Assembly: GCF_000014005.1 (NCBI RefSeq) | Contig: NC_008009.1 | Location: forward strand, 124,001 to 188,000 | Direction of reading: 5' to 3' | Length of the DNA stretch: 64,000 bases | Source: Candidatus Koribacter versatilis Ellin345 | GTDB taxonomy: Bacteria > Acidobacteriota > Terriglobia > Terriglobales > Acidobacteriaceae | Shown: in pieces, positions 1 through 64,000 of the stretch | How positions within the stretch are numbered: position 1 is the first letter of the stretch | How the letters are laid out: every line of letters begins with the position of its first letter | Made by a program: the position numbers and the translations under genes | Notes under the pieces: generated by a model | Databases searched by the model: none | What the model was told of the DNA's origin: nothing | What the model saw: only the letters and a program-made list of their open reading frames with translations

Positions 1-633
1 TACGTCGCGCTGGAGCCATTCATCACCCTAGGCGAACGCCTCGGCAGCCTGCTCGCGCAGCTCGCGGAATCGCGCTTCGAAGAAATCGGCATCCGCTACA
101 CCGGCCCGCTCGCCGACTGGAAGACCGAGCTCATCCGCAATGCCAGCATCAAGGGCATCCTGCAGCACACCACCGACGAGAGCGTGAACGTCATCAACGC
201 CAACTCCGTGGCTGAGACGCGCGGCATCCGTGTGCACGAGTCGAAGAAGGAGCACCCGTCGAGCGGCGCCGCCGCCAATGTGCTCGGCCTAACGGTCACG
301 ACGCCGAAGGGAACGCTCTCTGTACGAGGCACGGTGCTGCATGGCAATTCGCCGCGCCTGCTTTCGTTCGACAACATTGATGTGGAAGCCCCGCTCGAAG
401 GGACGTTGCTGGTCATTCGCAACCGCGATATCCCCGGCGTAGTAGGACGCGTCGGCACCATCCTCGGCGAGCACGAAGTCAACATCGCAAACTTCGCGCT
501 AGGCCGTCCCAGCGGCAACAGCGGCGGCAACGCCATCGCAGCGGTGCAGGTCGACGGCCCGCTGAAAGAGCCAGTCCTGCAACAGCTACGCCAGCAGAAA
601 GCGATCCTGGCTGCGAATGTAGTGCAGTTCTAG
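1..633 (+). CDS. serA: D-3-phosphoglycerate dehydrogenase, C-terminal part (5' end outside window)
   Basis: The frame is open from base 1, so the gene starts upstream of the window; about 210 residues are visible. These are the intervening (ASB-like) domain followed by a C-terminal ACT domain. The ACT domain shows the run LLVIRNRDIPGVVGRVG and the following NIANFALGR that are typical of serine-regulated SerA proteins. The full enzyme oxidises 3-phosphoglycerate to 3-phosphohydroxypyruvate, the first step of serine synthesis in the cytosol. The NAD-binding and catalytic domains lie outside, so activity cannot be judged here. A strong terminator follows 16 bases after the stop. Confidence 0.9.
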   Translation, partial: YVALEPFITLGERLGSLLAQLAESRFEEIGIRYTGPLADWKTELIRNASIKGILQHTTDESVNVINANSVAETRGIRVHESKKEHPSSGAAANVLGLTVTTPKGTLSVRGTVLHGNSPRLLSFDNIDVEAPLEGTLLVIRNRDIPGVVGRVGTILGEHEVNIANFALGRPSGNSGGNAIAAVQVDGPLKEPVLQQLRQQKAILAANVVQF

Positions 634-649
634 GTTTTGCAGTCTGGGT

Positions 650-690
650 GCCCCGTCCTTATCGCGAAGCGATAGGGCGGGGTTTTTCTT
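650..690 (+). terminator. Rho-independent terminator after serA
   Basis: A stem of about 14 pairs (CCCCGtCC then TATCGC pairing with GCGATA then GGcGGGG) closes a GAA loop and runs straight into TTTTTCTTT. Only one base is bulged. It sits just after the serA stop and before the convergent M50 gene. Confidence 0.85.
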
Positions 691-718
691 TGCCCAAATG
701 CCGAGCGGAAGCCCACTC

Positions 719-797
719 TGACTTTTTAGATTTGTATCAGGGCAACGCTTCAGCGCTGCCGACAAGCTGCTCAGAAGGAATGGGCTTTAGCCCCTGC
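719..797 (+). repeat. Composite two-hairpin intergenic element, copy 1
   Basis: A dyad GGCAACGCTTCAGCGCTGCC (741-760) is followed, after a 21-nt spacer, by GGGCTTTAGCCCC (782-794). The same order, with a spacer of similar size, recurs in reverse orientation at 27047-27102. It lies between the 3' ends of two convergent genes, a usual place for bacterial interspersed palindromes. Confidence 0.6.
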
Positions 798-1894
798 TAC
801 TCTTCCATCCTCTGCAATTTCCGCGACTCCGCCAGCAGCGCCATCGAATGCGTCAAATTCTGCATGGTTACGATGCCCACGAGGCGATCGCCATCCACCA
901 CCGGCACCAGGCTCAAGCCCTTGGTTCCGATGCGCCGGAAGATTGCTGCCAGCGTCTCGGACTTCTGTGCGATCTGGAAGCCTCGGTTCATCACGCCTTG
1001 CACATAGCCATTGCCGCCGCGCAGCGCATCGAGAATGCGTTGGCGCGAGATGACGCCGACCAGATCGCTGCCGCGAATCACCGGGAATTCGTCTTGCAAC
1101 GAGTGCACGGCCTTGTGCAGCGCGTCTTCAAGCGTGTCGGCTGAAGACAGCGTCGAGAAGTCCGTAAGCATGACCTCTTCAATCCGCACCGTCTCCAGCA
1201 CTGATTGGAAGATCGCAGTCCGATCTTCAATTTGCGCGCCGATAAACAGGAAGAAGCCGATCATCATCAGCCACGGCGCCCAGATCCCGGCGACCATGAA
1301 CAGCGCTGCGAAGGTCTGGCCGATCGTCACCGCCCGCCGCGTGGCCTGCACGTAGTCCATGCGTTGCGCATACCAGGAGCGAAGCACGCGCCCGCCGTCC
1401 ATGGGATACGCCGGCAGCAGATTAAACAGTCCGAGAAACAGGTTCGCCCACACGAAGCTCTTCGTCAGGTTCACCGGCGTAATCAGCGGCCGCGCGAGCA
1501 GGTTCATGTGCAACAGCCCGACGCAGGCAATCGCGGCGCCGATCCCTATCCCGAGATTGATCAGCGGTCCCGCAGCGCTGATGCGAATGTCGCGTGCCGC
1601 CGTCTGTCGCGTATGCGGCGCGTTGTCGTCCATGAACGTGATGCCGCCGATGGGCAGCAGCACAATGCCGCGCACCTTCACCCCGAGACGGATCGCGACC
1701 AGTGCATGCCCCAACTCATGCAGCACCACGGAGCCGAATACCAGGCCCACCAGCGCAAGTCCGCGCATTGCCAGCGCCGTTCCGTTCGCCGCCGACTGCG
1801 CAAACCACACGAACATCAGCAGGAAAAAGAACGTCAGGTGCAGTCGCACCTCGACGCCGAACAATCGCCCTATCGGAATGGACCAGCTTCGCAT
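797..1894 (-). CDS. Site-2 protease-like M50 metallopeptidase with CBS domains
   Basis: This is a membrane-embedded zinc protease of 365 residues. HELGH at residues 59-63 and NLLPAYPMDGG at about 158-168, with Asp166 as third zinc ligand, form the S2P active site inside a six-segment membrane domain. Two CBS modules follow (about 235-360); in this subgroup they are thought to bind an adenine nucleotide and tune activity. The family cleaves substrates within the membrane, often anti-sigma factors, but nothing nearby names the substrate. The gene is convergent with serA and divergent from rsmD. The start at MRSWSIPIGRLFG matches the usual N-terminus of the family. Confidence 0.88.
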   Translation of the reverse strand: MRSWSIPIGRLFGVEVRLHLTFFFLLMFVWFAQSAANGTALAMRGLALVGLVFGSVVLHELGHALVAIRLGVKVRGIVLLPIGGITFMDDNAPHTRQTAARDIRISAAGPLINLGIGIGAAIACVGLLHMNLLARPLITPVNLTKSFVWANLFLGLFNLLPAYPMDGGRVLRSWYAQRMDYVQATRRAVTIGQTFAALFMVAGIWAPWLMMIGFFLFIGAQIEDRTAIFQSVLETVRIEEVMLTDFSTLSSADTLEDALHKAVHSLQDEFPVIRGSDLVGVISRQRILDALRGGNGYVQGVMNRGFQIAQKSETLAAIFRRIGTKGLSLVPVVDGDRLVGIVTMQNLTHSMALLAESRKLQRMEE

Positions 1895-1986
1895 GATAGA
1901 AAAGGGAGCCGGTTCCCCAGCCCCTGCTCACATTCTATACACTTCTTAGACGCGACAAGCCGAGGCCAGGTTCCACCCAGTTCTGT

Positions 1987-2547
1987 ATGCGGATCATCTC
2001 CGGGAAATTTCGCAGCCGTTCGTTGAAGACGCCGCAAGGCATGGACGTCCGCCCATCCTCCGACCGCCTCCGCGAAACGTTGTTCAACGTCCTCGCCTCC
2101 GGCTACCAACTCGAAGACTCCCGCTGGATCGATTTATTTGCCGGAACTGGTGCTGTCGGACTGGAAGCTCTCAGCCGCGGTGCTGGATACATCTACTTTG
2201 TGGAGAAAGCGCCGAAGATCGCGCGCATTACGCAGGAGAACGTGAAAAGTCTTGATGCGCAAGATCAAGCCGAGGTTCTTACCAGCGATGCCAACGCAGG
2301 ATTGCGCCAATTGGAGGGAATCGATCCGGTGGACTATGTATTTCTCGATCCGCCGTATCGCGAAGAGGGCGCGTATCTCGGAGTGCTGCGAATTCTCAGC
2401 GACTCTCCGCTGCTCAAGCCAAGCGCGATCGTCATCGCCGAACACACCAAGCACTTCGATCCCGGCGACGGCGTCGGTGCACTCCAGCGCTACCGCTCGC
2501 TGAAGCAGGGCGACGCCGTGCTGAGCTTCTATCGCCGAGCTACATAA
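1987..2547 (+). CDS. rsmD: 16S rRNA (guanine(966)-N2)-methyltransferase
   Basis: The protein has 186 residues, the normal length for RsmD, which methylates G966 of 16S rRNA in the assembled 30S subunit using S-adenosylmethionine. The N-terminus MRIISGKFRSR and the stretch RPSSDRLRETLFN are family signatures. The SAM loop DLFAGTGAVG is at residues 49-58 and the catalytic DPPY at 121-124. The stop codon overlaps the end of the convergent gene by 8 bases. In many bacteria coaD follows rsmD; it does not here. Confidence 0.93.
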   Translation: MRIISGKFRSRSLKTPQGMDVRPSSDRLRETLFNVLASGYQLEDSRWIDLFAGTGAVGLEALSRGAGYIYFVEKAPKIARITQENVKSLDAQDQAEVLTSDANAGLRQLEGIDPVDYVFLDPPYREEGAYLGVLRILSDSPLLKPSAIVIAEHTKHFDPGDGVGALQRYRSLKQGDAVLSFYRRAT

Positions 2548-3106
2548 TGAAGTCGCGTGTCTTCCCGATGATCGGGTGGTGCATCTCCTGAAGGTCGTTC
2601 TTCACGCAGTTCAGGCCGTAAACGCAGCTCTCGAATTCCTTCGACAACTTTGCAAACAGTGGCGCCACCTTGGCGTATTCGAAGTGCTCAAACTTCGAAA
2701 CGATGTAATAGCTCTCCTTGCCGGCCTTCATGAAGTCAATCATGTTCTCCAGCCGCTGCTTGCGGAGACGAACGTGATTAATGCTCTCCGGAAACATGCC
2801 GCTGAAGAACAGCGTGTAGTCGCCGATATGTTTCCGCACCTGGCGTTCGCGATCGAACGACGACGCCGGTCCATAGATCGGATCGCTCTCAAGCAGCATT
2901 TCGCCGACATCCTGGATCGGCTTGCCCTCCGCGTTCTTCACGCGGAACAGGTTCTCGGCATCGGCAAATTCCGCCAGCATCGCCGCGACGTACTCTTTCA
3001 CGTCCGGATCGCGCAGCCCGATGTCTTCATCGAAATGCCGGTCCACAAGGTTAAGGAACATCTCCTGCAAAGGTCGAGAATCTGCTAGTTGGCCCACTTT
3101 CATCAC
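2540..3106 (-). CDS. Conserved hypothetical protein, soluble, 188 aa
   Basis: I do not recognise a named domain. The predicted protein is soluble, acidic to neutral and mostly helical, with no signal peptide or membrane segment. It contains two cysteines close together (about residues 166 and 171, CVYGLNC) and several Asp/Glu-His combinations, for example VDRHFDED near the start. The frame opens with GTG at 3106 immediately followed by ATG at 3103; either could be the start. It overlaps the 3' end of rsmD tail to tail by 8 bases. The full-length frame and non-repetitive composition argue for a real gene. Confidence 0.65.
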   Translation of the reverse strand: MMKVGQLADSRPLQEMFLNLVDRHFDEDIGLRDPDVKEYVAAMLAEFADAENLFRVKNAEGKPIQDVGEMLLESDPIYGPASSFDRERQVRKHIGDYTLFFSGMFPESINHVRLRKQRLENMIDFMKAGKESYYIVSKFEHFEYAKVAPLFAKLSKEFESCVYGLNCVKNDLQEMHHPIIGKTRDFIM

Positions 3107-3363
3107 CCCACTTCAAGAACGTTGACGGGAGAGATACCGCGATTCCCTCCTCGCCGCAAGTGCACTTTTTGATGAGCCCCATCAAATTCTTCGATGTCGG
3201 CTCCAGCCACTCGCTTGCTGTGGAGTTAGAACACTGCTCCCGCTCGCATAGTTGCTGCTGATTTTGCTACTTTGGTGGACAACGTTTTCCGCTGGCAGTC
3301 TCCTGCCTCGAGTGACAACAAAATGCATCGCGAACCAAATGCGGTAATCTTGAGCTTCGCCTC

Positions 3364-4707
3364 ATGACCTACGAAACCGCTGTCGAAGCGCTCTACCAGC
3401 TCGGCCACGAGCTCGCGGGCACGCCCTCGCACAAGTTCGATCTCGCACACATGCGCGTGCTCCTCGACGCCCTCGCGCATCCCGAACGCCGCTTCGCCAG
3501 CGTGCTCATTGCGGGCACCAACGGCAAAGGTTCCACCGCCGCCACGTTGTCTTCGATCCTTCTCGCCGCCGGATACAAGACCGGCCTCTACACTTCGCCG
3601 CACCTCGTCAAGATCAACGAACGATTCCGCATCAACGGCTCGCAGGTCAATGACGCCGAATTTACCGCCGCTTACGAGCACGTCGAAACCCTCGCCAGCG
3701 CACTGGTCGAGACCAAAGCGCTCCCGTGGCATCCCAGCTTTTTCGAGATGCTCACCGCCATGGCCTTCGAACTCTTCGCGCGCGCCGGAATCCAGATCGC
3801 GGTGCTCGAAGTCGGCATGGGCGGCCGCCTCGACGCAACCAACGTCGTCGAGCCGCTGATCTCGGTCATCGCCGACATCTCGCTCGATCACCAGAAATTT
3901 CTCGGCAACACCATCGCCGAAATCGCCGCCGAAAAAGCCGGCATCATCAAGCCCAACGGCACCGTCGTCACGCTGCCGCAGCATCCCGCCGCCAACGACG
4001 TCATCGGCCACGCGATCCTCGATCATCAAGCCAAGGGCATCAGTGCGGTGAAGCACATGCCGCCGATGGCGCCCGGCTCCGCGGATTATCGCGATGTCGA
4101 AGGCCGCAACCGCTATCCGCTCGAAGTGATGAACGAAATCATCGAAGTTAACTCCCCGCTTCCCGGACGCCACCAGCTCCGCAACCTGGCGCTCGCCATC
4201 ACCACCGCAGAAGAACTAGCGCGCTTCGGATTCCCCGTTACGTCGAAACAGATCGAGCAAGGCATTCGCGAAACCCGCTGGGCCGGCCGCTTCCAGGTAA
4301 TCTCCGCCGAAAAGAATGCCCTAAAACGCGAGTTGATCTTCGATGTCGCCCACAACCCCGACGGCGCCTGGGCACTCCGCTCCGCATTATCCGACAAGAT
4401 CGCTGAGCGTCCGCTAACCCTCGTCTTCGGCGCCATGCACGACAAGGCCTTCCGCGAGATGGTGCAGATCCTCTTCCCCACCGCCCAGCAAGTCATCGTG
4501 ACGCAAGCCAAGAATCCCCGTGCCGCCACCACCGCCGAACTCGCCGAAGTTGCCAAGGAAGTTGGAACCGAAGTCGTCCAATGCGCCAGTGTCGAAGCCG
4601 CGGTTCACAAGGCCCCTGAGCTTACGGCGGAAAATGGCGTGATCGTCGTAACCGGCTCCATCTTCGTCGTTGGCGAAGCCATGAACGCGCTTCAGGTAGA
4701 AACCTAA
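3364..4707 (+). CDS. folC: Bifunctional folylpolyglutamate synthase/dihydrofolate synthase
   Basis: The protein has 447 residues and belongs to the Mur ligase superfamily. It adds glutamate to dihydropteroate and folates at the cost of ATP. The P-loop AGTNGKGST is at residues 50-58, followed by the TSPHL stretch typical of FolC, EVGMGGRLDATN near 148-160, and the DVAHNPDG motif near 327-334 of the C-terminal domain. It appears to head a run of five same-strand genes reaching about 8.0 kb. The 257 bases before it (3107-3363) hold no gene that I can see; accD, the common neighbour of folC elsewhere, is absent. Confidence 0.93.
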   Translation: MTYETAVEALYQLGHELAGTPSHKFDLAHMRVLLDALAHPERRFASVLIAGTNGKGSTAATLSSILLAAGYKTGLYTSPHLVKINERFRINGSQVNDAEFTAAYEHVETLASALVETKALPWHPSFFEMLTAMAFELFARAGIQIAVLEVGMGGRLDATNVVEPLISVIADISLDHQKFLGNTIAEIAAEKAGIIKPNGTVVTLPQHPAANDVIGHAILDHQAKGISAVKHMPPMAPGSADYRDVEGRNRYPLEVMNEIIEVNSPLPGRHQLRNLALAITTAEELARFGFPVTSKQIEQGIRETRWAGRFQVISAEKNALKRELIFDVAHNPDGAWALRSALSDKIAERPLTLVFGAMHDKAFREMVQILFPTAQQVIVTQAKNPRAATTAELAEVAKEVGTEVVQCASVEAAVHKAPELTAENGVIVVTGSIFVVGEAMNALQVET

Positions 4708-4768
4708 ACCTCTCGCTGTGCGGACATTCTCCGCCCGCCCCTTTCGCTGCGATAATCTATTTCAAGCG

Positions 4769-5578
4769 ATGCCTGCCTTGCTAAGCCGGTTACGGTCCTA
4801 TTTCTTCTATGTCCCGATGGTGTATCTCTACACCGCGATCATGGGCGCAGGCTCGCTCATCTCCTCGCTCTTCGATCGCGACGGCCGCATCCAGCACTGG
4901 TTCGCGCGCACCTGGTCGAAGATGATCCTCGGCACCGCCAGCTGTCCCGTCACCATCATCAATCCTGAAAAGCTCTACGTCGGCGGCGCCGCGGTGTATG
5001 TCGTCAACCATCTCTCCGCGTTCGACATTCCCACCCTCTACGCCGCGCTGCCCTTCCAGTTCCGCATCATGGCGAAGAAAGAACTCTTCCGCTACCCCGT
5101 GCTCGGCTGGCATCTTTCGCGCTCCGGGCAAATCCCCATCGAACGCGAGAACGCACGTGCCTCGCTCAAGAGCCTGATGAAGGCCAGCGACACGCTGAAG
5201 GCCGGCACCTCCATGGTCGTCTTCCCCGAGGGTGGACGCTCGCCCAATGGCCAGCTCCAGCCCTTCCTCGGCGGATCGTTTTACGTCGCCATCAAGGCGC
5301 AGAAGCCCATCGTGCCCATGGCGCTCATCGGCACCTACGAAGCGTTGCCGATGAACAGTTTCCACATCCGTCCGCGCGCGTTCCAACTTGTCATTGGCGA
5401 TGCCATCTCCACTGCCGGCTACGCTCCGCGAGAGATGGATAAACTCGCCGCGCTTGCGGAAGACGCAGTCGCTGAGTTGTACTATTCCCGCTCGACGATC
5501 GAGCGCCCGGCCACCGAGCCGGCAGACGAAGCCCTGCGCCACGCGCAACTCACGGAATCTCCCGAGGGACAAGGATGA
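4769..5578 (+). CDS. plsC: 1-acyl-sn-glycerol-3-phosphate acyltransferase
   Basis: This enzyme adds the second acyl chain to lysophosphatidic acid at the inner membrane. The acyltransferase motifs are in place: NHLSAFD (H81...D86, the HX4D pair) and FPEGGRS at 152-158. An N-terminal hydrophobic segment covers about residues 10-32. The frame is open from a GTG at 4718, but the ATG at 4769 gives the usual N-terminus, and the extra 17 residues look non-homologous. The TGA stop overlaps the next ATG by four bases (ATGA), so translation is probably coupled. The C-terminal 25 residues are variable. Confidence 0.9.
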   Translation: MPALLSRLRSYFFYVPMVYLYTAIMGAGSLISSLFDRDGRIQHWFARTWSKMILGTASCPVTIINPEKLYVGGAAVYVVNHLSAFDIPTLYAALPFQFRIMAKKELFRYPVLGWHLSRSGQIPIERENARASLKSLMKASDTLKAGTSMVVFPEGGRSPNGQLQPFLGGSFYVAIKAQKPIVPMALIGTYEALPMNSFHIRPRAFQLVIGDAISTAGYAPREMDKLAALAEDAVAELYYSRSTIERPATEPADEALRHAQLTESPEGQG

Positions 5579-6342
5579 GTTCCACTAAGCCACGCATCGC
5601 CATCCCCGAGCCGCATTCCTCGCGCCAATACACCGGCAAGCGCCTGCAGGATTACGTCGCTCCCATCGAAGCCGCAGGTGGCGAAGCGGTCATCATCGAA
5701 CTGGCACTCCCGTCGGCTGAGCAGGCGCACCGAATGAAATCCTGCGATGCGGTGCTCCTCCCCGGCAGCCCAGCCGATCTCGATCCCGAAAAGTACGGCG
5801 AGGTAAAAGACCCGCATACCGCTGCCGCCGATGTCGCGCGCGACAACGCTGACGAACTCCTGCTGCAAGATGCCTACAACATGCGCAAGCCGGTGTTCGG
5901 CATTTGCTACGGCGTGCAATCGCTCAACGTCTGGCGGACCGGCTCCCTCGTGCAGCACATAGAGAGCAAGATTGCGCACGAAGTGAAGCACGAAGCCCGC
6001 GCGCACACCGTAGAGGTCAAGCCCGCAACCATGCTCGCAAAGATCGCCGCTGAAGCCGAGCCGAACGTTGCAGAGCATTGGGTGAACTCGTCGCACCATC
6101 AGTCGCTCGCCACCCTCGGCGATGGTCTTCAACTCGCAGCAACGTCGCCGCACGATGGCGTCGTTGAAGCTGTCGAAGGCACTGCGCCCGACCAGTGGGT
6201 GCTCGGCGTGCAATGGCATCCTGAGCGCACGTACAAAGAAGACAAATTCTCTCGCCTGCTCTTCGAGCGCTTCCTCGCCGAAGCCCGGCGCTGGCACGAA
6301 CAATTCGCCGCAAAGAAAAACGACTTCGAGGCGGTGCGATAA
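5575..6342 (+). CDS. Class I glutamine amidotransferase-like gamma-glutamyl hydrolase (peptidase C26 type)
   Basis: The protein has 255 residues, of the gamma-glutamyl-GABA hydrolase (PuuD) type. The nucleophile elbow FGICYGVQ puts the catalytic cysteine at 111, and VQWHPE supplies His215 and Glu217. PuuD cleaves gamma-glutamyl-GABA in putrescine breakdown, but the family also includes hydrolases of other gamma-glutamyl compounds. Sitting in a cluster with folC, a role on gamma-glutamyl folates is conceivable but only inferred. It overlaps plsC by four bases and abuts the next gene with no gap (TAA directly followed by ATG). Confidence 0.85.
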   Translation: MSSTKPRIAIPEPHSSRQYTGKRLQDYVAPIEAAGGEAVIIELALPSAEQAHRMKSCDAVLLPGSPADLDPEKYGEVKDPHTAAADVARDNADELLLQDAYNMRKPVFGICYGVQSLNVWRTGSLVQHIESKIAHEVKHEARAHTVEVKPATMLAKIAAEAEPNVAEHWVNSSHHQSLATLGDGLQLAATSPHDGVVEAVEGTAPDQWVLGVQWHPERTYKEDKFSRLLFERFLAEARRWHEQFAAKKNDFEAVR

Positions 6343-7113
6343 ATGTCCGTTCCCATGTCCTTAAACGGCAAAGTAGCGCTCGTCACCGGAGGCTCACGCG
6401 GTATCGGCGCCGCCATCGTGCGTCTCTTCGTGCAGGCCGGCGCGAAAGTCGTCTTCAACTATCAGCGCGCCGCCGACGCCGCCAACCAGCTCGTCGCAGA
6501 ACTCGGTGTTGACCATTGCTTCGCGGTCCAGGCTGATCTCAGCAACATCGCCTCGGCTGGGCCGCTGGTGGAAGCCGCCGTCGCCAAGTTCGGTGCCGTC
6601 GACATCATGGTCGCCAACCACGGCCTGTGGCCGCCCGAAGATATCCCCATCAACGAGATCCCCGACGAGCACTGGCGCAACACGCTCTCCATCAATCTCG
6701 ATTCCGTCTTCGGCCTCATCAAGCACACCGTCGCGCAAATGAAGCAGCAGGGCCGCGGCGGCCACATCGTGCTGATCAGTTCCACCTCCGGCCAACGCGG
6801 CGAGGCTTTCCACGTGGACTATTCCGCGTCCAAAGGCGCGCTTATCTCCATGACCAAGGGCCTGGCAACCGAGCTGGCTCGCTACGGAATCTACGTGAAC
6901 GCGGTCGCGCCCGGGTGGGTTAATACCGATATGTCCGCGTCAACCCTGGTCGATCCCAAGGCCGACGCCCTGATCTACCAGCAGATTCCTCTCGGCCGCG
7001 TCGGTAAGCCGGAAGAGATCGCCGCGCCGGTGCTGTTCCTCTGTACCCCGATGGCCGGCTTCATCACCGGCGAAATATTTAACGTGAACGGTGGGGCCGT
7101 GCTCGTCGGATAA
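6343..7113 (+). CDS. Short-chain dehydrogenase/reductase, FabG-like
   Basis: A classical SDR of 256 residues. The Rossmann signature TGGSRGIG is at 15-22, and the catalytic set is Ser146/147, Tyr160 and Lys164 (YSASK). The usual NNAG is replaced by ANHG at 91-94. Arg and Tyr after the second beta strand fit NADP(H) preference, but this is inference. The C-terminal VNGGAVLVG is usual for FabG-type enzymes. The substrate cannot be read from sequence; a 3-oxoacyl-ACP or glucose-type substrate is equally possible. It is immediately adjacent to the amidotransferase gene. Confidence 0.88.
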   Translation: MSVPMSLNGKVALVTGGSRGIGAAIVRLFVQAGAKVVFNYQRAADAANQLVAELGVDHCFAVQADLSNIASAGPLVEAAVAKFGAVDIMVANHGLWPPEDIPINEIPDEHWRNTLSINLDSVFGLIKHTVAQMKQQGRGGHIVLISSTSGQRGEAFHVDYSASKGALISMTKGLATELARYGIYVNAVAPGWVNTDMSASTLVDPKADALIYQQIPLGRVGKPEEIAAPVLFLCTPMAGFITGEIFNVNGGAVLVG

Positions 7114-7139
7114 TTCCAATTTGCGGTCGTGAACGTCTA

Positions 7140-8033
7140 ATGAAGCAGATGATCCAGAAGCTCCTTCCCTTCCTGCTGCTGCTCGCCGCGGCTTCGGCGC
7201 AAACTGCGCCTGCAACCACTCCCGCTCCCGCCGCGACGCCGGCCACTACCGCGGCCTCCAACGACTGGCTCCCCAAACTTACCGGCGACGAAGACGCAAC
7301 CGTCAAGAAAGCCCGCACCCTGCTCACCCAGATGATCGAGGCCCTCGGTGGCGACAACTACATGAACGTCACCACCATCGAGCAGACGGGCATAACCTAC
7401 AGCTTTTACAACGGCAAGCCCAACAGCTTGGGCATCGAATTCCACCGCCTCTTCAAGTTCCCTGACAAAGAGCGCCTCGAACTCACCAAGCAGCGCGACG
7501 TCATCTACATCGAGAACGCCGACGTGGGATACGAAATCACCTATAAGGGCACGGCCATTCAGGAACCGAGCTCCTGGCGCGAATACGTCGGCCGTCGCAA
7601 TTATTCGCTCGAAAACCTCCTGCACGTCTGGTTGAAGGAGCCTGGAACCCAGATCTATTACGAAGGCTCCGCGATTGCCGAACAGCGCATGACCGAGGTC
7701 GTCACCGTGATGAACGTCCACAACGAAACTGCGTCCATCTACATCGACCAGAACTCGCACCTGCCGGTGAAGAAGTCGTTCACTTACCGCAGCGTGCTCG
7801 ACAAGCAGAAGGACACCGAAGGCGAGATCTACGGCAACTGGCGCATGGAAGGCCCGCTCAACACGCCGCACAGCATCGTCCGCACCCACAATGGCGACTA
7901 CACCAACCAGCGCTTCATCCGCAACGTTACCTACAACGCGCCGATGGCAGATTCCTTGTTCGAAGCGAAACCGACCTACGATCCCTACGTTTTGGAACGC
8001 AAGCTCGACACGCGGGAACATCCGAAGAAGTAA
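7140..8033 (+). CDS. Secreted protein, outer-membrane lipoprotein-sorting (LolA/LolB-like) type, uncharacterised
   Basis: The protein has 297 residues. A Sec signal peptide (MKQMIQKLLPFLLLLAAASAQ) is followed by a low-complexity Ala/Pro/Thr linker (about 20-40). The mature part is rich in beta strands and includes IYIDQNSHLPVKKSF, reminiscent of periplasmic LolA-like half-barrels in which a residue pair of this kind precedes the last strands. It is a common acidobacterial protein type with unknown function. It starts 26 bases after the SDR gene and is probably its last operon partner. No catalytic motif is visible. Confidence 0.65.
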   Translation: MKQMIQKLLPFLLLLAAASAQTAPATTPAPAATPATTAASNDWLPKLTGDEDATVKKARTLLTQMIEALGGDNYMNVTTIEQTGITYSFYNGKPNSLGIEFHRLFKFPDKERLELTKQRDVIYIENADVGYEITYKGTAIQEPSSWREYVGRRNYSLENLLHVWLKEPGTQIYYEGSAIAEQRMTEVVTVMNVHNETASIYIDQNSHLPVKKSFTYRSVLDKQKDTEGEIYGNWRMEGPLNTPHSIVRTHNGDYTNQRFIRNVTYNAPMADSLFEAKPTYDPYVLERKLDTREHPKK

Positions 8034-8296
8034 ACCTCACTTTTCTGCTTTATCTCCTCGTCTGTCCCATCACTGGCGGTTGCGACTGCTGACCATATCT
8101 CGCGTGACGATCATCACGTCCACGGGTGCTGGTCGTCACAGCCTATCCCCTCGCCCTCCGATACTGTGCTCCATGTGGGGATCACCCGAAGTTTCCACCT
8201 CCCGCCGCCCACAATGGCCGGCCACAGGACACGTGTCCCCAAACACCACCGTTTCTCTTCCTCGCGTAAGCCCACGCTACCGTCTCCCATTCCGCT

Positions 8297-8360
8297 ACCC
8301 TCTCTTGTCATCCAGAGGAGGGCGCCAGCCCGACGTGGGATCTGCTGTTCTGCCGTGCGG
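8297..8360 (+). repeat. Interspersed repeat family 1, copy A
   Basis: It begins CTCTTGTCATCCAGAGGAGG and ends GTGGGATCTGCTGTTCTGCC. It shares the GTCATCC...GGATCTGCTGTTCT frame with copies B-D. Copy C (8484-8545) is nearly identical over its whole length. Confidence 0.7.
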
Positions 8361-8393
8361 GCAGCCCACACCAATCTCTCCCCCGCACCACCT

Positions 8394-8444
8394 TCTCCTG
8401 TCATCCTCGAGGCGCGTCCGTCGCGCCGAAGGATCTGCTGTTCT
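8394..8444 (+). repeat. Interspersed repeat family 1, copy B
   Basis: It begins TCCTGTCATCCTCGAGGCGC and ends GAAGGATCTGCTGTTCT. The ends match copies A and C, while the middle is a different G+C-rich palindrome. Confidence 0.65.
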
Positions 8445-8483
8445 ACTTGGCGTAAGCCGACCCCACAGCCTCCGTCTTCACTA

Positions 8484-8545
8484 CTCTCTCTTGTCATCCA
8501 GAGGAGGGCGTCAGCCCGACGTGGGATCTGTTGTTCTGCCGTGCG
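8484..8545 (+). repeat. Interspersed repeat family 1, copy C
   Basis: This is almost a perfect second copy of 8297-8360: CTCTTGTCATCCAGAGGAGG ... GTGGGATCTGTTGTTCTGCC, with only two or three base changes. Confidence 0.7.
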
Positions 8546-8686
8546 CCAGCCAGCGCCACCCTAACTCCTTCCCCCTCAATATTTTCCCCGTAACCCCCGC
8601 GCCCTCAATATTTTGCGCGGAAAACACCCTCTAACCTTCAGAAAACAAAGAACCGCTTCCCCCGGTAGGGGTACCAAGGAGTTAAC

Positions 8687-9280
8687 ATGGCTATCAACCT
8701 CTGCAACCACATCAAAGCCAACGGAACCGGCTGCGAATCACCCGCCCTGCGCGATCAGGACTACTGCTACTTCCACACCGCGCACCGTCAGAGCCAGCGC
8801 CGACAGCGCCGTGCCGCCCGCCTGAACCTCCCGTTCCAGCTCCCGCTGCTTGAAGACGCCGCCTCCATCCAACTCGCCATCAACGACACGCTCAACGCTC
8901 TCCTTGCCGGCCAAATCGACCACAAAACCGCGGGCTTGCTCCTCTACGGCCTGCAAACCGCCGCCATCAACGTGCGCCACATCGACCTCGATGTCTCCGG
9001 CTTCGACCGCCAAGCCGCCGAATACGACGACGACGAAGCCGACCTCCTCGAAGAAGAAATCGCCGCCGACATCGCCGAAGAAAAGAAACTCGAAGTAGTC
9101 GCCGCCAAAAAAACCGAACGCGAAACCGCAAAAACCGCGGCGAACACCGCGACTCTCCCCGGGAAAAAGCCCGCCGCGCGCGCCGAAACCGCCGCTGCCG
9201 AATCCAAGCGCGCCGTCGGCGCCAATCCCACTTCGCCAACCGCACCAAAGTCTCAGTTGCGCAGCGACGGAATGAAATAG
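8687..9280 (+). CDS. Hypothetical protein with an N-terminal Cys/His mini-finger and an acidic, Ala-rich tail
   Basis: The protein has 197 residues. The first 30 contain C6, C17, C28 and H31 in the pattern C-x10-C-x10-C-x2-H, which resembles the small predicted zinc-binding motif of DUF5763-type proteins (inference). A basic patch follows (RQSQRRQRRAARLN), then a helical core (about 45-100), a very acidic stretch (about 103-120, DDDEADLLEEE) and a Lys/Ala-rich low-complexity end. The start is fixed by AAGGAG seven bases upstream. It is isolated in a repeat-rich region. The basic finger suggests nucleic-acid binding, but nothing proves it. Confidence 0.7.
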   Translation: MAINLCNHIKANGTGCESPALRDQDYCYFHTAHRQSQRRQRRAARLNLPFQLPLLEDAASIQLAINDTLNALLAGQIDHKTAGLLLYGLQTAAINVRHIDLDVSGFDRQAAEYDDDEADLLEEEIAADIAEEKKLEVVAAKKTERETAKTAANTATLPGKKPAARAETAAAESKRAVGANPTSPTAPKSQLRSDGMK

Positions 9281-9300
9281 CCCACCACGTGAGTGGTGGG
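9281..9300. repeat. Perfect 8-bp hairpin directly after the stop codon
   Basis: CCCACCAC-GTGA-GTGGTGGG begins immediately after the TAG stop. No T-run follows on the plus strand, so it may protect the mRNA 3' end rather than terminate. Confidence 0.5.
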
Positions 9301-9432
9301 AAAACGGAGACGAAGGAAAGAAGCTAAACAAAAGGTCGGAGTCCCATTCATGGGACGGCATTCGGGGCCGCTGCCTTTGTTGAATCGTTCGTCGCACCTG
9401 TGCATCTTTTGCCGCTGGAGGCTTTCGCGAAC

Positions 9433-10083
9433 ATGAAGATCGGAATTCTTGGTTCTGGCGCCGTTGGACAAACTTTGGGATCTGGCTTCCTGAAGCACGG
9501 GCACGAAGTCATGCTCGGCTCGCGTGATCCTCGGAAATCGGAAGTACAGGCGTGGGTGAAAGCAAATGCTGGCGCGAAAGCCGGCGCCTTCGCCGAGGTT
9601 GCCGCGTTTGGCGAATTCCTGGTGTTGGCTACGCTCGGCGTCGCGGCCGAACATGCGCTGGAGATCGCGGGACTGGCAAACCTTGCCGGCAAGACCGTGA
9701 TGGATGCGTGCAATCCCATCGCGGAAGGGACGCCGCCGCAGGAAGGCGTTTTAAAGTTCTTCACTGGGCCGAATGAATCGCTGGCCGAGACGCTGCAACA
9801 GAAGTTTCCCAAGGCGCACATCGTGAAAGCGTTCAACAGCGTCGGAGCCGCGCGGATGGTGAATCCACACTTCGAAGAAGGCGTGCCCACAATGTTCTAT
9901 TGCGGCGATGACGACGCGGCGAAGAAGCAGGTCGCCAAATTGATCCAGGAACTCGGATGGGAACCCTTCGACTGCGGTGGAATTATCGCGGCACGAGCGA
10001 TTGAGCCGTTGTGCATGCTGTGGTGCATTCCCGGGTTCACCCGAAACCAGTGGACGCACGCGTTCAAGCTGCTGGTGAAGTAG
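9433..10083 (+). CDS. NADPH-dependent F420 reductase-like oxidoreductase (COG2085)
   Basis: The protein has 216 residues from the ATG at 9433. The first 11 codons of the longest frame (from 9400) are ignored because GGAGG lies 12 bases before 9433 and the Rossmann fold must start there: MKIGILGSGAVGQ, with GSGAVG at residues 6-11 and GSRDP after strand 2. This family reduces F420 or other flavin-like cofactors, or acts as a general NADP-dependent reductase in bacteria without F420. KAFNSVGA and the C-terminal helices are typical. It precedes aqpZ by 93 bases. Confidence 0.8.
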   Translation: MKIGILGSGAVGQTLGSGFLKHGHEVMLGSRDPRKSEVQAWVKANAGAKAGAFAEVAAFGEFLVLATLGVAAEHALEIAGLANLAGKTVMDACNPIAEGTPPQEGVLKFFTGPNESLAETLQQKFPKAHIVKAFNSVGAARMVNPHFEEGVPTMFYCGDDDAAKKQVAKLIQELGWEPFDCGGIIAARAIEPLCMLWCIPGFTRNQWTHAFKLLVK

Positions 10084-10176
10084 CGCAGCCACTGGCAATA
10101 GTTCCAGATGCGGGTAGCTGGTCTCGCGCGTAGCATTCCTGCGCTCTCGGGCACACTGCCGGAGACGGAGGATTGT

Positions 10177-10917
10177 ATGTCGCTCACGAAGCGGGCGGTT
10201 GCTGAGTTCTTCGGGACGTTTTGGCTGGTATTCGGGGGATGCGGCAGCGCCGTGTTGGCGGCCGGGTTCCCAACCCTTGGCATTGGATTTGTTGGTGTGG
10301 CCCTGGCTTTCGGTTTGACCGTGCTCACCATGGCATACGCCATCGGGCGCATCTCCGGATGCCACTTGAACCCGGCGGTGTCTGTAGGCCTGGTGGCGGC
10401 GAAGCAGTTTCCGGCGTCGGAGTTGTTGCCCTACATCGTGGCCCAGGTAGTGGGCGCGATTGCAGCGGCCGGCACGCTCTACGTGATCGCCAGCGGAAAG
10501 CCCGGCTTCGAGCTGGGTGGATTCGCGTCCAACGGTTACGGGGAGCACTCGCCCGGCGGTTATTCGCTGTTAGCGTGCTTTGTCGCGGAATTCGTACTCA
10601 CGGCGTTTTTCCTGTTCGTGATTCTCGGGGCCGTGGACAAGCGCGCTCCGTTAGGATTTGCGCCGATCGCGATTGGGCTTTGCCTGACGCTGATTCACCT
10701 GATCTCGATTCCGGTCACGAACACGTCGGTGAACCCGGCGCGCAGCACGGGACAGGCGATCTTCGTCGGGGGATGGGCGTTGAGCCAGTTGTGGCTGTTC
10801 TGGGTGGCCCCACTCGCAGGGGGCGCCGCCGGCGGCCTGCTCTTCTCGACGCTCTTCGGCAGCACCGAAGAAGAGATGTTGACGCGAGTGGCGAAGGCCG
10901 CCGAAAAAGCGCAGTAG
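10177..10917 (+). CDS. aqpZ: Aquaporin Z
   Basis: This is a six-helix water channel of 246 residues in the inner membrane. Both NPA boxes are intact: NPA at 65-67 and NPAR at 186-189. The aromatic/arginine filter residues line up with water-selective AqpZ: a Phe in helix 2 (about 45), His174, Thr183 and Arg189, which argues for water rather than glycerol. The start at ATG 10177 is preceded by GGAGACGGAGGA; the longer frame from 10108 adds 23 non-family residues. It ends seven bases before the stop of the convergent aminotransferase gene. Confidence 0.93.
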
Positions 10918-10924
10918 ACGGGCT

Positions 10925-12067
10925 TCAGTTCGAAACCGCTGCCGTGGTTCGCGAGCGCTCGAGTGCGTTGGCGAAAACTTTCAAAAAGTTTTCGACGTGC
11001 TCGGGCGTGGCCAGCGGACCCATGATGCCGATGCGAAAAACTTTGCCGGCAAGTGGGCCGAAGCCGCCCATAATTTCGATGCCGTGTTCGTCCATGAGGA
11101 GCTTGCGGACCTTTGCGTCGTCAACACCTTCGGGCACGCGCGGCGTGTTGAGGTTCACGATGCGGTGCTCGGGCGCGACGTGCATCTTCAGTCCGAGTTT
11201 CTCGATGCCGCTCACGAACGCGTGATGCATCCTGCGATGGCGTTCCCAGCGGTTCTCGACGCCCTCTTGTGTAATGAGCGAAAGGGCTTCGCGCAGAGCG
11301 TAGAAGAGAGTTGCCGACGCAGTGTGATGGTAACGATGCGAGACCTTGTAGTAGTCGTTGAGCAGCTTGAGGTCGAAGTACCAGCTGCGGTTGGGCGTCT
11401 TGCGGGCTTCGATGTATTCGGCAGCTCGCGGTGAGACGGTAATCGGCGAGAGACCGGGAACGCAGCTCAGACCCTTTTGCGTGCAGCTGTAAGCGATATC
11501 AATGCCGGTTTCATCCACCTTCACTGGCATCGCGCCAAGAGAAGTGACGACATCGGCTATGACGAGCGCACCGGCATCATGCGCGGCTTTGCAGATGCCC
11601 GTCCCTTGCTGGAACGCGCCAGTCGAGGTTTCGGCTTGGACATACATCACGACCTGCGGCTTTTCGTGGGCGATGAATTCCGCGGCTTCGGCGTCGGTGA
11701 AGACTTCGCCCCAAGGCTTCTCGAGCCGAACAACATTGCCGCCGTTGCGCTTCGCCATCTCCGTCATGCGGTCGCAGAAGAAGCCATTGGCGAAGACGCA
11801 GACCTTGGTTCCGGGCTCGACGAGACTGGAAATGGCAGTTTCCATGCCGCCGCTGCCGGTTCCGGAGATCGCGAACGTCAGCGGGTTCTTCGTGCCGAAG
11901 ACGGTGCGGAGCATGTCTTGCACGGCTTCGCTGGTCTGGAAGAAATACGGATCCATGTGGCTGACAATGGGTTGGCTCATGGCCGCGTAAACACTCGGAG
12001 CAACTTGGGTTGGGCCAGGGCCGAAGAGAAGACGCTGCGGAGGATGGATAGAAGAGTTCGTCGTCAT
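10925..12067 (-). CDS. Class V aminotransferase (alanine-glyoxylate / serine-pyruvate type)
   Basis: A PLP enzyme of 380 residues. PGPTQV at 17-22 and SGTGSGGME at 68-76 form the phosphate-binding entry, Asp172 (ADVVTSLG) pairs with the pyridine nitrogen, and Lys198 in CTQKGL carries the cofactor. This matches peroxisomal-type AGT and bacterial serine-glyoxylate aminotransferases, which move amino groups between serine or alanine and glyoxylate or pyruvate. The ATG at 12067, preceded by GGAGAT, was chosen over the TTG-initiated frame from 12109. It sits downstream of the TetR gene on the same strand, 76 bases away. Confidence 0.9.
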   Translation of the reverse strand: MTTNSSIHPPQRLLFGPGPTQVAPSVYAAMSQPIVSHMDPYFFQTSEAVQDMLRTVFGTKNPLTFAISGTGSGGMETAISSLVEPGTKVCVFANGFFCDRMTEMAKRNGGNVVRLEKPWGEVFTDAEAAEFIAHEKPQVVMYVQAETSTGAFQQGTGICKAAHDAGALVIADVVTSLGAMPVKVDETGIDIAYSCTQKGLSCVPGLSPITVSPRAAEYIEARKTPNRSWYFDLKLLNDYYKVSHRYHHTASATLFYALREALSLITQEGVENRWERHRRMHHAFVSGIEKLGLKMHVAPEHRIVNLNTPRVPEGVDDAKVRKLLMDEHGIEIMGGFGPLAGKVFRIGIMGPLATPEHVENFLKVFANALERSRTTAAVSN

Positions 12068-12143
12068 AGGAATCTCCGGCGCGAGAAGCACACGGTCGCG
12101 CTGCATCAATCTTCCGCCTTTTGCGGTTCGGCTGGCAAATGGA

Positions 12144-12752
12144 TCAGCGATTCGCGGAGACGATTGCGGGAGTGATCAGCGAGCTGAAGAGGTCTTGCAG
12201 TTCGTTGGGAGTTTCACGGGAACCGTTCTCGAGCCAGCACTCGATGACGGTGAGCAGAGTCGCGGCGATGAAGCGTGCGAGCGCGCTCTTGCGTAAGCCG
12301 GTGAGGCGATCGAGGTCGATTGCCTGGCGCGCGCGAGCTTCGAAGCACTCGCGCAGGACTAACGGTGCGGTTCCGCCGCGCGGGCCCATGAAGGCGCCGA
12401 AGATGTCGGGCATTTGTTGGATGTGCCCGAAGAACGGTGTGGCATAGATCACGCATGGTGAATTTGGCTTGATGATCAGCATGGGAGCGACGATGCGTTC
12501 GAACTGGGAGCGCAGGAGATCGTCTTTCGTGGCGTAGTGAGCGTAGAAGGTGGCGCGTCCGACGGCGGCCTTCTTGCAGATGTCGCTGATACGGATGTCG
12601 CCGTAGCGGCGGCGATGCAGCAACTGAACAAAGCCGCTGTCGATACGGGCGCGGGTGCGGCGCACACGTTCGTCGCGGATCTCCTGGCTGCGGAGATGCG
12701 AGACATTTGCAGATTTCTGTTTCGCAAGTGCCATGAGTGCAGTGTTTCCCAT
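12144..12752 (-). CDS. TetR-family transcriptional regulator
   Basis: The protein has about 202 residues. The helix-turn-helix runs from RARIDSGFVQLL to ISDICKKAAVGRATFYAHYATKDDLL (residues about 30-75), which is a textbook TetR DNA-binding head. The C-terminal ligand domain is unclassified. Two in-frame ATGs (12752 and 12734) are plausible starts; the longer frame to 12845 runs into the divergent gene and is rejected. Only 35 bases separate it from the membrane-protein gene at 12788, so that gene is the most likely target. The ligand is unknown. Confidence 0.85.
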   Translation of the reverse strand: MGNTALMALAKQKSANVSHLRSQEIRDERVRRTRARIDSGFVQLLHRRRYGDIRISDICKKAAVGRATFYAHYATKDDLLRSQFERIVAPMLIIKPNSPCVIYATPFFGHIQQMPDIFGAFMGPRGGTAPLVLRECFEARARQAIDLDRLTGLRKSALARFIAATLLTVIECWLENGSRETPNELQDLFSSLITPAIVSANR

Positions 12753-12774
12753 TGCGACGCGGCTAGCGGGTTTA

Positions 12775-12780
12775 TAGCAT
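12775..12780 (+). promoter_or_regulatory. Possible -10 box (TAGCAT), 7 nt before the start of the membrane protein gene
   Basis: TAGCAT is separated from the ATG at 12788 by seven bases, and no Shine-Dalgarno sequence is present. The same spacing recurs at several genes in this window. Transcription would begin at or next to the A of ATG. Confidence 0.35.
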
Positions 12781-12787
12781 CGCGGCC

Positions 12788-13471
12788 ATGACGACGACAA
12801 CCAACGATCCGATCCGCCGAATTCTTGCGGTCGCGCTGTTCGCATTTCCGTGCCTGTTTGTGCTCGTGTTCCTGATGCACTTTCATCACGGCGCTGACTT
12901 CTTTCACTTCCATCTGCACTATGTGCCGCGGGATCCGGCGCGGGTGGTTGCGGCGCTGGTTGCCGCGCAGAACCGTTGGCCGATGGTGCACGATCCGCAC
13001 ATCCTCGGGTACCTGTCGCTGCCGCTCATCCAGCTTTGCGCGTTCGCGTTGTACACAGTGGGTCGCACGCGGCGTCCGATGGCGAGCGCGTTGGCGATGA
13101 TGACGACCGTGACGGGGACGATTTATCTCGGCGGCGTGTTTGGGATGTGGACAGCGTTCTATCGCGGGCTGGGGAATGTCGATCCATCGCAGACGCAAGG
13201 GGCGATCGCGACATTCACGGCGATGACAGCGAACCAGGGAGCGTTCCTGATGACGACGACACTGGCGAAGCTGGCGATGATTGGGCTGGGCGCGCAGGCG
13301 TTGACGCTGATCGGGCGGATTCCCGCTTGGGCAGTGGCGTGCATTGTCGCAGGCGCGGTGTTGTTCCTGCTGTTCTGGGACCTCGACAACTGGATGACGA
13401 TTGGAACGCTGCTTATGTGTGCGGGGTTTGTTCCGGTGCGTCGGGCTTTGCTGGCGGAGGAGCCGGCGTAG
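12788..13471 (+). CDS. Multi-pass membrane protein of unknown function
   Basis: The protein has 227 residues and about six predicted membrane helices (about 12-32, 75-92, 100-120, 150-172, 178-195, 200-215). A His-rich, Phe-rich loop lies after helix 1 (HFHHGADFFHFHLHY, about 31-45), which could be a metal site (inference). The overall layout resembles DUF4386-type membrane proteins, but I cannot confirm that. It is divergently paired with a TetR gene 35 bases away. Its 3' end overlaps the 3' end of the convergent gene by 59 bases. Confidence 0.7.
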   Translation: MTTTTNDPIRRILAVALFAFPCLFVLVFLMHFHHGADFFHFHLHYVPRDPARVVAALVAAQNRWPMVHDPHILGYLSLPLIQLCAFALYTVGRTRRPMASALAMMTTVTGTIYLGGVFGMWTAFYRGLGNVDPSQTQGAIATFTAMTANQGAFLMTTTLAKLAMIGLGAQALTLIGRIPAWAVACIVAGAVLFLLFWDLDNWMTIGTLLMCAGFVPVRRALLAEEPA

Positions 13472-14657
13472 CGTCGGGATTGGGAGCAGGTTCGTCGGCA
13501 GGAGCAGGCTTCGCTTCGGGCTGCGCTTCTGATGGTGGGTTCTCGGTCGCAGGCGGAGTCTCAGGTTTAGCGGTTGCGTCGGGCGCAGGTTCGGTCTGGT
13601 TCGGTTTCTCGTCTGGTTGAGGCGTGGTAGCGCTCGGAGCCGCTGGCGCTTCTGGCGTAGGCTGCGCATCTGCGGGCGGGCCGACATCTGCCGGTTCTGG
13701 TCCGGCGTGCAACTGCGGTTTGTGTTTTTCGGCCTCGGCGGCTGCGGCCTGGTCGGCGATGGCGCGCTGGATCTGATCGGTCGCGGTGCGGATGGGAGCG
13801 ACGACGGTTTCGGAGGCTGTTGCGGGTGAAGTTGCGGTGGGCGCTTGCGTCGGGGATTCCTGGGCGACCGCGGGTTCAGCGGCGATTGACTTGGTCGCGC
13901 CCCATGCGAACTGCGTGCTCAGCTCGCACTGCGAGCTGTTCATGGTGACCATGGTATCGCCGGAGTCGTGGTCTTTCGCGATTGGCAACAGAACGGTCTG
14001 GTAGGCGCCTTGATCGTTCGCCTCGCCAGCGTTGGTCACATGCTGGTCGAAGGAGGTGCTGATGACCTTGATGTCCTCTTCGGGATGGAAGCCGTGGCCG
14101 ATGACGAGAGCCATGGTGGCGTCGGGCCGGAGGAGGACGGTTTCAAGCGTGCAGTCGTGATCGGTGACCGTGCTCGGGTTTGGGATGACTTCGCCGATGG
14201 CGATGGGCTTTTCGTCCTGATCGGCGATGACGAAGCGGCTGGGCTGTCCGGGGCGGTCGCTGAGGGCGACATTGATTTCGGAGCCTGGGCCGCCTGGACA
14301 TTCCTTGTTGTCAGGGTTGCAGTGCAAGACACCTTTGTCGTCCACTTGCACGGCGGGAAGCAGTAGATGAGGCGCATCGGCGCCGAGCTCCCATGCCATG
14401 AAGAGGTAGGGCTTGCCGGCTTCGAGCCCAGCGGAACTTAGGGAGTAGCGGACCTTTTCGACGCCGTTGACCTTGACCTTGTCGATGCGATTAAAGAGCA
14501 GAGAGGCGAAACGGTCGGGCGGATTGCGGAACATCTGTTCGAGGCCGACTTCTTTCTGGATCCATTCCTGATCGTCGGGCGCGGACGGTGCCGGAGGCGC
14601 GGACTCCTGCGCCAGAAGTGGCGAGAGCAGGAGCAAGACCGAGAGCAGAAGACGCAT
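13413..14657 (-). CDS. Secreted protein of unknown function with a long Pro/Ala-rich tail; paralogue of its upstream neighbour
   Basis: The protein has 414 residues. The signal peptide MRLLLSVLLLLSPLLAQ leads into a globular part (about 25-270) that aligns throughout with the gene at 14688-15503: both contain (F/L)NPPxxxxxLxFNR, KxRYS, a CPGG(P/A)G box near the middle (HC...CPGG), GEVIP and a conserved C-terminal Cys. Residues from about 280 are low complexity (Pro, Ala, Thr, Glu), such as PDATPAPPPAKPDAPEQTP, possibly a cell-wall or outer-membrane spanning linker. The function is unknown. Its 3' end runs 59 bases into the convergent membrane-protein gene. Confidence 0.7.
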   Translation of the reverse strand: MRLLLSVLLLLSPLLAQESAPPAPSAPDDQEWIQKEVGLEQMFRNPPDRFASLLFNRIDKVKVNGVEKVRYSLSSAGLEAGKPYLFMAWELGADAPHLLLPAVQVDDKGVLHCNPDNKECPGGPGSEINVALSDRPGQPSRFVIADQDEKPIAIGEVIPNPSTVTDHDCTLETVLLRPDATMALVIGHGFHPEEDIKVISTSFDQHVTNAGEANDQGAYQTVLLPIAKDHDSGDTMVTMNSSQCELSTQFAWGATKSIAAEPAVAQESPTQAPTATSPATASETVVAPIRTATDQIQRAIADQAAAAEAEKHKPQLHAGPEPADVGPPADAQPTPEAPAAPSATTPQPDEKPNQTEPAPDATAKPETPPATENPPSEAQPEAKPAPADEPAPNPDATPAPPPAKPDAPEQTPHT

Positions 14658-14687
14658 GGGAAACCTACAGCGAATACTATCCCAAAC

Positions 14688-15503
14688 TTACTGCGGAGTT
14701 GGCTTGGGAGAGGTTGGGGCCGCCGCTGGCGTTGCGGCTGCCGGCGTCTGTGCGCCCCAGTGGAATTGCGCGCTGGGTTTGCATTTCGCGCCCTGCACGG
14801 TGACGGTGGACATGCCATCGTCATGGCCTTTTACGCCGGGAAGGTCGATGGTTTGGAATTCGCCCTTTTCGTTGGCGGTGTAGCTGTTCTCGACTTTGTC
14901 GTCGTAGGAAGTGCTGGTGAACTTCAGGGCTTCGCCGGGCGTAAACCCTTGCGCGGAGATGACCGTTAGCGCGGCACTGGGAGCCAAGATAGTGACCTCA
15001 ATCGTGCAGGCCTGATCGGTGCCTTTGATGGGCGTGGGAATCACTTCACCCATGGCGACGGGGGTTTTGTCCTCGGTAATAATGAAGCGCGTTGGCATGC
15101 CTGGGACGTCGGGCACGGCGACAGCGACCGCGGCTCCGGCGCCACCGGGACAGTCGGTGCGGTCCTTGGCGCAATGGAGGAGGCCGTTGGCGTCCACTTC
15201 GACCGCGGGCAGTCCGACTTGCGGCGACTTGGCACCGAGAGGCCAGGGCATGAGGCTGTACTTCTTCGTAGGATCAAGCTTGGGAGCGTTGATGGAGTAG
15301 CGGATCTTGGTTTGTCCGCTGTCAACTACGCTGTCGCCGCGATTGAAGGAGAGCCGGGACCACTTTTCCGGTGGATTCTGGAAGGTCAATTCGATGTTGA
15401 CTTGCTTCTTCAGGAACTCCTGTTGTTCGGCCGTAGGCTGGTCTTGAGCGGCGACGACACCAACGCCACAGAAGAGAAGGATGATCGCGACACAGATACG
15501 CAT
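14688..15503 (-). CDS. Secreted protein of unknown function; paralogue of the following gene
   Basis: The protein has 271 residues from the ATG at 15503 (the frame opens six codons earlier). The signal peptide MRICVAIILLFCGVGVVAAQ has a likely cut after VAAQ or AAQ. The mature domain is the same as in the gene at 13413-14657, including the paired cysteines around HC-x7-CPGGAG, a Cys-containing repeat near TDQACTIEV, and a C-terminal KCKPSAQFHWGA stretch. Here the protein stops shortly after that domain, with only a 25-residue Pro/Ala tail. The genes are 30 bases apart and probably co-transcribed. No enzyme motif is seen. Confidence 0.7.
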   Translation of the reverse strand: MRICVAIILLFCGVGVVAAQDQPTAEQQEFLKKQVNIELTFQNPPEKWSRLSFNRGDSVVDSGQTKIRYSINAPKLDPTKKYSLMPWPLGAKSPQVGLPAVEVDANGLLHCAKDRTDCPGGAGAAVAVAVPDVPGMPTRFIITEDKTPVAMGEVIPTPIKGTDQACTIEVTILAPSAALTVISAQGFTPGEALKFTSTSYDDKVENSYTANEKGEFQTIDLPGVKGHDDGMSTVTVQGAKCKPSAQFHWGAQTPAAATPAAAPTSPKPTPQ

Positions 15504-15621
15504 AAGCGGGAAATGTAACATACGGCGCCTACCAGTGGCGCAGTGATTTCACGCGGGTTTGACCCTCGTACCTCAGCCCCGTAAACTCAAAGATTAACCT
15601 TATTGCACTGATAGAGACGGT

Positions 15622-18411
15622 ATGGCGCACGAGCTTCCTAAGGCATACGAACCATCTGCGATCGAGCATCGCTGGGCCGAGTACTGGGTCCAGGAAAAGC
15701 TGTATCACGTCGAAACCCCCGCCGAGAACGACCACACGCCGACGTTCACATTGTTGCTGCCGCCGCCAAACGTAACCGGGCGACTGCACATGGGGCACAT
15801 GCTGAACCACACGGAGATGGACATCATCATCCGATGGCGGCGCATGCGTGGCGAGCGGACGCTGTGGCTACCGGGCACGGACCATGCGGGCATCGCAACG
15901 CAAATGATGGTGGAGCGACAACTGGCGACGGAGGGAAAGAACCGTCGCGAGATTGGACGTGAGAAGTTCCTGGAACGCGTTTGGGAGTGGAAGAAGGAGT
16001 ATGGCGGGGCAATCACGTCGCAGATGCGTCGGATTGGCGACTCGGTGGATTGGGACCGCGAATACTTCACGATGGACGACCATCTTTCGGTCGCGGTGAG
16101 GGAAGCGTTTGTTCGGCTGTATGAGCAAGGGCTGGTGTATCGCGGCAAGTACATTGTGAATTGGTGTCCGCGTTGCGGGACGGCGATTTCGGACCTGGAA
16201 GTAGCGCACGAAGAGACACAGGGAAAGCTGTGGGAGATTCGGTACCCGGTTGAGGGTACGGATGAGTCGATCGTGGTGGCGACGACGCGGCCGGAGACGA
16301 TGCTGGGCGATACCGCGGTTGCGGTGAATCCGAAGGACGAGCGTTACACGCACCTGCACGGCAAGATGGTGCGACTGCCGTTGATGGACCGGCTGATTCC
16401 GATCATCCTCGACGAGCTCGCGCAGCCAGAGTTTGGGACGGGCGCGGTGAAGGTGACGCCGGCGCACGATCCAAACGATTTCCAGGCGGGACTGCGGCAC
16501 AACCTGCCGCAGATTGATGTAATGGACGAGCACGCCGTGATGAACGAGAACGCCGGCGGCTATCAAGGGCTCGATCGCTACGAAGCGCGTGAGCAGATCG
16601 TGAACGACCTGCAGGCACAGGGGTTCCTGGTTGGGATCAAGGACCACACGCTGGCGCTGGGGAAATGCAGCCGCTGCAAAACGATCGTGGAGCCGCGGCT
16701 ATCGACGCAGTGGTTCGTGGCGGTTAACAAGAAGCCAAATCACGGCGGCATGAGTTGGGCCGAGGCGGCGATTGCGGCGGTGGAGCAGGGACACATTCGC
16801 TTCACGCCGGAGAATTACAAACCGATCTTCCTGCAATGGATGCGCAACATCTACGACTGGTGCATTTCGCGGCAGTTGTGGTGGGGGCATCGCATTCCGG
16901 CGTGGTACTGCGAGGAGTGCAAGGAAGTCACGGTCGCGCGCACCACGCCCGAGGAGTGTTCGAAGTGCGGCGGCACGAAGCTGGATCAAGACAATGACGT
17001 GCTCGATACTTGGTTCTCGTCGGGCATGTTGCCGTTTACGACCTTGGGGTGGCCGGAGAAGACGCGCGACCTCGAGGTGTTTTATCCGACGTCGCTGCTG
17101 CTGACGGCATTCGACATCCTGTTCTTCTGGGTGGCGAGGATGATCATGATGGGTTGCTACTTCATGAGCGGGCCGAACCGTCCGACGGAGATCGCGGGCG
17201 GCAAGGAGAACGAGCTCAAGGAGAGCATTCCGTTTAAAGAGGTCTATATCCACTCGCTGGTGCGCGACGCCGAGCGGCAGAAGATGTCGAAGACGAAGGG
17301 CAACGTGGTGGACCCGATCGACGTGCTGAACAAATTCGGCACGGATGCGGTGCGCTTCACGCTGGCTTCAATGGCGGCGCCGGGGACGGACATTGCGTTC
17401 AGCGAGAGCCGTACGGAGAGCTATCGGTCGTTTGCCAACAAGATTTGGAACGCGGCGCGCTTCATCTTTATGAACGTGGACCGTGCGGCGGAGAAGGGCG
17501 TGTGGTCGCTCGAGGAATTCGCGAAGACACAGCCGAAGGGCGAGGGATTGCCCGGATTCTCGACCGAGACGCTGGAAGATCGCTGGATTCTTTCGCGCTT
17601 CAATAAGGTGGCGCGCGAGGTGAGCGAGGCACTGGAGACCTACCGGTTCCACGAGGCTTCGCACGTGGTTTATCACTTCTTCTGGGGCGAGTTCTGCGAC
17701 TGGTATATCGAACTGACGAAGCCGCGGCTGGAAGCGGACGAGGCGACGGCGCGGAAGACATTCGCGAATCTGCTGGCGGTATTTGAGGGCGCGCTGCGGT
17801 TGTTGTCGCCGTTTATGCCGTTCATCACCGAGGAGATTTGGCACGCGATTTATGACGGCAAGCCACCGTTGAAGTCGATCTCGCTGGCGGAGTATCCGAA
17901 GGCGAATGTGGCGCAGATCAGCGATGAAGCTGAGACGGAGATGGCGATCTTGCAGGACCTGATCCAGGCAGTGCGCAATATTCGATCGGAGATTGCGGAT
18001 ATCAAGGCGCAGCCGAAAATCAAGGCAGGGATTGAAGTGTTTGCGACGGCGGAGATCCAGCAGTTGGTGGAGCGGAACCGCGGGGCTTTGGAGCGGCTGG
18101 CAAATGTGTCGGAAGTGAAGTTTGTTGGAGAGTCGCTGGCGAAGGCTTCATTGGCGCGCAGCACGGCACGGTTCGAAGTACGCGTGGTGTATGAGCAGAA
18201 AGTGGATGTCGCAGCCGAGCGCGAACGGCTGTCGAAAGAGTTGAAGAAATTGGAAGGCGAGTTCGCGAACAACCAGCGGCAATTGGGGAATGAGAACTTC
18301 CTGCAGAAGGCCCCGGCGAAAGTGGTGGAAGGATTGCGGACCCGTGAAGGGGAGTTGAAGGTGCTGATTGAGAAGGCGCAGTCGGCGTTGAAGGGGTTGG
18401 AAGGAAAATAG
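15622..18411 (+). CDS. valS: Valyl-tRNA synthetase
   Basis: This is a class Ia synthetase of 929 residues. The HIGH-type motif is HMGH at 56-59 (in PPPNVTGRLHMGHM), and the KMSKS-type motif is KMSKT starting at residue 554. The editing CP1 domain between them has the TTRPETMLGD signature (about 222). Two Cys pairs (CPRC, about 182; CEECKEV...CSKC, about 432-452) form probable zinc knuckles. The C-terminal 70 residues are a charged coiled coil (ERERLSKELKKLEGE), as in ValRS. It is divergent from the paralogous secreted pair. Confidence 0.97.
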   Translation: MAHELPKAYEPSAIEHRWAEYWVQEKLYHVETPAENDHTPTFTLLLPPPNVTGRLHMGHMLNHTEMDIIIRWRRMRGERTLWLPGTDHAGIATQMMVERQLATEGKNRREIGREKFLERVWEWKKEYGGAITSQMRRIGDSVDWDREYFTMDDHLSVAVREAFVRLYEQGLVYRGKYIVNWCPRCGTAISDLEVAHEETQGKLWEIRYPVEGTDESIVVATTRPETMLGDTAVAVNPKDERYTHLHGKMVRLPLMDRLIPIILDELAQPEFGTGAVKVTPAHDPNDFQAGLRHNLPQIDVMDEHAVMNENAGGYQGLDRYEAREQIVNDLQAQGFLVGIKDHTLALGKCSRCKTIVEPRLSTQWFVAVNKKPNHGGMSWAEAAIAAVEQGHIRFTPENYKPIFLQWMRNIYDWCISRQLWWGHRIPAWYCEECKEVTVARTTPEECSKCGGTKLDQDNDVLDTWFSSGMLPFTTLGWPEKTRDLEVFYPTSLLLTAFDILFFWVARMIMMGCYFMSGPNRPTEIAGGKENELKESIPFKEVYIHSLVRDAERQKMSKTKGNVVDPIDVLNKFGTDAVRFTLASMAAPGTDIAFSESRTESYRSFANKIWNAARFIFMNVDRAAEKGVWSLEEFAKTQPKGEGLPGFSTETLEDRWILSRFNKVAREVSEALETYRFHEASHVVYHFFWGEFCDWYIELTKPRLEADEATARKTFANLLAVFEGALRLLSPFMPFITEEIWHAIYDGKPPLKSISLAEYPKANVAQISDEAETEMAILQDLIQAVRNIRSEIADIKAQPKIKAGIEVFATAEIQQLVERNRGALERLANVSEVKFVGESLAKASLARSTARFEVRVVYEQKVDVAAERERLSKELKKLEGEFANNQRQLGNENFLQKAPAKVVEGLRTREGELKVLIEKAQSALKGLEGK

Positions 18412-18428
18412 GCGGTGCGGTGCGCCCG

Positions 18429-18469
18429 CAGAACAGCAGATCCTTCGCTTCGCTCAGGATGACAGGAGA
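18429..18469 (-). repeat. Interspersed repeat family 1, copy D (inverted)
   Basis: Read on the minus strand this is CCTGTCATCCTGAGCGAAGC followed by GAAGGATCTGCTGTTCTG. This is the simplest and probably ancestral form: GTCATCC-TGAGCGAAGCGAA-GGATC. It lies in the 134-bp gap between valS and nadC. Confidence 0.7.
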
Positions 18470-18545
18470 GAGCGGTGGAGATGCGGGCGGTGGGGTTGGC
18501 TGGCCGCGAGGCACGATACACTAGGTAGCCGAAGCGAGAGGCACT

Positions 18546-19424
18546 GTGGACTGGAACAGCCGTCGGGTTACTGCGGTTCTTGAGAACGCTCTTACCGAAG
18601 ATCGCGCTACGCGTGATGCGACTACTTACGCTTGTATTGATCCCAACCAGCGAGCTACGGGCACGTTGATCGCGAAAGAGGATTGCATCCTTGCGGGGAT
18701 TGGCGCGGTGCAGCGCATTTTCGAGGTGTACGCGATGCTGGATGGGGCGGTGGTTTCGCACCCTGAGGTCACGACGCATCCCGAGATCTTCGATGGGGTA
18801 CGGCTGCGCAAGGGGCAGACAGTTGCGGTGATCCGGCACAATGCACGGGTATTGCTGTCGTGTGAGCGCGTGATTCTCAACGTCATTCAGCGGATGAGCG
18901 GGATTGCGACGGCGACGCGAAGGTTCGTGGATGCGATTGCCGGGACGCACGCGAAGATTCTCGATACGCGAAAGACGGTGCCTGGACTGCGCGTGCTCGA
19001 CAAGTACGCCGTGCGGTGCGGTGGCGGCACGAACCATCGGCTGGATCTTTCGGATGGCGTGCTGATCAAGAACAACCACATTGCGCTCGCTGGGAGTGCG
19101 GTGGAGGCATTGGATCGGGCGATCCGGAACCGTCGTGGCGAGCAGCCGATTGAGATAGAAGTGCGTTCGCTGGAAGAACTCGAGCAAGTGCTGGAGAAGG
19201 GCGCGGAATCGGTGCTGCTCGACAACATGACGGCCGAGGATGTGCGCACTGCCGTGGAGCGCGTGAAGAAGCTCGATCGCTCGGTACCGCTGGAGGCTTC
19301 TGGCGGGATTGTGCTGGAGAATGTGCGGTCTTACGCCGAAACTGGAGTTAACTTTATTTCGGTAGGTGCGTTGACACATTCGGCGCGGGCGGTGGATTTG
19401 AGTTTGCGGATCATGCCTGCTTAA
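18546..19424 (+). CDS. nadC: Nicotinate-nucleotide diphosphorylase (carboxylating)
   Basis: Quinolinate phosphoribosyltransferase of 292 residues, which makes nicotinate mononucleotide from quinolinate and PRPP in NAD synthesis. The active-site strand DTRKTVPGLR (about 138-148) and the GGGTNHR stretch with its basic residues are intact, as are LIKNNHI and the glycine-rich ASGGI near the C-terminus. The start is GTG at 18546, with a purine-rich GAAGCGAGAGG before it. No nadA or nadB is adjacent. Confidence 0.94.
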   Translation: MDWNSRRVTAVLENALTEDRATRDATTYACIDPNQRATGTLIAKEDCILAGIGAVQRIFEVYAMLDGAVVSHPEVTTHPEIFDGVRLRKGQTVAVIRHNARVLLSCERVILNVIQRMSGIATATRRFVDAIAGTHAKILDTRKTVPGLRVLDKYAVRCGGGTNHRLDLSDGVLIKNNHIALAGSAVEALDRAIRNRRGEQPIEIEVRSLEELEQVLEKGAESVLLDNMTAEDVRTAVERVKKLDRSVPLEASGGIVLENVRSYAETGVNFISVGALTHSARAVDLSLRIMPA

Positions 19425-19425
19425 A

Positions 19426-19532
19426 AGCCAAAATCTTTGAGCACGAAGGACACGAAGGTTTCACGAAGGAGATTTTGGGATTGTGTTTCCTTTGTGGGAA
19501 CTTCGTGTCCTTCGTGTTTAGAGATTTTTTCT
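19426..19532. repeat. Long imperfect inverted repeat with CACGAAGGACACGAAG arms
   Basis: CACGAAGGACACGAAG (19442-19457) is matched by its exact complement CTTCGTGTCCTTCGTG (19501-19516). Flanking bases (AAAATCTTTGAG against the complement of TTTAGAGATTTTT) extend the stem to about 30 imperfect pairs. It fills the nadC-ferredoxin gap. Similar CACGAAGGACACGAAGG dyads occur between genes in many unrelated bacteria (recalled, not searched). Confidence 0.7.
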
Positions 19533-19533
19533 T

Positions 19534-19539
19534 TAGAAT
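19534..19539 (+). promoter_or_regulatory. Possible -10 box (TAGAAT), 7 nt before the ferredoxin start
   Basis: TAGAAT is followed by CGGGACA and then the ATG at 19547. No Shine-Dalgarno sequence is evident. This fits the leaderless pattern seen at several other genes here. Confidence 0.45.
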
Positions 19540-19546
19540 CGGGACA

Positions 19547-19906
19547 ATGCCTAAGTTTCAGAAGCACGTTTTTATTTGCCAGAACCAGCGGCCGGCGGAG
19601 CACCATCGCGGGTCTTGCGATCCTGGGGGGACTGGCGAATTACAGAAAATATTCAAGAAGAAGTTAGCCGACCATGGAATTCGCGGAGACCAGGTTCGGG
19701 CGAACAAGTCCGGATGTTTGGAGCAGTGCGAACATGGGCCGACCGTTGTGGTGTATCCGGAGGCGGTGTGGTACGGCGGGGTGCAGGCCGCGGACGTGGA
19801 CGAGATTATTGAGTCGCACATTCTGGGTGGGAAGCCCGTCGAGCGGTTGCTGATTGCGGATGAGTGCTTGAATGCGGAGAAGTGTGCGCATCGTCCGCGG
19901 AAGTAG
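19547..19906 (+). CDS. Thioredoxin-like [2Fe-2S] ferredoxin
   Basis: The protein has 119 residues with the cysteine layout of the thioredoxin-fold 2Fe-2S family (NuoE C-terminal domain relatives): C11, then C-x11 spacing to the second Cys in RGSCDPGG, and later GCLEQCEHGPTVVVYPE with a C-x3-C pair. The YPEAVWYGGV stretch is highly typical. Such proteins shuttle electrons or support nitrogenase and hydrogenase systems elsewhere; no such partner is near. The ATG at 19547 is chosen because the earlier frame from 19475 reads through the inverted repeat. An extra C-terminal Cys pair (CLNAEKC) is of unknown use. Confidence 0.88.
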   Translation: MPKFQKHVFICQNQRPAEHHRGSCDPGGTGELQKIFKKKLADHGIRGDQVRANKSGCLEQCEHGPTVVVYPEAVWYGGVQAADVDEIIESHILGGKPVERLLIADECLNAEKCAHRPRK

Positions 19907-19913
19907 TGGTGTG

Positions 19914-19971
19914 ACGATAGGGGTCCTTCGACTCCGTTTCGCTTCGCGATACTCCGCTCAGGATGACAGAG
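19914..19971 (-). repeat. Interspersed repeat family 1, copy E
   Basis: GATAGGGGTCCTTCGACTCC ... CTCCGCTCAGGATGACAG. The 26961-27017 copy is nearly the same, including the extra inner palindrome around TTTCGCTTCGCGA. It sits in the 78-bp gap before birA. Confidence 0.7.
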
Positions 19972-19984
19972 TAATTCTTTTGCC

Positions 19985-21076
19985 ATGACCGACTTCCCCA
20001 CGGATAATGCCGGTATCGCACGCAGCGGACAAAATCGCGACGCTATGGAAGGCACGCTCACGGATGAGCGCCTGGGGCATCTTGTGCGCCTGCTCGGCGA
20101 TCATCCGACTGTGGTGATGAGCGGGACCAAGATTGCGGATGAGTTGGGCGTGAGCCGGTCCGAAGTGTGGAGGTTGATTGAGCACCTTCGCGAGCTGGGA
20201 GTGCAGATCGAGGGGCATCCTGCGACGGGATATCAACTTGGCGCGATTCCGGACTTGCTGTTGCCGGAGGCGTTGGAACCACAGATCAAGGGCACACTGT
20301 TCGCGCACAACGTTCATCATTATTTCCGGATTGGGTCGACTAACGTTGCCGCAATGCAGGCAGGGGCTGCTGGGGCACCGGAGGGGACAGTCTTCGTCGC
20401 GGAAGAGCAGACCGCGGGCAAGGGGCGCGGCGGGCACTCGTGGCACTCGGTGGAGTCGGCGGGAATTTATTGTTCGGTGCTGCTGCGGCCCCGCGTCGCT
20501 CCGGCCGATGCGTTGATCCTGGCGCTGGCGGCGGGCGTGGCGACGGCGGATGCGATCGCGAGCGTCACCGGATTGGCGCCGGACTTGCGCTGGCCGAATG
20601 ATCTGTTGTTCGGGCTGAAGAAGTTTTGCGGAATCCTGACCGAATTGAATGCCGAGGCGACGCGGGTGCGGTATGTGGTGATCGGCGTCGGGATCAACGT
20701 GAATCACCAGGAGTTTCCGGAAGAGATCAGCAAGGTTGCGACTTCGCTGAGGCTGGAGAGCGGAAGGGTGTGGTCGCGCGTGGAAGTGGCGGCGGCGCTG
20801 CTGAAGTCTCTGGACCGCGTTTATGCCGAGTTGCTGCGTGGCGGTGCCGAAGCGCGGCGCGGGATGATTGCGCGGTTCCAGGAGATGTCGTCGCTGGCGA
20901 AAGACCGTCGGGTGTTCGTGGAGGAAGATGGCGGCTATGCGGGAACGAGTGCGGGATTGGATGAGCGCGGGTTTCTGCAGGTGTCGACGAACCACGGGAA
21001 GTCGGTGCGGACGGTGCTTTCCGGTGGAGTGCGGTCGATTGAAGATGTAGAGGGAATTCGGCAGTTGCACCACTGA
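19985..21076 (+). CDS. birA: Bifunctional biotin-[acetyl-CoA carboxylase] ligase / biotin repressor
   Basis: The protein has 363 residues; an internal ATG at 20045 would remove 20 unstructured residues. An N-terminal winged helix (about 28-80, with VVMSGTKIADELGVSRSEVWR) precedes the biotin ligase domain, where STNVAAMQAG, EEQTAGKGRGGHSW (the biotinyl-AMP loop) and WPNDLLFG are clear. A small C-terminal SH3-like domain closes it. It attaches biotin to the carrier lysine of the protein at 39062-39565. The DNA-binding domain means it could also repress biotin genes, but none are in this window. coaX follows nine bases later. Confidence 0.93.
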   Translation: MTDFPTDNAGIARSGQNRDAMEGTLTDERLGHLVRLLGDHPTVVMSGTKIADELGVSRSEVWRLIEHLRELGVQIEGHPATGYQLGAIPDLLLPEALEPQIKGTLFAHNVHHYFRIGSTNVAAMQAGAAGAPEGTVFVAEEQTAGKGRGGHSWHSVESAGIYCSVLLRPRVAPADALILALAAGVATADAIASVTGLAPDLRWPNDLLFGLKKFCGILTELNAEATRVRYVVIGVGINVNHQEFPEEISKVATSLRLESGRVWSRVEVAAALLKSLDRVYAELLRGGAEARRGMIARFQEMSSLAKDRRVFVEEDGGYAGTSAGLDERGFLQVSTNHGKSVRTVLSGGVRSIEDVEGIRQLHH

Positions 21077-21085
21077 GATCAATTC

Positions 21086-21910
21086 ATGCTGCTTGTACTG
21101 GATGTAGGGAATACCAACACGGTGCTCGGGGTCTTTGAAGCGACGCCGGCGGAGAATGGCTCGTACACGTATGGACGGCTGATCGCGCATTGGCGCGTGG
21201 GGACGATCCGCACGCAGACCGTGGATGAATATGGTGTGCTCTTCCGCAATTTGTTTGCGATGGGCAACGTAGATTTCAAGGTGATCCACGGGATCATTAT
21301 TTCGTCTGTCGTGCCGCCGATGGATACGACTCTGCGCAGCGTGTGCGAACGGTACTTCGCGTTGAAGCCGCTGTTCGTAGAGCCGGGCGTGAAGACTGGA
21401 ATGCCGGTGCACTACGACAACCCGTCGGAAGTGGGTGCAGACCGGATTGTGAACAGCGTAGCGGCGTTCGAGAAGTATGGCGGACCATGCATCAGCGTTG
21501 ATTTCGGGACGGCCACGACATTTGATGTGGTGTCGGCGAAGGGCGAATATCTCGGTGGCGTGATTGCGCCGGGGATTGGCATCTCAGCGGAGGCGCTGTT
21601 TCAGCGTACGGCGCGGCTGCCGCGCGTGGACATCAAGCGGCCGACAAAAGTGATGGGTACGAACACCGTGAACTCGATGCAGTCGGGGTTTTACTGGGGA
21701 TATCTGGGGCTGGTGGATGGGATCCTGGAGCGACTGGTTGAGGAAATGGGCGGGAACGTCAAGATTGTTGCGACGGGCGGATTGAGTCCGCTGATCGGCG
21801 CGGGATCGAAGTACATTAAGGATGTGGACGATCTTCTGACGCTGGATGGATTGCGGATTATTTGGGAACGCAACCAGAGCAACACACGCAAGCGCGAACA
21901 CGGCAAGTGA
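21086..21910 (+). CDS. coaX: Type III pantothenate kinase
   Basis: The protein has 274 residues of the ASKHA fold and phosphorylates pantothenate to start coenzyme A synthesis. MLLVLDVGNTNTVLGVF gives the phosphate-1 loop with Asp6, GADRIVN the substrate region (about 118), and DFGTATTFDVV the phosphate-2 loop. It needs a monovalent cation in known members. It is tightly coupled to birA, an arrangement found in many bacteria. Confidence 0.94.
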   Translation: MLLVLDVGNTNTVLGVFEATPAENGSYTYGRLIAHWRVGTIRTQTVDEYGVLFRNLFAMGNVDFKVIHGIIISSVVPPMDTTLRSVCERYFALKPLFVEPGVKTGMPVHYDNPSEVGADRIVNSVAAFEKYGGPCISVDFGTATTFDVVSAKGEYLGGVIAPGIGISAEALFQRTARLPRVDIKRPTKVMGTNTVNSMQSGFYWGYLGLVDGILERLVEEMGGNVKIVATGGLSPLIGAGSKYIKDVDDLLTLDGLRIIWERNQSNTRKREHGK

Positions 21911-21992
21911 ACATCGGTTATATCGCGCTCCGAGGGGTGTTACTGACGTGACGACAACCTTCCGGCCGGCTTGTGATTGAATAGCTGTACTC

Positions 21993-22679
21993 GTGGAAAA
22001 CTACTTCAACTACTTCACGGAAATCGAGGAGCATTTCCAGCGCCGTCGCGGGTCGCTGCTGATTCTGTCTACGCTGGATTGGGCGTTGATTGAGACGTGG
22101 AAAGATGCGGGGATTCCTCTTGAGGCCGTGCTGCGCGGGATTGACGCTACGTTCGATGGGTGGGAGAAGAAGCCGAACCGGACACGCAAGGTGAACGGGC
22201 TCGCGTTTTGCACGCAGGAAGTGCTCGGCGCGGCTGAGCAAATAGCGGAAGCCGCAGTGGGAGCGGCGCCGGCGGAGAAGAAAGAGTCTGGCCTGGAGCA
22301 GGGGCAGGTGGCGAAGTTTCTGCTGGCGAATGCGGTGAAGTTGCGAAAGCTCGAATTGCCGGAGCCGGCTTTCACGCTTGCCGGACTCACCGCAAATACG
22401 CTCACGGAACTTGCAGGCAGCGTAATGAAGGACAGTGCCTTCCGTGCGGAAGACCTGGAACGGCGATTGACTGTCGCAGAAGAGAAGCTGTTCGCTGCGC
22501 TGCTGGCGGCGACGGCGGATGATGCGATTGTCTCGGTGCGAATTGAAGCGGACCGCGACCTGGCACCGTATCGCGGCAAGATGACTGGACCGCAGATCGA
22601 GCAACTCCACAAGCAGTACATCCACAAGCGCATTCTCGAGCGTTACAACGTGCCACGACTCAGCCTCTTCTACATGTAA
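21993..22679 (+). CDS. Conserved hypothetical protein, soluble
   Basis: The protein has 228 residues with a GTG start. No family recognised. The first 60 residues (MENYFNYFTEIEEHFQRRRG, then LSTLDWALIETWKDAGIPLEAVLRGID) form a compact helical unit. Similar openings occur in proteins next to coaX or rRNA methyltransferase genes in Acidobacteria, from memory. The middle is Ala/Glu-rich and the C-terminal half helical and charged, ending in RYNVPRLSLFYM. There is no signal peptide or membrane segment. The 14-base gap to rlmD suggests co-transcription and perhaps a translation-related role, which is inference. Confidence 0.65.
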   Translation: MENYFNYFTEIEEHFQRRRGSLLILSTLDWALIETWKDAGIPLEAVLRGIDATFDGWEKKPNRTRKVNGLAFCTQEVLGAAEQIAEAAVGAAPAEKKESGLEQGQVAKFLLANAVKLRKLELPEPAFTLAGLTANTLTELAGSVMKDSAFRAEDLERRLTVAEEKLFAALLAATADDAIVSVRIEADRDLAPYRGKMTGPQIEQLHKQYIHKRILERYNVPRLSLFYM

Positions 22680-22684
22680 GTGCG

Positions 22685-22690
22685 TATGAT
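22685..22690 (+). promoter_or_regulatory. Possible -10 box (TATGAT) just before rlmD
   Basis: TATGAT lies three bases before GTG 22694 and six before GTG 22697. With the leaderless spacing seen elsewhere in the window, GTG 22697 would be the start. The box overlaps the end of the preceding gene's transcript. Confidence 0.35.
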
Positions 22691-22693
22691 GTT

Positions 22694-24019
22694 GTGGTGG
22701 AACTGAAGATCGAAAAATTGATCTACGGCGGTGATGGCCTAGCGCGCATGCACGATGCCAAGCTGGGGCGATCGAAGGCCGTGTTCCTGCCGTTTGTCGC
22801 GCCGGGTGAGACCGTCGAAGCGATCATTCGGGAGCAGAAGCCGGGATTCGCGCGGGCGCAGGCGGAGAAGGTGCTTCAGCCTTCCGAGTTTCGGCAGACA
22901 CCGCCGTGCCCTTACTTCTTCAAATGCGGTGGATGCCAATATCAACATTTGCAATATGCCGAGCAGGTGAAGGCGAAGGCCCAGATCCTGGAAGAGACGC
23001 TATCGCGGACTGCGAAGCTTAAGCTCGAACAACCAATTCAGACGCACGCGGCCGAGCCGCTGGGTTATCGCAATCGAACGCGGATGCGGGTGAGTCATGT
23101 GCCGCAGTTTGCGATTGGGTATTACCGCTTCGGATCGCATTCATTGCTGCCGGTAGAGCAGTGTCCGATCAGTTCCCCGCTGATTAATCGGGTGCTGCAA
23201 GGGTTGTGGGCGGCGGGACGCGAAGAACGGATTGCGCGCGAGGTGCGCGAGGTGCAGTTCTTCGCGAACCACGACGATTCGCGGTTGCTGCTGGAGTTGT
23301 ACATCGATCATCACGCGGAGCCTGATGCATTGCAGCCGATGATTGAAACGCTGCGTGGGAAGATGCCGGAGATTGCCGGAGTCGCGGTGTTCCGGGGCGC
23401 ACCGGCGGACGACAGCGAAGATCAACGCGCGCCGTTGACGCGGGCGAAGGCATCGCCCGGAGTGTTCTTTGGCGAGCGCTCGCTGAGATACAAGACGAAG
23501 CGGCATGAGTACCAGGTGAGTGCGGGAGCGTTCTTCCAGACCAACCGGTTCTTGCTCGACGAGATGGCGGAGACGGTAACGCGCGGGCACAGCGGAAAGC
23601 TGGCCCTGGACTTGTATTCCGGTGGCGGGTTCTTTTCGCTGCCGTTGGCAGACCAGTTCGAGAAGGTGATCGCTGTGGAAGCTTCGGGACATTCGCAGGC
23701 GGATTTGAAGACGAATGCCTTGCGGAATGTGAAGGCCGTGCGCAGCGGGACCGAGGAGTTTTTGCGCGGTGAGGGGCGGCAATTGCGGCCGGATTTGGTG
23801 GTCGTGGATCCGCCGCGGGCGGGGCTGGGGGAGAAGACATCACATTTAATTGGTCGAATGTCCGTGGGACGTGTGACGTATGTCTCTTGCGATCCAGCCA
23901 CGTTATCGCGTGATATGAAGGTGCTGGTAGAATCCGGATTCCGCGTGGAAGAGGTGCATCTGTTCGACCTCTTTCCGCAGACCTACCATCTCGAAAGCGT
24001 GCTGCACCTGGTGCGCTGA
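22694..24019 (+). CDS. rlmD: 23S rRNA (uracil-C5)-methyltransferase, RlmD/TrmA family
   Basis: The protein has 441 residues. An N-terminal TRAM domain (about 1-60) is followed by the [4Fe-4S] ligands C72, C78 and C81 (C-x5-C-x2-C) and C157, the spacing of RlmD rather than of TrmA, which lacks the cluster. The SAM site is LDLYSGGGFFSLPLA (about 300) and the catalytic Cys sits in SCDPATLSRD (about 398), where SCNP is more usual. It methylates a uracil of 23S rRNA (position 1939 in E. coli); other RumA-type targets are possible. GTG 22694 and 22697 are both possible starts. Confidence 0.9.
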   Translation: MVELKIEKLIYGGDGLARMHDAKLGRSKAVFLPFVAPGETVEAIIREQKPGFARAQAEKVLQPSEFRQTPPCPYFFKCGGCQYQHLQYAEQVKAKAQILEETLSRTAKLKLEQPIQTHAAEPLGYRNRTRMRVSHVPQFAIGYYRFGSHSLLPVEQCPISSPLINRVLQGLWAAGREERIAREVREVQFFANHDDSRLLLELYIDHHAEPDALQPMIETLRGKMPEIAGVAVFRGAPADDSEDQRAPLTRAKASPGVFFGERSLRYKTKRHEYQVSAGAFFQTNRFLLDEMAETVTRGHSGKLALDLYSGGGFFSLPLADQFEKVIAVEASGHSQADLKTNALRNVKAVRSGTEEFLRGEGRQLRPDLVVVDPPRAGLGEKTSHLIGRMSVGRVTYVSCDPATLSRDMKVLVESGFRVEEVHLFDLFPQTYHLESVLHLVR

Positions 24020-24032
24020 AGTCGGAGCTGTT

Positions 24033-24326
24033 ATGTACGCACTCGCCATCATTCGTTATCGGCGTCCTTTGGAAGAAGTCGTCAACGTGACCAACGCGCA
24101 CCGCGCTTATTTGGGCGAGTTGAAGGCGCAAGGAATATTGATTGCATCGGGACCGTTCGATCCGCGGATAGGCGGAGGGTTGCTGCTGCGTGTGCCGGAC
24201 GGCGACGTGGCAGGAACGCTCGATCGCGTGCGCGATAACGATCCGTATGTGAAGAGTGGCATGGCGCAGTACGAGCTGCTGGCGTGGAATCCGGGGATCG
24301 GCAAAGAAGAACTCGACAAGCTTTGA
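24033..24326 (+). CDS. YCII-related (dimeric alpha+beta barrel) protein
   Basis: The protein has 97 residues of the YciI family. The conserved His of AHRAYLGELKAQG (about 28) and the Asp of FDPRIGG (about 48) match the family's proposed His-Asp active-site pair. The exact reaction of most members is unknown, although one relative hydrolyses a chlorinated muconolactone. It sits 13 bases after rlmD and three before comEC, so all three are probably on one transcript. Confidence 0.85.
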   Translation: MYALAIIRYRRPLEEVVNVTNAHRAYLGELKAQGILIASGPFDPRIGGGLLLRVPDGDVAGTLDRVRDNDPYVKSGMAQYELLAWNPGIGKEELDKL

Positions 24327-24329
24327 GAT

Positions 24330-26936
24330 GTGAACTCCCCCGGGCCCACTGACGTTCCGCGCTCTCCTTTCTGCGGCGGCAAACAACCGCTGTTTCTTAC
24401 GGCGTTGGCGTTTGGCTGCGGCATCCTTGCCGCGCGATTTGTCTTTCACCCCTCAAATGCCTGGCTGATCGCTGCGCTGCTGGTGGTGGCCTGCGCGATT
24501 GGGTTGCGCAAGTCGCCGACGGTCGCGTTTGCGGGGATGATGCTCTCGGCCGCGATGGCTGGTGGGCTGGCGCATGAGCTGCGCGGGCCAGAGGGCGTGG
24601 ACTATCCGCAGGCGATGAGCGATGGAGAGTGCACCGTTACGGCACACGTGGTGCGCGATGGCGTGTTGCAGCGCGGGATGTTCGGCGGGCAGCAGCAGTC
24701 GGTGGACCTGGAGACGGAGCGAGTGCAACTGGCCGATGGAAGTGGGTTCGGGAGGCCGGTGGGATTGCGGCTGTCGGTGTACGCGCGGAAATCCGATTAC
24801 GAGGATGAAGAGCAGCAGCAGGCAGGAGTGCTGCCGATGCCGGTGCTGCGCTATGGGCAGCGGGTACGGCTGACGGCGAAGCTGCATGAGGCGCGGAACT
24901 ACAAGAACCCGGGAGCGTGGGACTATCGCGGATATTTGCGGGCGCAGGGCATCGAGTTGCTGGGAAATGCGCGGGTGAGTTCGGTTGAAGTGCTGCCGGG
25001 TTTTGGCGGAAGCCGGTGGAAGCAGTCGCAGCATCGGGCACGGGCGGCGGTGCTGGCGAAGATCCACGAGATCTGGCCGGCGGAACAAGCAGCGCTGTTC
25101 GATGCGATCGTGATTGGCGAGCGCTCCGAGCTGGGCAGTGAATTGAAGACCAGTTTCCAGAGTACGGGGACGTTTCACATTCTCGTGGTTTCAGGGATGA
25201 ACGTCGGGATTTTGGCGTTTGGATTTTTCTGGCTGTTCCGACGCATCCGCATGGGAGATGTGGTGGCGACGATCTGCACGCTGGCGTCGTCGTTTGCGTA
25301 TGCGTGGCTGACAGATTTGGGGTCGCCGATTTTGCGGGCGGTGTGGACCCTGACGATTTATCTGCTTGCGCGCTTGTTGTTCCGGCAGAGTTCGCGGCTG
25401 AATGCGATTGGCGTGGCCGCGCTGGTGATCCTGGCTTGGTCGCCGGATGCGTTGTTCGACGCGAGCTTCCAACTGACGTTCTTGTCGGTGGCGGTGATCG
25501 CGGGCGTGGTGGTGCCGTGGATCGAGAGGACCTCCGATCCTTATCGCAAGGCGCTGCAAAACCTGAATATCGTGCGCGCGGACCGCGGGTATCGGCCACA
25601 GCAGCAGCAATTCCGGCTGGATCTGCGGATGATCGGGGGACGGCTTGCGCGAGTCCTCCCACACCGGATCGTGCGGCCAATGTTGACGACACCATTCCGC
25701 GTAACGTTTGCGGCGTATGAGCTGCTGCTGGTTTCGTTGCTAATGGAGTTCACGCTGGCGCTTCCGATGGCGGTGTACTTCCATCGCGTGACGCTGATGG
25801 CGCCGGTGGCGAATGCATTGGTGGTGCCCCTGACCGGTGTGCTGATGCCGGCGTGCGCGGCGGCAGTGTTGCTGGGATTTGTGTGGTTGCGACTGGCGAG
25901 ATTGCCGGCGATGGTGGCGCTGTGGTCGCTGAAGGCGATTACGGGTGCGGTGGCGGTGCTGGGGCATTTGCGGGTGTCGACGGGGAGAGTGGCGACGCCA
26001 TCGCTCGTCGTTGCGTTGAGCGCTGCCGTGGCGATTGCGCTGGCGATGTTGCTGGCGCGGCGGAGGTGTTGGCTGGCAGCGGTCGGGAGCCTGGCGATCA
26101 TTGCTTCTGGTGCGGCGGTTCTCTTCATCGTTCCGCAACCGCAGCATAAGTCCGGCGCGCTGGAAGTGACGGCCATCGATGTGGGGCAGGGTGATTCGCT
26201 GTTGCTGGTGTATCCGAATGGGCAGTCGATGTTGCTCGATTCGGGTGGACCGCTGGGTGGGTCGCATTCCGACTTTGACGTGGGCGAGCAGGTGACTTCG
26301 CCGTATCTGTGGGCGCGTGGAATCAACCGACTCGATGTTGTCGCTTACAGTCATCCGCATTCGGACCACATGGGATCGATGGCGACCATCATTCGCAACT
26401 TCCGGCCGCGGGAGTTGTGGCTGGGATTTGCGCCGCCGGTGAGGGATGTGGAGAACGTATTGCAAGCCGCGCGGGAAGAGCATGTGACGGTTCGGTTCTT
26501 TCGCACGGGAGATCAGTTTGGTTTCGGTGGGGCGAATGTACGGGTGCTGCTGCCTCTGCGAGACCAGGAGCCGCACATGCCGCCGAAGGATGATGATGTT
26601 CTTGTGCTGAAGATTGCATATGGGAAGACTTCAGCGCTGCTGATTGGGGATTCGCATAAAAAGGAAGAGCGGGAACTGATCGACCTCGCGCCAGAGGCGG
26701 ATCTGTTGAAGGTGGCGCATCACGGGAGCAATACGTCGAGTTCGCCGGAGTTCCTGGCTGCGGTGCATCCGAAATTTGGGGTGATTAGCGTGGGGGCGAG
26801 GAACTCGTTCAAGCATCCGCGGCCGGAGGTGCTGGAGCGGCTGGCGTCGTTTGGGGTGCAGACCTATCGGACGGATATGGCGGGGGCTACGACGTTTTAT
26901 CTGGATGGAACGAACGTGAGCGTCGTGCGGAGATGA
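24330..26936 (+). CDS. comEC: DNA internalization-related competence protein ComEC/Rec2
   Basis: The protein has 868 residues with a GTG start. Order of parts: two N-terminal membrane helices and an OB-like soluble region (DUF4131, about 20-230), a multi-helix Competence domain (about 250-590, FQSTGTFHILVVSGMNVG being the signature), and a C-terminal metallo-beta-lactamase domain beginning TAIDVGQGDSLLLV, with HPHSDH at 675-680. ComEC forms the inner-membrane channel for one strand of incoming DNA; the lactamase domain may degrade the other. It implies potential natural transformation, but no other com gene is in the window. Confidence 0.92.
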   Translation: MNSPGPTDVPRSPFCGGKQPLFLTALAFGCGILAARFVFHPSNAWLIAALLVVACAIGLRKSPTVAFAGMMLSAAMAGGLAHELRGPEGVDYPQAMSDGECTVTAHVVRDGVLQRGMFGGQQQSVDLETERVQLADGSGFGRPVGLRLSVYARKSDYEDEEQQQAGVLPMPVLRYGQRVRLTAKLHEARNYKNPGAWDYRGYLRAQGIELLGNARVSSVEVLPGFGGSRWKQSQHRARAAVLAKIHEIWPAEQAALFDAIVIGERSELGSELKTSFQSTGTFHILVVSGMNVGILAFGFFWLFRRIRMGDVVATICTLASSFAYAWLTDLGSPILRAVWTLTIYLLARLLFRQSSRLNAIGVAALVILAWSPDALFDASFQLTFLSVAVIAGVVVPWIERTSDPYRKALQNLNIVRADRGYRPQQQQFRLDLRMIGGRLARVLPHRIVRPMLTTPFRVTFAAYELLLVSLLMEFTLALPMAVYFHRVTLMAPVANALVVPLTGVLMPACAAAVLLGFVWLRLARLPAMVALWSLKAITGAVAVLGHLRVSTGRVATPSLVVALSAAVAIALAMLLARRRCWLAAVGSLAIIASGAAVLFIVPQPQHKSGALEVTAIDVGQGDSLLLVYPNGQSMLLDSGGPLGGSHSDFDVGEQVTSPYLWARGINRLDVVAYSHPHSDHMGSMATIIRNFRPRELWLGFAPPVRDVENVLQAAREEHVTVRFFRTGDQFGFGGANVRVLLPLRDQEPHMPPKDDDVLVLKIAYGKTSALLIGDSHKKEERELIDLAPEADLLKVAHHGSNTSSSPEFLAAVHPKFGVISVGARNSFKHPRPEVLERLASFGVQTYRTDMAGATTFYLDGTNVSVVRR

Positions 26937-26960
26937 TGTGGGCTTACGAGGTGGTGTGAG

Positions 26961-27017
26961 CGATAGGGATCCTTCGACGGAGTTTCGCTTCGCGAACTCC
27001 GCTCAGGATGACAGGAG
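26961..27017 (-). repeat. Interspersed repeat family 1, copy F
   Basis: GATAGGGATCCTTCGACGGA ... CTCCGCTCAGGATGACAG. The pattern is identical to copy E except for a few bases in the centre. It lies between comEC and the convergent DUF2007 gene. Confidence 0.7.
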
Positions 27018-27037
27018 TTAGTATCGTGGTGCGACTA

Positions 27038-27106
27038 AATACCACAGGGGCTAAAGCCCAACGTTCAAGAAGTGGCGTTTACGGCACGGCTGAAGCCGTG
27101 CCCTTT
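27038..27106 (-). repeat. Composite two-hairpin intergenic element, copy 2
   Basis: Plus strand: GGGGCTAAAGCCC (27047-27059), 23 nt, then GGCACGGCTGAAGCCGTGCC (27083-27102) and CTTTCT. On the minus strand this gives the same order as copy 1 at 719-797 (TTCAGC hairpin, spacer of just over 20 nt, GGGCTTTAGCCCC). It ends at the stop codon of the convergent gene and may terminate comEC transcription. Confidence 0.65.
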
Positions 27107-27391
27107 CTACGCTGTGGGTGGTTCTTCTTCGACGGCGGCTTCGTCGTCGGTGGTGGGCTGGTTGCGGAAGGCTTCGATGATTTCGCGGGCTTCGTCGGCG
27201 CGATCACCGGGGACTTGGACGACAACGCCGCCGACGCCGGGGAGGATGTCCTGCTGGGCGTCGAGCGAGATGACGAGGGCGTCGATGCCGGCGGATTCGA
27301 GGAGGCCCTTGACCACCAGTGCTTCTGATTCCTGCTCTGTATCGAAGACGCGTACCAGATCGCTGTTCGGTGTTGGTTGCGTTGCCATCAT
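27107..27391 (-). CDS. DUF2007-type small protein (putative signal-transducing protein)
   Basis: The protein has 94 residues. The core RVFDTEQESEALVVKGLLESAGIDALV is the classic DUF2007 layout: a beta-alpha unit for sensing or binding, followed by a valine-rich strand (GVVVQVPGDRADEAREIIEAF). Some relatives bind PII-like partners, but the function here is unknown. An acidic tail (TTDDEAAVEEEPP) follows. Either of two adjacent ATGs may be the start. It is last in a three-gene minus-strand operon. Confidence 0.8.
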   Translation of the reverse strand: MMATQPTPNSDLVRVFDTEQESEALVVKGLLESAGIDALVISLDAQQDILPGVGGVVVQVPGDRADEAREIIEAFRNQPTTDDEAAVEEEPPTA

Positions 27392-27431
27392 TCCTCCCGT
27401 TACTACGATGCAGTTTGGAATCGAAACGATC

Positions 27432-28070
27432 TTAATCTGCGCATTTGCGTTCGGCTAGAGGGACGCCGAGGCGCTCGACGGCCTGGTAGGCGGTTTCGGT
27501 TTCGCCTTCGAACAACTCAGCGTGCATGCCGACGGCGCGAGCGCCGTCAATATTGGGCTGCTTGTCGTCGAAGAAGAGGGACTCGCCGGCGCTGACGTGG
27601 AGAGCCGCAAGGACGGCGCGGTAGGCCTCCGGCTCAGGTTTCACGGAGCCGATATCGCAGGTGTAAATCTGGGCGTCGAAGCGGTTGAGCCAATTGAGGC
27701 GCTGACGCATGGCGTGGAGCATGTCGCTTTGCATGTTGGAGAGAATGCCGATTTTCAGGCCAGCGGCTTTGGCTTGCCATGCGAATTCGAGCATCTCGGG
27801 ATTGGCCTTGGTCCACTGTTCGTTGTCGAAGGCGATGAGGCGGTGAACGTCGGCATGCGAGATGGTCTTGCCGAGATGTTCCGCTACAGCAAACCAGTAG
27901 GTTTGTCCGGTGTAAACGGCGCGATCGTAGTCGAGGCGGAGGTCCCAATAGGGCTCCTGGAATTGTTCGACGGAGACGTTGAAGACCGAGGCGAGACGCG
28001 ACCAGTCGTCCTCCGTCGGAGAAAGGGAGAGGACCATGCCGTAATCGAAAACGATGGCTTTCAACTGCAT
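27432..28070 (-). CDS. HAD-superfamily hydrolase, subfamily IA (YihX-like)
   Basis: The protein has 212 residues. Motif I is VFDYGMVL with nucleophile Asp9; the second Asp is replaced by Gly, as in YihX-type phosphatases and epoxide-hydrolase N-terminal domains (FDLGNVL). Motif II is the ILSNMQ serine (about 117), motif III the Lys of GSVKPEPEAY (about 149), and motif IV LFFDDKQPNIDGA (about 175). The substrate is unknown, probably a sugar or nucleotide phosphate. It lies between the Dyp peroxidase and DUF2007 genes with 36- and 40-base gaps. Confidence 0.87.
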   Translation of the reverse strand: MQLKAIVFDYGMVLSLSPTEDDWSRLASVFNVSVEQFQEPYWDLRLDYDRAVYTGQTYWFAVAEHLGKTISHADVHRLIAFDNEQWTKANPEMLEFAWQAKAAGLKIGILSNMQSDMLHAMRQRLNWLNRFDAQIYTCDIGSVKPEPEAYRAVLAALHVSAGESLFFDDKQPNIDGARAVGMHAELFEGETETAYQAVERLGVPLAERKCAD

Positions 28071-28106
28071 GAATCTATGATGCCTGAAAAATTTGGCGGC
28101 GGCGAA

Positions 28107-29009
28107 TCAGCTCGCAGCTTCGTCCGGCCGCAAGCGGCGGAGACTCTCGACGGAAGGCACGAAGTAGTACGAGCCGGTGAGTGGCGTGGTGAAGCGGGTG
28201 AGGGCGTCGCGGGTGCCGTTGACGAGGCCGGCCATGCTGTCGAGCATTTTTGCGAGGCGCTGTTGCTCGCAGGTAAAGCCGACAAACATGGTGCCGTGAT
28301 CCTGGACGCCTCCGTAGGGCATGTTGCGGCGGAAGACCTTGCCAAAGTCGTCCTGATCGGTGCGGGCGACGTGCGAGTCTTCGGGCTTGTCTTCAATTTC
28401 GGTGCTGTCGAGCTTGAGGCGGCCCATGATCTTTTCCTGGCGCTCGACGGGCAGGGCTTCCCATTCGGCGGACTTGTGCACCCATTTTTGCAGCAACAGG
28501 ATGGATCCGGCGGCGCCGGGAGTGCCTTCGGGGATGAGAGCGGCGGCGGGTGCGTCGAGGAGCGAAGGATTCTCGGAGCCGTCGATGAAGCCGGTGAGGT
28601 CGCGGACGTGGCGATAGGGCCAGCTTGCGGTTTCGTCGGCGAGCTTGGCGAGGCCGTCGAGGTCGCGGATGACGTCCCGCGCCATGTCGAAGAGGACGTC
28701 GTAGGCACTGCCGGAGAGCCAGACCACGGCGTCGTGTTGGGTGGCCGGCATTGCGAAGCCTTCGATGCCGTTGATGGGAGCGTTGAAGCCCTTCACATCG
28801 GTGGGGATATCACCGGGAGTCAACTTGCGCCACAGCTCTGGGCGGAAGCCTATGACGAAGTTCACGCCACCGGTGGTGGTGCGTGGTTCGTGGATGGCGG
28901 CGAGCTTCGCGGCAAATTCGTCATGCTTGGTTGCGTCGAGAGCGTCGAACTCGAGGTAGGCGTGGGACGACGTTCCGAGCGCGAAGATGCCAGCTTGCGG
29001 CGTGTACAT
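28107..29009 (-). CDS. Dyp-type (dye-decolorising) haem peroxidase
   Basis: The protein has 300 residues from the ATG at 29009 (the longer frame to 29033 adds eight residues and destroys a perfect -10 box). The GxxDG motif GFIDG has the catalytic Asp at 143, and the proximal haem His is His238 in PYGGVQDHGTMFVGF, with the RRNMPYG lead-in characteristic of YfeX-like class members. It uses H2O2 to oxidise aromatic substrates or to act on porphyrins; the substrate is unknown. I see no convincing encapsulin cargo tail and no encapsulin gene. It is divergent from tgt, 65 bases apart. Confidence 0.9.
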   Translation of the reverse strand: MYTPQAGIFALGTSSHAYLEFDALDATKHDEFAAKLAAIHEPRTTTGGVNFVIGFRPELWRKLTPGDIPTDVKGFNAPINGIEGFAMPATQHDAVVWLSGSAYDVLFDMARDVIRDLDGLAKLADETASWPYRHVRDLTGFIDGSENPSLLDAPAAALIPEGTPGAAGSILLLQKWVHKSAEWEALPVERQEKIMGRLKLDSTEIEDKPEDSHVARTDQDDFGKVFRRNMPYGGVQDHGTMFVGFTCEQQRLAKMLDSMAGLVNGTRDALTRFTTPLTGSYYFVPSVESLRRLRPDEAAS

Positions 29010-29015
29010 GCGGGG

Positions 29016-29021
29016 ATTATA
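29016..29021 (-). promoter_or_regulatory. Perfect TATAAT box, 6 nt before the Dyp peroxidase ATG
   Basis: On the minus strand TATAAT-CCCCGC-ATG. The spacing puts the expected transcription start on or next to the A of ATG, so the mRNA would be leaderless. No clear -35 element is visible 17 bases further upstream. Confidence 0.6.
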
Positions 29022-29066
29022 GCGACGGATCACCGGTGTACGGCCGTGACCAATACCTTTGGACAG

Positions 29067-29072
29067 TAGAAT
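29067..29072 (+). promoter_or_regulatory. Possible -10 box (TAGAAT) before tgt
   Basis: TAGAAT lies two bases before ATG 29075 and eight before the in-frame ATG 29081. If used, transcription would start beyond the first ATG, favouring 29081. Confidence 0.4.
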
Positions 29073-29074
29073 AG

Positions 29075-30229
29075 ATGTCGATGTCCTTCTCCTTCCAAGT
29101 TGAAGCCACCCAGGGTGCCGCCCGTGCGGGGCGGATGATCACGCCGCATGGCGAAGTGGAGACGCCGGTGTTTATGCCGGTTGGCACAGTGGCGACGGTG
29201 AAGGGCATTCCGCAGGATTTGCTGGAAGAGCTGGGCGTCCAGATTCTGCTCAACAACACCTATCACCTGTATCTGCGGCCGGGGGTGGAGCAGATCCGCA
29301 AGCTGGGCGGGACGCACAAGTTCATGTCGTGGGACCGCTCGATCCTGACGGATTCGGGCGGCTTCCAGGTTTTCAGCTTGAGCGAGTTGCGCAAGGTGAC
29401 GGAAGAGGGTGTGTCGTTCCGCTCGCATCTGGATGGGTCGTCGCATTTGTTTTCGCCGGAGAGCGCGATGGCGTCGCAGATCGGGATTGGCGCGGACATC
29501 ATCATGGCCTTCGATGAGTGCACCGAGTATCCGGCGGAGCGGACGCGGACCGAGCGCTCGATGGAGCTGACGCTGCGCTGGGCGGAGCGCAGCAAGAATG
29601 CCTTCGAAGCCCATAAACATGAGGTGCCGTGGTTTGCGGAGCGCGGGAAAAAGTCGCAGGCGCTGTTTGGGATCGTGCAGGGTGGCATGTTTCCCAATTT
29701 GAGAAAAGAATCGGCAGAGCGGACGGTCGAGATCGGGTTTCCGGGATACGCGCTGGGCGGGTTCAGCGTGGGCGAGCCGCGGGAGAAAACTGCAGAGCTG
29801 GTGGCGAATACGGTTCCGTTGTTGCCGGAAAATAAGCCGCGCTACTTGATGGGCGTGGGGTATCCCGAGGAGATTGTGCAGTACGCCAGAATGGGCATCG
29901 ACATGATGGATTGTGTGCTGCCGACGCGGGCGGCGCGGCATGGGCTGCTGTTTACGTCCGAGGGCAGGCTCACGATCAAGAACCAGCGGTTCGCGAGCGA
30001 TGAGGGGCCGTTGGATCCGAATTGTTCGTGCAAGGTTTGCAAGCGCTATTCGCGGGCGTATTTGCGGCACTTATACGCGTCGAATGAGGTTCTGGCGCAA
30101 GTACTTAACACGACGCACAATCTGTCCTATTACCTTGACACCATGCGACGGGTGCGGCAGGCTATAATACTTGGGGAGAACTCTGTTTCCCTCCCTGTTG
30201 TGCGGTCGCCGCATCTGAGCGCCACCTAG
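29075..30229 (+). CDS. tgt: Queuine/preQ1 tRNA-ribosyltransferase
   Basis: The protein has 384 residues and exchanges guanine-34 of tRNAs with GUN anticodons for the queuosine precursor preQ1. Asp93 in LTDSGGFQVFS and the nucleophile Asp in MDCVLPTRAARHG (about 270) are present. The zinc site CSCKVCKRYSRAYLRHL gives C-x-C-x2-C plus the distal His. Upstream ATGs 29075 and 29081 are both possible; the second suits the TAGAAT box better. It is followed by a 177-bp gap and then yajC-secD-secF, an order kept in many bacteria. Confidence 0.95.
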   Translation: MSMSFSFQVEATQGAARAGRMITPHGEVETPVFMPVGTVATVKGIPQDLLEELGVQILLNNTYHLYLRPGVEQIRKLGGTHKFMSWDRSILTDSGGFQVFSLSELRKVTEEGVSFRSHLDGSSHLFSPESAMASQIGIGADIIMAFDECTEYPAERTRTERSMELTLRWAERSKNAFEAHKHEVPWFAERGKKSQALFGIVQGGMFPNLRKESAERTVEIGFPGYALGGFSVGEPREKTAELVANTVPLLPENKPRYLMGVGYPEEIVQYARMGIDMMDCVLPTRAARHGLLFTSEGRLTIKNQRFASDEGPLDPNCSCKVCKRYSRAYLRHLYASNEVLAQVLNTTHNLSYYLDTMRRVRQAIILGENSVSLPVVRSPHLSAT

Positions 30230-30406
30230 TCGTACGTTGCTCGTCTGATTGGTGTTCGGAGAGTCCCCTCAATTCACAGGGAACGCCGGAGTCGCAAGCC
30301 TGAGGTGTGGGCTGTCCGGCGGGAAGCGTCCGAATAGCTTGTGTCTCGAAGTCCCACTCTGCGGACAGCGTCTGTCGGATGGGGCACCCGGTGAAAGTCT
30401 CGAAGA
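30230..30406 (+). other. 177-bp intergenic segment with strong pairing potential upstream of yajC
   Basis: No coding frame is supported. GGTGTTC (30251-30257) pairs with GAACGCC (30281-30287), and GCTGTCCG (30311-30318) pairs exactly with CGGACAGC (30362-30369), enclosing a 43-base interior. It could be a structured leader of the Sec operon or a small RNA. I cannot match it to a known RNA family by eye. Confidence 0.35.
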
Positions 30407-30730
30407 ATGACGAACCTTTTAGCAGTGTTTTGGCAGGCTGTGGGCGGGCAATTTGGTGGCAGCCTGATTTTCATGGTCGCGATTTTCGCGATCTTCTATT
30501 TCCTTCTGATCATGCCGCAGCAGCGCCGCCAGAAGAAGTGGCAGCAGATGCTCGGCGAGTTGAAGTCCGGTGACAAGGTCGTCACCACGGGCGGAATTCG
30601 TGGCGTCATCTTCTCGGTGAAGGACGATGCCCTGGTTTTGCGGGTCGCGCCGGACAACATCAAGCTGGAAGTTACCCGGCAGGCAATTGCGTCGGTCATC
30701 ACCGAAGATAAAGAAAATTCCAAGTCTTAG
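30407..30730 (+). CDS. yajC: Sec translocase accessory subunit YajC
   Basis: The protein has 107 residues with one N-terminal membrane helix (about 20-42, LIFMVAIFAIFYFLLIMPQ), followed by the RRQKKWQQML basic stretch and a small beta domain (GDKVVTTGGIRGVI), which is the YajC signature. It binds SecD-SecF and the holo-translocon at the inner membrane. secD starts 15 bases after the stop. The weak upstream SD and the long gap suggest a separate promoter from tgt. Confidence 0.95.
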   Translation: MTNLLAVFWQAVGGQFGGSLIFMVAIFAIFYFLLIMPQQRRQKKWQQMLGELKSGDKVVTTGGIRGVIFSVKDDALVLRVAPDNIKLEVTRQAIASVITEDKENSKS

Positions 30731-30745
30731 CAGGCAGCAGTACTC

Positions 30746-32353
30746 ATGAAGAAGAACCTTACCTGGAAAGTTGTCGTCATCGTTGCCGTCCTGTTGGTGT
30801 TTGCGTTTGGCATTATCGGCAATCCTGCGGAAGTGAAGTGGGACAAAGAAGGGCTGAAAACTGCCCTGATGAACCGCATTCACCTCGGCCTTGATCTTCG
30901 CGGCGGCACCCACCTTATCCTTCAGGTGGTGGTGAACGACGCTGTCAACGCCGAGACCGATCGCGCGATTGAGCGCATCAAGGAAGACCTTGCCAACAAT
31001 AAGGTCACCTATAGCGACATCACGAAACCTGATGCCGCGAATGCGCCAGAACGCATTGCGATCAAGGGCATTACGCCCGATGGCGCGACCACGCTGCGAC
31101 GCGTCTCAGACGAGCGGTTGCCGGAATACAGCTTTGGCAGCGGTCCCGAGGGCAGCTACACGCTGACAATGAAGCCGGCGCAGCTGAAAGACTTGAAGGA
31201 CCGCGCCGTACAGCAGGCGATCCAGAAGATCCGCGAGCGCGTGGACAGCCTCGGCGTGAGCGAGCCGGTGATCCAGGAACACGGCCTCGGCGATTACCAG
31301 ATTCTCGTGCAGCTTCCCGGCGTGGATGATCCAGCGCGTGTGAAGGAAGTGATGCAATCCACCGCGATGCTGGAAATCCGGCAGGTGTTTGGTGGACCGT
31401 ACTCGAAGGAATCGGAAGCTGCGCAGGGGCAAATGCAGCAGCCGGACACAGTGGTCCTGCCGGGCAAGAGCGAAAGCGATCCCGGAACCCAGGTCTTCTA
31501 CCTGGTGGCGCGCAGCTCGGCGGTTGCCGGACATGATTTGCGCCAGGCGCGCGTTGGCCGGGACCAGAACGGCGGCGCGAACGTCCAGTTCAACCTGACC
31601 CGCGATGGCGGCGTGCGGTTCTCGCAATTCACCAGCGCCCACGTGGGCGACAAGCTGGGCGTGATTCTTGACGGCAAGGTGATGGAAGTCGCGAACATCA
31701 AGTCCGAGATCAGCGACTCGGGCGAGATTGAAGGCCGCTTCACCGACCAGCAGGCCAGCGATTTGGCCCTGATCCTCAATTCGGGCGCATTGCCGGCGAG
31801 CATCAAGTACCTCGAAGAGCGCACCGTTGGTCCGTCGCTGGGTATGGATTCGATTCGCCAGGGCGTACGTGCTGCGATCATCGGCTTCGTCGCGGTGATC
31901 ATCTTCATGCTGATTTACTACAAGGGCGCGGGCATCAACGCCGACCTGAGTTTGCTACTGAACCTGGTAATTTTGCTTGGGTTCATGGGCTACTTCGGCG
32001 CGGTGCTTACGCTGCCGGGCATCGCGGGTGTGATCCTGACCGTCGGTATGGGTGTGGACTCCAACGTCCTGATCTTTGAGCGCATTCGTGAAGAGCTGCG
32101 CAACGGCAAGACGCCGCCTTCGGCAGTGGAGCAGGGATTTGGGCACGCGTGGTTGACGATCATCGACACCCACGTCACCACGATCGTTTCGGCGATCATC
32201 CTGTTCCTGTTCGGAACCGGCCCGGTAAAGGGATTCGCGGTGACGCTGAGTTTCGGTCTGTTCGCGAACCTGTTCACGGCAGTATTCGTCTCGCGTGTGA
32301 TCTTCGATTCGATCCTGAATCGCCATCAACGCGGCGAGGCATTGAGCATTTAG
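30746..32353 (+). CDS. secD: Protein translocase subunit SecD
   Basis: The protein has 535 residues. The N-terminal helix (about 7-25) is followed by HLGLDLRGGTHLILQV, the periplasmic P1 domain (about 60-330), and five more helices in the C-terminal RND-type half starting near 365. SecD with SecF uses the proton gradient to pull preproteins out of SecYEG. The periplasmic insertion is of normal length. Confidence 0.96.
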   Translation: MKKNLTWKVVVIVAVLLVFAFGIIGNPAEVKWDKEGLKTALMNRIHLGLDLRGGTHLILQVVVNDAVNAETDRAIERIKEDLANNKVTYSDITKPDAANAPERIAIKGITPDGATTLRRVSDERLPEYSFGSGPEGSYTLTMKPAQLKDLKDRAVQQAIQKIRERVDSLGVSEPVIQEHGLGDYQILVQLPGVDDPARVKEVMQSTAMLEIRQVFGGPYSKESEAAQGQMQQPDTVVLPGKSESDPGTQVFYLVARSSAVAGHDLRQARVGRDQNGGANVQFNLTRDGGVRFSQFTSAHVGDKLGVILDGKVMEVANIKSEISDSGEIEGRFTDQQASDLALILNSGALPASIKYLEERTVGPSLGMDSIRQGVRAAIIGFVAVIIFMLIYYKGAGINADLSLLLNLVILLGFMGYFGAVLTLPGIAGVILTVGMGVDSNVLIFERIREELRNGKTPPSAVEQGFGHAWLTIIDTHVTTIVSAIILFLFGTGPVKGFAVTLSFGLFANLFTAVFVSRVIFDSILNRHQRGEALSI

Positions 32354-32414
32354 TCATACGGCGGGAGCGAGTCTCCCGCCCGCAGTATCCGACAACCAGA
32401 TTTGAGGCTTTGAC

Positions 32415-33629
32415 GTGGAACTGTTCCGCAATACAAACATCGATTTCCTTGGCAAGAAGTGGTACTTCCTTGCGTTCTCGTTAGTCTTCAGCGTAGCTGG
32501 CCTTATCTCGATGGGCGCACGCTACGCCAAGACAGGCACGGCCGTTCCGCTCGGCGTGGATTTCAAGGGCGGCACGCTGGTCTACGTGAAGTTCGCGCAG
32601 ACTCCGAACCTTGGCGACATTCGCGCAGCGATGGACCGCTCCGGTCTGAAGGACCCGAAGATCCAGACCTATGGGGGCCCTGCCAACAACGAAGTTCTGA
32701 TCGCGCTCGAACAAAAGGAAACCAGCGAGCAGGCACTCGACGCCGGGAAGAACACGATTATCAAGGCGCTCGAAACGAACCCCGCGTCGGGCAAGAACGA
32801 TCTCAATAACGTGGGCTCCACGACGATCCGTGATTACCTGATGAGCAAGGATCCGTTGCACGAGGTGGTGGATCCGGGTGCGAAGTACCAGCAGATCGCG
32901 TCGCAAATTGTTGACTATCGTGACAAGGAGCGGGGCGGAGTTCTGAGTTCGGTGGATGAGCTGCAGGGTCATGTTCCTGCTGACGTGGTGAATGCGCTGA
33001 AGACGGACTACTTCACCTCTGGATTTGGCGTCCGGAACGTGGAAATCGTTGGGCCCCAGGTCGGTAAGCAGCTGAGCAATCAGGCGCTTCTGGCAACCTT
33101 ATATTCGCTCGGCGGCATGCTGGTGTATCTCTGGTTCCGATTTGAGCTGATTTATGGCATCGGCGCAGTGGTTGCCTGCTTCCACGACACGATCATTACT
33201 GTAGGTGCTTTCTCCTTGCTCAACCGGGACATTTCCCTTACAGTGGTCGCCGCGATTCTCACCCTGATCGGTTACTCCATGAACGACACGATCGTCGTTT
33301 ATGACCGTATCCGGGAGAACATTAAGTTACTCCGTCGCGAGTCTCTCGCCGATATTGTCAATAAGAGCATTAACCAGACCCTTAGCCGAACCATCCTGAC
33401 ATCTGGGCTGACGTTCCTGACGGTGCTCTCGTTGTACGTATTTGGCGGGGAAGTATTGAGAGGCTTCTCTCTTGCCCTGGTAATCGGCATCCTAATTGGA
33501 ACGTATTCCTCGATCGCGGTCGCCGCGCCAATGCTGGTTGCTTACCAGGAGTGGCGGGGACACCGCGGGACGGCAGCCCTACCCGGGCCGGCGCCTCGGA
33601 AAAACGATCGAGTTAAGGTGAAGGCCTAA
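32415..33629 (+). CDS. secF: Protein translocase subunit SecF
   Basis: The protein has 404 residues with a GTG start at 32415 and a weak SD. The hallmark GVDFKGGTLVYVKF is at about 46-60, with a P1-like periplasmic domain and six helices; SMNDTIVVYDRIREN lies in the conserved cytosolic loop. It is longer than E. coli SecF (323) because of an extra stretch (about 110-200) between P1 and the second helix, a feature of several non-proteobacterial SecFs. It is 61 bases after secD, and probably the last gene of its operon because a hairpin with T-run follows at 33671. Confidence 0.94.
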   Translation: MELFRNTNIDFLGKKWYFLAFSLVFSVAGLISMGARYAKTGTAVPLGVDFKGGTLVYVKFAQTPNLGDIRAAMDRSGLKDPKIQTYGGPANNEVLIALEQKETSEQALDAGKNTIIKALETNPASGKNDLNNVGSTTIRDYLMSKDPLHEVVDPGAKYQQIASQIVDYRDKERGGVLSSVDELQGHVPADVVNALKTDYFTSGFGVRNVEIVGPQVGKQLSNQALLATLYSLGGMLVYLWFRFELIYGIGAVVACFHDTIITVGAFSLLNRDISLTVVAAILTLIGYSMNDTIVVYDRIRENIKLLRRESLADIVNKSINQTLSRTILTSGLTFLTVLSLYVFGGEVLRGFSLALVIGILIGTYSSIAVAAPMLVAYQEWRGHRGTAALPGPAPRKNDRVKVKA

Positions 33630-33670
33630 AGCGAGATCTCAGCCAGTTCGCCATGGGACGAACGACTTAG

Positions 33671-33699
33671 AAAAAAGGTTGGGATCACCCCAATTTTCT
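33671..33699 (+). terminator. Possible weak terminator after secF
   Basis: AAAAGGTTGGG-ATCAC-CCCAATTTTCT. Five strong plus some A-T and G-T pairs close a five-base loop, and the 3' arm itself supplies the T-run. It separates the Sec operon from the TonB operon. Confidence 0.4.
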
Positions 33700-33759
33700 G
33701 GGAGCAAAGCAAGTGGGCCCGGTGTCTAAGTTCTATGAAGTAGTTCCGGAGAACAGGCT

Positions 33760-34494
33760 ATGTTTGAAGACAGCCTTTTAGAATCAGGGGGAAGGCTCAA
33801 AACCAAGAGCAAAACGACGACGACAATCGCTTTCATTGTGCAGATTGCGTTGGTCGGGGTGCTGGTTTTGATCCCACTGATCTATACTGAGGCGCTCCCC
33901 AAAGGGCAGCTCACCACATTCCTGGTGGCACCGCCACCCCCACCCCCACCTCCGCCGCCTCCAGCAGCGGCTCCGGTGCATGTGGTTAAAAAGATCGAAA
34001 CCGATCTGAACAATGGTCAGCTCCGACAGCCGACGGCCATCCCGAAGAAAGTCGCAATGATTAAGGAAGACGAACCGCCACCATCCAGTGCGGGCGTCAT
34101 GGGCGGCGTCGCGGGTGGTGTACCCGGCGGTTCGATGAATGGCGTCATCGGCGGTATCGTTAGCTCCGCCCCTGCGCCAGTAGTAAAGATGGCGACACCG
34201 CAAAAAGTTCGCGTATCGCAGGGTGTTTCGGAAGGCCTGTTGTTGCATAAGGTCACTCCGAACTATCCGGCGCTGGCAAAGCAGGCCCGTATTCAGGGTT
34301 CTGTGGTGCTGCAGGCCACTATTGGTAAGGATGGAAGCATCCAAAACCTTCGTGTGCTGAGCGGACACCCGATGCTGACCCAGTCGGCCCTGGATGCCGT
34401 GAAGCAGTGGAAGTACAAGCCATACCTGCTGAATGGCGAAGCGGTTGAGGTCGAAACGACGGTACAGGTCAATTTCACCCTGTCCGGCGGGTAG
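33760..34494 (+). CDS. tonB: TonB-family energy transducer
   Basis: The protein has 244 residues. A short cytoplasmic end, one membrane helix (about 24-45), a proline run of about 11 (60-71) that crosses the periplasm, a glycine-rich linker (about 110-135), and the TonB C-terminal domain (about 165-244). The last includes NYPALAKQARIQGSVVLQATI and the family end VDAVKQWKYKP (here LDAVKQWKYKP), KVQVNF-like QVNFTL. It transmits proton energy from ExbBD to outer-membrane receptors. The matching exbB and exbD genes follow. Confidence 0.92.
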   Translation: MFEDSLLESGGRLKTKSKTTTTIAFIVQIALVGVLVLIPLIYTEALPKGQLTTFLVAPPPPPPPPPPPAAAPVHVVKKIETDLNNGQLRQPTAIPKKVAMIKEDEPPPSSAGVMGGVAGGVPGGSMNGVIGGIVSSAPAPVVKMATPQKVRVSQGVSEGLLLHKVTPNYPALAKQARIQGSVVLQATIGKDGSIQNLRVLSGHPMLTQSALDAVKQWKYKPYLLNGEAVEVETTVQVNFTLSGG

Positions 34495-34706
34495 GCTACT
34501 GCCACTGGAAAGTGTCCCGCGACCAATCCAGTTACTCCCAAGTTTGCATACCACAGCCCCACGGCGGGGCTGTGGTCACTGCCAGTGCTGACAGTGTGGC
34601 TGTAGTAAGCTGCCGCGAGTTTCCGCTCAGCTTCGCCGTACCAGAGTTTTCGCGCTAATGCGTCGTCAAGAAAGCCGTAAAGAGTTCTAGGAGGAGATCT
34701 AAACTC
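34495..34706 (+). other. 212-bp gap between tonB and exbB
   Basis: No gene seen. It holds a 10-bp perfect hairpin (34551-34575), a second short dyad around CACTG...CAGTG (34577-34600), and a strong SD AGGAGGAG for exbB at 34690-34697. Confidence 0.55.
34551..34575 (+). terminator. Strong hairpin without T-run between tonB and exbB
   Basis: CCACAGCCCC-ACGGC-GGGGCTGTGG is a perfect 10-bp stem. No T-run follows, so attenuation or mRNA processing is as likely as full termination. This would set different levels of tonB and exbBD. Confidence 0.45.
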
Positions 34707-35462
34707 ATGTTTCTCGCAAACCTCGCAACCTTGGTTCTTGCCAATGCTCACCTCGCCGCCTGGGCGTTCCAGGATGATGCCGGCGCCGTGGGTTGGGATC
34801 CTGTCTCGCTGTGGAAGCAGATGGGAATCCTGGCCAAGATCGTCGTAATCATCCTTTTCATCATGTCTGGTTGGTCGATTGGCGTGATGATCGATCGCGC
34901 CCTGGCATTCAGCGCCGCCCGTAAGCAGTCCCGCGCGTTTGCGCCTGCTGTTGCCGGCGCCCTCCGCGAAGGCAAGATTGATGAAGCTATCCGCGTTGCC
35001 GAGCGCAACAAGAAGAGCCACCTGGCGAAGGTTGTGACCGCTGGCCTGCAGGAATTCAAGGCGCACGGCGAGTCAGCTGACATCCCGGGCGAGCAGATCG
35101 AAGCTTCGAAGCGCGCACTTGAGCGTGCGGAAGCCATCGTTCACGCAGAACTGAAGCGCGGCCTTTCCGGCTTGGCGACTATCGGTGCAACCGCTCCGTT
35201 CGTCGGCCTGTTCGGCACGGTGGTCGGTATTCTGAACGCGTTCCGTTCGATCTCGCAGAACAAGGCGACCGGTCTCGGCGCCGTAGCCGGCGGTATTTCG
35301 GAAGCTCTCGTGACGACCGCTATCGGTTTGTTCGTGGCGATTCCCGCCGTCATGATGTTCAACTACTTCACCGGTAAGGTGGAAGCGTTCGACGTCGAGA
35401 TGGACAACAGCTCGAGCGAATTGATCGACTATTTCCTGAAGCGCCGCGGCATTAAGCGGTAA
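34707..35462 (+). CDS. exbB: MotA/TolQ/ExbB proton channel protein
   Basis: The protein has 251 residues with three membrane helices (about 42-62, 150-172, 192-212). The signature GLATIGATAPFVGLFGTVVGI (helix 2 region) and the conserved Thr/Ser of the last helices are present. With ExbD it forms the proton channel that powers TonB. An N-terminal stretch before helix 1 (about 1-35), with its own hydrophobic start, could be a cleaved or membrane-associated leader, as in some acidobacterial and myxobacterial ExbB proteins. A strong AGGAGGAG precedes the ATG. Confidence 0.94.
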   Translation: MFLANLATLVLANAHLAAWAFQDDAGAVGWDPVSLWKQMGILAKIVVIILFIMSGWSIGVMIDRALAFSAARKQSRAFAPAVAGALREGKIDEAIRVAERNKKSHLAKVVTAGLQEFKAHGESADIPGEQIEASKRALERAEAIVHAELKRGLSGLATIGATAPFVGLFGTVVGILNAFRSISQNKATGLGAVAGGISEALVTTAIGLFVAIPAVMMFNYFTGKVEAFDVEMDNSSSELIDYFLKRRGIKR

Positions 35463-35498
35463 GAGTAGCGGGTCTCGACTCGCGAGGAGATTTAGGAA

Positions 35499-35948
35499 AT
35501 GGCCATCGCAAAACGCACTGCAAACGTGAACTCGAACATCAATGTCACACCGATGGTGGACGTGATGCTCGTGTTGCTGATCATTTTCATGGTCATCACA
35601 CCCATGTTGCAGAAGGGCGTCAGCGTTGATATGGCGAAGACCAACAGTCCAGCTCCGATGCCGGATGCGGACAAGGAAGACTCCCTGCTCGTTGCAGTAC
35701 AGCGCGACGGTACGGTGTTCTTCGGGTCGGACAAGATCAACCCCGACGACCTCACCAACAAGGTGAAAGACCGGATCGCCAACAAGACCGACAAGCGCGT
35801 TTTCATTAAGGCTGACGCGCGTGCCAAGTACGGCCGAGTCGTAGAAGTTGTGGACGACATTCGTTCGGCTGGCGTGGACACCGTCGGATTGCTGACGGAA
35901 CAGAAGAAACCCCTAGCTGCACCGCCGCCAACCCCGGCCACCCACTAA
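35499..35948 (+). CDS. exbD: ExbD/TolR biopolymer transport protein, first copy
   Basis: The protein has 149 residues. N-terminal helix (about 20-40) with the protonatable Asp in TPMVDVMLVLLIIFM (D18), followed by a periplasmic domain that ends with VEVVDDIRSAGVDTVGLLTEQ. This is the ExbD signature. It is 36 bases after exbB and 18 before a second exbD. The two copies are about a third identical, mainly in the membrane segment and the C-terminal end. Confidence 0.94.
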   Translation: MAIAKRTANVNSNINVTPMVDVMLVLLIIFMVITPMLQKGVSVDMAKTNSPAPMPDADKEDSLLVAVQRDGTVFFGSDKINPDDLTNKVKDRIANKTDKRVFIKADARAKYGRVVEVVDDIRSAGVDTVGLLTEQKKPLAAPPPTPATH

Positions 35949-35966
35949 GAAGAGAGGAACAACCCA

Positions 35967-36413
35967 ATGTCAATGAATGTTGGCGGGTCTGGTGGAGGAC
36001 CCACAGCGGACATGAACGTGACCCCGCTGATCGACGTCTTGCTGGTGTTGCTCATCATCTTCATGGTGATCACGCCGCTGACGCCGAAAGGCTTGGATGC
36101 ACTCGTACCACAACCACCGCCGAAAGATCAGAAGCAGCAACCGCCGCCGCCCGAACGGACCATCGTGGTACAGGTGATCAAGTCGGGTGACCCGGATCGG
36201 CCGACCCTCAAGATTAATCAGGACGAAGCGAACTACGATAATCTTGAAGGCCGTCTGCGTGACATCTTTGCGAGCCGCGCCGAGAAGGTGATGTTCGTGA
36301 AGGGTGACGACGACATTTCGTTTAGCAGTGTCGCCCAGGTCATCGATATCGCGCACTCCGCGGGTGTCGACAAGGTTGGTCTCATTACTGCCAAGATCGA
36401 GGCCGGACAATAG
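35967..36413 (+). CDS. exbD: ExbD/TolR biopolymer transport protein, second copy
   Basis: The protein has 148 residues with the same layout: NVTPLIDVLLVLLIIFM with its Asp at about 22, then a Pro/Gln-rich stretch (PQPPPKDQKQQPPPPERT, about 48-65) not seen in copy 1, and the C-terminal QVIDIAHSAGVDKVGLIT. Tandem unlike exbD genes occur in other acidobacterial and Bacteroidetes TonB operons and may form a mixed channel (inference). SD GAGAGGAA precedes the start. Confidence 0.93.
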   Translation: MSMNVGGSGGGPTADMNVTPLIDVLLVLLIIFMVITPLTPKGLDALVPQPPPKDQKQQPPPPERTIVVQVIKSGDPDRPTLKINQDEANYDNLEGRLRDIFASRAEKVMFVKGDDDISFSSVAQVIDIAHSAGVDKVGLITAKIEAGQ

Positions 36414-36541
36414 GTCAATAATGGGCGCTCCGCTCATGAGTCGGGGCGCCCTCCTCCAATTTAGGCCCGAAAATCGTGGAAGCGATGCTTCCGGCAGAAC
36501 GCGAACGGTTCGGGCAATACGCAACGGAGAGTGAAATCCCA

Positions 36542-37363
36542 ATGACAAGAAGCGCACGGGTATTGGTCGTAGTCGCAGCCCTGCTAGCCATGCTCGCGGG
36601 CACAGGTTGCAACAAGCTGAAAGCGCGCGACCAACTCAATAAGGGCGTCCAGTCGTACAAGAACGCCAAGTATGAAGAGGCGATCGAGCATTTCAAGAAC
36701 GCTGTCGAGCTTGACAACTCGCTGACCAACGCACGACTTTACCTCGCGACGGCATATGCCCAGCAGTATGTTCCGGGTATGGATGCTCCTGAGAACGTCC
36801 GCAATGCCAATATGGCGATCGAGGAATTCACCAAGATTCTCGATGCGAATCCGAGCCGCGAGCAGCAGATCCACAGCCTGAAAGGCATTGCTTCGCTCTA
36901 CTTCAACATGAAGAAGTTCGACCAGGCTTCGGAGTATCACAAGAAGGTTATCGCGCTCGATCCGAACGATCCGGAGACCTACTACTCCATCGCGGTGATC
37001 GATTGGACGGAAGCGTACCAGGAAGATCAGAAGGCCCGGGCTGCCGCCGGCGTACAAGCCACGGCTCAGCTGAAGGACAAAAAGGTCTGCCAGGAACTTC
37101 GCACGAAGAATGCCCAGAAGGTTGAAGACGGCATTAACGCCCTTACGAAGGCCATCCAGCTTCGTCCGGATTACGATGATGCCATGGCTTACATCAACCT
37201 GCTCTACCGTCAGCGCGCCGAGTACGAATGTGACGACCAGGCCGCTTACGATGCCGATATCAAGACGGCGAACGAGTGGGTAGACAAGACGATCGCGACC
37301 AAGAAGGCGAAGGCTGAAAAGGCCGGGCCGACGGGCGTGATCACCACCGATCAATCGAAGTAA
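36542..37363 (+). CDS. TPR-repeat protein, probably membrane-anchored
   Basis: The protein has 273 residues. A signal-like start (VLVVVAALLAMLAGTGC) has a borderline lipobox, the residue before Gly-Cys being Thr; lipidation is uncertain. TPR units follow: QLNKGVQSYKNAKYEEAIEHFKNAVELDNS (about 32-62), a second near 80-115, ASLYFNMKKFDQASEYHKKVIALDPND (about 122-150) and a last at 195-220. It is 128 bases after exbD in the same direction and closed by a terminator, so it belongs to the TonB-ExbBD operon, perhaps as an assembly or docking factor. The upstream ATG at 36476 is rejected because it delays the signal sequence. Confidence 0.85.
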   Translation: MTRSARVLVVVAALLAMLAGTGCNKLKARDQLNKGVQSYKNAKYEEAIEHFKNAVELDNSLTNARLYLATAYAQQYVPGMDAPENVRNANMAIEEFTKILDANPSREQQIHSLKGIASLYFNMKKFDQASEYHKKVIALDPNDPETYYSIAVIDWTEAYQEDQKARAAAGVQATAQLKDKKVCQELRTKNAQKVEDGINALTKAIQLRPDYDDAMAYINLLYRQRAEYECDDQAAYDADIKTANEWVDKTIATKKAKAEKAGPTGVITTDQSK

Positions 37364-37381
37364 GCACTTATCGGTTTACCC

Positions 37382-37418
37382 AAAGAGCCTCCTGAACAAG
37401 GAGGCTCTTTGCTTTGTG
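37382..37418 (+). terminator. Rho-independent terminator of the TonB/ExbBD operon
   Basis: AAAGAGCCTCCT-GAACA-AGGAGGCTCTTT followed by GCTTTGTGCTT. A 12-bp perfect stem with an A-tract before and a T-rich stretch after. Confidence 0.85.
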
Positions 37419-37505
37419 CTTGTCACAAACCTTGGTGAGCCGTAACCGCGCGCGCGTCTGTATGCGGTGGGATAAAATCGCAATTCCGTCCCGAGGGAGT
37501 ACCTG

Positions 37506-39062
37506 ATGGCAAAGCTCTTCAACAAAATCCTTATCGCCAACCGCGGCGAGATTGCGGTCCGCGTTATTCGCGCCTGTCGCGAGATGGGGATCGAGTCGGT
37601 CGTCGTCTATTCCGACGCGGATCGCCGCGCCTTGCATGTTCGGAAGGCCGACTACGCGTATCACATTGGGCCGTCTGCGGCGAGCGAGTCGTATCTGCGC
37701 ATTGACAAGATTCTCGATGTAGCGAAGAAGAGCGGGGCGGAGGCGATCCATCCCGGCTACGGATTCCTTTCGGAAAATGCACGGTTCGCGCGGGCGTGCG
37801 TCGCCGCCGGAGTGAAGTTCATTGGCCCGACAGGTGACGCGATGGATGCCATGGGATCGAAGACGAAAGCACGCCAGGCAATGGCCAAGGCGAACGTTCC
37901 CATGGTGCCTGGCAACGCCGAGGGCCTGAAGAGCGCAGAAGAGGCTGAAGTCCTCGCTGAGCAAATTGGATATCCGGTCATGCTCAAGGCTGCAGCGGGT
38001 GGTGGTGGCAAGGGCATGCGGATGGTGAAGTCGCGTGGGGAACTGCGCTCGGCGCTGGAAGCCGCGAGCAGTGAGGCGCAGCGCTCCTTCGGCGACAGCG
38101 AAGTCTATCTTGAGAAATTCATCGTCAATCCGCGGCATATCGAGATGCAGATCTTCGCGGATGAGCATGGCAACACGGTATGGCTTGGCGAGCGCGAATG
38201 CTCAGTACAGCGCCGCCATCAGAAAGTCCTCGAAGAATCGCCATCACCGATCGTAGATCCCGATATGCGGCGGCGAATGGGAGAGGTCGCGGTCCGCGTG
38301 GCACAGGTGGCGAATTACACCAACGCGGGTACCGTCGAGTTCCTGGTTGATGAGCAAAAGAACTTCTACTTCCTCGAAATGAACACGCGGCTGCAAGTCG
38401 AACATCCGGTGACGGAACTGGTGACCGGCATGGATCTTGTCCATCTGCAGATTCGCGTGGCCTCCGGCGAACTTCTACCATTCAAGCAGGAAGATCTCTT
38501 GCTCCGCGGGCATGCGATCGAGTGCCGCGTTTACGCGGAAGATCCGGATAACCAGTTCTTCCCGTCTCCCGGGCGGATCACTCGACTGATTTCACCCTCC
38601 GGTCCGGGGATTCGTCGCGATAGCGGAATGTACGAAGGCTGGACCGTACCGCTCGACTACGATCCGTTGCTCGCTAAGCTAATTGCGTACGGCAGCGATC
38701 GCGAACAATGCATTCATCGTTTGCAGCGCGCTTTGTACGAGTATTTCGTCGGCGGAATTAAGACGAATATTCCACTATTCCGACGCATTCTGAGCGACGC
38801 AGATTTTCAAGCCGGAAAGCTGCACACCGGCTTCCTGGACCGGTTGTTATCGGAGCCGCATTTGCCGGCGCCGGAACATGAGGAACGCACGCGCATGGCT
38901 GCCATCGCTGCTGCGATCTTTGCCAGCACCGAGCCGCAAGTGACACTGGGTAAACCGTTCGATGGAGTGACGTACGCAGCGGCGGCGAAGCCAGTCAACG
39001 GTGCCGCGAATGGCGAGAAGTCGGAATGGAAATTCCAGGGACGCACGGAGGCGCTTCGCTAA
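37506..39062 (+). CDS. accC: Biotin carboxylase subunit of an acyl-CoA carboxylase
   Basis: The protein has 518 residues. ATP-grasp enzyme that carboxylates carrier-bound biotin with ATP and bicarbonate. Residues 1-445 carry the N-domain (LFNKILIANRGEIAVRV), the glycine-rich loop AAAGGGGKGMRM (about 161-172) and the catalytic EMNTRLQVEHPVTE (about 288-301). A 70-residue C-terminal extension is poorly conserved and ends a little past the usual AccC length (about 450), so a role in propionyl- or other acyl-CoA carboxylase is as likely as in acetyl-CoA carboxylase. The next gene overlaps by one base. No carboxyltransferase gene is in the window. Confidence 0.9.
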   Translation: MAKLFNKILIANRGEIAVRVIRACREMGIESVVVYSDADRRALHVRKADYAYHIGPSAASESYLRIDKILDVAKKSGAEAIHPGYGFLSENARFARACVAAGVKFIGPTGDAMDAMGSKTKARQAMAKANVPMVPGNAEGLKSAEEAEVLAEQIGYPVMLKAAAGGGGKGMRMVKSRGELRSALEAASSEAQRSFGDSEVYLEKFIVNPRHIEMQIFADEHGNTVWLGERECSVQRRHQKVLEESPSPIVDPDMRRRMGEVAVRVAQVANYTNAGTVEFLVDEQKNFYFLEMNTRLQVEHPVTELVTGMDLVHLQIRVASGELLPFKQEDLLLRGHAIECRVYAEDPDNQFFPSPGRITRLISPSGPGIRRDSGMYEGWTVPLDYDPLLAKLIAYGSDREQCIHRLQRALYEYFVGGIKTNIPLFRRILSDADFQAGKLHTGFLDRLLSEPHLPAPEHEERTRMAAIAAAIFASTEPQVTLGKPFDGVTYAAAAKPVNGAANGEKSEWKFQGRTEALR

Positions 39063-39565
39063 TGGTTTACGACATCGTAATTTCGGAGAAGACCTACCGC
39101 GTCGAAATCGCCCGCGCCGGAAGCCGTTGGAGTGGCAAGATCGATGGCCAGCCATTCGATGTTGACGCTGTCCCGACCGCCCGCGACATTCTTTCCATCA
39201 TCGAAGGCGAGGGTAAGGCCTACGAGGTGAAACGAGAACGCGCGCTGAACGGCGAACTCCACATGCTGGTCGGAAGCTCCCGTTACTCCTGTGAGATCAA
39301 CGATCCTCGTTCGCTTCGGACACGCCGTGCCGCCGCGGGCAGTACCGAGGGCCCGCAGAAGATCGTCGCGCCCATGCCGGGTAAAGTCGTGCGTATTCTT
39401 GTGCCTCAAGGCGGAGAAGTGGAAGTGGGGAAGGGCGTCGTTGTCGTTGAAGCGATGAAGATGCAAAACGAGCTGAAATCGCCAAAGAGCGGGAAAGTAC
39501 AGAAGGTCCTGGTGAGCGAAGGCGCGACGGTGAATGCGGGGGACACGCTGGCGGTGATCGAGTAG
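39062..39565 (+). CDS. accB: Biotin carboxyl carrier protein
   Basis: The protein has 167 residues. The first 90 form an unusual N-terminal region (MVYDIVISEKTYRVEIARAG), as in the acyl-CoA carboxylase alpha-chain BT-type linker, followed by the biotinyl domain with PMPGKVVRI, the biotin lysine Lys133 in EAMKMQNEL, and LVSEGATVNAGDTLAVIE at the end. The start at 39062 overlaps the accC stop by one base (TAATG). BirA at 19985 would biotinylate it. Confidence 0.92.
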   Translation: MVYDIVISEKTYRVEIARAGSRWSGKIDGQPFDVDAVPTARDILSIIEGEGKAYEVKRERALNGELHMLVGSSRYSCEINDPRSLRTRRAAAGSTEGPQKIVAPMPGKVVRILVPQGGEVEVGKGVVVVEAMKMQNELKSPKSGKVQKVLVSEGATVNAGDTLAVIE

Positions 39566-39568
39566 GGT

Positions 39569-39665
39569 ATTCGCTAAAGCGTATAAATTAAATCAATACG
39601 ATTATGCGTATATATTGACTTTATTCGCTAAGACGTATAAAGTCCATCAATACGGTTAAGCGTAT
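39569..39665. promoter_or_regulatory. Four-operator array of the hipBA promoter, period exactly 27 bp
   Basis: Four 16-bp dyads of the form AT(T/A)CG-N6-CGTAT start at 39569, 39596, 39623 and 39650, each exactly 27 bases after the one before. Odd-numbered sites begin ATTCG, even-numbered ATACG; the whole is a tandem 54-bp duplication. The last overlaps the hipB start codon. In E. coli HipB binds four operators with a different sequence (TATCC-N8-GGATA), so this is an equivalent array with its own recognition sequence. Confidence 0.75.
39615..39641 (+). promoter_or_regulatory. Probable hipBA promoter inside the operator array
   Basis: TTGACT (39615-39620) and TATAAA (39636-39641) are 15 bases apart, a little short of the optimum. 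The two boxes lie between and within operators 2 and 3, so a bound HipB would block polymerase. No SD is seen before the hipB ATG. Confidence 0.5.
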
Positions 39666-39915
39666 GGATGAAATCGCTCGTACCTCCAAACAACTCGGTG
39701 CCCTCCTCCGGAAGACCCGCAAGAGCCTCGGTCTCACCCAAGCCGACCTGGCGTCTCGAATCGACGTTCGGCAAGCGACCATTTCCGATTTAGAGCATGG
39801 AGAACGCGAGGCAAGGCTCGGCACGGTGCTCCAAGTGCTCGCAGCGTTGGATCTGGAACTGGTAGTCCGCACTCGCACGCGCGGCGATGCCAAGCATCTA
39901 GAGGACCTCTTCTGA
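39664..39915 (+). CDS. hipB: HipB-type antitoxin, XRE helix-turn-helix
   Basis: The protein has 83 residues. The XRE HTH spans about 12-65, with LGLTQADLASRIDVRQATISDLEHGEREARL as the central unit. HipB neutralises the HipA kinase and represses its own operon. Its C-terminal tail is short (RTRTRGDAKHLEDLF). The ATG lies inside the fourth operator. The stop TGA overlaps the hipA ATG by one base. Confidence 0.92.
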   Translation: MDEIARTSKQLGALLRKTRKSLGLTQADLASRIDVRQATISDLEHGEREARLGTVLQVLAALDLELVVRTRTRGDAKHLEDLF

Positions 39916-41216
39916 TGCCCCGTCACGCTACCTATGCCCCTCTAAACGTTTTCATCAACTCGCGACGGGTCGGAGTTCTCCGTCGCGAGTCCTCAGGCGC
40001 CGTCGAATTTCGCTACAGCGACGAGTGGCTCGCGTGGGCGCACGCATTTCCGATCTCACTATCTCTGCCTATGCGTCCGGAGAAATACGTTGGCGCTCCG
40101 GTTCTCGCAGTCCTGGAAAATCTACTGCCGGACAATGAAGCGATCCTGCGACGAGTCGCTGAGCGGGTGCACGCGAACGGAACCGACGCTTATAACTTGC
40201 TTTCAGCAATCGGACGCGACTGCGTCGGGGCACTGCAGTTTCGACCGGAAGACACACAACCTGGCCCTGCAGGAGTCGTTGATGGAGAGGAACTCGAGGG
40301 TCACGGAATTGAGCAACTACTCGCAAACCTAACGCGCGCGCCTCTAGGCCTTACGACCGACGATGATTTCAGGATCTCTATCGCCGGAGCCCAAGAAAAG
40401 ACTGCTCTTCTCCGCTGGAATGATCGATGGTGGAAACCGCTTGGCGCCACGGCGACCACACATATTTTCAAGCGGCCGATAGGAATGGCGCACAATATTG
40501 ACCTCAGCGATAGCGTGGAGAATGAGTATCTCTGTCTCCGACTCACGAAGGCATTGGGAATTCCTGTTGCGAATGCGGAAATCGAGCAGTTTGGAAAACA
40601 GAAGGCATTGGTGATTGAGCGCTTCGATCGTCTTTGGACGAGCGACAAGAGGTTGTTGCGCATTCCGCAAGAAGACTGCTGCCAGGCATTCTCGATGCCA
40701 CCAACCAAAAAATACGAAGCCGAGGGCGGTCCCGGAGCCGTGAAAATTCTTACCCTCCTCAATGCTAGTGACACGCCTACCGACGACCAGAAGATGTTCT
40801 TGAAAGCACTGATAACTTTTTGGCTACTCGGAGCGATCGACGGCCATGCAAAGAATTTCAGTATTCGAATCGCCGAAGGCGGACGTTTTCAATTGTCTCC
40901 CCTTTACGACATCGTCTCCGGCCAGCCGGCTGTGGCAGCGGGCAGCATCCGCCACAACCAATTCAAACTAGCGATGGCGGTTGGGAAGAATCGGCAGTAC
41001 GTGGTGAACTCAATCGCACCCCGGCACTTCGCCGAAACGGCTGCACAGGCGGGCGTCGGGCGAGTGGTCGTGGAGGAAGCGATGCAGGAGTTACATTCGG
41101 CGGCGGTGAAGAATGTGAGCCACGTTTTCAAAGACCTTCCTTCCAAGTTTCCAATGAAAATGGCAGAAGCGGTCCAGAAAGGCTTCGACCGGCGCCTCAA
41201 GATGCTGAGTGCATGA
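39915..41216 (+). CDS. hipA: HipA-type serine/threonine kinase toxin
   Basis: The protein has 433 residues, the normal HipA length. The N-terminal domain (about 1-105) shows LLPDNEAILRRVAER. The ATP-binding loop is SIAGAQEKTALL (155-166), the catalytic core is AIDGHAKNFSI with Asp309, His311 and Asn314, and the metal-binding Asp332 is in LYDIVSGQ; 309 and 332 are the same numbers as in E. coli HipA. Ser155 would be the autophosphorylation site equivalent of Ser150. In E. coli HipA phosphorylates GltX. It overlaps hipB by one base. I see no sign of decay. Confidence 0.93.
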   Translation: MPRHATYAPLNVFINSRRVGVLRRESSGAVEFRYSDEWLAWAHAFPISLSLPMRPEKYVGAPVLAVLENLLPDNEAILRRVAERVHANGTDAYNLLSAIGRDCVGALQFRPEDTQPGPAGVVDGEELEGHGIEQLLANLTRAPLGLTTDDDFRISIAGAQEKTALLRWNDRWWKPLGATATTHIFKRPIGMAHNIDLSDSVENEYLCLRLTKALGIPVANAEIEQFGKQKALVIERFDRLWTSDKRLLRIPQEDCCQAFSMPPTKKYEAEGGPGAVKILTLLNASDTPTDDQKMFLKALITFWLLGAIDGHAKNFSIRIAEGGRFQLSPLYDIVSGQPAVAAGSIRHNQFKLAMAVGKNRQYVVNSIAPRHFAETAAQAGVGRVVVEEAMQELHSAAVKNVSHVFKDLPSKFPMKMAEAVQKGFDRRLKMLSA

Positions 41217-41248
41217 AAAAAAGGCATGGCCGCGGCCACGCCTTTTCT
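41216..41248. terminator. Bidirectional terminator between hipA and the surA-like gene
   Basis: AAAAAAAGGC-A-TGGCCGCGGCCA-C-GCCTTTTCT: a nearly perfect dyad with A-run and T-run on its two flanks, serving both convergent genes. Confidence 0.7.
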
Positions 41249-41261
41249 CACATCTTCAGGT

Positions 41262-42377
41262 CTACTTCTGTCCTGCCCGTTTGAGCACGTCGTCGGCGAA
41301 ATAGTTCTCTACGCTCGACTTATCGCGCACAGACTCGTAGTACGCGGCTTTCAGCAGTTGCTCGCGGCCGTCGCGAAGTTGTTCGCGGATTGCTTGCTGG
41401 ACGCGGGGATCGTTGAGTTCGCGCTGTCCGGAAGATTCTTTGGCGATCAGCTTCAGGATTCGATAGCCCAACACCTGCTTGTTCGAGGGATCTACGATCG
41501 GAAGCACGCCGGTGTACTGGCCGGGCTTCAGTCTCGCGACCGCATCGAAGGCGAGCTTATCGCCTTTGAGCGATGACTCCGGGATGAATCCGAGATCGCC
41601 GCCATTCGGCGAGATTTCTGGCTGTTCGGAGTAGTTCATCGCGACCGATGCGAAATCCTCACCGCTATCGAGCCGATTCACGAGCTGCTGGATCTTCTTC
41701 TTGGCTTCAGCGTCGTTGTTGGCCTTCTGCAGGTTCTTCACTTGCGGATTCGGCTGCGGAGTTACGAGGATCTGCGCCATATGGTACTGCGGCTCGATCA
41801 GGTTGAACTCTGCTTTATGGGCGTTGTAGTAGGAGCTGATGTCGCCGTCCGAGACGTTGATTTTGGAAGTGATCTCTTTGTTGATGACCTTGTCGATGGT
41901 GATGCTGCGACGCAGGTCGCGACGGAAGTCGTCCATCGTAATGCCGCGCTCTTTCAGCCGCGCATCGAACTGTTCCTGCGAATAGGGCGCCTTGGCGGCG
42001 TTGACCTTGCTGTCCACTTCTTCGTCAGTCGCAAGCAGGCCGAGTTTTTCCGCGCGCTGCATCAGGATCTCGTTGTTAATCAACTCGCGCAGGATATTGA
42101 GCCGCAGGTTGTCGGCTTGTTCATCGCTGGGCTGCTGCGGAGAGCCTGCGATCTGGTTCTTGTAATACTTTTCAACCTCGGGGCGAGTGATCTTATGACC
42201 ATTCACGCGGGCCATTACGTCGTCCCCGCCTCCGCGATTGTTGCAGCCTGCAAGGCCGATTGCGGCCAATAGTGTGAGAGCAGCTAAGGGTGCCGCCCAG
42301 ACAGACGATTTCTTACTGTGCAACTCGGTCCTCCATGAGGAAGCCTCTCGCAGCATACTTCGAGGCAGGATCAGCAC
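41262..42377 (-). CDS. SurA/PrsA-like peptidyl-prolyl isomerase lipoprotein
   Basis: The protein has 371 residues. The signal peptide ends in the lipobox IGLAGC (Cys at about 45), so the mature protein is a lipoprotein. A SurA_N chaperone region (about 55-200, with GHKITRPEVEKYYKNQIAG and RELINNEILMQRAEKLGL) precedes a parvulin rotamase domain (about 200-310, QILVTPQPNP ... FASVAMNYSEQPEISPNGGDLGF). It would fold outer-membrane proteins in the periplasm. It follows the DsbA-like gene by three bases and ends the lptD operon. Confidence 0.88.
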   Translation of the reverse strand: MLILPRSMLREASSWRTELHSKKSSVWAAPLAALTLLAAIGLAGCNNRGGGDDVMARVNGHKITRPEVEKYYKNQIAGSPQQPSDEQADNLRLNILRELINNEILMQRAEKLGLLATDEEVDSKVNAAKAPYSQEQFDARLKERGITMDDFRRDLRRSITIDKVINKEITSKINVSDGDISSYYNAHKAEFNLIEPQYHMAQILVTPQPNPQVKNLQKANNDAEAKKKIQQLVNRLDSGEDFASVAMNYSEQPEISPNGGDLGFIPESSLKGDKLAFDAVARLKPGQYTGVLPIVDPSNKQVLGYRILKLIAKESSGQRELNDPRVQQAIREQLRDGREQLLKAAYYESVRDKSSVENYFADDVLKRAGQK

Positions 42378-42380
42378 TGC

Positions 42381-43349
42381 TTATTTCGACGCTCCCGTGC
42401 CGGTGCTGCCCTGCTCTTGCAAGTGCTTTTTGATTACATCAATCAATGCGTCTTCTTCAATTGCACCTTCGAGCTTTTCGCCGTTCACGAACATCGTGGG
42501 CGTTGCGCTCACGTCTAAACCATTGGCTTCCGAAACCGACTTCTTCAGCGCGGCGCTCTCGGACTGATTCTTGATGCACGCTTGTAGCTGATCCACATTC
42601 AAACTGTGTTTACGTCCGATGTCCAGCGTAACCTTGTCGACGGCTTCCTGCATTGCCGCAACGGAACGATGTTCCTCTTTTTTACCGGTGATTGCCGGCT
42701 GGTTGCTATGCACGTAGTCGGCAAAGTCCCAGTAGGCGTCCGTATTCTGGCTGGCAATGCAGTTTGAGTCCACGGCGGCTCGATCGGCCCACGGGTGGAT
42801 TTCGGTCAAGGGATAGTCCTTGTAGATGATCCGCACCTTGTCGCCATACTGCTTCAGGACGTTGACGAGTTCGCTGTGCATACGGGCGCAGAAGGGGCAC
42901 TCGAAATCGTCGTAATTGACGATCGTGACCTTGGCGTCTTTGTTGCCACGCACTGGCCGGTTCGCTATGTCGATCTTCGCCATGTTTTCTTCGTAGGGAT
43001 CTTTGCTGAGATCGATTTTCGAAAGCCGGGCGAGGGTCTTGCCGTCCTTGGAAAGCAGGAATTCGTAGTTCTTCGATTTATCACCGTCCGAGATCGCAAC
43101 GGTCACCGCATCGTATCCGCTGAAGTCGCTCGGCTTGGGCGCACCAACCGTTATATTGACCTGCGGAGGAACGCTGAAATGAGCTCGAATTTGGTCCTGG
43201 ATTCGCCGGTTCAGCTGGGCGTCCGAGAGCTTGTTCTGCGATTGCGTATTGGACGATGACTGGGCGGAGCAGCCCACGCAGACCGCCAGAACTACGACTG
43301 CCAGACTCTTGAACAGAGACACGAACAACCACCTTGGAGGGAGAAACAT
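42381..43349 (-). CDS. DsbA-family thioredoxin-like lipoprotein with CPFC active site
   Basis: The protein has 322 residues. A signal sequence with lipobox AVCVGC (Cys27) is followed by a unique domain (about 40-120) with a beta-rich stretch, then a DsbA-type thioredoxin domain with CPFC at 151-154, the helical insertion (about 190-260) and the cis-Pro loop VSATPTMFVNG (about 283). Such proteins introduce or shuffle disulfides in periplasmic clients; here probably LptD, which needs disulfides in E. coli (inference). No DsbB-like gene is adjacent. It is transcribed with larE and the surA-like gene. Confidence 0.9.
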   Translation of the reverse strand: MFLPPRWLFVSLFKSLAVVVLAVCVGCSAQSSSNTQSQNKLSDAQLNRRIQDQIRAHFSVPPQVNITVGAPKPSDFSGYDAVTVAISDGDKSKNYEFLLSKDGKTLARLSKIDLSKDPYEENMAKIDIANRPVRGNKDAKVTIVNYDDFECPFCARMHSELVNVLKQYGDKVRIIYKDYPLTEIHPWADRAAVDSNCIASQNTDAYWDFADYVHSNQPAITGKKEEHRSVAAMQEAVDKVTLDIGRKHSLNVDQLQACIKNQSESAALKKSVSEANGLDVSATPTMFVNGEKLEGAIEEDALIDVIKKHLQEQGSTGTGASK

Positions 43350-43428
43350 GAACTCTTAATTATCGCACGTTGACGGCCCTAATTGGTTGAAAACTCAATA
43401 TCTATGCGGGGTTTTGCGGGACGATACG

Positions 43429-44280
43429 TTATTGCTTTTGCAATACTTCGAGAGGCAGGAGGGAGTTCATTGACCCGGAGCGGAAGCCCTCGAGGTCGAG
43501 CGTGACATAGGTAAAGCCAAGTGCCTTGAAGACGCGAGTGAACTCGCGCGCCATCTCAGGGGTCATGGCGCGGGCGATTTCATCCTTGGCGATCTCGATG
43601 CGAGCGATCTGGCCATGATGCCGGACCCGAACTTGCCGGAAGCCCAACCCCCGCAGGGCATCTTCTCCCTTTTCGACCTGTTCCAAGGCTTCCGTCGTGA
43701 CCGGGCGGCCGTATTCAATGCGGCTCGAAAGGCATGCAGATGCAGGCTTGTCCCAGACCCTCAGACCCGCCTGACGCGCTAGCTCGCGGATATCAGACTT
43801 GGTCATCGCGGCGTCGAGGAGCGGTGCCACGACTCCATGTTGTTTCGCGGCGCGCTGGCCGGGACGGAAATCGCCCTGGTCGTCGAGGTTCACGCCATAC
43901 GCCACTTTCGAGTAGCCGTGTTCAGTTGCGACCCGCTCCATGACGGCGAAAAGCTCATCCTTACAGTGGAAGCATCGCATGGCATCGTTGCGGCGATAGT
44001 CGGGGCTGTCCATCTCCGAGGTTTGCACCACTTGCACTGGGATGCTTTGCTCTTCCCCGAAGGCCAGTGCGTCGCGCATCTGGGCGCGCGCCAAGCTTGC
44101 CGAGTCAGCGAGGATGGCCAGCATGTTGTCGCCGAGTACTTGGTGGGCGACGTACGCCAGGTACGCGGAGTCGATGCCGCCGGAGTAGGCCACCAGCAGT
44201 CGCCCGAGCGAGCGCAGGTGCGCCTCGAGCGATTGCTGTTTCTTTTCGAGCGACAACTCCGGCAAGGGCGAGACGGCCAT
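43429..44280 (-). CDS. larE: Sacrificial sulfur transferase LarE
   Basis: The protein has 283 residues from the ATG at 44280, where a TACGAT box lies six bases upstream. PP-loop SGGIDS is at 33-38, CFHCKDELF at about 103, and the sulfur-donor Cys is about 183 in SACLSSRIEYG. LarE gives sulfur to the nickel-pincer nucleotide cofactor of lactate racemase and other enzymes, losing its Cys sulfur. LarB, LarC and LarA are not in this window. Its place between lptD and a DsbA-like gene has no obvious functional reason. Confidence 0.87.
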   Translation of the reverse strand: MAVSPLPELSLEKKQQSLEAHLRSLGRLLVAYSGGIDSAYLAYVAHQVLGDNMLAILADSASLARAQMRDALAFGEEQSIPVQVVQTSEMDSPDYRRNDAMRCFHCKDELFAVMERVATEHGYSKVAYGVNLDDQGDFRPGQRAAKQHGVVAPLLDAAMTKSDIRELARQAGLRVWDKPASACLSSRIEYGRPVTTEALEQVEKGEDALRGLGFRQVRVRHHGQIARIEIAKDEIARAMTPEMAREFTRVFKALGFTYVTLDLEGFRSGSMNSLLPLEVLQKQ

Positions 44281-44286
44281 GTATCT

Positions 44287-44292
44287 ATCGTA
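44287..44292 (-). promoter_or_regulatory. Possible -10 box (TACGAT), 6 nt before larE
   Basis: On the minus strand TACGAT-AGATAC-ATG. No SD is visible, so a leaderless larE transcript is possible in addition to read-through from lptD. Confidence 0.35.
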
Positions 44293-44324
44293 CGACACGA
44301 AACGCGAGTCGTGGGATGGCTGGA

Positions 44325-46823
44325 CTAGTAAAGACGTTCTTGCCGCTTCATGGTGCCGAAGCTGCCGACGTTCGCCAGGGTGAGCGAGAAGCGGAACTGA
44401 TTTTCATTGCGGATGTTACCGAGTGCGAAGCGCCGATATTCCGCACTGACACCGCAACAATCCCAGTTGTAGTTGAGCTGTGCGGCTGAGTACTGCAGGA
44501 ATCCCTGGGTGGCGTCGAAGCCGAGGCTCGCCGCGGCGCCAAACCCTGTCTTGTTGGGGTGACCAAAGCCCCCGAGAAAACGAATCTGGTTGAAGCGCGC
44601 AGGCACCAGCGCGACGTTGCTGCTGGTGGCATCGGGGACAGTGGTGTTCAGGAACGCGTGGCTGGCGCCGACGAAGTATTCGCTGAAGCGGTAATTGCCG
44701 ATCACGGTGCTGGCGTTAATGCGTCCGGCCACCGAGTCGTAGTCGAAATTCCACTGTACGTCAGTATTAGCAGTCGTCTGAATCCGCATGCGCGATACGA
44801 AGGGCGAGAAGCGGCGAGGGCTATCAATGTAGGCGATACCTGTCAGTTCGGCCGACGTTGTGAAGACATTGCGTGTGCCGTTGATGACGGCGCCACCGAA
44901 CGTCGGGTCGAAATAATACTTCTGCGCCAGGTCCCAGCTGAACGCTTCGCGCGTTCTCGAAGCAAGGTCGCCGCAAGTGGACTTCGGCTTGAGCGATTCG
45001 AGTTGCTCGTGGGGAAGCTTGTTTTCCGGTGTTAACGGATCGGGGCAATCCGACGTGGCGCGCAAGTTCTTGGTGTAAACGCGAGTGGTGAAGGCGTACA
45101 GAACTTCGTTGGTGTTGCTTAGAATGTCGCGGGCGTCGAAGCGAATGATGTTGTGAAAGTTGTCTACGCCATTCACGTAGTTGTAGATGATTCGTGGCTC
45201 GATCGTGTGCTTGACCTGGTGCTGGAAGATTGGTTTCTCGAAGATCTTCTCAAGCGCCGGAGGACGAAATTCGAAGCCGGCTTCCAGCGAACGACGGTTT
45301 ACCGGATCCTCGATCGAGACGTTGCCCAGAGCGCGCTGAGTGTAATAGGTGTCTCGCATTGCGATGGACGGCCGCAACGTCCAACCGTTCAAGAACAGGG
45401 CATAGGACAGTGCCGGTTGGATGTCGTAGCGTCCCATGTACGGGACCGAGTAATTAATCACTGTTGTTTTAAGTGTGGCGAGATCGGGCTCGCTGCGCTT
45501 CAGGCCCTCGGCCGCCCCTTCCAGCCAGAAAAAGAAGCGAGTCCGGGCGATCTGTTTCTCGACGTTCGTCAATTCGAACGTTGGAGCATGCACGATCAGG
45601 ATCGCGCTATCGCCTCCCGTAGTCACAAGCGGAGTGCCAGTGACTGAGCATGGAACGTAAATGCCCAGCGTCGAACACTGATTTGTACCGAGAAAATTCT
45701 GGTATCGCGATGCCATCGCGTTGAAGCTGAGCGTATCGATGCTCTTGGTGAGGAAAGCGACCGATTTCACTTCAGAGTTGATAGCCTGCGTGTAAGACTC
45801 GGCGAACGCTTCCCGGAAAATGAACGAAGTCAGGTAGTCGATATCAGCGACCGCCCGGATGTCGTATTTGGCCTTCGTCTCAGCGGACAAACGGACTTCG
45901 GCGCCGCCCTGATTTTTGCGATCGAGCACCTGGAAATAGTGAAGATCGATAGTCGTCTTCTCGTCGGGTCGCGAACGAAATTCGCCATGTTCGGCCCAGC
46001 CACGTTGCGAAAAATATTCGGCGCCCACCGAGAGATCTGAACTCGTGTTAATCGCCCAATAGAAGGAGTCGCCAAGAATCGTGCCCTTCTGTGACGATTG
46101 GCCGATATTGGGAAGGAGGAATCCCGTTTGACGTCCCAAGTTCTCAACCGGGTGCTGTACGTAGGGAAAATAGAAGACGGGAATGCCGTGCAAGCGGAAG
46201 TCGGAGTGATAGATTTTGGCGTCGGCGCCGACGACAACATCGATCTTAGCGGCGTGGAACGTCCACTTCGGCTGCGGAAGTTCGCAGGTAGTGATCACGC
46301 CGTGATACACCACGTAGCGGTCCGGCGCCACTTTCTCGACCACCTCTCCGGTGAATACGAACGGGTTGGAAGATGTGAGGATGACGTTCTTGCCGCGGAA
46401 CTTGGCGCCCGTCATACCGGTAACGTCGTAAAACTTGCCGGTCTGGGTCTGAACGTTGAGTGTGCCGTGGGTGGCGGTTAGGTGTTCGTCGTGCGGTCCG
46501 CCCTCAAGTACAAGGTGGCCGGTCGCCTGGACTTCTCCAGTGCTGTCGTCGTAGGTGATCTCGTCGGAGTGAAGCACAAATCCACGGAACCGGATAACGA
46601 CATTCCCGCGTAATTTGTAAATCGAGCCGATTTTTTCCTGTTCGCGCGCCTCGATTAAAACGTCTTCCGGCGGCCTGCTCGATTGCGACGACTTGATTGC
46701 TGGGCTCGTCTTCTCAGATTTCAGGTTCTTCTGTGCGAGCAGCCCGCTGGTTAATAAGCAGCAGAGAAGAAGCAGGTGACAACCCATTCGAAGCGTGGTA
46801 TTCGTTTCTCTGCGGAATGTCAT
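44325..46823 (-). CDS. lptD: LPS-assembly protein LptD
   Basis: The protein has 832 residues from ATG 46823. A signal region (about 13-30, MGCHLLLLCCLLTSG) precedes the OstA-like jellyroll (about 60-190, with KLRGNVVIRFRGFVLHSDEITYDD) and the LptD beta-barrel C-terminal domain (about 230-832). It inserts lipopolysaccharide into the outer leaflet with LptE. An alternative ATG at 46787 would trim the signal. Few cysteines are found in the jellyroll (for example near TTCELPQP); a CS-S bond like that of E. coli is uncertain. It heads the minus-strand operon lptD-larE-dsbA-like-surA-like. Confidence 0.9.
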   Translation of the reverse strand: MTFRRETNTTLRMGCHLLLLCCLLTSGLLAQKNLKSEKTSPAIKSSQSSRPPEDVLIEAREQEKIGSIYKLRGNVVIRFRGFVLHSDEITYDDSTGEVQATGHLVLEGGPHDEHLTATHGTLNVQTQTGKFYDVTGMTGAKFRGKNVILTSSNPFVFTGEVVEKVAPDRYVVYHGVITTCELPQPKWTFHAAKIDVVVGADAKIYHSDFRLHGIPVFYFPYVQHPVENLGRQTGFLLPNIGQSSQKGTILGDSFYWAINTSSDLSVGAEYFSQRGWAEHGEFRSRPDEKTTIDLHYFQVLDRKNQGGAEVRLSAETKAKYDIRAVADIDYLTSFIFREAFAESYTQAINSEVKSVAFLTKSIDTLSFNAMASRYQNFLGTNQCSTLGIYVPCSVTGTPLVTTGGDSAILIVHAPTFELTNVEKQIARTRFFFWLEGAAEGLKRSEPDLATLKTTVINYSVPYMGRYDIQPALSYALFLNGWTLRPSIAMRDTYYTQRALGNVSIEDPVNRRSLEAGFEFRPPALEKIFEKPIFQHQVKHTIEPRIIYNYVNGVDNFHNIIRFDARDILSNTNEVLYAFTTRVYTKNLRATSDCPDPLTPENKLPHEQLESLKPKSTCGDLASRTREAFSWDLAQKYYFDPTFGGAVINGTRNVFTTSAELTGIAYIDSPRRFSPFVSRMRIQTTANTDVQWNFDYDSVAGRINASTVIGNYRFSEYFVGASHAFLNTTVPDATSSNVALVPARFNQIRFLGGFGHPNKTGFGAAASLGFDATQGFLQYSAAQLNYNWDCCGVSAEYRRFALGNIRNENQFRFSLTLANVGSFGTMKRQERLY

Positions 46824-47132
46824 CGAGGGCGCACTTCGAGACCCAAGCACTTCGTAATTGTCTGGCCGGGGCACAAGCTCGCAACTTAACACGTTGCTGG
46901 CGATTCAGCAAAACCACTGCCGGGCCGGGGGCTTCCGGGAATCACTGCCACCGATGCACATCCGCGGCTCTCGGCGTTCTTCCAATTCGCACCATGCTGG
47001 TTTCCAGCCCCGACGTCGTAGATTTTGCGCGCACCACGCGCCTTTCCGCGCGACGCGACCTTATTTCCACATCACATTGCGATAGGCTGCGAGAGGATTC
47101 GCTCTTTGGTTGAACCTACCTCCAATTTGGGA

Positions 47133-48119
47133 ATGGACGAATCTCTTCCTCTCGATGAATCGTGGAAGAGCGAGGTGGCTTCTCGTCTCGACAGCTATCG
47201 CTCGAAGAGCAAACGTAAACTGTCGGGCGACTTCTCGATGCGTTTCAACTTCGAGGGTGAGCTGGCGCGGCCGCGTCAGCAGATCTGCGTTCCAGCGGCG
47301 CCGAAGTCAGAAACAGTCGAACCGGACGCCGAGGAGCAAGCAGCTGAGACTCTCGAATTGTCCGTCGTAGCGAAAGTCGAAGCCGAGCAGCAGGTCATCG
47401 AAGAAAAAGTACAGCTCGAACAGGTCGAACTTCCGCAAACGGTGCCGCCGAGTCAGCCTCCGCCGCTACGCCCGTCTGTTCCTTTCAAGCGCAAGATCCG
47501 CATGGAGGCGAATGTCATAGAGTTTCCGCGGCTGTTCCCGCCGGAGCCCCCGCTCTCGAACGTACTTGCCGAGCCTGTACTGCCGTCCGCACCCAGGATT
47601 CTCGATGCGCCGGAGATTGCCGAGCCGTTATGGGAGACGCCGATCCTTGAGGGCATGCGGCTGGAACACATAGAACATGAATCGGCGCCGCAGTTTGAGC
47701 TGCCGCTGCAGGTGGCATCGGTCATTCAGCGGGTGAATGCCTACGTCGCGGACGGCCTGATCGTGCTGATCGCCAGCGCAGTGTTCTGCGCTGTGGTTTT
47801 GAAGTTGCTGCCGGGGCTGGAGCTTTCGAAGCCGCTGATTTTCGGGGCTGCTGCTGTGCCTCCGATCTTCTGGGCCACGTTCGAATACCTCTTCATCGTT
47901 TACGCGGCACGGACGCCCGGCATGGCGATGACGAAACTCGCGCTCAGCACCTTCGACGGAACCGCTCCCAATCGTCGCCAAAGGCACCGCCGTGTGCTTG
48001 GTATGGCAGTGTCCTGCTGCTCACTGATGCTCGGCTTCCTGTGGGCATTTTTCGACGAGGACATGCTTTGCTGGCACGATCGCATGAGCCGCACCTATAG
48101 CTTCCATCAGAAGTCCTAA
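47133..48119 (+). CDS. RDD-family membrane protein with a long charged N-terminal domain
   Basis: The protein has 328 residues from ATG 47133 (a TTG at 47106 is also possible). Residues 1-200 are soluble, Glu/Pro-rich and probably disordered (EAEQQVIEEKVQLEQVELPQT, and PPSQPPPLRPSVPFKRK). From about 205 an RDD module begins (QRVNAYVADGLIVLIASAV), with two or three helices and the R-x-D...D motif, ending in a basic region (RRQRHRRVL) and DEDMLCWHDRMSRT, typical of RDD. RDD proteins are membrane proteins of unknown transport role; the N-terminal extension is unusual in length. Confidence 0.82.
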   Translation: MDESLPLDESWKSEVASRLDSYRSKSKRKLSGDFSMRFNFEGELARPRQQICVPAAPKSETVEPDAEEQAAETLELSVVAKVEAEQQVIEEKVQLEQVELPQTVPPSQPPPLRPSVPFKRKIRMEANVIEFPRLFPPEPPLSNVLAEPVLPSAPRILDAPEIAEPLWETPILEGMRLEHIEHESAPQFELPLQVASVIQRVNAYVADGLIVLIASAVFCAVVLKLLPGLELSKPLIFGAAAVPPIFWATFEYLFIVYAARTPGMAMTKLALSTFDGTAPNRRQRHRRVLGMAVSCCSLMLGFLWAFFDEDMLCWHDRMSRTYSFHQKS

Positions 48120-48199
48120 GTTCCTCATCGGCCAGTGCGAAGCATCCAACCTGAATAGTCGCTGCCCCCACTTTCTGGTAACGTTGAATCTCTTTTCGC

Positions 48200-50467
48200 A
48201 TGTCGAGCTTCAGTGATCAAGCGAACCGCCCGGCAGTAAAGGTCTTCGTCGCCACTACGGTGATGCTGTCGTTCATCTCCTTCTGGCGGGCGGCAGCCAT
48301 TGTTCTGTCCGATCTTGCTTCCTCTGCCTATTACGTTGGCGGTGACGCCGAGAAGGTCATCGGCAAGAGCGCTCCATGGTTCGTCCTTGCGGTGATGCTG
48401 TTCGCGAATGGCGTTCGCGCGGTCTACATAGAATCCAGCGTCATGTTCGTACGCGGGGGCGTGTACAAGGTCGTGAAGAGCGCCATGGGCAGCCAGCTGG
48501 CGAAGCTGTCGGTTTCCGCCCTGCTTTTCGATTACGTCCTGACCGGCCCGATTAGCGGTGTGTCCGCCGGCCAATATCTTGCAGGATTGCTGATAGATAC
48601 CCTCGGCCACTTTGGGCATCCGATCCATGCCACTGACCAGCAGATCAATTATTTTGCCGCCGTCGTCGCGATTTGCGTGTCGCTTTATTTCTGGTGGAAC
48701 AACATCAAGGGGATTCACGAGTCGAGTGACAAGGCGCTGCGCATCATGCAGATCACGAGCATCATGGTGGTGCTGCTCATCGGCTGGTGCTTGATTACGT
48801 TCATCCTTCACCCGGAAACGGCGCATCTCCCTCCTTTCCCATCTCGCGAGACGTTAAAAGTTTCAGGCGAATCTTTAGGTTGGCTCTATGGAACCTGGGC
48901 GGGGAAGTTGTTGCCGATTCTTTTGATCGTCGGATTCGGGCACTCGGTGCTGGCCATGAGTGGTGAAGAGTCGCTTGGCCAGGTGAACCGCGAGATCGAG
49001 CATCCCAAGCTTCAGAACCTGATAAAAGCCGGCATCGTCATTGCCTGCTTCGCGCTTTTCTTCACCTCGCTGGTGTCGATCTTCGCGGTCATGATTATCC
49101 CCGACAGCGTGCGGCCGAACTATTTCGCGAACCTGATCAGCGGGCTGGCGATGAATGTTGCCGGGCCTTACACTCTGAGGCTGTTCTTCCAGGCTTTCGT
49201 GGTGCTTGTCGGGGCTTTGCTTTTGTCGGGAGCCGTGAATACCGCGATCGTTGGCGCTAACGGAGTGTTAAACCGGCTGAGCGAAGACGGAGTGCTCACC
49301 TCCTGGTTCCGCCATCCGCATCCCCGGTTCGGGACAAGCCACCGCGTGATCAACATGATCGTGATCCTGCAGATAGGGACCATCATCGCCAGCCGCGGAA
49401 ACGTGTATCTGTTGGCTGCGCTTTACGCTTTCGGCGTGGTGTGGTCGTTCTCTTTCATGTCACTCGCCGTCCTCGTGTTGCGGTTTAAGAATCCGGAAAA
49501 CCGCCAGTGGAAGGTGCCGGGCAACATTCGATTTGGCCAGGTGGAATTTCCAATCACGGTCTCCGTCATCTTTCTCGCATTGCTCTCCGTCGCGATCGTG
49601 AACCTCTTCACCAAACCGCTTGCAACGAAATACGGAATCATCTTTAGCGCTTTGCTCTATGGCGTCTTCACCGTGACAGAGCGAATGAATCAGCGCACGG
49701 TTGCTTCAGGGAAACATGAGTTGGAGCAGTTCCGTGTCGCCGCGCAGGAGGAGCCCAGCTATGAATCCATCGAAGTGCGGCCCGGCAACATACTCGTGGC
49801 AGTGCGCGACCCAAAGAACCTCACCTACCTGCGGAAGATCCTTCAGGAAACGGACACCACCAAACGCGACGTAGTAGTGATGACCGCGCGCGTCTATCAC
49901 CGGCAACACTCCTTTGGCGATGTCCGGAGCATGGAGCCGACGGAGGTCTTTGATCAGTACGAGCAAAGCCTGTTCACCGCAGTCGTCAACATTGCGGAGA
50001 AGGAAGGCAAGCACATCTCTCTACTGGTTGCGCCAACAAACGATGTCTTCGATGCAATCCTGGCTACGGCGCAGCGACTCCGCAGCTCGAAGATCGTGTG
50101 CGGCCTTTCCAACAAACTCTCTGACGATGAGCAAGCAAAACTGAGTGGTGACGCCTGGGAACGATTGCCGGAGCCACGGCCGCGGCTGAGGCTGGTGATT
50201 GTCGCTCCCGACGGGCGGGAGCGGGAATACGAACTCGGCCCTCACAACCCGAGGTTGCGCCTGCAGGACCTCAAGCTCATGCACGAGATTTGGTTGGAAC
50301 TTACGCGAGATCCAAAATACTCCGGTCTCCATCACTATCACGTGGTGGGTGCCGCTTTGAAGGAGCTGCAGGACCGGCTCCACGGCACGGACCGGGTGGG
50401 CGCCATCCGAGACATAGAAGCTGAGATCAAGCGAGATTCCGACGAGCCGCCCCAGATCGTCGGGTAA
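48200..50467 (+). CDS. APC-family transporter with a C-terminal cytosolic domain
   Basis: The protein has 755 residues. About twelve membrane helices (first 490 residues) form an APC-type amino acid or polyamine permease. The early motifs SDLASSAYYVGGDAEKVIGK and MSGEESLGQVNREIEHPKLQ resemble amino acid permease signatures. After about residue 525 a soluble domain of 200 residues has a Rossmann-like pattern (GNILVAVRDPKNLTYL, LVAPTNDVFDAILATAQRL), similar to universal-stress-like domains fused to bacterial cationic amino acid transporters. Substrate unknown. It is convergent with the antiporter gene. Confidence 0.85.
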   Translation: MSSFSDQANRPAVKVFVATTVMLSFISFWRAAAIVLSDLASSAYYVGGDAEKVIGKSAPWFVLAVMLFANGVRAVYIESSVMFVRGGVYKVVKSAMGSQLAKLSVSALLFDYVLTGPISGVSAGQYLAGLLIDTLGHFGHPIHATDQQINYFAAVVAICVSLYFWWNNIKGIHESSDKALRIMQITSIMVVLLIGWCLITFILHPETAHLPPFPSRETLKVSGESLGWLYGTWAGKLLPILLIVGFGHSVLAMSGEESLGQVNREIEHPKLQNLIKAGIVIACFALFFTSLVSIFAVMIIPDSVRPNYFANLISGLAMNVAGPYTLRLFFQAFVVLVGALLLSGAVNTAIVGANGVLNRLSEDGVLTSWFRHPHPRFGTSHRVINMIVILQIGTIIASRGNVYLLAALYAFGVVWSFSFMSLAVLVLRFKNPENRQWKVPGNIRFGQVEFPITVSVIFLALLSVAIVNLFTKPLATKYGIIFSALLYGVFTVTERMNQRTVASGKHELEQFRVAAQEEPSYESIEVRPGNILVAVRDPKNLTYLRKILQETDTTKRDVVVMTARVYHRQHSFGDVRSMEPTEVFDQYEQSLFTAVVNIAEKEGKHISLLVAPTNDVFDAILATAQRLRSSKIVCGLSNKLSDDEQAKLSGDAWERLPEPRPRLRLVIVAPDGREREYELGPHNPRLRLQDLKLMHEIWLELTRDPKYSGLHHYHVVGAALKELQDRLHGTDRVGAIRDIEAEIKRDSDEPPQIVG

Positions 50468-50474
50468 GAAAAAC

Positions 50475-50499
50475 GCACGGCCGCAGCCGTGCCTTCGGT
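50475..50499. terminator. Bidirectional hairpin between the APC transporter and antiporter genes
   Basis: GCACGGC-CGCA-GCCGTGC, 7-bp perfect stem. On the minus strand it runs into GTTTTTCTT, giving a proper terminator for the antiporter gene; on the plus strand a weaker TTCGGTTTT follows. The core (CACGGC...GCCGTG) resembles the second hairpin of the composite element. Confidence 0.7.
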
Positions 50500-50512
50500 T
50501 TTAAATTTCTAT

Positions 50513-51820
50513 TTATGCTGCAAGCTGCTCGGGATCCGCTACCTTCACCGGCAACTCTTCCACCGAGGCCGTTAGCAGCGGTTTGCCACTGCGCAAGATG
50601 TACTCCAGCCACGCGCCTGCTGCCTGCGAGGTCAGAATAGCCGTCAGAACGAGTGTGGTGTAAAACGCAGCGTTGATGATGCCGGCGTCATACGCGACGC
50701 TCGCCAGCACAATGCCGGGGCCGCCGCGCGCATTCGTCGCAATCGCAAGGTTCAGCGAGTCGTACCAGTTGAAACGCGCCAGGCGCGCGCCGAGTCCGGC
50801 GGAGAGCAGCTTCAGCAGGCACGCCAGGCCCATGAAGATCGCGAGCATGGAGAACGAGAATGTCTTGCTCAAGTCGAGGCGGTAGCCGACGATAGCGAAA
50901 TAAATTGGAATGAACGTCGCGAACGAGAACGTCTTCAGCGACTCAACCGCGGGCGCGAGCGTCTCCAGTTCGCCGATCAGGCCGTAGCCCGCGAGGAAAG
51001 CCGCGAAGACCAGGCTCACATCGAAGGCCGCCGCAATCGCAGAATAGGCAAGCAGCACGACCGTCACGTAGCCGACCGGCGAAGCGTGTACGAGGATGTT
51101 CCAGCGCGCGCGCGTGATCCAGCGCAACAGCACGGGTGCAATCGTCATGCCGATGCCGAAGTACACCAGTGCCGCGATCACGTGGCGGAGAACATGTCCG
51201 GTCTGCACGCCGTTCGTAGAAATCAACGCTGTGGCGACAGCCAACACCGCCCATAGAACGATGTCTTCAATTACGGCGACGCCGAGAATCAAGCTGGCGA
51301 AGCGCGTATGCAGAATCTTAAGATCGTGCAGAATGCGCGAGATGACGGGGATCGAGGTAACCGAAGCCGCGATGCCGACAATCAGCAGCACCGACATGCG
51401 GGGCGCGTTCGGGGTCGCCAGCTTTTCCAAGGGGATGAACTTGTAAGCGGCGATCACAAGCAGGAACGGCACCGCCGTCCCAACTGACGCCAGCCAAGTG
51501 ACCTCCCGGCGGTCGCGCTTCTTGAACAGTCCCTTTACTTCTGCGCCGGAGCAGAACATCAAGAGCAGCAGGCCGAGATTGTAGAGGAACGAAAGAATCA
51601 GCTCGTACTTTTGTCCCACAGGGCCAGAACCAGCGAAGATCGCTTGCGAAATGCGTGGCGCGAAGTGGCCGAGCAGCGACGGGCCAAGCAGCACGCCGGC
51701 GAGGATCTCACCAATGACCTTCGGCTGCCGCATTCGCTGGAATAGATATCCAAGCAGTTGCGCGCTGGCGATGACGACGAACAGGAGAAGCGTAAGCGAG
51801 CCGAATTCCGCTGTACTCAT
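50513..51820 (-). CDS. CPA-type monovalent cation:proton antiporter (Kef/NhaP-like)
   Basis: The protein has 435 residues from ATG 51820; the extra 41 residues in the longer frame are polar and non-homologous. About 12-13 membrane helices: FQRMRQPKVIGEILAGVLLGPSLLGH (about 29-55) is the CPA2 signature, and SLVFAAFLAGYGLIGE and GGPGIVLASVAYD follow. There is no C-terminal RCK domain. It exchanges K+ or Na+ for protons at the inner membrane. Nothing nearby indicates regulation. Confidence 0.88.
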   Translation of the reverse strand: MSTAEFGSLTLLLFVVIASAQLLGYLFQRMRQPKVIGEILAGVLLGPSLLGHFAPRISQAIFAGSGPVGQKYELILSFLYNLGLLLLMFCSGAEVKGLFKKRDRREVTWLASVGTAVPFLLVIAAYKFIPLEKLATPNAPRMSVLLIVGIAASVTSIPVISRILHDLKILHTRFASLILGVAVIEDIVLWAVLAVATALISTNGVQTGHVLRHVIAALVYFGIGMTIAPVLLRWITRARWNILVHASPVGYVTVVLLAYSAIAAAFDVSLVFAAFLAGYGLIGELETLAPAVESLKTFSFATFIPIYFAIVGYRLDLSKTFSFSMLAIFMGLACLLKLLSAGLGARLARFNWYDSLNLAIATNARGGPGIVLASVAYDAGIINAAFYTTLVLTAILTSQAAGAWLEYILRSGKPLLTASVEELPVKVADPEQLAA

Positions 51821-51980
51821 GTGTCCCGGAGCCCTTTGTGTCTGGAATTCTGCCGCGAACGCGGCGCGACGATTCTCCCTACAGGAGGAGGCGCTTTCCG
51901 TCTGTACGTAGGATGAGGGCTGCTGCAATGCGGTTGTCATCAAAATGGGGCCAATCCTCGCTGCCGCGAGCTTCTGGGAC

Positions 51981-51986
51981 TAGAAT
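51981..51986 (+). promoter_or_regulatory. Possible -10 box (TAGAAT), 6 nt before the GH127-like gene
   Basis: TAGAAT-TTCCTC-GTG. No SD precedes the start. The spacing equals that of the Dyp peroxidase gene. Confidence 0.45.
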
Positions 51987-51992
51987 TTCCTC

Positions 51993-53801
51993 GTGGCCCT
52001 GCCGGTTCTTTCCCGTCGCTCGTTCTTGTCCTCCGCTTCGCTCGCTGCCGCCAGCCTGCCGTTCCTCCGCTCCTCCGCATTTGCGATTTCGAGCGTCCCG
52101 CTCGACGAGTTTGGCTATGGCGACGTCTCCCTTGAGAGCGAGTTACACAATCGTCAGTTCCAGAACACGCACGATGTTCTGATGGGCTTGGAAGATGACG
52201 CGCTGCTCAAGCCGTTTCGCGCCATGGTCGGCCAGCCCCCGCCGGGGCGCGACCTCGGTGGCTGGTATTGCTTCGATCCGAACTACAACCCGAATGATGT
52301 TGGCGTGGGCTTTGCGCCGACCGCAACCTTTGGGCAGTGGATCTCGGCGCTTTCACGTTCTTATGCGCTTCGTCCTGATCCGGCAGTGCGGGACAAAGTG
52401 ATTCGGCTCAACCGGCTTTACGCGCAGACCATTTCACCTGAGTTTTACGGCCTGAAGAACCGCTTCCCCGCGTACTGCTACGACAAGCTGGTTTGCGGAT
52501 TGATCGACGCTCATCAATATGTCGGAGATCCCGATGCGCTCAAAATTCTGGAGCGCACGACCGACACCGCGACTCCCTTGCTGCCGGGCCACGCGGTTGA
52601 GCACGGTACGGTTTGGCGGAGCGTGAAGGACGACGGTTACACCTGGGACGAGTCGTACACGATCTCGGAGAACTTGTTCCTCGCCTATCGTCGCGGGGCT
52701 GGGGATCGCTATCGCGCGCTGGGAAAGCAGTATCTCGACGACACCTACTACAACCCGCTGGCCGAGGGCCGCAGCGATCTTGAGGGACGGCATGCCTATA
52801 GCCACGTGAACTCGCTTTGCTCGGCGATGCAGGCGTATCTCACACTCGGTGACGAAAAGTATTTCCGCGCGGCGAAAAACGGCTTCGACTTTGTGCTGGC
52901 GCAAAGCTACGCTACGGGCGGATGGGGCGCCGATGAAACTCTGCGTGCGCCGAACAGCCCCGAAGTCGCCAAGAGTCTTACAGGGACCCATCATTCGTTC
53001 GAGACACCCTGCGGTTCGTATGCGCACTTCAAACTCACGCGCTATCTGCTGCGCGTGACCCGCGACTCGCGCTATGGCGACAGCATGGAACGCGTGATGT
53101 ACAACACCATCCTCGGCGCGCTGCCGCTGATGCCCGACGGCCGCACGTTCTACTACTCCGACTACAACTTCAAGGGCAGCAAGTTCTACCACGACGCGCG
53201 CTGGCCCTGCTGCTCCGGCACTATGCCGCAGATCGCGACCGACTACGGCATCAGCACGTATCTTCGCGACCCACAGGGGATCTACGTCAACCTGTATATT
53301 CCATCGACGGTGCGCTGGCAGCAGGACGGGGCCCAAGTTTCCCTCACACAGAAGACCGCGTATCCGTTCGATCCGGTTGTCGAGATTGAACTTTCGACCA
53401 CGAAGCAGCGAGAGTTCGAGGTTCACCTGCGGATTCCGGCCTGGGCTGAGCAGGCATCCATCGAGGTAAACGGAAAGCGGGAAGGGGTACCCGTAGCGGA
53501 GCGGTTCGCGACCATCCGGCGGACTTGGAAGAACGGCGATCGGATTCAGTTGGAGCTCCCGCTCAAGAATCGGCTAGAACCGCTGAACCGCGAGCGTGCG
53601 AAGCTGGTTGCACTCCTGAATGGCCCGCTGGTACTGTTTCCGATCGGCGAGAAGGCCCAGCAACTCACTCAAGGGCAATTACTTGCCGCGAAGCGCGCCG
53701 GGAGCGCCTGGCGGGCGGAAAGTACCGGCGGCCCGGTCAAACTGTTGCCCTGGACGGAGATACAAGATCAGCCCTATTCAACCTACGTTCAGCTTGCCTG
53801 A
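51993..53801 (+). CDS. Tat-exported glycoside hydrolase, GH127-like (DUF1680)
   Basis: The protein has 602 residues with a GTG start. A twin-arginine signal (SRRSFLSSASLAAASLPFLR, about 8-27) is followed by an (alpha/alpha)6-type domain. The metal-binding motifs of the beta-L-arabinofuranosidase family are visible: ETPC with Glu337 and Cys340, and CC at 406-407 in WPCCSG, followed by GIYVNLYIPS. In typical members the first motif reads E-x-C; here an extra residue separates Glu and Cys. It is lone, with no transporter or other glycosidases beside it. Substrate: perhaps a plant arabinan or an exopolysaccharide (inference). Confidence 0.85.
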   Translation: MALPVLSRRSFLSSASLAAASLPFLRSSAFAISSVPLDEFGYGDVSLESELHNRQFQNTHDVLMGLEDDALLKPFRAMVGQPPPGRDLGGWYCFDPNYNPNDVGVGFAPTATFGQWISALSRSYALRPDPAVRDKVIRLNRLYAQTISPEFYGLKNRFPAYCYDKLVCGLIDAHQYVGDPDALKILERTTDTATPLLPGHAVEHGTVWRSVKDDGYTWDESYTISENLFLAYRRGAGDRYRALGKQYLDDTYYNPLAEGRSDLEGRHAYSHVNSLCSAMQAYLTLGDEKYFRAAKNGFDFVLAQSYATGGWGADETLRAPNSPEVAKSLTGTHHSFETPCGSYAHFKLTRYLLRVTRDSRYGDSMERVMYNTILGALPLMPDGRTFYYSDYNFKGSKFYHDARWPCCSGTMPQIATDYGISTYLRDPQGIYVNLYIPSTVRWQQDGAQVSLTQKTAYPFDPVVEIELSTTKQREFEVHLRIPAWAEQASIEVNGKREGVPVAERFATIRRTWKNGDRIQLELPLKNRLEPLNRERAKLVALLNGPLVLFPIGEKAQQLTQGQLLAAKRAGSAWRAESTGGPVKLLPWTEIQDQPYSTYVQLA

Positions 53802-53875
53802 CGCATTTGCCCAAAGGGCCGCAACTCCGGTAAAATCTATGTTTTGGCCAACCAGGTCGATAGGAATCCGTAGTC

Positions 53876-54064
53876 ATGGCACAAGTCTGCGATATGTGCG
53901 GCAAAGGGCCGCAATTCGGAAATAACATCAGCCACGCGCACAACGTCACCAAGCGGCGTTGGAACGTGAACCTCCGTCCCGTCCGGGCGAAGGTGAACGG
54001 CGCCACCAAGCGCATGCGCGTTTGCACCACCTGTCTGCGCAGCGGCAAGCTGGTCAAGGCGTAG
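53876..54064 (+). CDS. rpmB: 50S ribosomal protein L28
   Basis: The protein has 62 residues. L28 with the zinc ribbon form: C5-C8 and C50-C53, matching the C+ type of L28 used when zinc is sufficient. Motif [14 protein letters not shown] and the basic middle are typical. It stands alone without rpmG. Downstream a 9-bp hairpin (54120-54151, ACGCGCTTC pairing with GAAGCGCGT) lacks a T-run. Confidence 0.95.
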
Positions 54065-54253
54065 TTTTAGTAGCGGAATCTCCCTCCCGAGTTCCTCTTC
54101 CGAATCTGCAAATTTCAGGACGCGCTTCGCTGGTTTCCGGCGGAAGCGCGTTCGTGCGTCTATACGACGACCGGGACGAGGTGTGCGCCGCATCACAACG
54201 GCCTGTGAAGCGCCTCCTAGCCCCGCCGCCTCTAGGGTGGGACGCTAGAAGCG

Positions 54254-55798
54254 ATGGCCACCATTACCCACCCCTACGCGCTCAGCAACCCGATGTCGCT
54301 CCTCACCGATAAGCCCCGCGAGGAGTTCACCCGCGCTGACCTGCTCGATGTCATCGAGCAGAAAGAGATCGAGCGGATCACCTTCCACTACACCGCGCTC
54401 GACGGCAAATACAAAGAGCTGAAAGTCCCGGTCGCAAATCGCCGGCAGGCCGAGCGCATCCTCGCGGACGGAGAGCGTGTGGACGGATCTTCGCTCTTCC
54501 GCGACATGGTGGATGTGAACCTCTCGGATCTGTATGTGGTGCCGGTGTACAAGTCGGCGTTCCTGAACCCGTTCGGTGAGCCCAGCCTCGAGCTGACATG
54601 CCGTTACCTGAACGTGCGCGGCGAGATGGTCGATTTCGCACCGGATGCGATCCTTCACAACGCCGCCGAGCTCTTCCGTCGCTCCACAGGATGTGAACTT
54701 TGGGCGCTCGGCGAACTCGAATTCTTCCTGCTCAGCGATGCTGGCCCCAGCCTCTTCCGCCTGCCGATGCAGCGCGGGTATCACGCCTCCGGCCCATTCG
54801 TGAAAAGTGGCGCGGTGCTCGATGAGATCGTGCGCCTGCTGACCCAGATCACCGGCGCGGTGAAATATGCGCACAATGAAGTGGGCTGCATCGACGCCGT
54901 GCGCAGCGACCTGGAAGAAATTCGCGGCAAGAGTGCCGAGCAGTTGGAAGTGGAGTTCCTGCCGGCGCCAGTGGAAGACGCCGGCGATTTTCTCGTCCTC
55001 GCGCGCTGGCTGATCCGCAACGTTGCGTATCGCCATAACTGCGTGGCGACGTTCACGCCGAAGATCGAAGAAGGCGTGGCGGGCAATGGCCTGCATGTGC
55101 ACATGGAAGTGCGCCGCGATGGACGCAACATCATGCGCGATCGTGGCGAACTTTCCGCCGAAGCGCGTCAGGTCATCGGCGGGTTATGCACCTATGCCGA
55201 TTCGCTGACCGCGTTCGGCAATACAGTGTCGTCGGCTTACCTGCGACTGGTTCCGAACCAAGAGGCCCCGACGCGGGTCTGCTGGAGCGATCTCAATCGC
55301 AGCACGATGATCCGTGTGCCCCTCGGCTGGAGCGAGGTCGGCGATCTGTCGCGCCGCATCAATTCCCAGCAACTCGAAGAGAGCGTGAACGAGGACGGCC
55401 GGCAGACCGTGGAGCTGCGCAGCCCAGATGGTTCGGCATTCGCACACCTGCTTCTGGCGGGAATTACCATGGCTGCGGAGTGGGGCATGACCCACGAACA
55501 ATCGCTGCAAATCGCTGCCGATCTCTACACCAAGGGCAATATCTTCCACGACGAAACGGTCCTCAGCCGTCTGCGCTCGCTGCCACGGAGTTGTGTGGAA
55601 TCCGCGCGCATCCTTTCCGAGAAGCGTGATTTCTACGAGCGCGATGGGATCTTCCCTGCCAGCATGATCGAGTACATGGCGAAACTCCTGCGCGCGGAAG
55701 ACGACGAGGGCATGAACCGCAAGCTCATCGATTTACCGGCCGACGACCGCCTGCACGAGACGCGCAAGATTATGCACAAGGATTTGCACCGGCATTGA
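54254..55798 (+). CDS. Glutamine synthetase-family protein, divergent
   Basis: The protein has 514 residues with the two-part GS fold. The beta-grasp begins FHYTALDGKYKELKVPV (about 40-56, against FTDxxGxxK in GlnA). The catalytic domain has ALGELEFFLL (metal Glu residues), GNGLHVHMEV (His and substrate loop), RLVPNQEAPTRVCWSDLNRS (canonical: VPGYEAPVxxxxSxxNRS) and ELRSPDGSAFAHLLLAG. The main metal ligands are present, but several loop residues differ from true GlnA, and no adenylylation Tyr motif is apparent. It may ligate ammonia to glutamate or make gamma-glutamyl amides. No glnB or amtB is near. Confidence 0.8.
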   Translation: MATITHPYALSNPMSLLTDKPREEFTRADLLDVIEQKEIERITFHYTALDGKYKELKVPVANRRQAERILADGERVDGSSLFRDMVDVNLSDLYVVPVYKSAFLNPFGEPSLELTCRYLNVRGEMVDFAPDAILHNAAELFRRSTGCELWALGELEFFLLSDAGPSLFRLPMQRGYHASGPFVKSGAVLDEIVRLLTQITGAVKYAHNEVGCIDAVRSDLEEIRGKSAEQLEVEFLPAPVEDAGDFLVLARWLIRNVAYRHNCVATFTPKIEEGVAGNGLHVHMEVRRDGRNIMRDRGELSAEARQVIGGLCTYADSLTAFGNTVSSAYLRLVPNQEAPTRVCWSDLNRSTMIRVPLGWSEVGDLSRRINSQQLEESVNEDGRQTVELRSPDGSAFAHLLLAGITMAAEWGMTHEQSLQIAADLYTKGNIFHDETVLSRLRSLPRSCVESARILSEKRDFYERDGIFPASMIEYMAKLLRAEDDEGMNRKLIDLPADDRLHETRKIMHKDLHRH

Positions 55799-55813
55799 GC
55801 GATCGGATTCTGC

Positions 55814-56728
55814 TCAATGACCTTGATCGAGGAAGGTCCGAATCAAAGCAACCGTCTCCGCCGGTCGTTCTTCCATCAACCAGTGTCCTGATCCAGCAAT
55901 GACGGCTTCCTGTACGTTCACAGCGGCGTCGCGCATGATTGCCCCTTCTAAAGTTCCCATCGACTTCTCTCCGCCGACGGCAAGAACGCGCATAGTCAAC
56001 TTGGTTTTTGCAAACTCACGGTTGTCCTTCGCGTCCTGACCAAATGCCGCAAACTGCGCGAAGCCAGCTCTCATGCCTCCGGGCCGGGTGTAGCTCGCGG
56101 TAAAGAAGTCTCGTGTCGCGTTGTCCGGCTTGCCGGGATCGCCGGTGAAGTCGTTCCAAATGCGATCGAAATAGATTCGTTCTCTGCCTTGAACCAAGCG
56201 CTCGGCGTCGGGGCCATGAAAGTTAAAGTGCCACACTCCCGGCATTTGCAGAATCTCGGTCCAGGGTCCAAGGCCTGGGATGGGCGCGTCCATCACAACT
56301 AGCCGCTCCACCTTGTCCGGATAGGTTGCCGCATACGCGTAAGCGACCATAATCCCGATGTCGTGGGACACCACCACCGTCTTGTCGAACCCGAGGCCAG
56401 TCACCACGGCGCGCACATCCGCGGCCTGCGTTTTCTTGTCATAGCCACCCGCTGGTATCGACGATTTTCCAATGCCGCGCAGATCGGGGACGATGACGGT
56501 GTGGTCCTTCATTAAGTTCTCAGCCAACGGGGCCCAGGAATCGCTGTTCTCCGCGTACCCGTGTAACAGAACCACGGCGGGCCCTTTTCCGCCAGAGCGT
56601 ACGTAGATCTCGGCCCCGGCAGGGCTATGGATCGTCTTGGCAACGAAACTTGCGGGCAACGCGGGCTGGCCGGCGCAGAATATGCTGGCCGCGACCAGTA
56701 GAAGAGCGGTCAAAATGGAGCGAAGCAT
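55814..56728 (-). CDS. Secreted alpha/beta hydrolase, epoxide hydrolase-like
   Basis: The protein has 304 residues from ATG 56728, with GGAGG directly upstream; the longer frame is rejected as it runs through the divergent promoter. A signal peptide (about 1-22, MLRSILTALLLVAASIFCAGQ) is followed by the hydrolase fold: oxyanion HGYAENSDSW, nucleophile elbow VVSHDIGIM with Asp (as in epoxide hydrolases and haloalkane dehalogenases) instead of Ser, and C-terminal His in GSGHWLMEERP. It likely opens epoxides or similar electrophiles in the periplasm. It is divergent from a TetR gene, 145 bases apart. Confidence 0.85.
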   Translation of the reverse strand: MLRSILTALLLVAASIFCAGQPALPASFVAKTIHSPAGAEIYVRSGGKGPAVVLLHGYAENSDSWAPLAENLMKDHTVIVPDLRGIGKSSIPAGGYDKKTQAADVRAVVTGLGFDKTVVVSHDIGIMVAYAYAATYPDKVERLVVMDAPIPGLGPWTEILQMPGVWHFNFHGPDAERLVQGRERIYFDRIWNDFTGDPGKPDNATRDFFTASYTRPGGMRAGFAQFAAFGQDAKDNREFAKTKLTMRVLAVGGEKSMGTLEGAIMRDAAVNVQEAVIAGSGHWLMEERPAETVALIRTFLDQGH

Positions 56729-56768
56729 GGAACCTCCAGCGAGAAAAGCGGGTCTCGGGATCATAGAC

Positions 56769-56777
56769 GAACCGTTC
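56769..56777. promoter_or_regulatory. Possible weak TetR operator upstream of the hydrolase gene
   Basis: GAACCGTTC is a shorter palindrome of the same half-site (GAAC...GTTC) with one base less between the arms than the clear sites. It lies 41 bases before the hydrolase start. Support is weak. Confidence 0.25.
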
Positions 56778-56867
56778 AGATCGGCCAATCGCTCGCCGCC
56801 GACGAGAGACGAACCCGAGCAGGCGCTGAACTCCACCATTGACTTCTCCATCCATTCTTTCTACATT

Positions 56868-56883
56868 CTGAACATGTTCAAAG
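56868..56883. promoter_or_regulatory. TetR operator overlapping its own start codon
   Basis: CTGAACATGTTCAAAG contains the palindrome TGAACATGTTCA, inside which lies the ATG (56874). It matches the two sites at 59447-59464 and 59497-59514 (TTTTGAACNNRTTCAAA). Confidence 0.65.
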
Positions 56884-57548
56884 AACACTTGTCGAAGGGC
56901 AAAGCCTCGCGCGCGCAGATCTACGAAACGGCTATCCGATTGTTTCGAGAACGTGGTTTTGAAGAGACGACGATGCGCGATATTGGCGCCGAGCTGGGCG
57001 GTGCGGCGTCGGCGGCCTACTACTACTTCAAAGGCAAGGACGCGATCGTCCTCGAGTACTACGACGAAATCCAGCGCAAGCATGAGGTGCTGGTGAACGA
57101 AATGATGGCGCATGAGAAAGACCCGGCAAAGCGAATCGCACAGATCCACCACCTTAAGCTCGACATTCTGAAGAGCGATCGCCGGATCATGGGCGCGCTG
57201 CTGCGTTACGCCGGTGAGCCCGAGAGCGAACTCTCGTTCTTTAGTGCGAAGACCCGCGGCCTGCGCCAGGCCGCGATGAAGCTGTTTGCCGAGGCCATTG
57301 CGGATGCCGATCTACCGCCCGATATGGCGCAGGTGCTACCGACCATGCTGTGGGCATCGCACATGGGAATCTTGCTTTACTTCCTCTACGACAAGTCGGC
57401 CGAGCAGAAGAACACGCGGATGCTCGTCGATCGCGGGACGCAACTGCTGATGGGGTTCATCAAGGTGGCGAAGAACCCGCTGCTGCGGCCGATCCGGCGC
57501 AAGACGCTGGAGTTTGTGCAGGAGGCTGGGCTGGCGCCGAGCGCGTGA
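56874..57548 (+). CDS. TetR-family transcriptional regulator
   Basis: The protein has 224 residues. HTH from about 10-60 (SRAQIYETAIRLFRERGFEETTMRDIGAELGGAASAAYYYFKGKDAIVLEYYDEI), with the AYYYFKGKD recognition helix end. The C-terminal domain is unclassified; RRKTLEFVQEAGLAPSA ends it. ATG 56874 lies in the operator; the frame from 56637 reads through the divergent promoter and is rejected. The presence of the same palindrome before the membrane/DCC operon and next to the divergent hydrolase gene suggests it controls both and itself. It ends 118 bases before the convergent membrane protein gene. Confidence 0.88.
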   Translation: MFKEHLSKGKASRAQIYETAIRLFRERGFEETTMRDIGAELGGAASAAYYYFKGKDAIVLEYYDEIQRKHEVLVNEMMAHEKDPAKRIAQIHHLKLDILKSDRRIMGALLRYAGEPESELSFFSAKTRGLRQAAMKLFAEAIADADLPPDMAQVLPTMLWASHMGILLYFLYDKSAEQKNTRMLVDRGTQLLMGFIKVAKNPLLRPIRRKTLEFVQEAGLAPSA

Positions 57549-57577
57549 CGCGTTTCTCGAGGCGGTGCTCGCTAAAT

Positions 57578-57607
57578 AGCAGATCCTTCGTCGAACTCGA
57601 TGACAAG
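57578..57607 (-). repeat. Interspersed repeat family 1, degenerate copy G
   Basis: AGCAGATCCTTCGTCGAACT followed by CGATGACAAG. It keeps the ends of the family (GATCCTTCG ... GATGACA) but has lost part of the middle. Confidence 0.45.
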
Positions 57608-57666
57608 TAGCGCTCGTTGTGGCTAAGACGACGGTAGTGGCTTGCCGCTGGCCTCCCCAGGCTGTT

Positions 57667-58140
57667 TTAGAGTCCTCCTCCCCGGATTGCCTGCACTCCC
57701 AGCGCGAGCAAAGAACAACACACAAAAACAAGAGAGCTCACGGCTGTAATTCTCAGGTACTTGCGAAAGACCGGCGCGTTGCGGAGGAGGTTCGGTCTAA
57801 CGAGCAGCAGCAGAGAGGCGATGAAAGCCGGAAGCATCACCAGTGCGAGCGGAAAGAGGAGCGTCGCGGCCAGGCCCAAGATCGAGAGAGTCGTCGAGAA
57901 GAGACAGAGAAATGCGAGCAACTTCAAGTCGAGCGTGGATGTGGAACGTCGGCCGTGTGAGGCAAATTCTTCACAATGCAGGAACGAATAACCGGCGATG
58001 AGGGCCGTGATCGGAAAAACAAGCCAGTTCACCCAACGCGCTGGCGGCGGCAGGGGTCTTGGACCCGAGCTGACGTAAACAGTGAAGGCGATGTAGCAAA
58101 GTGAAGCCGCCACAAGCGCGATGAGAGTTCGCAATCGCAT
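57667..58140 (-). CDS. Small membrane protein of unknown function (157 aa)
   Basis: Four predicted membrane helices: about 5-25, 38-55, 75-100 and 105-125 with a final helix near 135-155. No known domain recognised. AAAGGA is seen 8 bases before the ATG. It is the last gene of the minus-strand run that begins at 59436, with 68 bases to the previous gene. Confidence 0.7.
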   Translation of the reverse strand: MRLRTLIALVAASLCYIAFTVYVSSGPRPLPPPARWVNWLVFPITALIAGYSFLHCEEFASHGRRSTSTLDLKLLAFLCLFSTTLSILGLAATLLFPLALVMLPAFIASLLLLVRPNLLRNAPVFRKYLRITAVSSLVFVCCSLLALGVQAIRGGGL

Positions 58141-58208
58141 TGATCAAATCCTTTCGGTCCAAGAAAGTTCCTATCCTCCTACGTGCTTCGCCGAGCGCGT
58201 GAGGAAAG

Positions 58209-58592
58209 TCACCACGTGCTGGTCACTGCCAACAGCAACCAAACGTTTACGACGATGAGCAGACCATTGGTGATGAGAAGGTCTCTCAGGGGCCCGCTAC
58301 GCGCGGCCATCGCGATGTTGGCGATACAGGCGAGCCCGAGCGCAAGGGGGATTGGAACTCCCAGCGGCTCACTCGTTACCAGGTTGAAAGATTGTGCGAT
58401 CTGCGACAGCGCCAGATACACGAACGATCCGTAACAAAGAATCTGGAGCGACAGAGAGTACTGGTGAAGCCGGGGAACATCCCACGGTTCCATACGAGTG
58501 ACCTTGCGCCTGGCGATCACAATCAGGTACCCGGGAAGCAGAGCGAACACTCCGACCACGATGATCACAATCGCCAGGACAACCACAAGCAT
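58209..58592 (-). CDS. Small membrane protein of unknown function (127 aa)
   Basis: Four predicted helices: about 1-25, 50-68, 78-95 and 105-125. A basic loop RRKVTRMEPWDVPRLHQYS lies between the first two. No recognised family. The gene starts four bases after the stop of the DCC gene, so translational coupling is likely. Confidence 0.7.
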   Translation of the reverse strand: MLVVVLAIVIIVVGVFALLPGYLIVIARRKVTRMEPWDVPRLHQYSLSLQILCYGSFVYLALSQIAQSFNLVTSEPLGVPIPLALGLACIANIAMAARSGPLRDLLITNGLLIVVNVWLLLAVTSTW

Positions 58593-58596
58593 GTAG

Positions 58597-59025
58597 TTAT
58601 TCCAGCCAGCGCGGCTCGCAGCGCGGAGTGAAGGTCCACTGCAACTCTTTCTGCAAACTGTCTGTCGATAGGCCTAACCAGCGGGAAAGTGCGTGGCGGC
58701 TCCCGGAGAAGATCTGGAAGGCCTCGCGTACTTTCGGAGCGAGCCGCGGATCACTTAGACGTATCGACAACTGTCGATATCCGCGCAAGGCCCACAGGCA
58801 CATGAGCCATGCGCCCTCGCCCTGGTAGACGCCGCCTTCGCTGGAAAGGACGATGAGGTCTTCGCGCGATACCTTGGCGAGGTCCGCCGGCAGGAGCCTA
58901 TGGGCATCCGGGCTGCCGGCGGCTACAAAACGGAGTTCGACATAGGCCGGTTGGCGCTCGCACCAGCTTCGGAGACGGGTGCACAACCCGCAAGTTGCGT
59001 CATAGAAGACATAGAGAAAACGCAT
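58597..59025 (-). CDS. DCC-family thiol-disulfide oxidoreductase (DUF393)
   Basis: The protein has 142 residues. The family motif is DATCGLC (Asp9, Cys12 and Cys15; D-x2-C-x2-C) near the N-terminus, followed by a thioredoxin-like pattern (ELRFVAAGSPDAHRL) and the DUF393 C-terminal helices (GEGAWLMCLWALRGYRQL). DCC proteins are predicted disulfide oxidoreductases; their role is largely unknown. Here it lies within a set of small membrane proteins, which suggests a role in membrane thiol chemistry (inference). Confidence 0.86.
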   Translation of the reverse strand: MRFLYVFYDATCGLCTRLRSWCERQPAYVELRFVAAGSPDAHRLLPADLAKVSREDLIVLSSEGGVYQGEGAWLMCLWALRGYRQLSIRLSDPRLAPKVREAFQIFSGSRHALSRWLGLSTDSLQKELQWTFTPRCEPRWLE

Positions 59026-59037
59026 ACGCCACCTCCT

Positions 59038-59436
59038 TCACGCTGCCGGCGGTCTTACGAACTGCTGCGGGGCGACCGGCGGAGGCTCGTAGCGCAACAT
59101 CGCGCGTTTACGCATCTTGGAGAAGATGACGATGTTGGTGAAGTGCATGGCGCCGAGCACGAGCATGACTACGCCCAGCTTCGTGCTGAGCAACTCGATC
59201 ACGGCCTGTACGGAAGTCGGCCGCACTGGCGTTGCGAGGGCCATGAGCACGTAGCCGAGGTTGATGAGATAAAAGCCGACCACGAGCAGGTGGTTCACCG
59301 AGTTCGCCAGTTCCCGGTTGCCGAGGAAGCTGTCGACTAGGAAGATCAGGCCGTTCTTATGCAGTGTCTGTGCGACCCACACGGTGAGGGCCACGCTGAC
59401 GATGAGATAGAGGAGATATGCGGTAACGATGTACAT
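59038..59436 (-). CDS. Small membrane protein of unknown function (132 aa), first gene of the operon
   Basis: Three predicted helices: about 4-25, 45-68 and 78-100, followed by a basic stretch (FSKMRKRAMLRYE) and a Pro-rich end (PPPVAPQQFVRPP). ATG 59436 has GGAGG six bases upstream and was chosen over the longer frame from 59484, which would run through the operator at 59447-59464. It is the promoter-proximal gene controlled by the palindromes. Confidence 0.72.
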   Translation of the reverse strand: MYIVTAYLLYLIVSVALTVWVAQTLHKNGLIFLVDSFLGNRELANSVNHLLVVGFYLINLGYVLMALATPVRPTSVQAVIELLSTKLGVVMLVLGAMHFTNIVIFSKMRKRAMLRYEPPPVAPQQFVRPPAA

Positions 59437-59446
59437 CGGAACCTCC

Positions 59447-59464
59447 TTTTGAACACATTCAAAA
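59447..59464. promoter_or_regulatory. TetR operator 1 before the membrane/DCC operon
   Basis: TTTTGAACACATTCAAAA is a palindrome with centre at 59455/59456. It directly abuts the ribosome-binding site of the gene starting at 59436. Confidence 0.65.
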
Positions 59465-59496
59465 ATAGACTGGCGAATGACCACCCGTCAAGACAA

Positions 59497-59514
59497 TTTT
59501 GAACCTGTTCAAAT
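59497..59514. promoter_or_regulatory. TetR operator 2 before the membrane/DCC operon
   Basis: TTTTGAACCTGTTCAAAT is 50 bases from operator 1, centre to centre. The same half-sites occur at the TetR gene start (56868-56883). Confidence 0.65.
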
Positions 59515-59522
59515 AGAAGAGG

Positions 59523-60266
59523 TTACGACACCTTCACATCCAGCAGCGCCACCCAATATTGCAGCGATTGCAGCGCGAAGCCGCTCAGAATCAGGCAGAT
59601 GCCGAAGACGCCCATGCGGCGTTCAGGAAGGTGATCGGCGTAGTACTCCACGATTGGGCCGAACATAATGACTGCGCCGGTAGCGACGCCCGTCGTAAGA
59701 CCCACGCGAAGAGCGAACAGCCACGCTCCCTCCACGCGATGGGAAACAAAGCTGCAAATCAAGGCGGCGATCAGCCATCCGAAGACGCGGTTAACCGTTC
59801 CCAGGAACTGGCGCCGCGTGAGCCGCGGACGCAGCTGCGGGCTGTAGTCGATGGCCGGCCTCATTCCGCGACTGTAGGCGAATATCTGTCCGACCGTAGT
59901 CAGAACTGCAAACGCCGCGGCGAAAAGCAAGCCGTCTTGCTTATAAAGCCCAATCGCAAATCCAGCGCCGCGGATCAGCGAACAAAGGGCCTCACCCCAC
60001 ACGGGGTAATGCGGTTTCCCCGTCGCAGCGCGATTCAGTTCGAAGGAGATAGTGATCCCGGTGGTGACACCGGCAGCGATACCGAAGATCAGTCCGAGGC
60101 CGAGCCCATAGAAGATGCCGAAAATGACTGAATACGTGACGATCCGGGTCAGCAGTCGAAGCGGGCCGTGTTGTCCGCCGAGGAGATCGTAAGCGAGGTA
60201 CATGCCGCCGAGCAGATCGAGCGTTGTTCCCGCGATGCTGACACTGGCAAGCACGTGGTGATTCAT
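59523..60266 (-). CDS. Multi-pass membrane protein of unknown function (247 aa)
   Basis: About seven predicted helices with a glycine-rich region GLGLGLIFGIAAGVTTGITISFELN (about 52-76) and a second like repeat GLTTGVATGAVIMFGPI (about 190-206). A basic cytosolic loop PRLTRRQFLG lies near 148. No recognised domain. It is nine bases from ridA in the same direction, and its stop is just 9 bases from operator 2, so the end of this transcript overlaps the regulator site. Confidence 0.7.
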   Translation of the reverse strand: MNHHVLASVSIAGTTLDLLGGMYLAYDLLGGQHGPLRLLTRIVTYSVIFGIFYGLGLGLIFGIAAGVTTGITISFELNRAATGKPHYPVWGEALCSLIRGAGFAIGLYKQDGLLFAAAFAVLTTVGQIFAYSRGMRPAIDYSPQLRPRLTRRQFLGTVNRVFGWLIAALICSFVSHRVEGAWLFALRVGLTTGVATGAVIMFGPIVEYYADHLPERRMGVFGICLILSGFALQSLQYWVALLDVKVS

Positions 60267-60275
60267 AGCAAGCAG

Positions 60276-60653
60276 TTAAGCCAGCGCGATGACTTCGATC
60301 TCGACCAATACGTCCTTCGGCAAGCGCGCTACTTCAACGGTCGATCGTGCGGGAGGATTGTCCCGGAAGTACATTCCGTAAACCTCGTTCATTGCCGTGA
60401 ACTCGCTCATGTTCTTCAGGAACACAGTAGTCTTCACCACTTTGGCGACCGAACTGCCCGATGCTTCGAGCATGCCCTGGATGTTGCGCAACACGCGGTC
60501 CGTCTGCGCATGAATATCGCCCTCGACGAGCTGTTGCGTAGCGGGATCCAGCGGTATCTGCCCGGAGAGATAAATGAAGCCGTTCGCACGAATTCCCTGC
60601 GAATACGGCCCAATCGCCTTAGGGCCCTGATTGGTTACGATGACGTCGCGCAT
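60276..60653 (-). CDS. ridA: RidA-family reactive enamine/imine deaminase
   Basis: The protein has 125 residues from ATG 60653, with AGGAGG upstream. GPYSQGIRANGFIYLSGQIPLDP and the catalytic Arg in PPARSTVEVARLPKDVLVEIEVIAL are the RidA signatures. RidA hydrolyses 2-aminoacrylate and other reactive imines from PLP enzymes. Downstream of it on the same transcript is the membrane protein gene at 59523. Confidence 0.92.
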   Translation of the reverse strand: MRDVIVTNQGPKAIGPYSQGIRANGFIYLSGQIPLDPATQQLVEGDIHAQTDRVLRNIQGMLEASGSSVAKVVKTTVFLKNMSEFTAMNEVYGMYFRDNPPARSTVEVARLPKDVLVEIEVIALA

Positions 60654-60680
60654 GCGTCCTCCTGAAACAAACTCCATTTA

Positions 60681-60737
60681 ACCACAGAGGCACAGAGAAT
60701 CCGGCCATGAACCTCTGTGCCTCTGCGTCTCGGTGGT
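60681..60737. repeat. Inverted repeat with ACCACAGAGGCACAGAG arms
   Basis: ACCACAGAGGCACAGAG (60681-60697) is opposed by CTCTGTGCCTCTGCGTCTCG then GTGGT (60713-60737), an imperfect inverted copy with a few extra bases. The dyad occupies most of the gap between rel and ridA. Similar CACAGAGGCACAGAG palindromes are known from many environmental genomes (recalled). Confidence 0.7.
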
Positions 60738-60762
60738 GAATACGGTGTAGGGTAGGTACGAG

Positions 60763-62985
60763 CTAAAGCTTCTGCACGCGCTGTACATCGCGCACACCGG
60801 GGATCTTGCGGATGCCGGTGATCATGCGCTCAAGGTGCTTCAGGTCTTCGATATCGATGATGACATCGATGGTGGCGTGGGCATCGCCGGTGTGGGCTTC
60901 GATATTGCGGATATTGGTGTTGGCGTCGCTGATGATGGAAGTGATCTGCTTCAGCATGCCGGGACGATCATCGCAGAAGACGGTGATCTTGACGGGATAG
61001 CCTGCTTCGCCGGAGCCGCGGTGGGCTTCACGCGCCCACTCCACTGCGATACGACGCTCCGGCTCATAAAGCAAATTGTGGACGTTCGGACAGTTGCGCG
61101 AGTGCACCGCCACGCCCTTGCCGCGGGTCACGTAGCCGACGATCTCTTCCCCACGAATCGGGTTACAACACTTGGCGCGATAGACGAGCAGATCATCGTG
61201 GCCTGTGACCTTGAGGGCTGAACCATCGCTCCCGCCAAACACGCGACGCACAACGCTAGTAAATCCGCCAGACTTTGGCTCATCTTCGCTGGGAGCAGGT
61301 GCCTCCGGATTGATTGCGGGCGCCAATTTCGCAAGGATGCTGCGCGCGGAGAACTTGCCATAGCCAATGCCCGCGAGCAACTCATCGGCCTTACCAAGCC
61401 CGTATTCATTGGCGATCTTCGCCAAATGCTCGTCAGCAATCTCCTTCAGCGGAATGCGATATTTGCGTGCTTCTTTTTCAATAAGCTTGCGTCCGATTTC
61501 AATCGCGCGTTCGCGCTGGTGAACGTTGAGCCAGTGCTTGATCTTCTGCCGTGAGCGCGGCGACTTGACGATGGTGAGCCAATCGCGACTCGGGGTGTGT
61601 CCCGGCTGCGTAAGGATCTCGACGATATCGCCCGACCGCAGCTTGTATCGCAGCGGCACGATACGTCCGTTCACCTTGGCGCCGACGCAGGTGTGCCCGA
61701 CCTCGGTGTGGATGGTGTACGCAAAGTCGAGTGGGGTGGCGTCGCGCGGGAGAATGACGATCTTGCCCTTCGGCGAGAACGTGTAAACCTCTTCGGGGTA
61801 GAGATCGATTTTGAGGCTGGAGAGAAACTCGCCCGGATCCTGCACATCGCGTTGCCACTCCACTACCTGCCGCAGCCAAGCGAGGCGCTGCTCGTCTTTC
61901 GCGGAGATTGGCCCATCTTTGTACTTCCAGTGCGCTGCGATGCCTTCTTCCGCCAGCTTGTGCATCTCTTCGGTGCGGATTTGCACTTCGAAGGGATTGC
62001 CGTTTTCGGCGATCACCGTCGTATGCAACGACTGGTAGAAATTCGGCCGCGGCATCGCGATGAAGTCCTTAATACGGCCGGGCACCGGACGCCAGAGGTT
62101 GTGGATGATTCCGAGGATGGAGTAGCAATCGACGACGCTCTTGGTAATGATGCGCAGGGCGTACATGTCGTACACCTGCTCGACGTCAATGCGCTGGCGA
62201 ATCAACTTCTGATTGATGGAGTAAAGGCGCTTGATCCGGCTGTCTACGCGAGCATCAATGCTGTTCTCTTTAAGCTTCGCGGTAATGACGCCCTTTACCT
62301 GCTCAAGGAACTCTTCGCCCTTCTTACGGCGCGACTCTACGGCTTCCTCAACGCGCTTGTAGCCGATCGGATCGACATAGGGGAACGCAAGGTCTTCCAG
62401 TTCGCCGCGCACGCGGCCCATCCCGAGACGGTGTGCAATGGGCGCATAAATCTCCAGCGTCTCTCGCGCGATCTTTTCCTGCCGCTCCTGTGAGAGGTGC
62501 TGCAAGGTGCGCATATTGTGCAGGCGGTCCGCGAGTTTGATCAGCACCACGCGGATGTCGTCCACCATCGCGAGCACCATCTTTCGGACGTTCTCCGCCT
62601 GCGCTTCTTCGCGTGAGGCGAAATCAATGCGGCTGATTTTGGTTACGCCTTCAACGATGTGCGCAACTTGCTCGCCGAACTGCTCCTGGATTTCCTCGAT
62701 CGTGACGGATGTATCTTCCACAGAGTCGTGCAGCAGTCCGGCTGCGATTGCCGTGGTGTCCAAGCGCATGTCGGCGAGAATGATTCCGACTTCCAACGGA
62801 TGTACGAGGTAGGGTTCGCCGGAGGCACGGGTTTGGCCGGCGTGGTGCTTCTGGGAGAACTCGAAGGCTTTTTTGACGATCTCGATATCGTCTTTAGGAC
62901 GGTTCTGGCGGACGATGTTCAGCAGGTCGCGATACCGCGTGGCTGAGAGAACGTTTGTCGCGATTTGCTGGCGCAGGGTCGCCAT
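60763..62985 (-). CDS. relA/spoT: Bifunctional (p)ppGpp synthetase/hydrolase (Rel/SpoT)
   Basis: The protein has 740 residues. N-terminal HD hydrolase domain with its HDxxED motif HDSVEDT (H86, D87, E90 and D91), then the ppGpp synthetase domain (about 235-350), the TGS domain (about 393-455, VYTFSPKGKIVILPRDATPLDFAY), the zinc-finger-like CCNPIRGEEIVGYVTRGKGVAVHSRNCPN (about 605-635) and a C-terminal ACT domain (about 665-740). With both catalytic sites it would make and degrade the alarmone. Start ATG 62985 with a TATAAT box five bases before. Confidence 0.95.
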   Translation of the reverse strand: MATLRQQIATNVLSATRYRDLLNIVRQNRPKDDIEIVKKAFEFSQKHHAGQTRASGEPYLVHPLEVGIILADMRLDTTAIAAGLLHDSVEDTSVTIEEIQEQFGEQVAHIVEGVTKISRIDFASREEAQAENVRKMVLAMVDDIRVVLIKLADRLHNMRTLQHLSQERQEKIARETLEIYAPIAHRLGMGRVRGELEDLAFPYVDPIGYKRVEEAVESRRKKGEEFLEQVKGVITAKLKENSIDARVDSRIKRLYSINQKLIRQRIDVEQVYDMYALRIITKSVVDCYSILGIIHNLWRPVPGRIKDFIAMPRPNFYQSLHTTVIAENGNPFEVQIRTEEMHKLAEEGIAAHWKYKDGPISAKDEQRLAWLRQVVEWQRDVQDPGEFLSSLKIDLYPEEVYTFSPKGKIVILPRDATPLDFAYTIHTEVGHTCVGAKVNGRIVPLRYKLRSGDIVEILTQPGHTPSRDWLTIVKSPRSRQKIKHWLNVHQRERAIEIGRKLIEKEARKYRIPLKEIADEHLAKIANEYGLGKADELLAGIGYGKFSARSILAKLAPAINPEAPAPSEDEPKSGGFTSVVRRVFGGSDGSALKVTGHDDLLVYRAKCCNPIRGEEIVGYVTRGKGVAVHSRNCPNVHNLLYEPERRIAVEWAREAHRGSGEAGYPVKITVFCDDRPGMLKQITSIISDANTNIRNIEAHTGDAHATIDVIIDIEDLKHLERMITGIRKIPGVRDVQRVQKL

Positions 62986-62990
62986 GGGTC

Positions 62991-62996
62991 ATTATA
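62991..62996 (-). promoter_or_regulatory. Perfect TATAAT box, 5 nt before the rel ATG
   Basis: On the minus strand TATAAT-GACCC-ATG. No SD is present; transcription would start at or near the ATG. Confidence 0.55.
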
Positions 62997-63076
62997 GCTG
63001 CTCACGCGGCTTCGGGCGCGGACAAAGGGTTTCAAGCCTCTCTGTCTCGCGCCCACGCCCTGTTCCGCTGAGTGAA

Positions 63077-64000
63077 CTATGCGACTTCGCGCTTCGGATT
63101 CTGATCAATGGTGATAAGTTCCGTGTCTGTTTTCGGCGATGGATGTTCCGGCAGCTTTCTGTTTCGCGAGCGTTTGAAGGCGTCGCCGATCGAAGCCGAG
63201 GCAAAGAAAATGGAGCCGGCGGTAAGCGGGCCCAGAAGTTTGTGGTTGCCAATGGCGGAAAGCCCCATCGAAGCTATGCATCCGCAGCGTGAGCAGTCGG
63301 GTGCGCCGCCGAGTTGGCACGGCTCGACGTGCGTTTTGAAGTCCGCCGAGATCGTGCGTGTCGTGCGAGCAAAAACGCATTTCTCTGGGGAGTGCGGCGG
63401 CGCGAGAAACGCTTTCAGCATGCCCTCTGGCATGTCCAGCTTGGGATACGACTCACGTAGGTCAAGCAGCGTCTGAATCACGCGCGTTCGCTCGTCAGCG
63501 GTGATGCACTCTACGGAATCCGCACCAATTTGTGGGGTGAAGATACTGAACCATATCTTCTCCGCATTCGGATTCTCCGACCAGAAGTCGAGAAACCCCC
63601 GCAAGTATTCAGCTCGCCGGACCATCGCCCCTGTGATCGTGCAGTGGACGGCCACATGCTGCCCTTCGATGTTGCGCAGCACTCTTTCATATGTCGCGGG
63701 CTTTCGGCGAAGGTCGTGTTCCGGCTGCAAGCCATCGATTGAAACCGTCATGCGCAAACGCGGGAGGGTCGCCCACTGCGTTGGGATCGGCCGAAATGCG
63801 CTGGTCACTACTTGCACGTGAATGCCACGTTCGGCCAACTGCGGCAGAACGATTTCAAGTTCTCGGTAGCGGACCAGCGGATCGCCGCCGACGATCGAAA
63901 GATGAAGCGGCTTATGTTCGTCCACGAGGGAGAGAACCCGGCGAACTAGGTCATCACCTTTGTAATCGGTCAGACTGCGAAGGTTAGTATCTCCGCCAAG
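63077..64000 (-). CDS. Radical SAM protein, 3' part (5' end outside window)
   Basis: The frame is open to the window edge; about 307 residues are visible, and the CxxxCxxC cluster motif must lie beyond. GGDPLV (the usual GGEPL region) near the visible start is the SAM-binding loop. The C-terminal section contains cysteines (PCQLGGAPDCSRCGCIAS) that look like an auxiliary cluster of SPASM/twitch type. The GTG at 63923-63925 is an internal valine, not a start. Function unknown; relatives include peptide maturases and methylases. Confidence 0.8.
   Translation of the reverse strand, partial: LGGDTNLRSLTDYKGDDLVRRVLSLVDEHKPLHLSIVGGDPLVRYRELEIVLPQLAERGIHVQVVTSAFRPIPTQWATLPRLRMTVSIDGLQPEHDLRRKPATYERVLRNIEGQHVAVHCTITGAMVRRAEYLRGFLDFWSENPNAEKIWFSIFTPQIGADSVECITADERTRVIQTLLDLRESYPKLDMPEGMLKAFLAPPHSPEKCVFARTTRTISADFKTHVEPCQLGGAPDCSRCGCIASMGLSAIGNHKLLGPLTAGSIFFASASIGDAFKRSRNRKLPEHPSPKTDTELITIDQNPKREVA

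Follow-up and report, generated by a model that had tools for sequence, protein, structure and literature searches.

Upstream of the hipB-hipA pair in the window, the whole stretch of 64,000 nucleotides analysed here, four operator-like dyads follow one another at an exact pitch of 27 bp and overlap promoter-like hexamers. The same pitch recurs before hipB in most of the related operons examined, where the half-sites vary with the recognition helix of HipB while the pitch stays. By analogy with E. coli, the array very probably represents the autorepression operators of the hipBA operon, with the promoter embedded among them. The operon itself was assigned, from the sequence, to the E. coli-like hipBA type with an intact hipB-hipA pair.

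The operator array and the hipB-hipA operon in the window

The pattern ATWCG-N6-CGTAT had exact plus-strand matches beginning at 39569, 39596, 39623, and 39650, in full agreement with the four dyads and the 27-bp period described in a sequence-only reading of this DNA. An 18-bp symmetric unit describes the sites better, and in our reading its idealised form is TATACGCTTAAGCGTATA. The features of the locus are as follows.

39568–39585, no strand assigned: putative operator 1, 18-bp dyad TATTCGCTAAAGCGTATA, 16-bp core at 39569–39584 (pattern match and site matrix)
39595–39612, no strand assigned: putative operator 2, 18-bp dyad AATACGATTATGCGTATA, core at 39596–39611 (pattern match and site matrix)
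39615–39620, plus strand: -35-like hexamer TTGACT, located in the linker that joins operators 2 and 3 (consensus match only)
39622–39639, no strand assigned: putative operator 3, 18-bp dyad TATTCGCTAAGACGTATA inside the promoter spacer, core at 39623–39638 (pattern, promoter scan, and matrix)
39638–39643, plus strand: -10-like hexamer TAAAGT, spaced 17 bp from the -35-like hexamer and overlapping the right end of operator 3 (consensus match only)
39649–39666, no strand assigned: putative operator 4, 18-bp dyad AATACGGTTAAGCGTATG reaching through the hipB start codon, core at 39650–39665 (pattern and matrix)
39664–39915, plus strand: hipB, 83 aa, helix-turn-helix (HTH) antitoxin and presumed repressor (ORF, domain and profile searches)
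39915–41216, plus strand: hipA, 433 aa, HipA kinase toxin, overlapping hipB by one base (ORF, domains, structure match, and residues)

Operator 1 is separated by two bases from the stop codon of the preceding gene (39026–39565), whose product appears to end in a biotin-attachment domain. At the other end, the last site had been said to cover the hipB start codon (39664–39666). All three bases of the ATG lie under the 18-bp site, whereas the 16-bp core reaches only two of them. The promoter had been placed between sites 2 and 3, and this is accurate for the -35-like hexamer but not for the -10-like hexamer, which extends across the end of site 3. A single sigma-70-like promoter was found, with 0.3 expected. 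The gap that holds it is the middle one, and one operator, that on the hipB start codon, lies downstream.

Sites 1 and 3 were 89% identical and sites 2 and 4 were 83% identical, while the other pairs showed identities of 61–72%. A 44-bp block of the array repeats with 84% identity over 54 bp and 66% identity over 27 bp. The alternation of ATTCG and ATACG, which had given the array the look of a 54-bp tandem duplication, is thus real in the window, but it is not a family feature. In 34 four-site arrays of the family, the mean site identities were 0.755 (sites 1 and 3), 0.73 (sites 2 and 4), and 0.717–0.734 (adjacent sites). Tandem duplication of 54 bp, visible in the window and absent from the mean of these arrays, was rejected as the way in which the family arrays arose. 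At 10.5 bp per turn, the pitch places successive sites 2.57 turns apart and hence nearly on opposite faces of the helix, which agrees with the earlier statement that they lie on different faces. Alternate sites in the window are 5.14 turns apart by the same arithmetic, nearly on one face.

Across the 5.65-Mb genome, exact matches to the 16-bp pattern fall at six distinct positions, four of which form the window array and two of which lie elsewhere. The backward control pattern gave three matches in the whole genome. When two mismatches were allowed, the window contained 72 matches against 69.5 expected, which is the chance level; the evidence is therefore provided by the exact matches and by how they are spaced. 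In the 190-bp region upstream of hipB in the window, the dyad-pair scan gave a best lag of 54 with a score of 28, and lag 27 scored 26. Not one of 300 dinucleotide shuffles scored as high as this (p 0.0033, the smallest value attainable). A dyad-pair score of at least 25 was obtained for 123 of 172 promoters and for 8 of 172 control stretches inside the operon, which start 500 bp after the hipB start and are coding DNA with a composition different from that of promoters. Based on the exact matches, the shuffles, and this in-gene control, chance was rejected as the source of the array.

The hipB product is a small HTH protein encoded directly before hipA, and it matched HTH_3 above the cut-off. 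Its scores against TIGR03070 (68.3 against a cut-off of 71.65 bits) and NF007271 (40.4 against 79 bits) were below the cut-offs. A HipB profile of 14 relatives had E. coli HipB chains as its best match, with an E value of about 6e-14. The C-terminus of the window HipB reads LEDLF, and F83 and E80 are invariant in the 14 relatives. E. coli HipB has a C-terminal Trp, which is said, for example in PMC10627512, to reach a pocket on HipA.

The hipA product matched both Couple_hipA and HipA_C above the gathering scores, and both domains are contained in one 433-aa chain. Its best match among solved structures was E. coli HipA (E 4.9e-97), as compared with 1.1e-24 for 4PU5/4PU3. The residues at the E. 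coli kinase positions S150, K181, D237, D309, N314, and D332 are all present, and G22, the hipA7 site, is kept. On the other hand, E. coli P86 and D88, which we take to be sites of persister mutations near the contact between HipA molecules, correspond to A92 and N94. A HipA-HipA contact, if present, is therefore not conserved residue by residue. These two positions were rejected as the determinant of a 27-bp or 28-bp pitch, because no clean rule emerged: among the 129 sequences that do not belong to the 28-bp group, 24 have P and 21 have D.

Conservation of the array and classes of pitch

In the one same-genus genome with a match, whose HipA is 66% identical to that of the window, four dyads were located at 1151, 1178, 1205, and 1232 of the locus, again 27 bp apart. 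Between this array and that of the window, the sites are 61–78% identical and the linkers are 22%, 67%, and 33% identical. The comparison was then extended to a close set of 80 loci, which are the best among at least 581 related ones and not a random sample, and to 12 plasmid loci picked from 40 listed of 1852 records. Together with the congener and the window, these gave 94 upstream stretches, or 92 after two duplicates (L044 and L047) were dropped. According to the record titles, they derive mostly from Alphaproteobacteria, and also from Acidobacteria, Nitrospirota, Nitrospinae, Verrucomicrobia, and others.

Self-identity at lag 27 averaged 0.428 in the 92 promoters, compared with 0.257 in mononucleotide shuffles (largest of 200, 0.268), while lags 26 and 28 were at the background level (0.241 and 0.234, respectively). 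The best lag was 27 in 63 promoters and 54 in 19. A symmetric 18-bp matrix seeded on the sites of the window, with no spacing imposed, detected 234 sites in 72 of the 92 promoters. Five promoters had a single site, and 20 had none; many of the latter carry ATGA half-sites instead. Of the 162 adjacent spacings, 146 were 27 bp, seven were 26 bp, five were 54 bp, and one each was 24, 29, 53, and 81 bp. The conservation check proposed in the sequence-only reading was thus run, and the dyads are conserved in relatives.

A dyad-pair scan that uses no matrix (300 dinucleotide shuffles per promoter; significance at p ≤ 0.01) was significant for 63 of 91 close promoters. The best lag was 26–27 or 53–54 in 62 of these and 46 in one, and 24 of the 28 promoters without significance still had 27 or 54 as the best or tied lag. 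The arrays upstream of hipB occur in unrelated genomic settings, on chromosomes as well as plasmids. Judged from these sequences, the array is a family trait of hipBA operons. In four promoters (L061, L065, L189, and L191), the pitch was 26 bp instead of 27 bp, and L065 also had a spacing of 24 bp. Three others (L074, L075, and L105) have asymmetric sites with two different half-sites, TATGCG and TATCGG or similar, and the orientation of these sites seems to switch from one to the next along the 27-bp array.

The half-sites were compared with the recognition helix of HipB. Classification was possible for 91 of the 92 promoters. Among these, ATGA half-sites were present in 19 of the 20 whose HipB has a Trp before the Q-x-T of the helix and in none of the 71 without this Trp. 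The one exception (L120), with Trp and no ATGA, lacks a significant array. When mapped on the tree, the link corresponds to two independent changes, both in the expected direction, which are too few for a sign test (p 0.5). The first recognition-helix table left 56 rows unclassified, and the count of Trp and ATGA is cleaner. Other half-site classes point in the same way, namely TATCC with a KQ helix and TAGGCG with an RQR helix. Three acidobacterial loci (L045, L046, and L066) have 27-bp arrays with the recognition sequence TAGGCG...GCGCCTA or similar, and RQR is found in the HipB recognition helix of three rows with TAGGCG sites.

In addition, 398 Pseudomonadota genomes were drawn evenly, 70 of which have HipA at E ≤ 1e-40, in 76 places. 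A hipB gene was recognised beside 63 of these, and the 13 places without one were dropped. The promoters were split by search rank into 39 nearer to the HipA of the window and E. coli, three of which (L142, L146, and L148) are from genomes also in the close set, and 24 more distant ones. In the nearer group, 33 of 39 were significant, with 32 at 26–28 or 53–56 bp and one, of the E. coli group (L185), at 37 bp. The other six all had a best or tied lag in the 26–28 class or its double. In the more distant group, 17 of 24 were significant, all at 49–51 bp, and five of the remaining seven were also at 49–51 bp. The promoters of this group have two palindromes, often like TTCCCG-AT-CGGGAA, 49–51 bp apart upstream of hipB. 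An overlooked middle site (2 × 25 bp) in them was rejected, as lag 25 was at background (0.254). In 11 E. coli-like promoters, the mean self-identity was 0.397 at lag 28 and 0.312 at lag 27.

Beside 19 of 28 distant acidobacterial HipA places, hipB was not recognised. Four of the nine usable promoters were significant, with lags of 52, 26/28/54, 50, and 40. Among 10 distant plasmid loci, one was without hipB, and the other nine were significant, at 27 (three), 54 (two), 28 (two), 56, and 39 bp.

A HipA tree was built by a quick method from 98 of 174 rows, with every sixth close relative included. It has long branches (L026, L019, L017, L140, L212, and L198), and its distant rows are placed unsurely. 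One set of 63 rows (SH-aLRT 99) holds both the window and E. coli, and 50 of its 51 labelled rows belong to the 26–28 class or its double. The 24 labelled rows outside this set comprise 19 at 49–52 bp, two others, and three next to the set. L140, L191, and L006 adjoin it, with pitches of 27, 26, and 26/28/54, respectively; L191 was counted among the 39 by search rank and lies just outside the 63-row clade on the tree. Six of the nine 28-bp rows belong to the E. coli group. Pitch classes track the HipA tree, since none of 200 shuffles was as clustered. The window, with spacings of 27-27-27, has the E. coli-type array of 18-bp dyads at 26–28 bp before hipB.

Promoter geometry and possible causes of the pitch

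The consensus built from the final pair of sites, in 57 promoters where this pair has a 27-bp spacing, was TATACGCaAacGCGTATA-TTGAcatTT-TATACGCaaTaGCGTATA. In this consensus, the -35 element abuts one operator and the -10 element starts within the final four bases of the operator that follows. The -35 element is at offset 18, hence the -10 element is at offset 41 with a 17-bp spacer by our sum. Of 67 promoters, 48 had TTGA or TTGC in a total of 54 gaps (39 last gaps, 11 next to last, and four third from last), and the motif was at offset 18 in 41 of these 54 gaps.

For the window operon, binding, repression, the role of Lon, and growth arrest are carried over from E. coli and Caulobacter. By this analogy, HipB dimers, alone and with HipA, would occupy all four 18-bp dyads and in doing so cover the promoter. 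Operator 3 would fill the spacer, operator 4 would cover the expected transcription start and the ATG, and an array filled with HipB or HipBA would exclude RNA polymerase. Loss of HipB, which occurs via Lon in E. coli and Caulobacter, would empty the sites and induce the operon, and the freed HipA kinase would arrest growth. Contact between complexes bound at adjacent sites may be what makes selection hold the pitch at exactly 27 bp; HipA would be the most likely point of contact, as in the E. coli promoter complex. We lean towards this cause: contact would explain the exactness, because the pitch ignores linker sequence, recognition sequence, and the presence of a promoter. The spacing had earlier been said to suit wrapping or looping of DNA, and contact between neighbouring HipBA complexes, with its precedent in E. 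coli, is at least as likely.

The geometry of the promoter gap alone would give 27 bp, as its elements lie at offsets 18 and 41 in the 57 promoters, and the 54-bp near-repeat of the window fits a duplicated promoter unit. The pitch could then be a by-product of promoter architecture, in which a unit with a 17-bp spacer was duplicated and the other spacings have no function. We consider this unlikely. Spacing is nearly as strict where a gap lacks the -35-like motif as where it has one (exactly 27 bp in 95 of 108 and 51 of 54 gaps, respectively), and promoter geometry was rejected as the sole cause on this ground. The linkers within an array are on average 33–36% identical, against 31% expected from composition, which indicates that the copies are old, yet their length shows no drift. 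Moreover, the E. coli-like group prefers 28 bp and the more distant HipA group prefers 49–51 bp. The divergence of the linkers also bears on the idea that the length of an ancestral array was merely inherited by descent without selection. HipA is homologous throughout the family and the array is found at the same place, as descent would have it. However, linkers between promoters are only 33–50% identical (31% expected) and recognition sequences have changed, while 146 of 162 spacings are exactly 27 bp; neutral linkers should vary in length. Drifting lengths are few, as 16 spacings differ and six of these are 54 or 81 bp, and inheritance alone is a very improbable explanation.

Alternatively, HipB might set the pitch by itself, if its dimers bend DNA and the bent sites assist one another at a 27-bp spacing, with no contact between HipA molecules. 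According to PMC3376134 and PMC3920265, E. coli HipB binds cooperatively to four operators, with HipA as co-repressor, and bends the operator by about 70 degrees, and HipB recognition and half-sites change together in our data. Nevertheless, the pitch remains constant while half-sites and recognition helix change, and it follows the HipA tree, although HipB and HipA are inherited together and the tree does not separate the two. A role of HipB alone therefore appears rather improbable to us. The remaining alternative is that the dyads are targets of another regulator, or iteron-like repeats with no relation to HipB; in its favour, the assignment of the sites to HipB in the window operon was made from sequence. 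Against it, the array precedes hipB in unrelated settings, has the operator geometry of E. coli hipBA, and has half-sites that co-vary with the HipB helix, and we give it hardly any weight. Contact between neighbouring complexes remains the reading that we prefer.

Comparison with known hipBA and hipBST systems

Operator arrays of hipBA are already known from E. coli, Caulobacter, and Legionella, and the window operon is a new member. E. coli K-12 hipBA likewise has four 18-bp dyads upstream of hipB, a related HipB, and a HipA in the same clade as that of the window. Its sites at -134, -106, -67, and -39 are spaced by 28, 39, and 28 bp, in contrast to 27-27-27 in the window, and the 39-bp gap is 11 bp, or about one turn, longer than 28 bp. 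The half-sites are TATCC-N8-GGATA in K-12 and TATTC or AATAC in the window, with a difference of one base (TATCC/GGATA versus TATAC/GTATA), and the window array contains neither the half-sites nor the 28-39-28 spacing of K-12. The contrast with E. coli drawn earlier was correct as to the uneven spacing and the different sequence, but it was overstated, because the 18-bp geometry is the same and the half-sites differ by one base.

HipA is stated to dimerise in the promoter complex (PMC7029023 and PMC6581861). The Caulobacter crescentus hipBA1 and hipBA2 promoters, which are compared with the E. coli higher-order complex in PMC7029023, are stated to have three operator sites each (PMC8545095) as opposed to four in the window; Caulobacter sp. 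AP07 has four sites at 27 bp. In Legionella pneumophila hipBST, HipB binds three evenly spaced 18-nt sites with 53-bp gaps (PMC10653801), which gives about 71 bp from site to site by our sum, against 27 bp in the window. Its toxin is split into HipS and HipT, whereas the window HipA has both domains in one chain, and the window operon is therefore not hipBST.

The S. oneidensis-type HipBA shares the HipB-HipA module. Two HipA proteins from promoters with the 49–51-bp pitch had 4PU3/4PU5 as the best structure match, one clearly (142 versus 113 bits) and the other narrowly (184 versus 170 bits), and the organism of 4PU3 is S. oneidensis (PMC10627512). The pitch of 49–51 bp, unlike that of the window, was measured in promoters of the Pseudomonadota draw. 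The E. coli complex packs two HipA molecules closely around HipB, the S. oneidensis complex differs markedly from it, and HipBST, with its two toxin halves apart on the HipB dimer, resembles the latter (PMC10627512).

We tentatively propose that the operator pitch may be a conserved ruler of HipBA quaternary structure, with 26–28 bp for the E. coli type, 49–51 bp for the S. oneidensis type, and about 71 bp for Legionella HipBST. The pitches of 26, 27, 28, 39, 49–51, and 71 bp lie 0.48–0.86 turn past a whole number by our sums at 10.5 bp per turn, so that neighbouring complexes would never share one face. If the proposal is true, DNA alone would predict the shape of the repressor complex, as recognition sequences change and the pitch does not, and hipBA operons could be assigned to structural types with the pitch as a DNA signature. 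In the partly available literature searched, neither a family-wide exact 27-bp pitch nor a clade-specific rule with the contrast to 49–51 bp was found. HipA is a founding persistence toxin, and how operator-bound HipBA keeps the kinase quiet is still discussed; a base-pair-exact pitch across distant bacteria with varying recognition sequences points to physical contact between neighbours.

A second, distant HipA-like gene (G000:C1:5417772-5418683) is present in the same genome as the window, with 33% identity over residues 56–377, and the whole-genome search for the exact operator pattern gave no match near it. In two genomes of the family to which the window belongs, HipA-like matches with in-frame stops were found (L010 and L011), which are probably decayed copies.
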